Source: an uncultured Microcaldota archaeon (lineage in GTDB: Archaea > Micrarchaeota > Micrarchaeia > Norongarragalinales > Norongarragalinaceae). Taken from it: a DNA stretch of 32,750 nt. Position numbers and translations under genes: made by a program. Where the stretch lies: positions 1 through 32,750 of the forward strand of contig CAITNU010000026.1 of assembly GCA_903893865.1 (NCBI GenBank), read 5' to 3'. The notes below the pieces were generated by a model, which did not search any database, was not told where the DNA came from, and saw only the letters and a list, made by a program, of their open reading frames with translations. Below, one piece after another: positions 1 through 32,750 of the stretch; the stretch's first letter is position 1, and every line of letters begins with the position of its first letter.

Positions 1-198
1 ACGATAGTTGAAAAAGCGCGCGTGAAGGCGGCTACTCAAATGTACGCGCACGGCGCGAGCTTGGGTAAAGCCGTGGAATTAACCGGCGCAAACAAAAAGG
101 ATTTGGCGGCGTACATCGGCGGCACTCGCTTGCAGGAACAGTATTCGACTATTAGCGCGAGGCAGCGCTTCGACAACGCGAAAAAACTGTTTTCGTGA
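1..198 (+). CDS. C-terminal end of an antitoxin-like protein (UPF0175-like), 5' truncated
   Basis: The reading frame is open from the first base and ends at TGA 196-198, leaving 65 visible residues. The stretch ATQMYAHGASLGKAVELTG resembles the pattern of UPF0175-type antitoxins (a helix ending in Y..G, then a G-K-A-x-E-L-x-G helix-turn-helix), though I judge this from memory of the family. The gene lies 27 bases before a PIN-domain protein on the same strand, which is the usual arrangement for UPF0175/PIN pairs. If so, it would bind the operon promoter and neutralise the downstream nuclease. The N-terminus is outside the window, so family and length cannot be settled. Confidence 0.6.
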   Translation, partial: TIVEKARVKAATQMYAHGASLGKAVELTGANKKDLAAYIGGTRLQEQYSTISARQRFDNAKKLFS

Positions 199-225
199 AA
201 CCGTTAGTATTTTCCGTGATTCAAA

Positions 226-903
226 ATGGCTTTCATCGTTTGCGATTCCAGCTCGCTCATCTCGCTCAGCGACACGTGCAACATCGACGTCTTCCGCTTC
301 CTGCGCGGCCACGGCGGCGAATTCGCGATTCCGCCCGCGGTCGAAGAAGAAATCGTGGGACACCCGTCGCAACTCAAGCAATACGCTTTTTCCGCGGTGC
401 GCTTGCGCAAGCTCGTTGAAGACGGAATAGTGCGAACTGACGCGCCCTCGCGGCTCGCGAGCGAAAAGCAGAGCATCGAGAGCGCTGCTAACACCGCAAT
501 TCGAGTTGACGGCAAGCCGCTGCAGCTCATTCACTCGGGCGAAGCCGAGTGCCTCGCGCTGCTCAAGCTTTCCTCGGAAAAGCAGAAGACGCTTCTAGTC
601 GATGAAAAAACGGTGCGCCTGCTGCTTGAGTCGCCGAATAAGCTCGTCGAACGCTTGCGCGGCGAGTACGAGGGGCGAGTAGAAATTGACAACGCGGCGA
701 TGAATTCGTTCGGCGCAGGACTCGAGCGCGTTACTGTCGTACGCAGCACTGAACTAGTTGCTGTCGCCGCTTCCCTCGGTTTTTTCGCTGATTACGGACA
801 GCTTGCGGGGGACGCGGCGCGGACCGCGCTTGGCGCGCTGCAGCTCGCGGGTTGCAGTATTTCGAGCGACGAGCTTCGCGATTACGCTTCGCTAGTCAAA
901 TAA
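226..903 (+). CDS. PIN-like domain protein, probable toxin partner
   Basis: The 225-residue product opens with a beta strand and acidic residue (FIVCDSSSLISL, D7) typical of PIN nucleases. It continues with PPAVEEEIVG near residue 40 (a conserved acidic position) and HSGEAECLAL followed by LLVDEKTVR, matching the later PIN motifs with E and D residues in the active-site order. It should be a metal-dependent RNase. At 225 aa it is longer than a simple VapC (about 130-150 aa); the last 80 residues are an extra helical region of unknown role. The ATG at 226 follows the upstream gene by 27 bases, so the two are probably co-transcribed as a toxin-antitoxin operon. A housekeeping role cannot be excluded. 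Confidence 0.7.
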   Translation: MAFIVCDSSSLISLSDTCNIDVFRFLRGHGGEFAIPPAVEEEIVGHPSQLKQYAFSAVRLRKLVEDGIVRTDAPSRLASEKQSIESAANTAIRVDGKPLQLIHSGEAECLALLKLSSEKQKTLLVDEKTVRLLLESPNKLVERLRGEYEGRVEIDNAAMNSFGAGLERVTVVRSTELVAVAASLGFFADYGQLAGDAARTALGALQLAGCSISSDELRDYASLVK

Positions 904-921
904 AGCGTGTGGCAGTGTAAG

Positions 922-1581
922 CTATTTCCGTTTCCGTTGCGCGTCTTTGCGTATTTCTGCGAAAAATGTTTTGTACCCGAGTAAAGTTTTAAACGGCAAA
1001 TTCCTTTTGATGTACCCTTTTTGGTATTTATTCAAACGACGGCCCTTTGCTTTCCTAGCCAACCGCAGACTCTCATTAGTAGTAGGATCTCCACTATATT
1101 TCTGCGTTATGCCGCTTTTCTTGAATAACCTTAATATCGTGATTTGCCTCGCTTTACGTCCTATACCGCCGTCCTCTCCGACACGATGAAACTCGGTGCC
1201 AAGCAAAAGCTCGTAAGGCAGTCCATCAAGCCGTCTAAGCGCGTATTGTAGGTTGCTTAAAACTATCGGCGAGTTGGCAGCGTTAATGTTTAGTTCATCA
1301 AGGCTGGTCTTAACTTCTGTTTTCACTTGTCCTGAATCTGCATCCACCAAATCGGCGTGTCTGTTAAGCTCAGTAACTACCAAAAGCTTTTCATCGCCGC
1401 GAGTACTGAGCAAGCGGGCTATTTTAAGAAGCGCGTGCTCTGAGGCGCGGCTATCGGGCGCTAACTCAGTTTTCCGGATGAGAGGAGTGGTGTTAATCTT
1501 TATCTGCTCTGGTTTTGACGACGTTTTGGAAACTGGCTTTCGCACTGGTTTTGGCTGCGGTTTTGGCATTCGCTTCAGCAT
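922..1581 (-). CDS. hypothetical basic protein, AT-rich orphan
   Basis: I do not recognise a family. From the ATG at 1581 the product is 219 aa. An upstream TTG at 1614 would add 11 residues, but the ATG fits better with the TTTAAA box at 1634-1639. The N-terminus is a K/P/R-rich linker (PKPQPKPVRKP). The middle is mixed alpha/beta, and the C-terminus is strongly basic, ending in RKRK, which suggests nucleic-acid binding. A segment near residues 125-165 (GEDGGIGRKARQITILRLFKKSGI) could be a helix-turn-helix, but weakly. The codons are visibly AT-richer than in the flanking genes, in line with recent acquisition. It is transcribed divergently from the radical SAM gene. Confidence 0.6.
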   Translation of the reverse strand: MLKRMPKPQPKPVRKPVSKTSSKPEQIKINTTPLIRKTELAPDSRASEHALLKIARLLSTRGDEKLLVVTELNRHADLVDADSGQVKTEVKTSLDELNINAANSPIVLSNLQYALRRLDGLPYELLLGTEFHRVGEDGGIGRKARQITILRLFKKSGITQKYSGDPTTNESLRLARKAKGRRLNKYQKGYIKRNLPFKTLLGYKTFFAEIRKDAQRKRK

Positions 1582-1615
1582 TTGTATCGAAACCTCGATT
1601 CTAGCGAGCAACAAT

Positions 1616-1639
1616 AGTTTTATTCGCGCCTGCTTTAAA
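1616..1639. promoter_or_regulatory. divergent promoter region with back-to-back TATA-like boxes
   Basis: AGTTTTATT at 1616-1624 lies about 25-32 bases before the ATG at 1648, the spacing expected of a leaderless archaeal promoter for the radical SAM gene. TTTAAA at 1634-1639 reads the same on both strands and is placed to serve the minus-strand orphan gene. No mapped start sites support this. Confidence 0.4.
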
Positions 1640-1647
1640 CCTTTTTC

Positions 1648-2427
1648 ATGAAACTCCGTTTCGCCAGCATAATCGACTGGAACGACTCCATTTACGAAGG
1701 AAAAATCGCGAGCGTCGTTTATCTCGCCGGCTGTCCCTTGCGCTGTCCCTGGTGCTACAGCGGCGCGCTAGTCACCGCTCCGAGCGAGTGTTCGAGCGAG
1801 AAACCCGTCGAGTTCTTTCTGAACCACCTCGCAAAACAGCGCGACAAATGCAACGCCGTCGTCTTCACCGGCGGCGAACCGTGCGAACAGGAAAACGCGC
1901 TGGCCGAGCTGTGCGCGAAACTGCGCGGCGAAGGATTCGCGGTTAAAATCGAAACGAGCGGCTACTATCCCGAAGCGCTCGCGGGACTAATTCCGAACAT
2001 CGATTTCGTGTCGCTCGACATCAAGACGCGCTTCGAGCAAGACGATTACGCGAAAGCCTGCGGATTCAAGGGAAACGCCGAACTCCTCGTCAGCAACGTC
2101 TTGCGAAGCATCGCGTTTCTAGAAACGCGCGGCGCGCAGTACGGCGTGGAATGGGAGGCACGAACGACGGTCGTGCCGCAGCTGAACGACGATGCGCAAA
2201 TCATTCGCGAAATCGCTCGGCACGCGAAAAACGCCAGCGCTTACGCGCTGCAAGCGCTTGAAACGCAGGACCGCGAATTCGTCGATGCGGGCTTCGCTCA
2301 AAACGCGAGCGAGCCTTCGCGCGAAAAAATGTTGGAGCTCGCGGCTGCGGCGAAGGAAGTACTGGCAGCGCTCGGTGGAAACACGAATGTCATAGTGCGG
2401 ATGAAGAACGCTGAAGCTAAAATCTGA
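1648..2427 (+). CDS. radical SAM protein, anaerobic ribonucleotide reductase activase type (NrdG2-like)
   Basis: The 259-aa protein carries the radical SAM cluster motif C29-x3-C33-x2-C36 (AGCPLRCPWC) near the N-terminus, as in glycyl-radical activating enzymes. The glycine-rich SAM-binding motif follows (VVFTGGEP, about residue 72). The opening (MKLRFASIIDWNDSIYEGK) and overall length resemble the TIGR02495 group annotated as anaerobic ribonucleoside-triphosphate reductase activating protein. Such enzymes cleave SAM with a [4Fe-4S] cluster to install a glycyl radical on their partner. No class III reductase lies in the window, so the substrate is inferred and another glycyl-radical enzyme is possible. 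nucS follows after 29 bases on the same strand, so the two may be co-transcribed. Confidence 0.8.
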   Translation: MKLRFASIIDWNDSIYEGKIASVVYLAGCPLRCPWCYSGALVTAPSECSSEKPVEFFLNHLAKQRDKCNAVVFTGGEPCEQENALAELCAKLRGEGFAVKIETSGYYPEALAGLIPNIDFVSLDIKTRFEQDDYAKACGFKGNAELLVSNVLRSIAFLETRGAQYGVEWEARTTVVPQLNDDAQIIREIARHAKNASAYALQALETQDREFVDAGFAQNASEPSREKMLELAAAAKEVLAALGGNTNVIVRMKNAEAKI

Positions 2428-2456
2428 ACAGGAGAATTTGAAACGGGAGATTTTGA

Positions 2457-3209
2457 ATGGATTTCGGGGAAGCGGCGGCCGTGATTCGCAGCGCGCTTGA
2501 CGCCGAACAATTGTGCCTCGTAGTCGGTGCTTGCATCGTGCGCTACGAAGGCCGCGCTGCGAGCAAGCTCAGCGAAGGCGACCGCCTGCTCGTAATCAAA
2601 CCAGACGGAACGTTTCTCGTGCACCAGGGCAAGGGAATGACGGCGATTAACTACCAAGGCCCCGGCGCCGTAGTAAAAGCCGAAGCGACAAATGAAGAGC
2701 TCGTCGTAACCGCGGAGCGTTCGAAGCCGATGCGGGAAGTAATTGAAGCGCACTTCAAGCGAATCGACTTCGCTCAATCGTTTTACATGCGCGACGACTC
2801 GAAACTCAAGCTTTTCGGTAGCGAACGCGAACTCGCGAAACTCCTCGCGCAAGACTTGCATTTGATTGAGAAGGGGCTCGTGCCAGTGCAGGAGGAGAGT
2901 TCGCTGCCTAAGGGCGCCATCGATATTCTCGCGCGGGACGCGCTTGGACATCTCGTCGTCATCGAGCTCAAGCGCCGCGACGCGGGGCTAGATGCGGCCA
3001 CGCAACTCGCGCGCTACGTTTCCGAGTTGCGGAAACGCAAGGGAGAAGTAGTGCGCGGAATCCTTTGCTCGCCGAAAATCACGCCGAACGCGCTGAAAAT
3101 GCTTGAAGAAAAGGGTTTCGAGTGGTTCAAGCTCGACTACGAAATCGCGAATCCCAGCGCGAAAATCCGCGGGCTCCAAAAAAAACAGAAGATGATGACC
3201 GAGTTTTGA
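2457..3209 (+). CDS. nucS: NucS mismatch/branched-DNA endonuclease
   Basis: The 250-aa product matches archaeal NucS in length and layout: an N-terminal beta-rich DNA-binding domain (about residues 1-120) and a C-terminal RecB-like nuclease domain. The catalytic signature is visible as D156 in GAIDILA, then E170 and K172 in VIELKRR. NucS/EndoMS cuts both strands at mismatches and flap structures and is recruited by PCNA. The last seven residues, QKMMTEF, fit a C-terminal PCNA-interacting motif (Q-x-x-hydrophobic-x-x-F). The start ATG is preceded by GGGAGATTTTGA, a reasonable Shine-Dalgarno. It may supply mismatch repair here; no MutS/MutL is seen in the window, which is too small to judge their absence. 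Confidence 0.93.
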   Translation: MDFGEAAAVIRSALDAEQLCLVVGACIVRYEGRAASKLSEGDRLLVIKPDGTFLVHQGKGMTAINYQGPGAVVKAEATNEELVVTAERSKPMREVIEAHFKRIDFAQSFYMRDDSKLKLFGSERELAKLLAQDLHLIEKGLVPVQEESSLPKGAIDILARDALGHLVVIELKRRDAGLDAATQLARYVSELRKRKGEVVRGILCSPKITPNALKMLEEKGFEWFKLDYEIANPSAKIRGLQKKQKMMTEF

Positions 3210-3306
3210 TTGAATTTTAACTGGGTTGTGACTGCATAGCGTTGCTGGCTTTGCGGCGAGTATTTAAAATCAAGGGCGCTTTAATGAAAGTCGAGGCGTT
3301 AAAGTT

Positions 3307-4107
3307 TTGCGCAACCTGCAAAAACAAGTATTCGTTTTGATGATTCTGTGCGCTGCAATAGCGCTCTTAGTCGGTTACCAAACCGGCGGAGTGATTTCCG
3401 CGCCCAAGCAGAGCTGCCCGGAAGCATCTGGGCAGGCGTTTCCGACCGTAATCGCGCCCAACTCGTGCTCGAAGCAAAACTTGAATGACGAATTCTCGGT
3501 GCGCTTGAAACTGCCCGCCGTCGACAGAAACGACCAAGGCGCGCTTGCCGACCTCGTAGTCGAGCGCAGCGCTGGAGACGGCGCCGTATTCGTGCGCTTC
3601 AGCGGCAGCAGCCCGTTGATTAATCCTGATACGCAAACTTCGCTGCGCACCGCTCTCGACGTCGCGCAAAGAATCTCCGGCAAAAACCTGAACGGCAAAA
3701 ACTTGTACTACTCGATTTCCACGAGTTCCGACGTAGTCGGAGGACAAAGCGCTGGCGCGGCAATGACGATCGCAACGATCGCCGTGCTTAAAGGCGAAAC
3801 GCTGCGTCCAGACGCGTTGATTACCGGCACAATCGAAGCGGACGGAGGAATCGGGCAAGTCGGCAAGGTTTTCGAGAAAGCGCAGGCCATCAAGGCAGAA
3901 GGATACTCTTTGTTCGTAGTGCCTGCAGGCGAAGGAAGGCAGAGCGTTCCAACGAATTCTTGCGAAGAAGTGCAGGCTCCGGATGGAACGACGACGCAGT
4001 CTTGCACGACCGTGTACAAGATTGTAGACGTTGGCGAGGAAACCGGTATACGCGTCGTCGAAGCCAAGAACATCCGCGAAGCTTACGCGCTAATGAAACG
4101 CGGTTGA
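3307..4107 (+). CDS. membrane-anchored Lon-like (S16) serine-lysine protease
   Basis: The 266-aa product begins with an uncleaved or cleavable hydrophobic segment (residues 8-24), then a Lon-type proteolytic domain without any ATPase domain. The catalytic serine is S148 in GGQSAGAAMT and the catalytic lysine is K191 in GKVFEKAQAIKAEG. Their 43-residue separation is exactly that of E. coli Lon S679/K722. The active domain therefore lies outside the membrane or faces it. The TTG start at 3307 is supported by GAGG at 3293-3296 and a TATA-like TATTTAAAAT at 3261-3270; the next in-frame ATG (residue 12) would cut into the hydrophobic segment. A C-terminal insert with two cysteines (about residues 219-237) may form a disulphide. 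A second S16 protein follows at 4196. Confidence 0.88.
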   Translation: MRNLQKQVFVLMILCAAIALLVGYQTGGVISAPKQSCPEASGQAFPTVIAPNSCSKQNLNDEFSVRLKLPAVDRNDQGALADLVVERSAGDGAVFVRFSGSSPLINPDTQTSLRTALDVAQRISGKNLNGKNLYYSISTSSDVVGGQSAGAAMTIATIAVLKGETLRPDALITGTIEADGGIGQVGKVFEKAQAIKAEGYSLFVVPAGEGRQSVPTNSCEEVQAPDGTTTQSCTTVYKIVDVGEETGIRVVEAKNIREAYALMKRG

Positions 4108-4195
4108 ACCGTCGATCATTCCCGCCCTTTCCTTAACGCGCTAAAACAACTGAAACTGCCGCTTTCTTAAAACGCGGGCTACTAATTCTCGCTTA

Positions 4196-4846
4196 ATGGC
4201 AAAACAAAAGCGTTCGCTGAACTTCCTGCTCGTCGCGGCAATAATCGTTTGCGCGGCCGCAGCCGCGCTATTCCTGGGCTACGCGCTTTTTCCTTCAACC
4301 AAGGAAACGCGTTTTCAAGCCGCTGCGATAGGCGATTCAGGTGAAGGCGTTATCGTCGATTTCGCGTTGCGCTCGCGCCCAGGCAACGGCGCGCTGCTCA
4401 TAAACGTGGAAAACGCTGAATGGCGCGCGGACGCTGAAAAGTCTTTCCGCGCAAGCCGCGAGCATGCCGAAAGCTTTCTCGGCGTTCCCCTCTCGAACCG
4501 AGATTTCGAGCTCGAGTTGCGGTCGCGGGAAGGCGGAGTGGAAGGCGAGAGCGCGGGCGCGGCGTTCGCAATAGCGATTATAGCGAATTACTTGAACGCG
4601 CAACCGCGCGAGGACGCGATTGTTTCGGCTGCGCTGGATTCAGAAAATTTAAGCAACGAAGCGCTGCTTCCAATCGGCGGAGCTGAAGAAAAAATTCTTG
4701 CTGCCGCGCGAGCGGGCAAGCGCGTTTTCGTAGTCGCGCAAGACCAGCCGTTGAAATACGAGGGCGAGCTCGCGCAGCGAATTCAAGTCGAGCGCGCGCG
4801 AACGCTGCGCGAGGCAGTGGCGTTGCTTCTCCGCCGAACGAGTTAA
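4196..4846 (+). CDS. second membrane-anchored Lon-like (S16) protease
   Basis: The 216-aa product has an N-terminal signal anchor (residues 10-31) and a compact S16 domain. S119 lies in EGESAGAAFAIAI, and K166 lies in LLPIGGAEEKILAAARAGK, which closely resembles the Lon lysine motif. The serine-lysine distance is 47, four more than in Lon, because of extra residues around ALDSENLS. It is a diverged paralogue of the upstream protease rather than a copy. CTTAAA at about 4165-4170 lies 26-31 bases upstream of the ATG, suggesting its own leaderless promoter. The pair may process membrane or exported proteins; substrates are unknown. Confidence 0.82.
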   Translation: MAKQKRSLNFLLVAAIIVCAAAAALFLGYALFPSTKETRFQAAAIGDSGEGVIVDFALRSRPGNGALLINVENAEWRADAEKSFRASREHAESFLGVPLSNRDFELELRSREGGVEGESAGAAFAIAIIANYLNAQPREDAIVSAALDSENLSNEALLPIGGAEEKILAAARAGKRVFVVAQDQPLKYEGELAQRIQVERARTLREAVALLLRRTS

Positions 4847-4911
4847 AAAGCCGTGAAGCAATATTTTAGTCCGCGCGGGGGTCGCCTAGTGGCTATGGCG
4901 GCAGCCTGCTA

Positions 4912-4944
4912 TACGCGTTTTTCTTTGAAAAAACGCTGGTGGTA
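4912..4944 (+). other. tRNA-Ser intron 1 (anticodon loop, 37/38)
   Basis: The 33-nt intron sits one base 3' of the anticodon, the canonical archaeal site. A relaxed bulge-helix-bulge can be drawn: 3-nt bulges 4910-4912 and 4943-4945 separated by a four-pair helix of 4906-4909 with 4939-4942 (two G-U pairs). The intron body forms GCGTTTTT (4915-4922) with AAAAACGC (4929-4936). Confidence 0.8.
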
Positions 4945-4979
4945 AGCTGTTAGCGCATTTCGCGCTGCGCGGGTTCGAA

Positions 4980-5028
4980 AGCACTTTTTTGCCTGCGGGC
5001 AAAAACCTGCGCTAAAAAGTGCCGAACG
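4980..5028 (+). other. tRNA-Ser intron 2 (T-loop, 59/60)
   Basis: The 49-nt intron splits the T-loop between A59 (4979) and U60 (5029). It shows a textbook bulge-helix-bulge: outer helix is the T stem, 3' bulge CGT (5027-5029), four-pair central helix TTCG (4974-4977) with CGAA (5023-5026), 5' bulge AAA (4978-4980), and inner helix GCACTTTTT (4981-4989) with AAAAAGTGC (5014-5022). Cutting after the second base of each bulge restores TTCGAAT. Confidence 0.87.
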
Positions 5029-5043
5029 TCCCGCTCCCCGCGC

Positions 5044-5049
5044 TTTTTT
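5044..5049 (+). terminator. T6 terminator after tRNA-Ser
   Basis: Six T residues begin two bases after the discriminator base, as expected for archaeal poly-U termination of a tRNA transcript. Confidence 0.55.
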
Positions 5050-5061
5050 CTCAAACCCAGC

Positions 5062-6597
5062 TCAAGCGGAGCTTTCCAGCTGCTCTAATCTTTTTGTTAT
5101 TAGTCTAAGCCTTTTTTGAAGAGCTTCGCGATCAGTTGTTGGCGGAAAGCTCACTCCCATTCGGGGAAGAGAAACTTTTCGCAGCAGTTCTTTCAATTCC
5201 GTATCGCGCAGATTAGGCAGTCCGCCTCTAATCTTGGCTTGCTGAATGGCTATGTAATAGCCGGGCTTGCCCGACTCCTTAAATTGTTTCGCAAGCAGAG
5301 GGCGGCCAAGTTTCTTGTGAGTCGTCCTAACGAACTTCAGGATTTCAAGAATTTTTTTGCGGCTCCTAGGAGGTTTAACGTACGGATCGGGTTTTTTTAG
5401 AATGTCTAGAGCGTATAGCTCCTGCAACAAGCCTCGTCTGATAACATGACTTTGCAAACCGGGAGATAATTGTTTGAATAAAACGCGTTTGTCGCCCGTA
5501 AACTCCGTGATTCGTTTAATAACTTCTTCTTTGGAAAACGGCGGGACGCTCTTGTGACCTGAAGTTTTACTGGCTTTGTAAAGCGAAAGCACCACGCCGT
5601 GTTTTGTTTCTAAGCTCGGCTTTTCTTTTAGGACGCGCAAGTAGATTTTTGCGGCCGCACGCCTAGCCAAAAACAATTCAGACGCAATCTCGTTCAACCG
5701 CTCGTGAGAACCGCCGAAGTAGGGGGATAAACGCAAAGACAAAAACGCTGCCTCAGATCCGTGTTTTTGCGAAATTTCTTTAAAAACGCGTTGCTGGCTT
5801 TCCGTTAGATGCGGAAGGTTTTCGTAAAGCAGTTTTGCATAAAACTTGTCGGCAAATTCGGGCGGCGGCCGCGAAACTGGATCCTCTTTTTTTAATAGTT
5901 CTTTGAAGTAGGGTAGGCTTTGGTTTTCTATTTGTCTTAATCGTTCTCTTGTAAACCCCAAATCAGCTGCAATCTTTTTTCGAGGCTCATTAAGCAGTAT
6001 TCGTCTTATCGGCACGCTTGACGTTATATTGATGTTTTGTGGATTATTCGGGGGATATCGCTTTCCCAACTTATCCCAAATTCTTCGGTATGCGGCGGTT
6101 ACGTCGATGATATTCTGCGCGTAGGCCGGTGTTCGTCTGTCAGAAGCCAGCACACTTGAGGGTTTAAGAAAACCATTACCGAGTTCATCATAATAAGGCA
6201 AATTATTCGTGTTTATGCTTTGTCGGAGGTACTTTTGGTTCATAGATTGCAACCAACGAGAAAAAGTTGCATTAAACATGTCCTGTAAACTGCCTGGCTG
6301 ACTCTTTTTGGAAACAAGTTTTTTGGGGTCGAAAACGCGAAGAGTTTTATTAAAAGCATCGGGAACAATTTCCGGATGCTTGGAATGGATATAGCCTTTC
6401 ACGCGTCTTGACGATAGGTAAAAAGCCAGCGGGCGGTAAACGCGAAACAACTGTTTGGCTTTTTGCTTGAAACGAGGTGGTTGCGAGGCCAAAGGCACGC
6501 CGGGAACTCTTTCCATGAGTGTTTCGCACAACGCCTTCTCTTGGAGCAGTTTCAAGTGGCCATTGGGTTTCTGCGCGGTTTGAGCGATTTCTTTCAT
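5062..6597 (-). CDS. sigma-factor-like helix-turn-helix protein
   Basis: The 511-aa product has LGFTRERLRQIE at residues 213-224 within a helix-turn-helix (206-236). This is nearly identical to the sigma-70 region 4.2 recognition helix pattern. A second region-4-like unit lies at 264-325 (LTESQQRVF, then LNEIASELFLARRAA). Residues 79-128 (AFNKTLRVFDP, then FSRWLQSMNQKYLRQSI) weakly recall sigma region 2 (FDP, an aromatic/basic helix and a conserved LRQ). About 190 further residues at the C-terminus are basic and unassigned. It may direct transcription or bind DNA or RNA in another role; archaea normally use TBP/TFB. The gene is markedly AT-richer than its neighbours and stands alone, facing tRNA-Ser. 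The ATG at 6597 has AT-rich upstream DNA with TATA-like boxes. Confidence 0.7.
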   Translation of the reverse strand: MKEIAQTAQKPNGHLKLLQEKALCETLMERVPGVPLASQPPRFKQKAKQLFRVYRPLAFYLSSRRVKGYIHSKHPEIVPDAFNKTLRVFDPKKLVSKKSQPGSLQDMFNATFSRWLQSMNQKYLRQSINTNNLPYYDELGNGFLKPSSVLASDRRTPAYAQNIIDVTAAYRRIWDKLGKRYPPNNPQNINITSSVPIRRILLNEPRKKIAADLGFTRERLRQIENQSLPYFKELLKKEDPVSRPPPEFADKFYAKLLYENLPHLTESQQRVFKEISQKHGSEAAFLSLRLSPYFGGSHERLNEIASELFLARRAAAKIYLRVLKEKPSLETKHGVVLSLYKASKTSGHKSVPPFSKEEVIKRITEFTGDKRVLFKQLSPGLQSHVIRRGLLQELYALDILKKPDPYVKPPRSRKKILEILKFVRTTHKKLGRPLLAKQFKESGKPGYYIAIQQAKIRGGLPNLRDTELKELLRKVSLPRMGVSFPPTTDREALQKRLRLITKRLEQLESSA

Positions 6598-6717
6598 TTC
6601 AAGCTAAATAATTCCGCAAAAACTAAATAAAACTAACTGTTGCCTGCAAAACGCCTATTTAAGCCAGAATTCGTAAAATAAATCGCGCGACCGCGATTAA
6701 ACGCGGTCAAACGCTGC

Positions 6718-6792
6718 GGGCTCGTAGCTCAGCCTGGATAGAGCGATTGCCTCCTAAGCAAGAGGTCGGGGGTTCGAATCCCCCCGAGCCCG
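6718..6792 (+). tRNA. tRNA-Arg(CCU)
   Basis: An uninterrupted 75-nt cloverleaf. The acceptor is GGGCTCG (6718-6724) with CGAGCCC (6785-6791) and discriminator G. The D stem is GCTC/GAGC. The anticodon loop CTCCTAA gives anticodon CCU. The T arm is GGGGG-TTCGAAT-CCCCC. The anticodon stem pairs four positions with an A-G mismatch at its base (27/43). It decodes AGG. CCA is not encoded. Confidence 0.95.
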
Positions 6793-6911
6793 CTTCAATT
6801 CCTTTTGCGCATTTCGAACGTTCCGCGCATTCCTCACTCTTTTTAATGCGAAAAGCGTTACTACGCGTTACTGAAGAAAAAGCACTAACCCACTGAATCG
6901 AGGGACCTGAC

Positions 6912-9692
6912 TTGACGACGCCTGCAAACGCCGACGAAAAACAAAAACAACAAAAACAAGTTTTTCAGTGCATGAGCGCGAGCGAATCGCTGCGCGCGCT
7001 CGACTCGAACGAAAGCGGGCTCAACGCCGCGGAAGCGAAAACGCGGCTTGCGCGCTTCGGGCCGAACGCGCTGAAAGCGAAGCGCAAGCAAAGCGCGCTC
7101 GCGATGTTTTTCGACCAGTTCAAGGATTTTCTCATAATCGTCTTGATAATCGCCGCGGTAATTTCCGCGTTTTTAGGCGAAACACTCGACGCGGCGGCGA
7201 TTCTCGCGATAGTGTTGCTCAACGCCGTAATCGGCTTCGCGCAAGAATACCGCGCGGAAAAAGCCATCGAAGCGCTCAAGAAACTCGCCGCGCCTAAGGC
7301 GCGCGTCCTGCGCGACGGAAAGGAAGAGCGAATCGACGCAGCCGAACTCGTTCCAGGCGACGTTATCGTTATCGAGGAAGGCGACAAGATTCCAGCTGAC
7401 TGCCGACTGCTGGAAGCAATAAGCCTCGAGGCGGACGAAGCGTCGCTTACAGGCGAAAGCATTCCAGCGAAAAAAGACGCCGGCAGCCGAGTCGGCGAAA
7501 AAGAGCCGGTCAACGAGTGGAAGAACTGCTTATTTTTGGGAACGTCGGTGACGCGCGGCAGAGGCAAAGCCGTTATCTTCGCTACGGGAATGCAGACGCA
7601 AATCGGCGCGATTGCGACCATGGTGAGCGAAGCGGGCGAAGAACAAACGCCGTTGCAGCGCAAGCTGGACGCCATGGGCAAGCAACTCGGCATAGCAGCG
7701 CTCGCGATTTGCGTAATAATATTCATAGTCGGAGCGTTCGTGCAGAACACCCCTCTCCTCGAAATGTTTTTGATTTCAGTTTCGCTCGCCGTAGCCGCGA
7801 TTCCGGAAAGCCTTCCCGCAGTAGTCACGATTTCGTTGGCCATGGGCGTGCAGCGAATGGCGCGCAAGCACGCGATTATTCGCCGCTTGCCCGCGGTGGA
7901 AGCCTTAGGGAGCGCCACCGTGATTTGCACAGACAAGACGGGAACGCTGACGAAAAGCGAGCTCACGGCGCGCCGTTTTTTCGTTGACGGCGAGTTCGTG
8001 GACGTGAGCGGCGAAGGCTATTCGCTGAAAGGCGGTTTCGAGCAGAAAGGCAAAGCGATTTCGCCGCTCAAGAATAACGAGCTTCTCGAACTAATGCGGT
8101 GCGGCGTGTTGTGCAACAACTCGGCGCTGTCGTTCAATAAAGGAGACAAGAACGCTAGCATTGTCGGCGACCCGACTGAAGCGTGCCTGCTCGTCGCGGC
8201 GGAAAAAGCGGGAATCGACTACCGCGAAACGCAGGCCGAAAACGCTTTCGTGAGCGAAGCGCCTTTCGACAGCAAGCGCAAGATGATGACCGTTGTGCGC
8301 AAAACCGGCGACGGGCTAAAGGCGTTCGTGAAAGGCGCGCCGGAAATGGTTTTGGAAAAAAGCGCGTTCGTGCTCGAAAAAGGCAGGGAACGCAAAATAA
8401 CTGCGCGCGACCGCGAAGCGTTTCTCAAAGCGAACAAGGAAATGGCGAGCGCCGCGTTGCGCGTGCTCGGCTTCGCTTACCGCGACGTCAGCGAACGCGA
8501 AGCGAAAAATGCTGAGACAATTGAAGAAAAACTCGTTTTCGTGGGACTCGCGGGAATGATTGACCCGCCGAGGCAGGAAGCGAAGGAAGCGATTCGCGCT
8601 TGCCACGAAGCGGGAATCCGCGTGATAATGGTTACGGGCGACAATCCTTACACCGCGCACGCGATAGCGCGCGAACTCGGCATGATCACCGACGCGAAAT
8701 ACAAAATCGTGAACGGAAGCGAAATCAACGATTTGAGCGATGCCGCGTTAGCGCGAGTGGCGCGCGACGCGGTAGTTTTCGCGCGAGTGGCACCGGAGCA
8801 CAAGCTGCGCATAATCAAGGCGCTCAAGGCGAACGGCGAAGTCGTCGCAATGACTGGCGACGGAGTCAACGATGCGCCAGCGATTAAGACTGCGGACATC
8901 GGCGTAGCGATGGGCATCACCGGAACGGACGTCGCGAAGGAAGCCAGCGACATGATTATTACGGACGATAATTTCGCTAGCATCGAGCGCGCTGTCGAGG
9001 AAGGGAGAATCGTTTACGACAACATCGTCAAAGCCGTGCGTTACCTGCTTTCTTGCAACATCGGCGAGTTGTTCACGCTTTTCTTCGCGATAATAGGCGG
9101 TTTGAGGAGTCCCTTTTTAGCGGGATTGCAGATTCCGCTCATGCCCCTGCAAATATTGTGGATGAACATCATTACCGACAGTCCGCCTGCTCTCGCGCTC
9201 GCGATGAATCCGGCAGATTCCGACGTTATGAGCCGCAAGCCGCGCAACCCCAAGGAAAATATTTTATCTCGCGCGTTCTTGACTCAAATGGCTTTTGTGG
9301 GCGCGCTGCTCACGATAGTCGTGCTCGGCGTGTTCGTCGCCTACTTGAATTGGGACGCTGTCGAAGCGGCGAAAGCGGGCACGATGGCTTTCAGCGTGAT
9401 AATATTGTTCCAACAATTCTTTGCTTTCGAAGCGGGCTGCGCGAAAAACAGGAGCATTCTCGAAACCGGCTTGTTCAGGAACAAGTGGTTGTGGCTGGCG
9501 TTCGCATTTTGCCTGGCAACGCAGGTCTTGCTCACCGAGTGGGGACCCGCGCAAGCGGTTTTCAAAACCGTTTCGCTTAACGCGTTCGACTGGCTCGTCG
9601 TTCTCGCACTTTCGTCAACCGCGCTGATATTGCCCGAAATCGCGAAACTAGTTAAAAAGAAGCCTGGCGAAGCGGCGGAAAACGCTTGCTGA
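6912..9692 (+). CDS. P-type ATPase, Ca2+-transporting type (P2)
   Basis: The 926-aa protein has the full P2 layout: N-terminal cation-ATPase domain, actuator motif SLTGES, phosphorylation motif DKTGTLT (D about residue 341), nucleotide domain, hinge TGDGVNDAPA (about residue 647), and about ten membrane helices. The ion-site residues of SERCA are kept: PESLP in M4 (E309 equivalent), SCNIGE in M5 (N768, E771), MNIITD in M6 (N796, T799, D800) and an acidic residue in M8 (FFAFEAGC). Calcium export is therefore likely, though manganese or another cation is possible. The TTG start at 6912 is supported by GAGGGA eight bases upstream. No regulator is adjacent. Confidence 0.93.
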   Translation: MTTPANADEKQKQQKQVFQCMSASESLRALDSNESGLNAAEAKTRLARFGPNALKAKRKQSALAMFFDQFKDFLIIVLIIAAVISAFLGETLDAAAILAIVLLNAVIGFAQEYRAEKAIEALKKLAAPKARVLRDGKEERIDAAELVPGDVIVIEEGDKIPADCRLLEAISLEADEASLTGESIPAKKDAGSRVGEKEPVNEWKNCLFLGTSVTRGRGKAVIFATGMQTQIGAIATMVSEAGEEQTPLQRKLDAMGKQLGIAALAICVIIFIVGAFVQNTPLLEMFLISVSLAVAAIPESLPAVVTISLAMGVQRMARKHAIIRRLPAVEALGSATVICTDKTGTLTKSELTARRFFVDGEFVDVSGEGYSLKGGFEQKGKAISPLKNNELLELMRCGVLCNNSALSFNKGDKNASIVGDPTEACLLVAAEKAGIDYRETQAENAFVSEAPFDSKRKMMTVVRKTGDGLKAFVKGAPEMVLEKSAFVLEKGRERKITARDREAFLKANKEMASAALRVLGFAYRDVSEREAKNAETIEEKLVFVGLAGMIDPPRQEAKEAIRACHEAGIRVIMVTGDNPYTAHAIARELGMITDAKYKIVNGSEINDLSDAALARVARDAVVFARVAPEHKLRIIKALKANGEVVAMTGDGVNDAPAIKTADIGVAMGITGTDVAKEASDMIITDDNFASIERAVEEGRIVYDNIVKAVRYLLSCNIGELFTLFFAIIGGLRSPFLAGLQIPLMPLQILWMNIITDSPPALALAMNPADSDVMSRKPRNPKENILSRAFLTQMAFVGALLTIVVLGVFVAYLNWDAVEAAKAGTMAFSVIILFQQFFAFEAGCAKNRSILETGLFRNKWLWLAFAFCLATQVLLTEWGPAQAVFKTVSLNAFDWLVVLALSSTALILPEIAKLVKKKPGEAAENAC

Positions 9693-9709
9693 AACTCGCA
9701 ACGCCGCCG

Positions 9710-9979
9710 CTACCTTTTTTTCTTGAGCGCTTTAAGCAGCGAATCCACGCGCTCGTCGAGGTAATGCTTGTCTATCTTGTTGTCGAGAGCCGAATCGATT
9801 TTGTCGAGTTCCTTCTTCAATGCGATCGCCGCGTCTTCCAGCCCAGCAATTTTGTGTTCGACGTCGGCGAAACCTGCGTCCGCAGCCTTGCGAAAATCGT
9901 ACATCGTTTTGACGAGCCAAGCGAAAACGCCGAGAATAACGACTACGAGCACGAAAGCGATTACTCCGAAGTCACTCAT
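9710..9979 (-). CDS. small membrane protein with coiled coil
   Basis: The 89-aa product has one N-terminal transmembrane helix (about residues 6-23), then a long charged helix with heptad-like hydrophobic spacing (residues 30-85) that ends in KKKR. I do not recognise a family. It converges with the ATPase gene 18 bases away. The next minus-strand gene (10037-10396) has the same one-TM plus coiled-coil design, so the two may be partners or distant paralogues. Confidence 0.65.
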   Translation of the reverse strand: MSDFGVIAFVLVVVILGVFAWLVKTMYDFRKAADAGFADVEHKIAGLEDAAIALKKELDKIDSALDNKIDKHYLDERVDSLLKALKKKR

Positions 9980-10036
9980 TCAAACCACCCGCCCTTCCAA
10001 CCAAAAATAAAAAACTAATTCGAAAACCCGTTCCGC

Positions 10037-10396
10037 TTAATCCTTATCCTCGCGCTCTTTACCTTGCTTCCGCTTTCCAGTCGCGCGCACTGCGACGACC
10101 CGCTCGCGCTGTTTCTGAAGTTGCTGCAACTCTTTCTCCTCTTCTAGCTCGCGCGCCGCATCAACAAGCTTTTTTTCGACGAGCGTGGCCGTAACCTTCT
10201 CAGAGGCTTTGACGCCCAGCTTAGCCATGGATTTGCGGAACTCGTTCAAGTAAAAACTGATTTCGCCCAACCGGCTGTTGGCGTCGCCGAATCTGCGCCG
10301 CGTTTTCCGCGAAAACCAGTAAAGCGCCAGCGCGTAAGCTACTAATCCGAGAAGAAAAAAGCCCACGACGATGGCGAAAAGCTCTATTGCGTCCAT
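10037..10396 (-). CDS. small membrane protein with coiled-coil cytoplasmic tail
   Basis: From the ATG at 10396 the product is 119 aa. A transmembrane helix (about residues 5-28) is followed by a basic stop-transfer (SRKTRRR), an amphipathic helix, and a highly charged tail rich in E, K, Q and R. The ATG is preferred over the TTG at 10429 because GGGTGGG sits four bases before it. The family is unknown. It lies 57 bases upstream of the 9710-9979 gene on the same strand, so co-transcription is likely. Confidence 0.65.
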   Translation of the reverse strand: MDAIELFAIVVGFFLLGLVAYALALYWFSRKTRRRFGDANSRLGEISFYLNEFRKSMAKLGVKASEKVTATLVEKKLVDAARELEEEKELQQLQKQRERVVAVRATGKRKQGKEREDKD

Positions 10397-10505
10397 CAAC
10401 CCACCCAAAAAAAAACTGCGAAACGTCAAACGCGTTCAATTCTTGTGCAACGACGTATTTAATTGTTGTTTATAATTGTTTTTCACTCAGAGATTGCTCT
10501 GCCGC

Positions 10506-11399
10506 TCATTTCAAGTTTCCGCCGCGAATCGCCGCCGCGTTCTGCCGAATCTTGAAAACAGCGATGCAAAGCAGCGCAACGCAAACGAACGCGAGAAGGA
10601 AAAGCCAGTCCGCACTCGCCGGACGCACGACGTTCAACTGCAGGTAAGCGCGTCCGAATACAGATTCGCCGCCGCCAGAAACCACCGCGTTAGTCACGAA
10701 ATTCCCTTCAGCGCTCGGCGTCCACTCGACTTGAAGCACGCGCTTTTCGCCAGGCCCGACTTGCAATACCGGCGACTCGAACGAAGCAACGATTTCGCCG
10801 TTCTCGCCGCCGCTAGCGCCGTTCTCGTTTGTCGCGTTGGTTATCGCAATTTTCAGCGAGACGTTTAGCGCGTTCGAGCCGTCGTTCGAAAACAGCGCCG
10901 CAAACTTCACCGTGCGCCCAGGGTTAGCGCGCCACGAAGCGACGAGCGCATTTTCCTCGTTCTCCGCCCCGCTCATCACGACGAACCCAGAGAGCGAACC
11001 AGAGTTTTCAGGTAGGGAAGCGATAGGAGTCGAGTCGTTTGCCGTCGCAGCGGTCACGGTAAGGGAGCGCGTTTCGCTCTCGTTTTGCGCGTCTTCAGCG
11101 TCAACGCATTTGACTGACCAAATTCGTTCGCCTTCGGAAACGCTAGCGTGAACGAGGACTGGTAGGTTTTTGTAAGCCGTAATGTCCGAGAGCGCAACTG
11201 CGCCGTCTACGAGGAGGGAGCACGACAGCGGCGATTTTCCGGAAGCGCTGAATTCGAACTTGTTGTCCCCAGCTGAGGCGGTCGCGTTCGCCTCGGGTTT
11301 TTGCAGCGCGATTTCGAAAGCGCCAGCTGAACGCACAAGGAACGCGGAAGCAAGAAGCGCAAACAAAATGATGAAAGCGAAAAGCCGCACTTTCTCCAA
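10506..11399 (-). CDS. predicted surface protein with Ig-like domains and C-terminal membrane anchor
   Basis: The 297-aa product has a signal peptide (about residues 5-27) and two beta-rich, N/S/T-rich domains. The second (about 140-255) contains WRANPGRTVKFAALFSNDG and VGPGEKRVLQVEW, typical of CARDB/Ig-like adhesion modules. A C-terminal transmembrane helix (about 266-283) and a short basic tail follow. Several N-x-S/T sequons suggest glycosylation. It is probably displayed on the cell exterior. The start codon is uncertain: TTG at 11399 or GTG three codons later. Confidence 0.7.
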   Translation of the reverse strand: MEKVRLFAFIILFALLASAFLVRSAGAFEIALQKPEANATASAGDNKFEFSASGKSPLSCSLLVDGAVALSDITAYKNLPVLVHASVSEGERIWSVKCVDAEDAQNESETRSLTVTAATANDSTPIASLPENSGSLSGFVVMSGAENEENALVASWRANPGRTVKFAALFSNDGSNALNVSLKIAITNATNENGASGGENGEIVASFESPVLQVGPGEKRVLQVEWTPSAEGNFVTNAVVSGGGESVFGRAYLQLNVVRPASADWLFLLAFVCVALLCIAVFKIRQNAAAIRGGNLK

Positions 11400-11542
11400 C
11401 CCGCGTTTTTTTACGCTCGAGAGATTAAATAAAGCCTTCGATTTCGGCTTCGATTTCGAACTCGCGCGCCACCGATAATGTTTTTAAAAGGCTGGCACTA
11501 ATTCCCCCCACCGATTTTTTAAGATAGAGTGTTGTTTTCGAA

Positions 11543-12163
11543 ATGCCTTTCCACGGATTATTCGCTTGGCTGCGCGGCTTGTTCGGCTCGCGCAAGACCT
11601 TCAGCCTCGGGCTTTACGGCAGCACCAACGTTGGCAAGACCACTCTCGCGAACCGCATTTCAATGGATTGGACGGGCGAACCAGTAGGCACCGTCAGCGA
11701 GATTCCGCACGAGACGCGCGCCGTGCAGAAAAAAGAGCGGATCGAAATCAGCGTGGACGGCAAACGCTTGACGATGAATCTCCTCGACATGCCTGGAATC
11801 GCGACGAAAGTCGATTACCGCGAATTCGTTCGCTTCGGAATGAAGCCGCAGGAAGCGCAGCAGCGCGCGAAGGAAGCGACGAAAGGAATCGTCGAAGCGA
11901 TAAAGTGGCTTGAGCACGTGGACGTCGCTCTCGTCGTGATGGACGCGTGCCAAGACCCTTACACTCAAGTGAATCTCACTATTCTCGGGAATCTCGAGGC
12001 GCGGAACATCCCTGTCATAATCGTAGCGAACAAGATCGATAAAAAGAATTCCAAGCCCGAGCGCATTCGCGCGGCTTTCCCGCAGCATCGCGTAGTCGAA
12101 ATCAGCGCGTTGAAGGGAGACAACATTAACTTGCTTTACAAGGAAATCGCCAAAACGGCTTGA
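11543..12163 (+). CDS. Era-like GTP-binding protein of the Oap gene cluster
   Basis: The 206-aa GTPase shows all five G motifs: G1 GSTNVGKT (26-33), G2 around SEIPHETR, G3 DMPG, G4 NKID and G5 SALKG. The N-terminus is short and amphipathic (FHGLFAWLRGLFG), which could touch the membrane. This GTPase is commonly found beside the DUF2073 (OapB) and DUF2072 zinc-ribbon (OapC) genes in archaea, exactly as seen here. Oap means origin-associated protein, because the cluster often sits near replication origins; the molecular role is unknown. A T-rich/TTAAGA element about 25 bases before the ATG suggests a leaderless promoter. Confidence 0.88.
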   Translation: MPFHGLFAWLRGLFGSRKTFSLGLYGSTNVGKTTLANRISMDWTGEPVGTVSEIPHETRAVQKKERIEISVDGKRLTMNLLDMPGIATKVDYREFVRFGMKPQEAQQRAKEATKGIVEAIKWLEHVDVALVVMDACQDPYTQVNLTILGNLEARNIPVIIVANKIDKKNSKPERIRAAFPQHRVVEISALKGDNINLLYKEIAKTA

Positions 12164-12209
12164 AAACGGAAAAAGAATTTGGAAAATTAAAAAAACCGAG
12201 TGAACGCGA

Positions 12210-12560
12210 ATGTCAGTTCAAATAGAATTCGTTTCCGCCGCGACTCTTGCGAACAAGACTGGCGCGGAAAAAATCAGGTTCATTTTGTCGACCGTACGGC
12301 AGGACAAGATAATCGTTCTCGAGCAGGCGCTCACGCCTGCAGAGGAGAAGGAACTAATCACGCAAACCATGGGCAGCGTGTCGAAGCGTTTTCCGGGAAT
12401 CGAGGTTTCGTCGCTCAGCGACGCGCCAGCGCAGGATTTGCGTTCGATGCTCATAAAAATGCTCGGCGGAAAAACGGGACTCACGGTGGTCGGGCCGTCG
12501 AATCTCGTCAAGCAAATCAAGCGCGACCCCGGCAAACTGCGGCTGCTCACCAACGGTTGA
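12210..12560 (+). CDS. oapB: OapB family protein (DUF2073)
   Basis: The 116-aa alpha/beta protein has the DUF2073 look: MSVQIEFVSAATL at the start, KIIVLEQALTPAEEKELI in the middle, and a C-terminal GGKTGLTVVGPSNLVKQIKR. The family is archaeal. A Thermococcus member has been reported to bind a structured non-coding RNA, as I recall. It lies 46 bases after the GTPase gene and 63 bases before the zinc-ribbon gene on the same strand, a conserved triad implying a shared function. Confidence 0.87.
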   Translation: MSVQIEFVSAATLANKTGAEKIRFILSTVRQDKIIVLEQALTPAEEKELITQTMGSVSKRFPGIEVSSLSDAPAQDLRSMLIKMLGGKTGLTVVGPSNLVKQIKRDPGKLRLLTNG

Positions 12561-12623
12561 AAACGCGCGAAAAACTAAAAACTGAAAACTAAACGAATTA
12601 AGCGATTGAAGGGATTATGCGTT

Positions 12624-13046
12624 ATGCCTCACAAGTGCGTGCGATGCGGGAAAGTCTTCGTAAACAACTCGCCTGAACTGCTGAAAGGCTGCAATTGCGG
12701 GAGCCGCGTGTTCGTTTTTTTGCGCGACGACCAGATTACGCTGCGAGAGCTCGAGCAAAGCGGCATAACGCCCACCGCGGAACAAAAAGAGAAGGCGGCG
12801 GAAGAGGCGATTGACTCGAAGGAACTCGCGTGGCTTGAAGAGGAGCTCGCACCGCTGACTGTCGAAAAACCCGTGTCGATCGATTACGATGCGGCCGAGA
12901 ATCTGCGCGTGCTCGAGGAAGGAGCGTACGAACTCAACATTTCTTCGTTGATGCATGGAGACCCGCTCGTCGTCAAGAGCGAGAAAGGCGTTTACTACAT
13001 TCGTTTGCCCGAATTCGCGAAGCGCCGCGTCAGAAAGAAAAAGTGA
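12624..13046 (+). CDS. oapC: OapC family zinc-ribbon protein (DUF2072)
   Basis: From the ATG at 12624 the product is 140 aa (MPHKCVRCGKVF). An N-terminal zinc ribbon is formed by C-x2-C (HKCVRCG) and C-x-C (GCNCGS). An acidic, proline-poor linker follows, then a C-terminal beta domain (YELNISSLMHGDPLVV) ending in a basic tail. GAAGGGA nine bases upstream supports this start over the TTG at 12606. It is the third member of the GTPase/OapB/OapC triad; the biochemical role is unknown. Confidence 0.87.
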   Translation: MPHKCVRCGKVFVNNSPELLKGCNCGSRVFVFLRDDQITLRELEQSGITPTAEQKEKAAEEAIDSKELAWLEEELAPLTVEKPVSIDYDAAENLRVLEEGAYELNISSLMHGDPLVVKSEKGVYYIRLPEFAKRRVRKKK

Positions 13047-13110
13047 AGAAGTCGAGAATAGTCGGGAATTCTGATTTCGCGTTTTTCAGCAAAACAGCGC
13101 AAAACCAAAT

Positions 13111-14532
13111 CTAATTGTCGTTCGCGGTTTTTCCGGTTTCGGCAAGAGGCGCGTCATAAAAACAAGGCGAGCCGGCAGACTCAAACGTTTCGTCGCCCAA
13201 ACCGCAAGACGGTTTCGCCGAACACACCGCGTATTCCTGGACGCAAGTCGCCCGTCGGTAGAAAACCACTACGCCACCGAAGTTTTCAGCGCTTTCCGTA
13301 GTGAAACCGTTCGGGCAAGGCGACAAAAACGGGAGTACGAGGCGGTAAGGCACAACAATTTTTTTCCTGCAGCGAACCTCGGTTCCGGCAACGCGCTTGC
13401 GTTCAACCGGCGTCGGCGTCGCCTCCGGGCTGGTTTGTTCAGCGGGCTCGGGATTGGAAATGGCTTCAGTTGATTGAGGCTTGCCTTCCAGAGAAAATTT
13501 CACTTCAGCTTGAAACGGATTAGTGCTCTTGCCGGAAACGTGTTTAGATTTAATCAGCTTGATGTTAACAGACTTGAGGGATGCTTCGGGGTTTTGCGAA
13601 ACCAGTAGTATCTGCTCGCCACTTTTTTTCTCTTCTAAACGAACGCCGCCCTCGGAAAAGTCGTTTGCTTGAAAACTCATTCCGCCGATTGCAACCGAAT
13701 CGCCTTCGCACAAACTGAAAACGCCAGAACCGCGGTAATTGTTGCTTAAAACCTTCAACTGCGCTTCCTCGTGAACGCCGAATTCAATTGAATCAACCTT
13801 TATTCGAGCGTCGTTTTCCGCAATCCACGGCTGATTGAGAGCCGCTTCTGCTGCGTTGCCCGTCAGTTTGACGTGGATGGTTGAGTCGGACGGCCAGTCT
13901 CGCCAATCTCTGCTAGGCTGCTGCGTTTCTTTTTGGGGTCTTCCTTTAATGCATTGATTGCCTTGAAGCACAGTCAACGCGTTTGCATTAGTAATCTTCG
14001 TTCCAGAGTTACTGTAATAAGCATCTGTTTCTCTTCCATCGGTGACAATAGTTTTTTTAAAGTAAATGCCAGACGGAAGATAATCGAAGCTGCGCACGCA
14101 AACGATTTTCGTGCTTAAAGTAACCGTTTGCGAGCCGTGTTCTTGCGAAACCTCGCCCGGCAAAAATGAAAACAGTTGCGCTGGATACGCATAAACGCCT
14201 TTCGAGTCACTTCGACTAATCTCGAGAAACGAGTCGGAAAACACTGTCTTCGTTTCCGCGTCATTGTTCGTCAAATACACTGACGACAAACTGACTTGTC
14301 CGCATTTCTTGACGGTATAAACTAGCGCGTTGGATTCGCTTCCGCTTCCGCCGTTTCCAGCTTCTCCACCTGCAAATGGAAAACCATTTGCCTGAGTCGC
14401 GCCCCTAAACTCTAAACTCACGCTAACGCTGGGCGTGGGAGTCGCTGGAGAAGCGTCTGCGTTAACCGCCCCAGCAAACAAAAAAACAGTCAGGCAAGCC
14501 GCGATGAAGCAAGCGACAGCAAAACGCACCAT
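13111..14532 (-). CDS. large secreted protein with Cys-rich C-terminus
   Basis: The 473-aa product has a clear signal peptide (about residues 4-25, ending near VNADA) and no later membrane helix, so it is probably exported and released or held by partners. The body is beta-rich with many S, T, N and sequons. A P/T/E-rich linker (about 365-385) leads to a C-terminal domain with seven cysteines (VRCRKK, LSPCPNG, RATCVQEYAVC, KPSCG, SPCFYD) that likely form disulphides. No family is recognised. The following minus-strand gene (14561-15118) is transcribed toward it and may share a transcript. Confidence 0.68.
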   Translation of the reverse strand: MVRFAVACFIAACLTVFLFAGAVNADASPATPTPSVSVSLEFRGATQANGFPFAGGEAGNGGSGSESNALVYTVKKCGQVSLSSVYLTNNDAETKTVFSDSFLEISRSDSKGVYAYPAQLFSFLPGEVSQEHGSQTVTLSTKIVCVRSFDYLPSGIYFKKTIVTDGRETDAYYSNSGTKITNANALTVLQGNQCIKGRPQKETQQPSRDWRDWPSDSTIHVKLTGNAAEAALNQPWIAENDARIKVDSIEFGVHEEAQLKVLSNNYRGSGVFSLCEGDSVAIGGMSFQANDFSEGGVRLEEKKSGEQILLVSQNPEASLKSVNIKLIKSKHVSGKSTNPFQAEVKFSLEGKPQSTEAISNPEPAEQTSPEATPTPVERKRVAGTEVRCRKKIVVPYRLVLPFLSPCPNGFTTESAENFGGVVVFYRRATCVQEYAVCSAKPSCGLGDETFESAGSPCFYDAPLAETGKTANDN

Positions 14533-14560
14533 GTTTTTCGCCGATTAAATTCTTGAGCAG

Positions 14561-15118
14561 TTACTTCAAATACCTTTTGATGCGGCGCTTCTCGTTGTTC
14601 TTGAATACCACTGTGCCCGTCGCGTTGTTCGTCGTGCGTTCTCCGAAACCGCGCGCCCGCGCTAAATCGATTTCGCTCGCTTCCCACCCGCCTTGCCGCG
14701 TTTTTTGCGCTACTATCGAAAGCGTGTTTACGACGCGACCGCCCGCCTCGCCAGCGGCGCGCACCACGTCGCTCACGGCGGCGCGCGAGGCTTCGCCGTA
14801 ACACGCTGAAAACAAAGCGATTTTCTTGTTGCGCCAAACGCCTCCGCATTTCTTTCCATTTTCTTGGTCTTCTTCTTTTCCCTTGCCGTTTTCTTTGCCG
14901 CGCAGCGCGCGCAGAACGCAGTCGCTCGCGTAATTCCAGAAGAATCGGCGGTGGGAAGTGAAACCAAGAAAAACTAGTTCCGCTTCGTTCAAGCAAGGCT
15001 CGCAAGCGTTTTTCGCGGTGGCGGGTTGTTCGCCTGCTTCGCGGCAGCCTTCGGCGATTTCGTGCGCCAAACGCAGCAAAACTTCGTCTTGCTCGCAAGC
15101 CACAACAACGATTTTCAA
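14561..15118 (-). CDS. flavodoxin-fold-like protein
   Basis: From the TTG at 15118 the product is 185 aa. The order of elements matches a flavodoxin-like fold: strand IVVVACE and helix, AELVFLGFTSHRRFF (the usual adlvflG strand), KKIALFSACYGEASRAAVSDVV (strand, loop and helix), and a final AGGRVVNTLSIV strand. FMN binding is not certain because the first phosphate loop (T/S-x-T-G-x-T) is missing. Three cysteines in the first half could be redox active or bind metal. GGAGG eight bases upstream favours this TTG over the one two codons earlier. The C-terminus is strongly basic. Confidence 0.6.
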   Translation of the reverse strand: MKIVVVACEQDEVLLRLAHEIAEGCREAGEQPATAKNACEPCLNEAELVFLGFTSHRRFFWNYASDCVLRALRGKENGKGKEEDQENGKKCGGVWRNKKIALFSACYGEASRAAVSDVVRAAGEAGGRVVNTLSIVAQKTRQGGWEASEIDLARARGFGERTTNNATGTVVFKNNEKRRIKRYLK

Positions 15119-15219
15119 GTGCAACGCCTCCCGTAAATATCAGCAAGCGCCTATTAACCAGCAGCTATTAAACGACTTTTAAATATTAACGCAGCGTATT
15201 GCAAGGCGGTGGGTTTGAA

Positions 15220-15984
15220 GTGGGCGCAAAGAAAACAAAGAAAAACAGCACAAAATTCAAAACCAAAGCTAAAGCAAAGCGCAAGAGCGAAGTGCTGGCG
15301 CGCCGCGTTTTCGTTTCTCCGAGCGTTCTAGCGATTGACTACGGGCACGCGGCGGACGAGATTCAAAAAGCCGAGCGGCTCGGCGCGGACGCGTTTCACT
15401 TCGACGTTATGGACGGGCATTTTGTTCCGAATATCTCGTTCGGCCCGGATTTCGTGCGCGACTTGCGCAAGGCAAGCAAAAAACCGTTTACGGTGCATTT
15501 GATGATTAGCGAGCCCCAGCGTTACTGGAAGGAATTCGCTAAACACCTCCGCAACGGCGACTGCATTGAATTCCACGTTGAAGCTGCGGGCGAGGAAGGC
15601 GAAGCCAACAAGTTGTTGAGTGAGATTCGTGGTTTCGGCATGCACTGCGGAATCGCGATAGACCTCGACACGCCCGCAGAACGCGCGCTGCCTTTCGTGG
15701 CGTTTGTTGACGAAATCCTCGTCATGAGCGTGAAAGCCGGCTTCGGCGGACAGTCGTTTCACCTCGGTGCTGTAGAAAAAATCAGGAAGCTGCGCGGGGC
15801 AATCGACGCGTTGCCGCGCGGCTCGAAACGGCCGTTGCTTTCAGTCGACGGAGGAGTCAACGCGGAAAGCGGCGCGATGGCTGCGCGGGCCGGCGCGGAC
15901 GTTCTCGTCGCGGGAACTAGCGTCTTCAAGGCGCAAAACGTGGGCGACGCGATTAAAGCGTTGAAGCACGCCGGCGGCGCTTGA
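15220..15984 (+). CDS. rpe: ribulose-phosphate 3-epimerase
   Basis: The protein is a TIM-barrel epimerase interconverting ribulose 5-phosphate and xylulose 5-phosphate. Visible motifs are SPSVLAIDY, HFDVMDGHFVPNISFG (metal and catalytic Asp), VHLMI, the second catalytic Asp region ILVMSVKAGFGGQSF, and the phosphate loop VDGGVNAESG. From the GTG at 15220 it has 254 aa, including an unusual basic N-terminal extension of about 30 residues. GGCGGTGGG upstream supports that GTG rather than the TTG at 15199. A TTTAAATATT box lies at about 15178-15187. Confidence 0.92.
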   Translation: MGAKKTKKNSTKFKTKAKAKRKSEVLARRVFVSPSVLAIDYGHAADEIQKAERLGADAFHFDVMDGHFVPNISFGPDFVRDLRKASKKPFTVHLMISEPQRYWKEFAKHLRNGDCIEFHVEAAGEEGEANKLLSEIRGFGMHCGIAIDLDTPAERALPFVAFVDEILVMSVKAGFGGQSFHLGAVEKIRKLRGAIDALPRGSKRPLLSVDGGVNAESGAMAARAGADVLVAGTSVFKAQNVGDAIKALKHAGGA

Positions 15985-16036
15985 AAACATATTTTTAATT
16001 AGTAGCGAATACAACAACTATTTAGAGGTGGTGATA

Positions 16037-16444
16037 TTGGGTGCTCCACGCATCAAACAAAAGCCATTCACAATTAGCATAACCCGTTTTCCAGCGCATA
16101 TAGTAAGAGAATCAAATCTGGCCACGTTTGGGAGTGGCGAATTTCGCAAAGCTTTAACCGAAGAAATTAGTACACACTTGCTGACTGAAAAGATTATTCA
16201 ACACGTGTCGTCAGCGTTAATAAGCGCCGAGGAAAAAAGCAAACTCATTGAATTCCTGCGAAAAAAACTGCAAACGCACGGTACCAAAGAAGTTCTTGAT
16301 GCGTTTGGTGGGAAATGCCCGACGCACGTGCGTGGAAGCCGAACAGAAGTAGGCAAAATAGAGTTTTTCTTTGCTCCAAAGTATAAAGACGAAAAGATTC
16401 GGGTTGGAGTATTTTCTTTCGCACAACCATTAAAATACGACTAA
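16037..16444 (+). CDS. hypothetical protein, AT-rich orphan
   Basis: The product is 135 aa from the TTG at 16037, chosen because GAGGTG (16025-16030) lies six bases before it; GTGs at 16028 and 16031 overlap that Shine-Dalgarno. It is a mixed alpha/beta protein with a helical middle (AEEKSKLIEFLRKKL) and a strand-rich end (GKIEFFFAPKYKDEKIRVGVFSF). No family is recognised. Codon use is AT-richer than in the flanking rpe and pyrE genes, hinting at acquisition. Confidence 0.6.
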   Translation: MGAPRIKQKPFTISITRFPAHIVRESNLATFGSGEFRKALTEEISTHLLTEKIIQHVSSALISAEEKSKLIEFLRKKLQTHGTKEVLDAFGGKCPTHVRGSRTEVGKIEFFFAPKYKDEKIRVGVFSFAQPLKYD

Positions 16445-16537
16445 ACGCTAGCTTAAACCACTCTAAAACGCTTCCCAGCGCCTCGACGCGCAATCATTTT
16501 AAAGTCGCGCTTCATTTTATGGCGAGAAGGTGGTTTT

Positions 16538-17197
16538 TTGGAAACCGCGCAAGGCACGGAAAAAACCGGAAACGAAAATGTTGACTACGCAGCTGAATTC
16601 TGCCGCGAGTTTTTCGAAGCGGGAATCGTCAAGTTCGGTTCTTTCACGCTGAAATCAGGAATGCAGTCCCCGATTTACTTGGATTTGCGCTTGCTCGTCT
16701 CGCGTCCGAAGCTGCTCAAACGCGTTGCAGCTGCGTTGTGCAGGAAAGCGCGCGGCGACAAGATTCACTACAAGCGCTTGGCTGGAATTCCTTACGCGGG
16801 CATTCCCATCGCAGTCGCCATGAGCCTCAAAAACGGAAAGCCGTGCGTTTACGCGCGGAAGGAAGTCAAGGATTACGGGACGAAGCAGGCGGTGGAAGGC
16901 GAGTTCAAGGAAAAAGAGAAGATCCTCGTAGTAGACGATTTGATAACGACGGGCGCGAGCAAAATCGAAGCCGTCGCTCCCTTAACTGCGGTTGGACTAA
17001 AAGTGCATGATTTCATCGTCATCGTCGACCGCGAACAAGGCGGCCGCGAGGAGCTCGAGGCGAAGGGTTACGCGCTTCACGCGCTGATTAAAATAACTGA
17101 TTTGCTTGCCGCATTGAAAGCGCAAGGGCTCGTCGATGATGCGAAATACGCTGAAACCGTTTCGTTCATTCAGCAAAACAAGGTGAAGCCCGCTTGA
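16538..17197 (+). CDS. pyrE: orotate phosphoribosyltransferase
   Basis: The 219-aa product has the PRPP-binding motif ILVVDDLITTGAS (about residues 130-142), the substrate segment FTLKSGMQSPIYLDLR, and RKEVKDYGTK as the catalytic loop with Lys. It joins orotate to PRPP to give OMP. A TTG start is used, with AAGGTGG five bases upstream; TTTTAAAG at about 16498-16505 is a likely TATA box. Its stop overlaps the start of pyrF by four bases, so OMP synthesis and decarboxylation are translationally coupled. Confidence 0.94.
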   Translation: METAQGTEKTGNENVDYAAEFCREFFEAGIVKFGSFTLKSGMQSPIYLDLRLLVSRPKLLKRVAAALCRKARGDKIHYKRLAGIPYAGIPIAVAMSLKNGKPCVYARKEVKDYGTKQAVEGEFKEKEKILVVDDLITTGASKIEAVAPLTAVGLKVHDFIVIVDREQGGREELEAKGYALHALIKITDLLAALKAQGLVDDAKYAETVSFIQQNKVKPA

Positions 17198-17919
17198 CGA
17201 TAATAAAGGAAAAGAAGAGCGTTGTTCCCGCGTGCGATGTCGCGACTCTCAACGAGCTTGAAGCTCTAGTCAAGGCAGTAGATTCAGTGAAAGGCATCGG
17301 CGGTTACAAGGTCGGTTTCTCGCTTGCTTTGCCTTACGGCTTGCCCGCAGTCGTTAAAGCGATTCGCGTTCACTCGCGCAAGCCGATTATTTACGACCAC
17401 CAGAAAGCGGGAACGGACATTCCGGATACTGGCGCGCAATTCGCTGCAGCTTGCGCGGCCGCGGGCGTTGACGCGGTTATTCTTTTCCCTCAAGCTGGAC
17501 CTGAAACCGAGAAAGCGTGGATTCAACACTGCCAAAAAGCTGGATTGAAAATCATTGTGGGCGGGGAGATGACGCACCCCGCTTTTCTCGCGAAGGACGG
17601 CGGCTTCATAAGCGATGACGCCCCGCGCAGGATTTACGAACTCGCGGCTTCGCTCGGCGTTACCGACTTCGTCGTGCCAGGCAACAAGCCCGACAAAATC
17701 CGTTTTTACAAGGAAATAATCGAAAAAGCGGGCTGCGCTTCGCCCGTTTTCTATTCTCCGGGGCTTGTCACGCAAGGCGGGGACGTCACTGAAGGCGCGC
17801 GAGCCGCAGGCGAGCGTTGGCACGCGATAATCGGAAGAGCGCTTTACGGCGCTGGCGACGCTGCGGCGGTGCGCGCTGCTGCGGAAAAATTGTGCGCGAA
17901 ACTAGCGAATAGTGTTTAA
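17194..17919 (+). CDS. pyrF: orotidine 5'-phosphate decarboxylase, divergent active-site spacing
   Basis: The 241-aa TIM-barrel protein follows pyrE with a 4-base overlap (TTGA). Family features include YKVGFSLAL (first catalytic Lys), YDHQKAGTDIPDT (D, K and D of the catalytic tetrad), PGLVTQGGDVTEGA and the phosphate-binding Arg in IIGRALYG. The central motif reads D-x2-K-x3-D instead of the usual D-x-K-x2-D, an oddity I cannot resolve without a structure or alignment. Context strongly supports UMP formation from OMP. The 3' end overlaps the convergent lipoprotein gene by four bases. Confidence 0.87.
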   Translation: MTIIKEKKSVVPACDVATLNELEALVKAVDSVKGIGGYKVGFSLALPYGLPAVVKAIRVHSRKPIIYDHQKAGTDIPDTGAQFAAACAAAGVDAVILFPQAGPETEKAWIQHCQKAGLKIIVGGEMTHPAFLAKDGGFISDDAPRRIYELAASLGVTDFVVPGNKPDKIRFYKEIIEKAGCASPVFYSPGLVTQGGDVTEGARAAGERWHAIIGRALYGAGDAAAVRAAAEKLCAKLANSV

Positions 17920-18113
17920 CAATTTTTATTCCAGAACGGACAGTTGTGGCTTTCACTTTGAACTCCGTTGGCGCCAACTTGCGTGCTTGATTTTTCAACC
18001 CAAAGTCCGTTGTCTTTGCTTGATTGCGCTACCGTGCATCCGGATAAAACGACGGAACCGAGAAGTAGCCCAATCAACAGCACTAAAACGACGAGTTTTT
18101 TCACGCGTTTCAC
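17916..18113 (-). CDS. small lipoprotein
   Basis: The 65-aa product has a basic N-terminus, a hydrophobic stretch (about 8-22) and a lipobox LSGC with Cys26, so it should be a lipid-anchored exported protein. The mature part is about 40 residues with two further cysteines (CPFWNKNC) that could form a disulphide. The start is one base after the stop of the upstream gene (18115-18777), indicating one transcript. The family is unknown. Confidence 0.6.
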   Translation of the reverse strand: MKRVKKLVVLVLLIGLLLGSVVLSGCTVAQSSKDNGLWVEKSSTQVGANGVQSESHNCPFWNKNC

Positions 18114-18114
18114 C

Positions 18115-18777
18115 TCAGCTGCATTCTTGACGGTACTTCGTAACTGGACGGTATTTCGTTACTTCGTGGCAGTCTTGTCGCGTCTTGATTACGTCGCGAC
18201 AAACTTGTTTAGTCGGAATAGTGCCTTCATTGCAATAACAGGCTGTCGAATCCGCTTTTACGGAGTACTTGAAAGCATGAGACGTTTGGGGGTAGATATA
18301 GCTGGATTGTTGTTCTCCGACATTACTGCCCGATACGACGGCGCCTATGCTAACGGAGAACGTTCCGCCTTCAGAATCCAAGTTGTTTATAGTGCATTTT
18401 GTTACGGACCAGTCGCCTATCAAACCCTCGCGGGTACAAGTAAAATCGGTTTTTGAGTAAACGAGGGCTTGTTGTGCGCATTCCGTGTCGGTGTAAGGAA
18501 CAGTCTGGCATTCTTGGTCTTGGTATGCTTCCGTATCTTGATAGGCTACTTGTCTGCATTGAGGCGCTTGCTGAACGTTGTTTTGCGCACCTTGCTGCGG
18601 TTGGTTCGCAGCGAAGGAATTTTGCGGGGAACTCGAAAATCCGCCGACAACCCAGAAAATCAACGCGATTGCGATTATTACGCCGACTAAAGCCAAGACG
18701 TTTTTGCTAATCGCAACGTGCGTTTTCTTATCGCCCTCTGTTGTTGCTTCGTCAGCCAATATTTTGGTTTTTCCCAT
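18115..18777 (-). CDS. membrane-anchored Cys-repeat protein
   Basis: The 220-aa product has a charged N-terminal tail, one transmembrane helix (about residues 26-46), a Q/N-rich linker, and an extracellular region with a repeated tyrosine/cysteine motif. Copies such as CRQVAYQDTEAYQDQEC and CQTVPYTDTEC lie near residues 78-104, and CHEVTKYRPVTKYRQEC lies at the very C-terminus (about 203-219). A beta-rich domain lies between them. The repeat suggests a disulphide-linked or polymeric surface element. ATTTATAT-like boxes lie about 40 bases upstream of the ATG. It probably forms an operon with the lipoprotein downstream. Confidence 0.65.
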   Translation of the reverse strand: MGKTKILADEATTEGDKKTHVAISKNVLALVGVIIAIALIFWVVGGFSSSPQNSFAANQPQQGAQNNVQQAPQCRQVAYQDTEAYQDQECQTVPYTDTECAQQALVYSKTDFTCTREGLIGDWSVTKCTINNLDSEGGTFSVSIGAVVSGSNVGEQQSSYIYPQTSHAFKYSVKADSTACYCNEGTIPTKQVCRDVIKTRQDCHEVTKYRPVTKYRQECS

Positions 18778-18876
18778 TCAACCGCCCCCGTAACCCAAAT
18801 TTATCAAGTATGTAGAATATAAATACCTTCTTAATATTCCAAACCCTAATTATTTTAGGTCAGGGTGGTGCTTTTG

Positions 18877-19056
18877 ATGGACGACACCTTGACCAAGCGA
18901 GTAAAGAAAGTCATTCACTGGGGAAAAGGACTCGCGGTCTTCATTACTACTGAAGCAAAGCAACTCAAGTGGACGGACAAGGATTACGTGACGGTTTCAA
19001 TCGTGCGGGACGGCAAAGAAGAAAAAATAGTCATAAAGAAAGCTCGAATAGAATAA
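18877..19056 (+). CDS. small AbrB/SpoVT-like protein
   Basis: From the ATG at 18877 the product is 59 aa. The pattern KVIHWGKGLAVFIT, LKWTDKDYVTVSI and EKIVIKKARI is that of a swapped-hairpin AbrB/MazE-type DNA-binding fold. The ATG is preceded by AGGGTGGTG, which makes the upstream GTGs unlikely starts. It could be an orphan transcription regulator or an antitoxin; no toxin follows on its strand, and the nearby VapC lies on the opposite strand with its own antitoxin. Confidence 0.65.
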   Translation: MDDTLTKRVKKVIHWGKGLAVFITTEAKQLKWTDKDYVTVSIVRDGKEEKIVIKKARIE

Positions 19057-19114
19057 AGTTCATCGAATCCGTTTGTGGCGTTCTTCATTTTTTCTTGTAG
19101 CCGAACTCGCGGTC

Positions 19115-19573
19115 TTAATCCGAACGCCTCATGATTTCGTAAAGCGTTTCCGTAGTCAAAACCTTTACCCCGAATTTCTGGAAGAATACGCCCTCTTTCT
19201 CGACGAAATGCTTGTCATTGCTCCAAATACCGCAATCCCCATCCCGACTCACAGTAGCGCTCAAAGCTATCGCCAAAGCCGCGAACGGCACGTCGCCAGA
19301 ATCGCTGACTACCTTTCGGGCTTCCAGAAAATATCCTTCGTAAGCCCGCTTCGGAACGACCTCTAAAACCCGTTTCAAAACGAAAACGAAAACGTCGAAT
19401 TCGTCGTCAGTTATCCCCGCTTTCTCCTCGATTTCCTTCCGGTGTTCCTCCAGTTCTTCGAACAAGTATTCCGGCGCGTAAAGCTTCAACGCTGGATAAA
19501 ACAACATTTCCCGCGTCCTCGAGTTTTTCACTAAAGCCGAGAAAACCACGTTTGTATCCACTACGAGCTTCAT
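19115..19573 (-). CDS. vapC: VapC-type PIN domain toxin
   Basis: The 152-aa product starts with the PIN signature MKLVVDTNVVFSAL (D6). It continues with an acidic helix (EYLFEELEEH) and the DSGDVPFAALAIAL and WSNDKHF motifs that supply further active-site acidic residues. PIN toxins are Mg2+-dependent RNases. The start overlaps the stop of the upstream antitoxin gene by four bases, the usual antitoxin-toxin coupling. Confidence 0.88.
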   Translation of the reverse strand: MKLVVDTNVVFSALVKNSRTREMLFYPALKLYAPEYLFEELEEHRKEIEEKAGITDDEFDVFVFVLKRVLEVVPKRAYEGYFLEARKVVSDSGDVPFAALAIALSATVSRDGDCGIWSNDKHFVEKEGVFFQKFGVKVLTTETLYEIMRRSD

Positions 19574-19800
19574 CCAACCAGCCCATGGCGCTTGGCGACG
19601 CCCCGCTTTATTTTTTCCGCGAGTTCAATCGCGTCGCTAGCGCTCAACTTGCTTTTTCCCGCGATTTTATCTAGCGCGTCAAGCAAGTCGAGCCGCTCAT
19701 CAATGGCTTTTCTTGCGACTTCGCTCCACTTTATTTCTGGGTGCGTTCGCATTCGAGCGTGAGCGTCATCCGTTACCGACAGAGTTATGTTCTTAGACAT
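19570..19800 (-). CDS. vapB: VapB-type antitoxin
   Basis: From the ATG at 19800 the product is 76 aa. An N-terminal ribbon-helix-helix pattern (MSKNITLSVTDDAHARMRTHPEIKWSEVARKAI, split over residues 1-33) would bind DNA. The C-terminal helices (LLDALDKIAGKSKLS) would contact the toxin. A longer frame starts at 19851, but the TATA-like box and operator lie inside that extension, so the shorter start is favoured; GGGTGATGTG precedes it. It would repress its own operon through the repeat at 19810-19833. Confidence 0.85.
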   Translation of the reverse strand: MSKNITLSVTDDAHARMRTHPEIKWSEVARKAIDERLDLLDALDKIAGKSKLSASDAIELAEKIKRGVAKRHGLVG

Positions 19801-19809
19801 CACATCACC

Positions 19810-19833
19810 CACATAATTATGTGAGTTCACATA
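19810..19833 (-). promoter_or_regulatory. repeated operator for the vapBC pair
   Basis: Three half-sites alternate at even spacing: CACAT (19810-19814), ATGTG (19819-19823) and CACAT (19828-19832), each separated by four bases. They form a perfect palindrome CACATAATTATGTG (19810-19823) overlapping a second one, TATGTGAGTTCACATA (19818-19833). The element sits between a TATA-like box (19830-19839, minus strand) and the vapB start, ideal for autorepression by a ribbon-helix-helix antitoxin. Confidence 0.72.
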
Positions 19834-19878
19834 TTTAAGTGTTTCGTTCATGGGTTTCGCCTCTGTTGCGTTCGTTCT

Positions 19879-20142
19879 TCACACTTCGAGTCCTTCCGTG
19901 ATCGCTTTCTTCAACCGAGCGTTGCTGCTGCGAATCCAGACTAAACCTTTCCTCCCGTCAAGAATCCAACCGCGTCCTTCCAGGCAGTCAAGCGCGGCTT
20001 CAAGCGTCGAACGCTTCGTCCCGGCAGGCAACGCCTTCAAAACGTCTTTGCGAGTCACGATCAAATTTTCACTGCTCTTTATCGCGCGTTCTACTGCCTT
20101 CAAGGTCTTCTTCAAAACCGGGTAATCGCACTTCGCCGTCAC
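19879..20142 (-). CDS. small winged-helix-like protein
   Basis: From the GTG at 20142 the product is 87 aa. The sequence LIVTRKDVLKALPAGTKRSTLEAALDCLEGRGWILDGRKGLVWIR is split here for description: helix, turn, recognition helix (TLEAALDCL), then a beta hairpin (GWILDGRKGLVWI). This is the layout of a winged helix. AGGTGGTT before the GTG supports the start. It is on the same strand as vapBC and may be a regulator; the target is unknown. Confidence 0.6.
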   Translation of the reverse strand: MTAKCDYPVLKKTLKAVERAIKSSENLIVTRKDVLKALPAGTKRSTLEAALDCLEGRGWILDGRKGLVWIRSSNARLKKAITEGLEV

Positions 20143-20249
20143 TTCAACCACCTCGCCAAAAATCGAGCAGTTGTTGAGCGCAACACGGTTTTTAAGGCGA
20201 GCGCCGCCTCGCTTCCGGTGAATTCCGACGGTAAAAATAAGTTATTCGC

Positions 20250-21551
20250 TCACTCGCGCTCGAAAACGATTTCGCCGCTCGCAACCGTTGCGACAGGCCA
20301 GCCGACTAGCTTTTTGCCTTCAAAAGGAGTCCACTTGCTCTTGCCGTGCAAGTCTTCCCCGCGAACTTTGCGCTCCATTTTCAAGTCGACGAGAACGAAG
20401 TCCGCGTCCTTGCCTTTTTCGATTACGCCTTTGCCTTCAAAACCGTTGATTTTAGCGGGAAGCAAAGCCGTTGCCTGAACCACTCGCTCTAGCGACAGCT
20501 TGCGCTCGCTCACCGCGTTGAGCAGCAGCGGAAGCATTGTTTCGACGCCCGGAAATCCTGCGGGTGCTTTCCAGTAATCCTGCGCTTTCTCGTAATCGCA
20601 ATGCGGAGCATGGTCGCTCGCCGCGATTTCTATTACGCCTGTTGCGAACGCCTTGAAAATCGCCGCGCGGTCCGCTTCGCTTCGAATCGGCGGATTCACT
20701 TTCGCGTTGTTGCCGATTTTGCGGGCTTCTTCGGAGTTCAAGAACAAGTGGTGTGGCGTTGCCTCGCACGAAACCGCAACGCCTTTTTTTCTAGCTGCCT
20801 CGATTAAAACGATTTCCTCAGCGCAGTTCAAGTGGCAAACGTGCAACCGCGCCTTGTGCTTTTCCGCGAGTTCTAGCGCTTTCTTCGTTGCTTCCACGGC
20901 GCACTTCGGCGGCCTCACCGCGTTGTGGTCGGTAACACCTTTCTTTTGAGCTTGCTCTCGAAAATGCTTTACTAATTCTTCAAACTCGGCGTGAACGAGA
21001 ATGCGCTTCTTGAGCTTCGCCGCAAGGCTGAACGCTTTCTCAAGCACTTCGCCTTGCACTAACAGCGGGCCTGTGCTCGAGCCCATGAAAACTTTGAGTG
21101 CGACGAAGTCCGCAATTGCTTTCTTCGCTTCGGCTGAATTCACGTTTTTGCCGTCTTTCGATTCGACTCCGAAATGCGCGTAATAATTCACGCAACAATG
21201 ATGCCTCGCTGCGGTTAGCTTGGCTTTGAGTGTCGCAGCGCTCGTCGTCGGAGGAACGCAGTTCGGCATATCGCAAACAGTCGTCACTCCGCCTGCCGCC
21301 GCCGCAGCGCCTCCGCTAGCGAAATCTTCTTTGTAATCCCAAGCGGAATCCGCGCCGCCGGAGGCGCGAAAGTGCACGTGCGAGTCGATGACGCCAGGAA
21401 GAAGCGCCAGTCTATGCCCTTCCAGTTTTTCATCGAAAGCAGCGTTGATTTCCTGGCGGCTGATTTTCGTAATCTCCGCTTCGCACAAAACGTTGACGTC
21501 CTCGAAAACGCCATTTCGGAGGATCTTTGAGTTTTTTATTAAGAGCGTCAT
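20250..21551 (-). CDS. pyrC: dihydroorotase
   Basis: The 433-aa amidohydrolase shows the metal-binding DSHVHFR motif (about residues 55-61), a Lys candidate for carbamylation in FVALKVFMG (about 152-160), HVCHL and the catalytic SDHAPHC near residue 315. It is the long (class I) form. It closes carbamoyl-aspartate to dihydroorotate. It is the last gene of a pyrD-pyrK-pyrC operon, with its ATG overlapping the pyrK stop by four bases. Confidence 0.93.
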   Translation of the reverse strand: MTLLIKNSKILRNGVFEDVNVLCEAEITKISRQEINAAFDEKLEGHRLALLPGVIDSHVHFRASGGADSAWDYKEDFASGGAAAAAGGVTTVCDMPNCVPPTTSAATLKAKLTAARHHCCVNYYAHFGVESKDGKNVNSAEAKKAIADFVALKVFMGSSTGPLLVQGEVLEKAFSLAAKLKKRILVHAEFEELVKHFREQAQKKGVTDHNAVRPPKCAVEATKKALELAEKHKARLHVCHLNCAEEIVLIEAARKKGVAVSCEATPHHLFLNSEEARKIGNNAKVNPPIRSEADRAAIFKAFATGVIEIAASDHAPHCDYEKAQDYWKAPAGFPGVETMLPLLLNAVSERKLSLERVVQATALLPAKINGFEGKGVIEKGKDADFVLVDLKMERKVRGEDLHGKSKWTPFEGKKLVGWPVATVASGEIVFERE

Positions 21552-22372
21552 AACGGCATCACCGCGCCGCTGGCGTCGCGCCGCGTTTTCCCGAAGTCGA
21601 CGAGTTCCGGCAAATCTCGCGTCTCAAAAACCGGTCCGTCCGAACAAACGAGTTTGCTGCCGCACGCGCATTGCCCGCAAACTCCGTAACCGCACTTCAT
21701 GAAACGCTCCAGCGAAAATTGCACGTTCACTTTATGCGTTTGGCAAATTTTCACTGCGGCTTGCATCATGCGTTCGGGCCCGCAAGCGAAAACCGCATCG
21801 ATTTTCTCCTTCTTTAACGCTTCTTCCAACAAAAGCGTGCAGTAACCCTTGAAACCCGCGCTGCCGTCGTCGGTCGCAACGCGAAAATCAACGCCGAGAG
21901 AGCGCAAACGCTTTTCGAGAATAACGTTCGCCTTCGTCCTAGCGCCCTCGATGAAAACCACGCCAACGCGCTTAGCGCGCAAGCGCTGCGCGAGGAAAGC
22001 GAGGGGAGCCGCGCCGAAACCGCCTGCGACGAGGGCAACGCGCTTTGCGCGCTTCGGGATTTCGAAGGGTTTGCCAAAAGGCCCTTGAATGCCGACGCGA
22101 TTCCCTTTCTTTAAGGCGAACATTTTTTTGGTGAACGCGCCAACGTTAGCAACCGTAACCGCAAAACCGCCTCGCGCCTTTCCCGTTTGACTCATTACGC
22201 CGAACGGCTTCGCGTCGACTCGCGGAATCCAAAGCATTACGAACTGCCCGGGTTCCGCGTTGAGCGAAGCTTCGAAGTAGAATGTCTTGACTTTAGGGTT
22301 TTCGTTCTCCACGCCGGCGATTTCAAGAAACGCGAGGTCATCCTTCTTCACGAAGGCGTCACTTTTTTTCAT
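21548..22372 (-). CDS. pyrK: dihydroorotate dehydrogenase electron transfer subunit
   Basis: The 274-aa product has an N-terminal FAD-binding barrel (PGQFVMLWIPR), an NAD(H)-binding domain (VALVAGGFGAAPLAFLA), and a C-terminal [2Fe-2S] motif with four cysteines in C-x4-C-x2-C-x8-C (CGYGVCGQC then LVC, about residues 228-244). This is the PyrK layout, which passes electrons from the PyrD FMN to NAD+. It overlaps pyrC by 4 bases and pyrD by 14 bases, so all three are translationally coupled. Confidence 0.93.
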   Translation of the reverse strand: MKKSDAFVKKDDLAFLEIAGVENENPKVKTFYFEASLNAEPGQFVMLWIPRVDAKPFGVMSQTGKARGGFAVTVANVGAFTKKMFALKKGNRVGIQGPFGKPFEIPKRAKRVALVAGGFGAAPLAFLAQRLRAKRVGVVFIEGARTKANVILEKRLRSLGVDFRVATDDGSAGFKGYCTLLLEEALKKEKIDAVFACGPERMMQAAVKICQTHKVNVQFSLERFMKCGYGVCGQCACGSKLVCSDGPVFETRDLPELVDFGKTRRDASGAVMPL

Positions 22373-23321
22373 GAGCCAAACCCACCAAATCGCTCGTGCG
22401 GCCGAAACCGTTTTCCTTCATCCACGACGCCATTTCTTCGCAAACCAATGAAAAGACGGTCAAGCCGCGGTCGTAAACAGCTGTGCCGATTCCAACAGCG
22501 CTCGCGCCAGCCTCGAGCATTTCAATCGCGTCGCGCCCGCTTGCGATTCCGCCTGTTCCGATTATCGGGATTTCGAGCTTTTCGTAGAGAGAGTAAACGC
22601 AGCGCAGCGCGATTGGCTTGAGAGCGGCGCCGCTTACGCCGCCGACTTTGTTGCTTAGAACCGGCGCGTGCGCTTCGGCGCTTATCACCATTCCGGGCCC
22701 GAGAGTGTTTACGGCGGTTACTGCGTCCGCTCCGGCTTCCTCGCAAGCGAGCGCAACGTCAACGATGTTCGGCGCGTTAGGCGATAATTTTACGCTCAAA
22801 GGGATTCGCGGCGCAGCTGCTTTGACTTCCTCGACGATCCGCGTGCAAGCTCGCGCATCAAACGCGAACGGTCGCCCCAAATCGCTTTCCACGTTCGGGC
22901 AGGAAACATTCGCCTCGAGCAGGGACGGCTTTGCGGCAGCGAGAACGCGAGCGACTTCTGCAAACTCTGCCGCGCTCGCGCCGAAAAAGCTCGCGATAAG
23001 CGGCGCGCGCAAGCGCGCCGCGTCGAGCTCGCGCTTGGCTGCAGCTATTTCGCGGGCTTCTTCTTCGGCGCCTGGATTCGAAAGACCGACGGCGTTGATG
23101 AAGCTGGCGGAGCGAGGCAAGGGAAGCATGACGGGGTTCGAGTGCCCGCGGCGCGGCTGCAGGCAACATGATTTCGTGGTGACGGCGCCGGCTCCGCCTT
23201 CGCGGGCGGCGCGCACGAGCACGCTCGCGCTTACGCCTAGAACGCCTGAAGCGAGAATCGTGGGATTGCGCAAACGCGCGTTGCATAATTCGGTTTCGAG
23301 TTTAACGATTTTTGTTCCCAC
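22359..23321 (-). CDS. pyrD: dihydroorotate dehydrogenase catalytic subunit, class 1B
   Basis: The roughly 320-aa FMN TIM-barrel enzyme oxidises dihydroorotate to orotate. Visible features are EANVSCPNVE with the active-site Cys of the soluble class 1 enzymes, LSVKLSPNAPNI, AVNTLGPGMVI, GVSGAALKPIALR and the FMN phosphate loop IIGTGGIASGRD. The adjacent pyrK shows it is the NAD-linked 1B form. The start is GTG at 23321 (five bases after AAGGTG) or TTG at 23324, which would be too close to the Shine-Dalgarno. Confidence 0.93.
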   Translation of the reverse strand: MGTKIVKLETELCNARLRNPTILASGVLGVSASVLVRAAREGGAGAVTTKSCCLQPRRGHSNPVMLPLPRSASFINAVGLSNPGAEEEAREIAAAKRELDAARLRAPLIASFFGASAAEFAEVARVLAAAKPSLLEANVSCPNVESDLGRPFAFDARACTRIVEEVKAAAPRIPLSVKLSPNAPNIVDVALACEEAGADAVTAVNTLGPGMVISAEAHAPVLSNKVGGVSGAALKPIALRCVYSLYEKLEIPIIGTGGIASGRDAIEMLEAGASAVGIGTAVYDRGLTVFSLVCEEMASWMKENGFGRTSDLVGLAHEKK

Positions 23322-23397
23322 CAAGACACCTTATAGTTTTACCCGAACTGATTAAAAAGCGGTTCTGCTTAAGCGACTTAAGACGGCGTAGGTAATT

Positions 23398-23724
23398 TTG
23401 GTGTTTCAATTGAAGAACGGCTTAATCGCGCTCGCGTTCTCTTTACTGTTTTTAGTCCCGTTAAGCGGCTGCTTGAAAGAAAAAACGTCTGATTTAAGCC
23501 CTACCGGAATTATTTTGATTGGAGCGCTTGAAGACGAGAAAGAGGAGTCAATCGACGAAGCTTGTTCGAGAGCTTTTTCCAACTACTTGCAAAGTCCAGG
23601 TTACAGTAACTCGAGATTCAGTAACTGTAGCCTTGTTGAAAAAAAGATTGGCCTTAACGACCGCGAGTGTCTTGGTAATTTTTCTGTGACCGGATGCTAC
23701 ATCTGCGTTGTCGAGTGCAAGTAA
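23398..23724 (+). CDS. small Cys-rich lipoprotein
   Basis: The 108-aa product has a hydrophobic signal (about residues 8-20) and a lipobox LSGC (Cys near 25), so it is probably lipid-anchored outside the cell. The mature part contains six more cysteines (EACSRAF, SNCSLV, RECLG, GCYICVVEC), suggesting a disulphide-rich fold. The start is TTG 23398 or the GTG next to it. No family is recognised; the lipobox style matches the lipoprotein at 17916-18113. Confidence 0.6.
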   Translation: MVFQLKNGLIALAFSLLFLVPLSGCLKEKTSDLSPTGIILIGALEDEKEESIDEACSRAFSNYLQSPGYSNSRFSNCSLVEKKIGLNDRECLGNFSVTGCYICVVECK

Positions 23725-23796
23725 TTTCAAGCCTCGACTGCGGCGGCTTCGGCGCAACATTTAAAGGCGCGCGGCGCGTTGTTTTTTCGGATTTTC

Positions 23797-24411
23797 ATGG
23801 TCGCTGTTGCTGAAGTAATCAAGAAAATGCGGGCCGACGGAATGACGCGCGAACAAATAATCGAGAGCCTGACCGAACTCGGTTTTCCCAACGCTGAAGA
23901 GTTGTACGACAAAAACGCGGCAGGCGCCAAGCCGTTAGTTCCGCAAGCTCCCGCGCCTAAATCTTTCGGTTTAGCGGAAGCTGCGGAGAAAGAAGAAAAC
24001 GAGGAAAACGAGAAGGAAGAGGAAGCCGAGCCGCAGGAAGAAACAGAACCGCAGGAAAAACCTTTGTTTGATAAAACGAAAGAAAAGGAAACCGAGGAAG
24101 AATCTGTAGCCGCATCCGGCGAACAGGAAAACCCGCGAGCGCTAAGCATAACGCAAGTGGGTGACGACGGGCTTGAAAAGACGGTGAGCATCGAAGACAT
24201 GCTCTCCAAAGAGACGCAAACGAGCGCAGGCGGCGCGGCGAACGCAGGCGGCGTGAGCGCTGCAACGCGCTTCGAGACAGCTTCGCTGCGGGCGAAACTC
24301 GATGAGACGAACGCGTTGTTGAAGGCGTTGTCGGACGTGAACAAAAAGATTCTCGAGACGGATCGCGAAGTTCTAATGCGGTTGAAGGCAAAGGAAACGA
24401 AACCGGCATAA
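23797..24411 (+). CDS. hypothetical acidic protein with helical ends
   Basis: From the ATG at 23797 the product is 204 aa. The N-terminal 40 residues form a small helical domain (EVIKKMRADGMTREQIIESLTELG). A long E/K/P/Q-rich, probably disordered linker follows, and the C-terminal 45 residues form a coiled coil (LRAKLDETNALLKALSDVNKKI). ATTTAAAG at 23759-23766 lies about 31-38 bases before the ATG. Function is unknown; the design suggests a scaffold or adaptor. Confidence 0.65.
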   Translation: MVAVAEVIKKMRADGMTREQIIESLTELGFPNAEELYDKNAAGAKPLVPQAPAPKSFGLAEAAEKEENEENEKEEEAEPQEETEPQEKPLFDKTKEKETEEESVAASGEQENPRALSITQVGDDGLEKTVSIEDMLSKETQTSAGGAANAGGVSAATRFETASLRAKLDETNALLKALSDVNKKILETDREVLMRLKAKETKPA

Positions 24412-24444
24412 TTCGCTAAAATTCTGAAAAAAGTGGTTTTTCGC

Positions 24445-24801
24445 ATGACTGAAGAATTCGATTTCCCGAAACGCGTTTTCTCGCCGAACCTCGTTTTCGG
24501 CAGGCACGCGGACACGACGCCAGTCCGCTCGCTAGTCGAACGCTGGGCGCGAACCGGCGCAAAACGCGAAACGAACCCGTTCGACGACGCTGACTTGCTC
24601 GCGAAAGCGCTCGAGGAAAGCGAGTGGGGCGACGCCGTAGTTCGTTACCCGCCTTTGCCCGACAAATCCTTGATTCCTTACGCGCGGCAATACTACTTGT
24701 TCCTGCGAGGCAGGACGGTCGCGCAACGCGGTAAAGGCAAGCACGCGGCAATCGCCAAGGCGAAGGCCAAAGCCAGGCTCGGCCGCGCAAAACGAAGGTA
24801 A
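24445..24801 (+). CDS. hypothetical protein with basic Ala/Lys tail
   Basis: The 118-aa product from the ATG at 24445 has a folded part rich in aromatic and charged residues (NLVFGRHADTTPVRSLVERW, ALEESEWGDAVVRYPPLP). The tail of about 25 residues is dominated by K, R and A (AIAKAKAKARLGRAKRR), which should bind nucleic acid. It follows the previous gene by 33 bases on the same strand. No family is recognised. Confidence 0.62.
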   Translation: MTEEFDFPKRVFSPNLVFGRHADTTPVRSLVERWARTGAKRETNPFDDADLLAKALEESEWGDAVVRYPPLPDKSLIPYARQYYLFLRGRTVAQRGKGKHAAIAKAKAKARLGRAKRR

Positions 24802-24852
24802 CGCAAAGAAGGCAAAAAGGAAAACAAGGCAAAATAAGGCAATGGCGAGCGC

Positions 24853-25173
24853 TCAAGCCATGCCTACGGACGCTAAAACCATTATGACGAAAGCGCACAA
24901 TATCCACGCTACGGCGCCGTCGCCGAGCAGCTTGCCCAAGCCTTGGAAGTAAAACAACATTGCTATGATGAGGACAGGCAAGAGTATGCCTAAGCCGGCG
25001 CTGGTTAACGCGGACATCGCAGCCATGACAACGCCTAGAAACATGGCGAAACCCCATACCAGCGGATTATCGCCGTAAGTGCCGTTGCCAGTCCAAACGA
25101 GCAAAGCTACGAGTACGAAGAAGAAGATGACCGTCGTGTCTTCACTCCAACCGCTCAACGGCAGCCAACCCAT
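24853..25173 (-). CDS. small integral membrane protein
   Basis: The 106-aa product is almost entirely hydrophobic, with four predicted membrane helices (about residues 14-29, 37-53, 56-74 and 84-103), glycine and alanine rich, and no charged catalytic residues. No family is recognised. It ends the plus-strand pair of hypothetical genes by converging with them, and shares strand and style with the membrane-protein run at 26018-28452. Confidence 0.65.
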   Translation of the reverse strand: MGWLPLSGWSEDTTVIFFFVLVALLVWTGNGTYGDNPLVWGFAMFLGVVMAAMSALTSAGLGILLPVLIIAMLFYFQGLGKLLGDGAVAWILCAFVIMVLASVGMA

Positions 25174-25297
25174 TTTTTCAAAACACCTTTTCCGCCAGCC
25201 GCTGGCGCTCTGCGGCTTACGCCTGCGCCTGATGCTGGCTTAGCACTACTGTTAGGTAGTAACATGTTTAAAAAGGTTTCGCTAGGAGCTAGGAGCT

Positions 25298-25876
25298 CTA
25301 GCGCCTAGAAACGGGTTTGCCTAAATTGCCTTTTGCTTCAAGAGCCTTAAAGAGCCTAGACTGCCAAGGTGGTTTTCCCGATATTCCATACGCCGCCCAG
25401 AAATCGGTTACAACATTTACTTTTTGGAAATGGTTTGTTAACTTCTTGCGGAACTCGCTGAGACGATAAAAATCCTTTATGGATTCCGACCTACCTTCCT
25501 TTGCAGACCTTAAACGGCCAAAGGCATAACGGCACACTGCACCCAAAGCAGGTTCTCCGCCCGTTCTTCGTTCATCATCGATTTCCTTTTCAAATTTGGT
25601 TATGTCATTTTCCCATCTATTTATCCAGTGTTCTGATTCATACATTCCGTTTTCAGTGACTTTTAAAACATCGCCTATTGTTTTGCACTTTTCTAGATAT
25701 TCTGAAAAAGGGCGATATTCCTTCTCTAATTTGAGACTAACACCAGAGGCGCCTGTTTTTTCAGCCGTCTTTTTAATTACAGTCAAATGCTCTGGTTTGA
25801 GTTGCAGTTTTAAGAGTTGTTGGGGTATGCGCCTAGTGGAAAGGGTTTTGACAGCAATAGTCCGACGAACGTTCAT
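25298..25876 (-). CDS. hypothetical protein, AT-rich orphan
   Basis: The 192-aa product begins at the ATG at 25876, with GGTGAT five bases before it; a TTG two codons earlier is less likely. It is charged and mainly helical (ENDITKFEKEIDDERRTGG), with FYRLSEFRKKLTNHF and a tryptophan-containing end (DFWAAYGISGKPPWQ). No family is recognised. Codon use is visibly AT-rich compared with neighbours, as in the orphans at 922, 5062 and 16037. Confidence 0.6.
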   Translation of the reverse strand: MNVRRTIAVKTLSTRRIPQQLLKLQLKPEHLTVIKKTAEKTGASGVSLKLEKEYRPFSEYLEKCKTIGDVLKVTENGMYESEHWINRWENDITKFEKEIDDERRTGGEPALGAVCRYAFGRLRSAKEGRSESIKDFYRLSEFRKKLTNHFQKVNVVTDFWAAYGISGKPPWQSRLFKALEAKGNLGKPVSRR

Positions 25877-26017
25877 GTGCAATCACCAACGCTTACCAGC
25901 AGTACGGATAGTCAACATTATGAATTGAACTATTTAAAAATAAGACTTATTATTCAAAGCTGTTCGAGGCGGCTTTGCACACAAATTCGGCTGGTCGGCT
26001 TGCGGTTCTGCTCGGCG

Positions 26018-26524
26018 TCAGTCTTCCTCGTCTTCTTCGCGCCTGCGCTTGTAACCGGGCACGTGCTCGAGGTCCTTGCGCAAGTCCTTGAGTTCACTGC
26101 GTTGCTCGCGCAAGAGGCGCATCAAATCTTCTCTTTCCTTCTCCTCGTCCGCGTGCCTCTTCTTCTCCTGGGGAGTCATGAAGTGCGGGAAAGAGTGCTT
26201 TATGCTTTCCTCGAGTATTCCGTGCGTCAAACCCTCGGAGTGAGCCGGCGGCTGGACTATTATTATCGGCCTGCGAATTTTTTTCTTCTTTCTCGGCAGC
26301 CCCGGCGCTTGCATTTGATGCATGCCTTGGTGCATGCCGTGAGCCTGGATTTGGTGCGGCGCAGCCATTCCGGCAGGCAGCGGCCGCGAAGCTGCAGAGC
26401 GCGAGCCTGCGAGCGCGGTCAAAAGCAATGCGGCGAAAGCGACGTACAACAGCCATTCCGCCTGCAGCAATAGCGCCGCGGCCGCGATTACGATTATGAG
26501 CGCGTAAGCAATCTTCATTTTCAC
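26018..26524 (-). CDS. two-helix membrane protein with charged tail
   Basis: The 168-aa product from the GTG at 26524 (MKMKIAYALII) has two adjacent membrane helices (about residues 5-21 and 23-39), a His/Met/Gln-rich linker (AHGMHQGMHQMQAPG), a basic KKKKIRR patch and a long charged coiled coil (EEKEREDLMRLLREQR). GAGAGGCGA supports the GTG; an ATG two codons on is an alternative. It heads a set of five related small membrane proteins. The Met/His repeat could bind a soft metal such as copper, but this is speculation. Confidence 0.62.
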   Translation of the reverse strand: MKMKIAYALIIVIAAAALLLQAEWLLYVAFAALLLTALAGSRSAASRPLPAGMAAPHQIQAHGMHQGMHQMQAPGLPRKKKKIRRPIIIVQPPAHSEGLTHGILEESIKHSFPHFMTPQEKKRHADEEKEREDLMRLLREQRSELKDLRKDLEHVPGYKRRREEDEED

Positions 26525-26636
26525 TGCGCGGTCGCCTCTCAACTCGCTTCAAATTCGCCTCAACGAAAACAAACGAAAACAAACGAAAAACGCGAAAAAA
26601 CACAACTCGTTCGCGCGCCTGACGCGCTTGCGCGGC

Positions 26637-27026
26637 TCAACCGATGAACTCGGGCTCTTCCTCGGCGCCGCCTCCGCGCGGCTTGCCGTACTTTCCGCCG
26701 CTCGCGAAGCGCGCGATGCTTCTCCCGAGAACGTCGATCATTTCGCCGTCAGCCGCAAACATGTCTTCGAAAAGCGTGTTAGCCTCCCAATTCGGCTTGA
26801 CTTTGATGTCGATATTAGAAGGGATATCCGGCTCTTCCTGTTCAAGAATCACGTCGGGACCCCCGCTTTCGCCGGCGAACGCCTGCGACGACTCGCGGCT
26901 GGGCGTGGAACCGCCGAGCGCTGCGAGCACTAGGAGCACGAGCGTGATGAAAGCAAGGAAAATCAAGCCTTCGTTTACGAAGAAGAACGCCAATGCAGCG
27001 AGCAGTAAAACCAGCAACAAATTCAT
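26637..27026 (-). CDS. two-helix membrane protein, tandem family member A
   Basis: The 129-aa product has two N-terminal membrane helices (MNLLLVLLLAALAFFFV and LIFLAFITLVLLVLAAL), a short polar linker, and a soluble C-terminal domain. That domain contains IKVKPNWEANTLFEDMF, then GEMIDVLG and IARFASGG. The same ordered motif occurs in the proteins at 27052 and 28012. GGGTGA eight bases before the ATG is a good Shine-Dalgarno. Function is unknown; the soluble domain should face the cytoplasm or the outside depending on topology. Confidence 0.68.
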   Translation of the reverse strand: MNLLLVLLLAALAFFFVNEGLIFLAFITLVLLVLAALGGSTPSRESSQAFAGESGGPDVILEQEEPDIPSNIDIKVKPNWEANTLFEDMFAADGEMIDVLGRSIARFASGGKYGKPRGGGAEEEPEFIG

Positions 27027-27051
27027 TGACGTCTTTCACCCCTGCGCTCTC

Positions 27052-27471
27052 TCAACGCCCTCTCATCATTTCGTCGGTCTGGATATCCTTACCCCGTTCG
27101 CTATGCTTGCCGCTTGCTACGCGGTACGCTGTGCCTCCGAACACGTTCAATACTGGTCCCAAAAAGTTTTTGCCGAACTCGTCCCACATGCTGCGGTTCT
27201 CCCAAGTCGGGTAGATTCGCACGCGGTAGAGTTCAGGGTGCTTCTTGTGCTTTTGTCCGAGTTGCACTACCATCGGGCCCTCGCTTTGCACTCGGCCGTG
27301 AGCACCGCCGCGCGCGGTGCCGTGCGCTTGCATGGCGCGGTTGTCGCCGCTGGAATAGTAGTAGAGAACGATGACGAGTCCAACGACGCAGACTACGGCG
27401 AGCGAGAGCATGTCGCTCATTAGGAAATAAAACGCTGCTAGTGCGAGCAATGCGACGACGAGCAAATTCAA
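27052..27471 (-). CDS. two-helix membrane protein, tandem family member B
   Basis: The 139-aa product starts at TTG 27471 (MNLLVVALLALAAFYFL) with GGGCGG upstream. Two membrane helices are followed by a G/H/Q-rich linker and a domain with VRIYPTWENRSMWDEF, then GPVLNVFGG and AYRVASGK, matching members A and C. It lies 25 bases upstream of member A, so they are probably co-transcribed. The family is not recognised. Confidence 0.68.
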   Translation of the reverse strand: MNLLVVALLALAAFYFLMSDMLSLAVVCVVGLVIVLYYYSSGDNRAMQAHGTARGGAHGRVQSEGPMVVQLGQKHKKHPELYRVRIYPTWENRSMWDEFGKNFLGPVLNVFGGTAYRVASGKHSERGKDIQTDEMMRGR

Positions 27472-27626
27472 GTTTAACCGCCCTTATTCTCCTTACGCTT
27501 TCTTTCCGCTTTTTTCGTTTGTGTTTTTCAGTCTCTTAGTTTATTGCGTCGAGGCGGTTTTAATGCCTTGCGTTTGAGGGCTGAAGGCTCGGATTCAAAT
27601 TCCTGTCAAAGCGCGGAAGCGCAGCG

Positions 27627-27923
27627 TCACATGCCGCCGTAGCCGCCGTACTGGTCCGGCGTAGGGTGCTCGGATTCCTTGCGCGAAATCAAGATTAGAA
27701 TGAGAAACAAACCGCCCACGATAAGCCAAAGCCGGTATTCGCCTAAATCGGGAGTCAAGTAAACTAGGGCGGCGAGCACGCCGCCTACTGCCGAAGCGGC
27801 GATCAAGTACTTGCTTTTGCTCGTAACGAGCAGGACGACGAACAACCCGGCTGCTATCCACCACAAGTTGCTTTTGACGGCGAGCAGCATTAGCACGATT
27901 ATGAAGAGGAAAGTGAAGTCCAA
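27627..27923 (-). CDS. small four-helix membrane protein
   Basis: The 98-aa product has four short hydrophobic helices (about residues 3-15, 20-34, 39-55 and 63-79) and a polar C-terminus ending YGGYGGM. It has no soluble motif domain, so it is not a clear paralogue of members A-C but sits among them on the same strand. The start is TTG 27923. Function is unknown; it could be a membrane partner of the A-C proteins. Confidence 0.58.
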   Translation of the reverse strand: MDFTFLFIIVLMLLAVKSNLWWIAAGLFVVLLVTSKSKYLIAASAVGGVLAALVYLTPDLGEYRLWLIVGGLFLILILISRKESEHPTPDQYGGYGGM

Positions 27924-28011
27924 AACTCAAAACCCCGAAAGCTTCTTTTTAGTTTCTCGCAGTTCGTTTATGCGCGCGCCTTTTAAACACGCTGCGAAAC
28001 GCTCTGCGTCG

Positions 28012-28452
28012 TCACCTGCCGCGGCCGGCTTTCCAAGGCTTCTCGCCCTCGTGCACGTGCCCGCCTGAAACCAGCCTGAACATCGAACCGAAAACCGTGT
28101 CGAGAACGTCGCCGGTGCTTTGCATCGTCATCTCCCAAGTGTTGCGGCGCTTGCTCTTCGGTTTGATGCGAATGTGCATTGATTTCGGAATCTTTCCGAC
28201 CTTGTTGCGGATGAGTATTTTTTCCTCTTCATACTCGTCCTCATCGTACTCCTCGTCTTCCTCTTCTTCGGCGCTAGCTTGCGCGGCGCGCAACGCAGCT
28301 GCGCGCGCTGCCGCCTGCCTGCGGCGCTGGGAATAGTCGAGGACGACGATTATTACGAGCAGAATGAGGCACGCTACGCCGAGGAAGAAAATGTCCGCGT
28401 AAAAGAAGAACAAGGCGCAGGCGAGCAAAAGGAAGTAAGCGAGCGGATTCAC
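28012..28452 (-). CDS. two-helix membrane protein, tandem family member C
   Basis: The 146-aa product starts at GTG 28452 (MNPLAYFLLLACALFFFY) with GGTGAC upstream. Two membrane helices, a long Ala/Glu linker (AASAEEEEDEEYDEDE style, residues about 50-77), then the shared domain: IRIKPKSKRRNTWEMTM, GDVLDTVFG and MFRLVSGGH. Its spacing of motifs equals that in members A and B, so these are diverged tandem duplicates. TTTTAA about 35 bases upstream on the minus strand may be the promoter of the whole run. Confidence 0.68.
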   Translation of the reverse strand: MNPLAYFLLLACALFFFYADIFFLGVACLILLVIIVVLDYSQRRRQAAARAAALRAAQASAEEEEDEEYDEDEYEEEKILIRNKVGKIPKSMHIRIKPKSKRRNTWEMTMQSTGDVLDTVFGSMFRLVSGGHVHEGEKPWKAGRGR

Positions 28453-28825
28453 GGCGCGTCACCGAAAGTCTTTACGCGTCCCGAGGTTAAAAGCGTTTTA
28501 CCGGAACCGCAGAGCATCGAAGGAACCTGGAAGCAGTGGGGGAATCAGGAAAACCCTTGAACTGAAGGGGGAGGAGCGAAGCGCGGCCCCCTGCGGTTCG
28601 GGGTTCAGAAAGCCTTAAAAACCCGTTTCGTCATTAACGAACACGCAATTCTTTGTTTTTTAATGGCTACTGTGCTTCGGGAGAGCAGCCGATTTTTTGA
28701 GTCTTTAATCCTTAAACTTTCAAGGCGGCAGCTTGACGAAAACGGCGAGAAAGGAAAAAGCGCTTTTTTGCGTTTGTTTTTACGGTTGTATTTTGCGTTT
28801 TTAAATTCAAGGAGAGTGGTTAGCG
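28453..28825. other. intergenic region between divergent genes
   Basis: These 373 bases separate member C (minus) from psmB (plus). They contain a strong hairpin (28559-28599), a TATA-like CCTTAAAA at 28613-28620, another T-rich/TTTAAATT box at about 28799-28807, and a psmB Shine-Dalgarno GGAGAGTGG (28811-28819). A 56-codon ATG frame runs from 28663 to 28833 and overlaps the psmB start by eight bases. It codes for a Leu/Phe/Arg-rich peptide with no recognisable family, so I do not call it a gene. Confidence 0.5.
28559..28599. repeat. strong intergenic hairpin
   Basis: GAACTGAAGGGGG (28559-28571) pairs with CCCCCTGCGGTTC (28587-28599) over 13 positions with one A-G mismatch and one U-G pair, closing a 15-base loop. 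It lies between divergent genes, so it is not a terminator for either. It could be a short structured RNA, a protein-binding site or part of an upstream leader. Confidence 0.55.
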
Positions 28826-29449
28826 ATGACTGAAAACGAGAAACAGTTTTTGAAGGGTACGACGACGGTCGGCATCACGTTCAACGGAGGCGTAGTCCTT
28901 GCTGCCGACAAGCGCGCTACGATGGAGACGTTCATCGCGGCTAAGGAAGTCGACAAAATCCACGTTATCGGAGACAAAATCGCGATGACACTCGCGGGAA
29001 GCGTCGGGGACGCGCAAGCCCTCGTGCGCATGATGCGCGCGGAAATCGAATTGTATAAATATTCCAAGGGAAGCGACATCACCGTTTCAGGCGCAGCGAC
29101 GCTGCTCGCGAACGTCCTGCAAGGAAACAAGTATTACCCGTACCTCGTCCAACTCATTATCGCTGGTTTCGACGAAAAGCCGCGTTTGTTCGATTTAGAT
29201 CCGTTAGGCGGGCTTCTTCCAGAAAAATACGTTTCAACTGGAAGCGGCTCGATCACGGCGTACGGACTCCTCGACGAGAACTTCAAGGAAGGAATGAACG
29301 AAGGCGAAGCCGTGCGCCTGGCAGCGAAAGCTGTTGCCGCAGCAATGAAGCGCGACAACGCTACTGGCGAAGGAATCGACGTCGTCGTCATTACGGGAAA
29401 GGGCTCGCGCCGAATCGCGAAGAACGAAGTCGCGAACATCATCGCCTGA
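28826..29449 (+). CDS. psmB: proteasome beta subunit
   Basis: The 207-aa product has a short propeptide (MTENEKQFLKG) cleaved before T12, the N-terminal nucleophile of TTTVGITF. Further signature residues are the catalytic Lys in VLAADKRAT (K33 equivalent) and YVSTGSGSITAYG with the conserved SGS. It forms the proteolytic beta ring of the 20S core. GGAGAGTGG precedes the ATG. fttA follows about 100 bases later on the same strand, an adjacency I recall from many archaea. Confidence 0.96.
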   Translation: MTENEKQFLKGTTTVGITFNGGVVLAADKRATMETFIAAKEVDKIHVIGDKIAMTLAGSVGDAQALVRMMRAEIELYKYSKGSDITVSGAATLLANVLQGNKYYPYLVQLIIAGFDEKPRLFDLDPLGGLLPEKYVSTGSGSITAYGLLDENFKEGMNEGEAVRLAAKAVAAAMKRDNATGEGIDVVVITGKGSRRIAKNEVANIIA

Positions 29450-29550
29450 AAAAAGAAAACGCGAAACGCATAAACGCAAAACACGAAACGCGCTGAAACG
29501 CACTAGTACTCAAACTCAATTAATTATTCAGTCAACCCGCAGGTGCTTTA

Positions 29551-31479
29551 TTGGTCACAAACAACGAACAAAACAACAAGGACGCAAAAAACATCATCAA
29601 GGAACTCCAAAAGCAAATCGAGGAAGTCCTCCCGCCGCAATGCGAACTCGCGCGAATCGAAGTCGAAGGCCCGCAAATTGTTCTCTACTTGAAGAACCTA
29701 AAATCGTTTTACGAAGACGAGAATTTAATAACGAAAATCGCGGGCAAAGTGCGCAAGAAAGTGTTGCTGCGAACTGACGAGACGGGACTCCACCCGCCTA
29801 CAGAGTCGCTCGCGTTCATCAAAAGCGCGATTCCGCCTGAAGCGGGCGTGCAAGACATTAAATTCGACCCGATTTTCCACGAAGTCGTAATCGAAGCGCT
29901 CAAGCCCGGACTCGCGATAGGGAAGAAAGGCGTAGTCCTCAAAGCCATTATTTTGAATACGGGTTGGAGCCCGCGCGTGCTGCGCTCGCCGACGAGCTCG
30001 AGCGAAGTTTCGAAGGCGGTTCGCAGCGCGCTCCTCGTGAACGCGGAAGAACGCAAGAAATTCTTGACCACGCTTGGAAAGAAGATTCTCGCGCCGAGCC
30101 AAGGCTGCGAGTGGATTAAGATTACGGCGCTCGGAGGCTTCAAGGAAGTCGGCCGCTCGTGCATGCTGTTGCAGACGCCGAAAAGCAACGTGATCATCGA
30201 CTGCGGAATCAACGCGGATACCAGCAACCCGCAAAAAACGTACCCTTACCTTACCGCGATGAATCTCGCTCTCGAGCAAATCGACGCAGTGATACTCACC
30301 CACGCGCACCTCGACCATTCCGGTTTTATTCCGTATCTTTACGCTTACGGTTACGACGGGCCGATTTACTGCACGCCGCCGACTCGCGATTTGATGGTTC
30401 TCCTGCAGCAGGATTGCATCAACGTCATGAACAGCGAAGGCAGCGGCGCGCCTTACGGCGAACGCGAAGTCAAGAAGGAACTCAACCACGTCATCACGCG
30501 AGAATACGGGGAAGTAACGGACGTCACGCCCGACGTGCGCTTCACGTTCCACAACGCGGGACACATTCTCGGCAGCGCCATGGTGCACCTGCATATAGGC
30601 GAAGGACTCCAAAACATCGTCGTTACGGGCGACTTGAAGTACGGCAGAACGAATCTGTTCGACAGCGCTGATACGCGTTTCCCGCGCGTCGAGACGCTCA
30701 TTATGGAGAGCACTTACGGCAGCCGCGAAGACATCATGCCTCGCCTCGAGGAGTGCGAAGCGCGGCTCGCGCAAACCATTCGCGCGACCGTGGCGCGGCG
30801 CGGGAAAACGCTTATTCCTGTTTTCGCGGTTGGGCGCTCGCAGGAAATCATGCTTGCGCTCGAACAGCAGTTGCGCAACGACAACGTTTTGTGTTACATC
30901 GACGGAATGGGGCTCGAGGCTAGCGCGATTCACACGATTTACCCTGAATATTTGCGGCACAACGTGCAGCGCCGCATTCTGCAGAACAACTCGCCTTTCG
31001 ACTCGCCCATGTTCAAGCGCGCGAACTCGAAAGACCGCAAGGACATCGTCGAGCGCGACGAGCCTTGCGTGATTCTCGCGCCCAGCGGAATGTTGAGCGG
31101 CGGGCCGAGCGTTAGTTTCTTAAAGCTCATGGCTCAGGACGAGAAAAACGCGCTTGTCTTCGTCGGTTATCAGAGCGCGCTATCGCTCGGACGCAAGATT
31201 CAGGACGGAGCGCGGGAAGTGCCTATTCTCGACGCGGTTTCGAAGAAGCAGGAGTCGCTGAAAATAAACATGAGCATTCACACGGTCGAGGGCTTCAGCG
31301 GGCACAGCGATTACTCGCAGCTCCTCGCATTCGCGAAAAACATCAGGCAAAAGCCAGCGCGCGTTATTACCGTGCACGGGGACGAGAACAAGACGGATAA
31401 TCTCGCGCGCACGATTAACCGCATGCTTCACGTTGAAACGCGCGCGCCCATGAACCTTGACACGATTCGCTTGAGGTAA
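29551..31479 (+). CDS. fttA: FttA/aCPSF1, KH and beta-CASP ribonuclease terminating transcription
   Basis: The 642-aa product has the archaeal CPSF73-like layout: two N-terminal KH domains (about residues 1-180), metallo-beta-lactamase domain with HAHLDHSG (about 251-258), NAGHILGSAM and VTGDLKYG, then beta-CASP and C-terminal MBL motifs (SGHSDYSQL, VHGDENK). In archaea it cuts nascent transcripts to end transcription. The TTG start follows GCAGGTGCTTTA, a good Shine-Dalgarno. All zinc-binding residues I can see are intact, so it should be active. Confidence 0.96.
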   Translation: MVTNNEQNNKDAKNIIKELQKQIEEVLPPQCELARIEVEGPQIVLYLKNLKSFYEDENLITKIAGKVRKKVLLRTDETGLHPPTESLAFIKSAIPPEAGVQDIKFDPIFHEVVIEALKPGLAIGKKGVVLKAIILNTGWSPRVLRSPTSSSEVSKAVRSALLVNAEERKKFLTTLGKKILAPSQGCEWIKITALGGFKEVGRSCMLLQTPKSNVIIDCGINADTSNPQKTYPYLTAMNLALEQIDAVILTHAHLDHSGFIPYLYAYGYDGPIYCTPPTRDLMVLLQQDCINVMNSEGSGAPYGEREVKKELNHVITREYGEVTDVTPDVRFTFHNAGHILGSAMVHLHIGEGLQNIVVTGDLKYGRTNLFDSADTRFPRVETLIMESTYGSREDIMPRLEECEARLAQTIRATVARRGKTLIPVFAVGRSQEIMLALEQQLRNDNVLCYIDGMGLEASAIHTIYPEYLRHNVQRRILQNNSPFDSPMFKRANSKDRKDIVERDEPCVILAPSGMLSGGPSVSFLKLMAQDEKNALVFVGYQSALSLGRKIQDGAREVPILDAVSKKQESLKINMSIHTVEGFSGHSDYSQLLAFAKNIRQKPARVITVHGDENKTDNLARTINRMLHVETRAPMNLDTIRLR

Positions 31480-31501
31480 CGCTGGCAAAGAGGTAATGCC
31501 T

Positions 31502-32125
31502 ATGAACAAGCGCGGCAAACCTCGAAAAGGAAAATTTTTGCGCCCAGTCTTGCGTCCAGTCCTGCGCTTAATCATCACAGGCACGCCTGGAACCGGGAAG
31601 ACGGCGATTGCGAAGGCGCTGGCGAAGGCGAGCGGCGCCAAACTGATTCAAGCAAACGAAATCGTCAAGCGCAAGCGATTGTGGTTCAACCGCGCGAAGC
31701 ACGAAGCCGACTTGCGAGCGCTCAAAACCGAAATTCTTCGGGAAATCAAGGCTGCAAAAAAAAGCGGCGCCGGTTTCGTCGCGGAAGGACACCTAGTTTG
31801 CGAGTTCGCGTTGCCGTGCGACGAGTGCGTCGTGTTGCGTTGCGAACCCGCCGCGCTCGCCCGCCGACTGAAAAAGCGCGGTTACGCGCGCAGCAAAATC
31901 GCGGAAAACGTGCTTTGCGAAATACTCGATTACTGCGTAATACGCGCGGAGCGCGCTTACGGAGAGAAGCGCGTCGTGCAAATCAACGCCACCAACCGCG
32001 TTTCACCCGAGAAACTTCTCGAAGCGTTGCAAGCGAACGGACCTAAAAAATCGAGGCGCGAGGAGTGCGATTGGAGCTCCCTTTTGCTTGACGAAAGGTT
32101 TAAAAAAGGGTTGGGCTTATCATAG
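31502..32125 (+). CDS. Fap7/AK6-like adenylate kinase
   Basis: The product has the Walker A motif GTPGTGKT (residues 27-34), a lid and NMP-site region (GFVAEGHLVCEFALPCDECVVL), and a basic K/R-rich lid segment (LKKRGYARSKIAENV) typical of the AK6/hCINAP/Fap7 family, which acts in small ribosomal subunit maturation. From the ATG at 31502 it has 207 aa with a 20-residue basic extension containing a short LRPV repeat. GAGGT seven bases upstream favours this ATG over the one at 31496. It follows fttA by 22 bases, so they may share a transcript. Confidence 0.88.
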   Translation: MNKRGKPRKGKFLRPVLRPVLRLIITGTPGTGKTAIAKALAKASGAKLIQANEIVKRKRLWFNRAKHEADLRALKTEILREIKAAKKSGAGFVAEGHLVCEFALPCDECVVLRCEPAALARRLKKRGYARSKIAENVLCEILDYCVIRAERAYGEKRVVQINATNRVSPEKLLEALQANGPKKSRREECDWSSLLLDERFKKGLGLS

Positions 32126-32222
32126 CGTTTCCTCCGGCGCTAGCCGAGGGCGTAACCGCGAACGCAGTCGCGAAAGCACTGCTCGCACGCAGCTCGCAAA
32201 GCGCGTCAAGAGGTGGGACTTT

Positions 32223-32336
32223 TTGGTGGCCAAGAAAAAGCAGGAAGAAGATTTAGACGAAGAAGAAGATTGGGACGAGGACGAAGAGTGGGGCGAAGAA
32301 GACGAGGATGAAGAAGTGGAGGAAGGCGACGAATAA
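32223..32336 (+). CDS. 37-residue highly acidic protein
   Basis: GAGGTG (32210-32215) seven bases before TTG 32223 gives a 37-aa product: a short VAKKK start, then mostly Asp and Glu (24 of 37 residues), with two Trp and few other residues. A longer in-frame frame begins at 32088 inside the preceding gene, but the Shine-Dalgarno marks the shorter one. No family is recognised; such acidic tails often bind basic proteins or ribosomal partners. Confidence 0.6.
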   Translation: MVAKKKQEEDLDEEEDWDEDEEWGEEDEDEEVEEGDE

Positions 32337-32534
32337 CCCCTCAAACGATTCCTTGATTTTAAAGAATTTCTTGTTTTTCGCGGCGCAGGCTCATGCAGCC
32401 GCGCTCTCCACGCGCTTTTCGCGCGCTAATTCTCGAAGATTTTCAAGCGGTTTTTCAGCGGTTAGCGGAGCGGCGGCGGAAAGCGGCGGAAAGTCTTGAA
32501 AGCGTTTATTAATGCGCGGCGCTTGATTTCAAGC

Positions 32535-32750
32535 GTGGCAAAAAAAACCGCGATCCGCAAAACTAAAGCCGGAAAAGCGAAAGCAAACGCAAAGAAAGCC
32601 ATCAGCGCTGCAGTGCACTTGCGCCGCGACGCTTTCGGGGTAACGCGAAGCGTCACCGCTTTGTGCGACGCTGAACTCATCGGCAGCGTGCTGAAATCGG
32701 GCAGCGTAGGCGGATGCGTCATCGACTTGCAGAAATACAAGGCGTTTTAC
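32535..32750 (+). CDS. DUF424 family protein, 3' truncated
   Basis: A frame from GTG 32535 stays open to the window edge and gives 72 residues. A basic N-terminal extension (MAKKTAIRKTKAGKAK) precedes VTALCDAELIGSVLKSG and VIDLQKYKAFY, which match the archaeal DUF424 pattern (cDaeLiGk ... Y..FY). TTTATTAA at about 32505-32512 lies 23-30 bases upstream, consistent with a leaderless promoter. The biochemical role of DUF424 is unknown to me. Confidence 0.75.
   Translation, partial: MAKKTAIRKTKAGKAKANAKKAISAAVHLRRDAFGVTRSVTALCDAELIGSVLKSGSVGGCVIDLQKYKAFY

Follow-up and report, generated by a model that had tools for sequence, protein, structure and literature searches.

How does a tRNA gene come to be interrupted in the middle of its T loop, and what kind of intron sits there? 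The question is raised by a serine tRNA gene in the window, by which we mean the whole stretch of 32,750 nucleotides that was analysed (contig C26), from a Micrarchaeota metagenome-assembled genome of about 1 Mb (assembly 1.01 Mb, 78% complete). The original prediction, made from the letters alone, was that this gene is interrupted twice, that the second intron lies in the T loop at 59/60 within a textbook bulge-helix-bulge (BHB) motif, and that cutting at the expected places restores a canonical loop. All three parts were borne out. Once 33 and 49 nucleotides are removed (Table 1; a caret marks a cut or boundary throughout), ARAGORN reads the remaining 86-mer as tRNA-Ser(gct), with a minimum free energy of -44.3 kcal/mol. 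It has the acceptor stem GCGGGGG/UCCCCGC with discriminator G73, a five-pair anticodon stem with the loop CUGCUA^A, a long variable arm of the serine type, and the T arm GCGGG-UUCGAA^U-CCCGC, in which the UUCGAAU loop is whole again. Without splicing, the gene is missed by ARAGORN on the raw window and by the Rfam tRNA model. The T arm and intron 2 fold together as the T stem, an AAA bulge, a UUCG/CGAA helix of 4 bp, a CGU bulge and an inner stem, that is, as an hBHBh' motif with two 3-nt bulges and a 4-bp helix between them. Another intact tRNA-Ser(GCU), which would have spoken for a pseudogene here, was not found by BLAST, this locus being the sole full match in the 78% complete assembly.

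Table 1. Coordinates of the tRNA-Ser(GCU) gene, its introns, the parts of intron 2 and a neighbouring tRNA gene, as positions in the window
Feature	Position	Strand	Basis or remark
Twice-interrupted tRNA-Ser(GCU) gene; 86 nt when mature, CCA not encoded	4875..5042	+	ARAGORN after splicing
Intron 1 (33 nt) at the canonical 37/38 site	4912..4944	+	by hand: CUGC/GUGG as central helix, UAU and UAA as bulges
Intron 2 (49 nt) in the T loop at 59/60, a dispersed-element copy	4980..5028	+	R2, 62.5 bits, E 6.9e-14
Intron 2 BHB, 5' side: UUCG helix 4974-4977, AAA bulge 4978-4980, cut AA^A	4974..4980	+	fold
Intron 2 BHB, 3' side: CGAA helix 5023-5026, CGU bulge 5027-5029, cut CG^U	5023..5029	+	fold
P0 5' strand GCA (4981-4983) and invariant C4984	4981..4984	+	10 Watson-Crick combinations, 74 copies
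P1 5' strand, pyrimidine tract and GCC (strand 1)	4986..4993	+	aligned cores
P1 3' strand GGCAAAAA, purine tract (strand 2)	4998..5005	+	aligned cores
Conserved linker CC-UGC-GCU; UGC 5008-5010 is the P0 3' strand	5006..5013	+	aligned cores, P0 covariation
Putative third strand AAAAA, mirror of the strand 2 purine run	5014..5018	+	mirror statistics
tRNA-Arg(CCU), without intron	6718..6793	+	counterpart in G006 has the element in its anticodon loop (L059)

Among the tRNA-Ser(GCU) orthologues of relatives the exons are kept and the introns differ: an intron at 59/60 is absent from three of them (G003, G009, G010), and four others (G002, G004, G006, G007) have short, unrelated T-loop introns. T-loop introns with the same boundary logic are thus found again in four orthologues, as well as in numerous further tRNAs, and chance can be excluded for the T-loop intron.

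It had also been argued that non-canonical splice sites need an enzyme of broad specificity and that the endonuclease type of the genome should be established. The one splicing endonuclease gene that was found (contig C78) encodes a catalytic unit and then a second unit of C-terminal type. Its best match is the EndA of ARMAN-2 (4fz2/9w2k, E 1.7e-68); the alpha and betaC units align to residues 219-387 of 4fz2, the alphaN unit falls beyond the contig end, and the catalytic Tyr236, His251 and Lys282 are retained in the alignment (numbering from PMC12397907). As far as this fragment reaches, the host endonuclease is of the epsilon2, ARMAN-2-like layout, with its N-terminal unit off the contig, and the ligase RtcB is encoded as well. 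Enzymes of the epsilon2 type cleave relaxed sites, according to PMC6379350 and PMC4033280; intron 2 has a strict BHB, so relaxed specificity is not needed for its removal. We infer, without RNA data, that the epsilon2 EndA would cut the pre-tRNA at the two BHB sites, that RtcB would join the exons, and that the 33- and 49-nt introns would be released, probably as circles. Non-canonical BHB tRNA introns together with an epsilon2 EndA are described for ARMAN-1 and ARMAN-2 (Fujishima 2011, Hirata 2012, as covered by PMC6379350 and PMC12397907), which share with our host the phylum, multiple introns per tRNA and, to judge from the fragment, the enzyme type; those parts of the two accounts that were available do not mention a dispersed intron family.

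The main interest of the locus is just such a family, rather than the double interruption. Intron 2 represents one copy of an element of 40-70 nt that is dispersed among Micrarchaeota. When the tRNA-Ser gene was compared by BLAST with ten relatives, matches restricted to the intron appeared in other genes at 83-95% identity, namely in the T loops of Leu(UAA), Leu(UAG), Arg(GCG) and Leu(CAA), in the anticodon loops of Arg(CCU) and Gly, and in Gly(CCC) of the same genome. A covariance model, R1, found copies across three families of the order; with model R2 the element is present in 30 of 301 Micrarchaeota genomes (E<=1e-3), the best E value lying below 1e-6 in 18 of the element genomes, with up to 20 copies per genome among the matches listed. 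The host genome has exactly four strong R2 copies, all within RNA genes (the next match has E 0.24): in the T loop of Ser(GCU), in the anticodon loops of Gly(CCC) and Arg(UCU), and in the 16S rRNA. The last of these has, as read by hand, a BHB with the helix GGCG/CGCU and the bulges AAA and GAA, and, by an approximate count, sits near E. coli position 729. As a very short BHB intron it is like the small hairpin introns of less than 50 nt in the 16S rRNA of Thermoproteales, which are not tied to tRNA introns in the portion of that source available (PMC4496867).

Where the copies sit bears on how they spread. In many isoacceptors they interrupt the anticodon loop, the T loop or the D loop, with a common YGAAAN^UCCC boundary in the T loop, and the element accounts for the failure of annotation to find some of the tRNA genes in these genomes. 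Copies also abut the 3' ends of tRNAs, often as ..CCCCTGCA followed directly by CUUUUU in tRNA-Leu, and in Pro and Val too. The 16S rRNA intron of G007 (L141) is built from two elements that meet tail to tail, one in sense and one in antisense. Other copies stand at the 3' ends of protein genes in G024, G006 and G007, some of them supplying the stop codon, or form head-to-tail tandem arrays (G024, G028, G116). One copy lies within another (G012, contig C8), and copies occur inside other introns; one antisense copy lies inside a tRNA-Pro gene (L158), another is nested within an intron of tRNA-Val (L087), and a further two adjoin tRNA-Cys (L128, L136). By automated calls, about 38 copies in or touching tRNAs are in sense and 3 in antisense.

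Such a distribution might have arisen as has been inferred for the Thermoproteales, where tRNA introns were transposed on a large scale by a mechanism that remains unspecified (Fujishima 2010, via PMC4033280 and PMC4090602). BHB introns would then pass between exons of similar sequence, either through gene conversion or through reverse splicing, and the three-tract fold described below would be incidental. Besides the precedent, the strong sense bias in tRNAs fits this explanation, as do the confinement of the four strong copies of the host genome to RNA genes and the shared T-loop boundary, the T loop being near-identical across tRNAs. As in the transposed introns of the Thermoproteales, so far as those sources describe them, near-identical BHB introns occur in different isoacceptors and positions. 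Unlike that kind, however, the element belongs to Micrarchaeota, has a conserved three-tract fold and is not restricted to BHB sites of tRNAs: the copies in 16S rRNA, at tRNA 3' ends and ORF ends, and in nested, tandem and antisense arrangement all speak against exchange between similar exons, and a co-change of three strands is unexpected for passive introns. We regard this explanation as unlikely, though one to be kept in play. We prefer to think that the element inserts as DNA, an inference from the copies that are intergenic, nested, in tandem or antisense, and that it would be retained mostly where it is excised (introns of tRNA and rRNA) or trimmed away (tRNA 3' trailers). The sense bias in tRNAs is counter-evidence to neutral insertion of DNA, since such insertion alone does not predict it. 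No complete pair of empty and filled sites with clean ends was found; the site of one copy (L127), sought in G007, gave a partial orthologue of 339 nt.

The copies have a common order: a 5' P0 strand of 3 nt, C, U, a pyrimidine tract, a loop, the complementary purine tract, CC, the 3' P0 strand, RCU, and a purine tract that mirrors the first. In 21 aligned cores, P0 is a stem of 3 bp (columns 2-4/35-37) and P1 one of 8 bp (columns 7-14/25-32); 98.7% of their cells are paired, with changes on both sides at 7 of the 11 pairs, and the pairing falls to 34-59% if the partner strand is slid by 1-3 columns. A parser that relies on P0, P1 and a CCYNNRCUA linker, and makes no use of strand 3, recovers 92 copies (74 without duplicates), and among the 74 there are ten different P0 stems of compensatory types. 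We take it as shown that the element is structured as well as dispersed, and that it still covaries. Pairs of G with U are nearly absent, with 0 of 300 in P0 and 3 of 500 in P1 (100 copies, by a looser parser), which leans towards a constraint at the level of DNA or of a triple strand and is no proof of either. The nine-pair inner stem of the original prediction is real in the serine copy, but it is not the conserved fold: as a long stem of strands 1 and 3 it has only 72% of cells paired in the 21 copies and two weakly covarying pairs. RNAalifold with default settings returned the same mixed long-stem fold from eight copies, and this too was rejected. For the serine copy itself, nearest-neighbour energies, which leave a third strand uncounted, prefer the stem of strands 1 and 3 (-18.7) over P0/P1 (-14.4). 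In this gene, we infer, an added CGAA and the ends of the element bring strands 1 and 3 together into the inner stem with which the BHB is complete.

A conserved fold could also be the mark of a functional RNA domain, one that binds a protein or ligand or protects 3' ends, that is maintained in pre-tRNAs and 3' untranslated regions, and that was spread by selection and duplication instead of selfish mobility. Strong structural conservation with compensatory change across diverged genomes is what this idea has in its favour, along with the sense bias and the location in processed RNAs and at the 3' ends of transcripts. It sits poorly with an element that occurs in 30 of 301 genomes only, at very uneven copy number and in host genes that vary between genomes, and the near-absence of G-U is odd for a drifting RNA helix. 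On balance we find it improbable.

If the preferred reading of a DNA insertion holds, something has to move the element. MITEs, REP sequences and the attC repeats of integrons are short, non-coding and dispersed, can fold as single strands and occur in tandem copies. The element resembles them in these traits, and a short DNA element might be mobilised in trans by a Y1 transposase of the IS200/IS605 type or by a reverse transcriptase. The Y1_Tnp domain, however, was found in 5 of the 30 element genomes against 105 of the 271 others, and in none of the element-rich ones, reverse transcriptases in 4 of 30 against 35 of 271, and none of the examined element loci has a gene placed within the P1 loop, as an autonomous copy would, so that mobilisation by either enzyme is very unlikely. 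Nor is there an endonuclease ORF within an intron, intron 2 having only 49 nt and no copy with a large loop occurring in the examined loci. Seven element loci searched against Rfam matched no family, whether group I, group II or other. A viral origin was considered and rejected, exact 16- and 18-mers matching 44 and 5 viral contigs, none with the motif, and likewise one from phages or plasmids, the former giving no match and the latter one partial chance match. Of 29 genomes of the order, 27 have genes for LAGLIDADG proteins, which are for this reason uninformative on the mobiliser.

Unlike the MITE, REP and attC repeats, the element has no association with a matching transposase, prefers RNA genes and has a third purine strand. 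Along the homopurine run of P1 in the 74 copies, this strand agrees with the mirror image of strand 2 at 93.4% of positions in register 0 (about 92% without the first mirror position, which the parser fixes), at 50-64% in other registers, and at no more than 70% in direct orientation. At register 0, G is matched by G in 81% of cases and A by A in 96%, and the match is gone beyond the homopurine run. If every one of the 31 different tracts that contain G enters a single time, G meets G in 77%, against 31% after shuffling (maximum 52% in 5000 shuffles). That the mirrored tracts are mere slippage of low-complexity purines without structural meaning is scarcely credible, for although A-rich tracts inflate the raw identity (67% even when shuffled), G tracks in one register only (77-81%, against about 31% shuffled and 3-14% in other registers), and slippage yields direct rather than mirror repeats.

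Changes between orthologues of G006 and G007 can be followed strand by strand. In a Ser(CGA) intron P0 is GCA/UGC in one and GGA/UCC in the other, and strands 1, 2 and 3 of the 3' element of Leu(GAG) have each gained or lost a dinucleotide (CT, GA and AG, in that order). The geometry outlives the sequence, as four further introns of the host genome (L006, L012, L015, L019) keep the order of pyrimidine, purine and mirrored purine tract with other linkers (10/10, 10/10, 10/10 and 8/9 positions). The criterion for an intramolecular purine-motif triplex, that the third purine strand mirrors the purine strand of the duplex, is met. Mirror repeats cannot arise by copying, and a selected three-stranded fold is for this reason the best explanation, one inferred without probing or structure data. 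The single strand, whether as RNA or as single-stranded DNA, would fold as the P0/P1 hairpin, and the last purine tract would lie along P1, antiparallel to the purine strand, to give a three-stranded helix.

Known RNA triple helices include U.A-U triples (ENE, telomerase) and the A-rich minor-groove strands of H-type pseudoknots. The third strand of the element likewise accompanies a stem rich in U and A, and its polarity is that of loop 3 of a pseudoknot or of a purine-motif triplex; unlike theirs, it consists of purines that match the stem base by base, A with A-U and G with G-C, along as many as 13 positions. Stable all-RNA major-groove triplexes are not known for A-rich purine third strands, which weighs against our reading. 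If that reading is true, this would be, to our knowledge, the first natural nucleic-acid family in which the three strands of a purine-motif triple all covary, and such covariation would provide a natural purine third-strand fold tested by evolution.

Taken as a whole, the account that we consider probable is that of a spliced tRNA-Ser(GCU) whose second intron is a dispersed element inserted as DNA, with a three-stranded fold and an unidentified mobiliser. More tentatively, and at less than even odds, the element may stand for an undescribed class of tiny mobile elements that transpose or function as a single strand, folded on itself into a triple helix of one pyrimidine and two purine tracts, moved by an unidentified agent, for which the splicing of tRNA and rRNA is a hiding place where insertions become introns. 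The literature searched, which leaves subscription papers largely uncovered, describes no family of this kind from Micrarchaeota, and this is weak evidence of novelty. The origin of archaeal tRNA introns has been an open question since transposition in the Thermoproteales was inferred, and the present family, which has recognisable ends, numerous copies (nested and antisense ones among them), pairs of orthologues and a search model that works, makes insertion sites, direction and mechanism testable.

Several minor observations concern individual copies. Four lie at ORF 3' ends, for which they can provide the TAG stop (..UAG-CAC..; L086 on contig C12 of G024, L127, L247, L248). In G104, a copy of 43 nt forms part of a longer, multicopy intergenic repeat of about 140-260 nt (L143, L144, L146-L149, L151, L152). 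Five loci (L133, L088, L125, L020, L096) have extra tandem units of linker and third-strand tract (CUGCACUAAAAGAAAAAG) without a new 5' half, and in G010 (L060/L076) fragments of the tRNA-Gly 5' exon (GCGGCGAUGGUCUA) are repeated upstream with short hairpins between them.

Two of the five LAGLIDADG genes of the host genome adjoin intron-bearing tRNA genes, which is a lead only. Their ends lie either right at or some 50 nt short of tRNA-Asp(GUC) and tRNA-Val (GAC, with a D-loop intron) on contigs C30 and C53 of G000 (L024, L026), and it is possible that these free-standing proteins are trans-acting homing endonucleases. Directly upstream of the tRNA-Ser gene, adjacent proteins (window 3307-4107 and 4196-4846) have weak matches to the Lon C-terminal domain, and two minus-strand ORFs of 511 aa (5062-6597) and 473 aa (13111-14532) have no Pfam match. 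An FttA-like protein (29551-31479) is 64-74% identical to those of Micrarchaeota genomes assembled from metagenomes.
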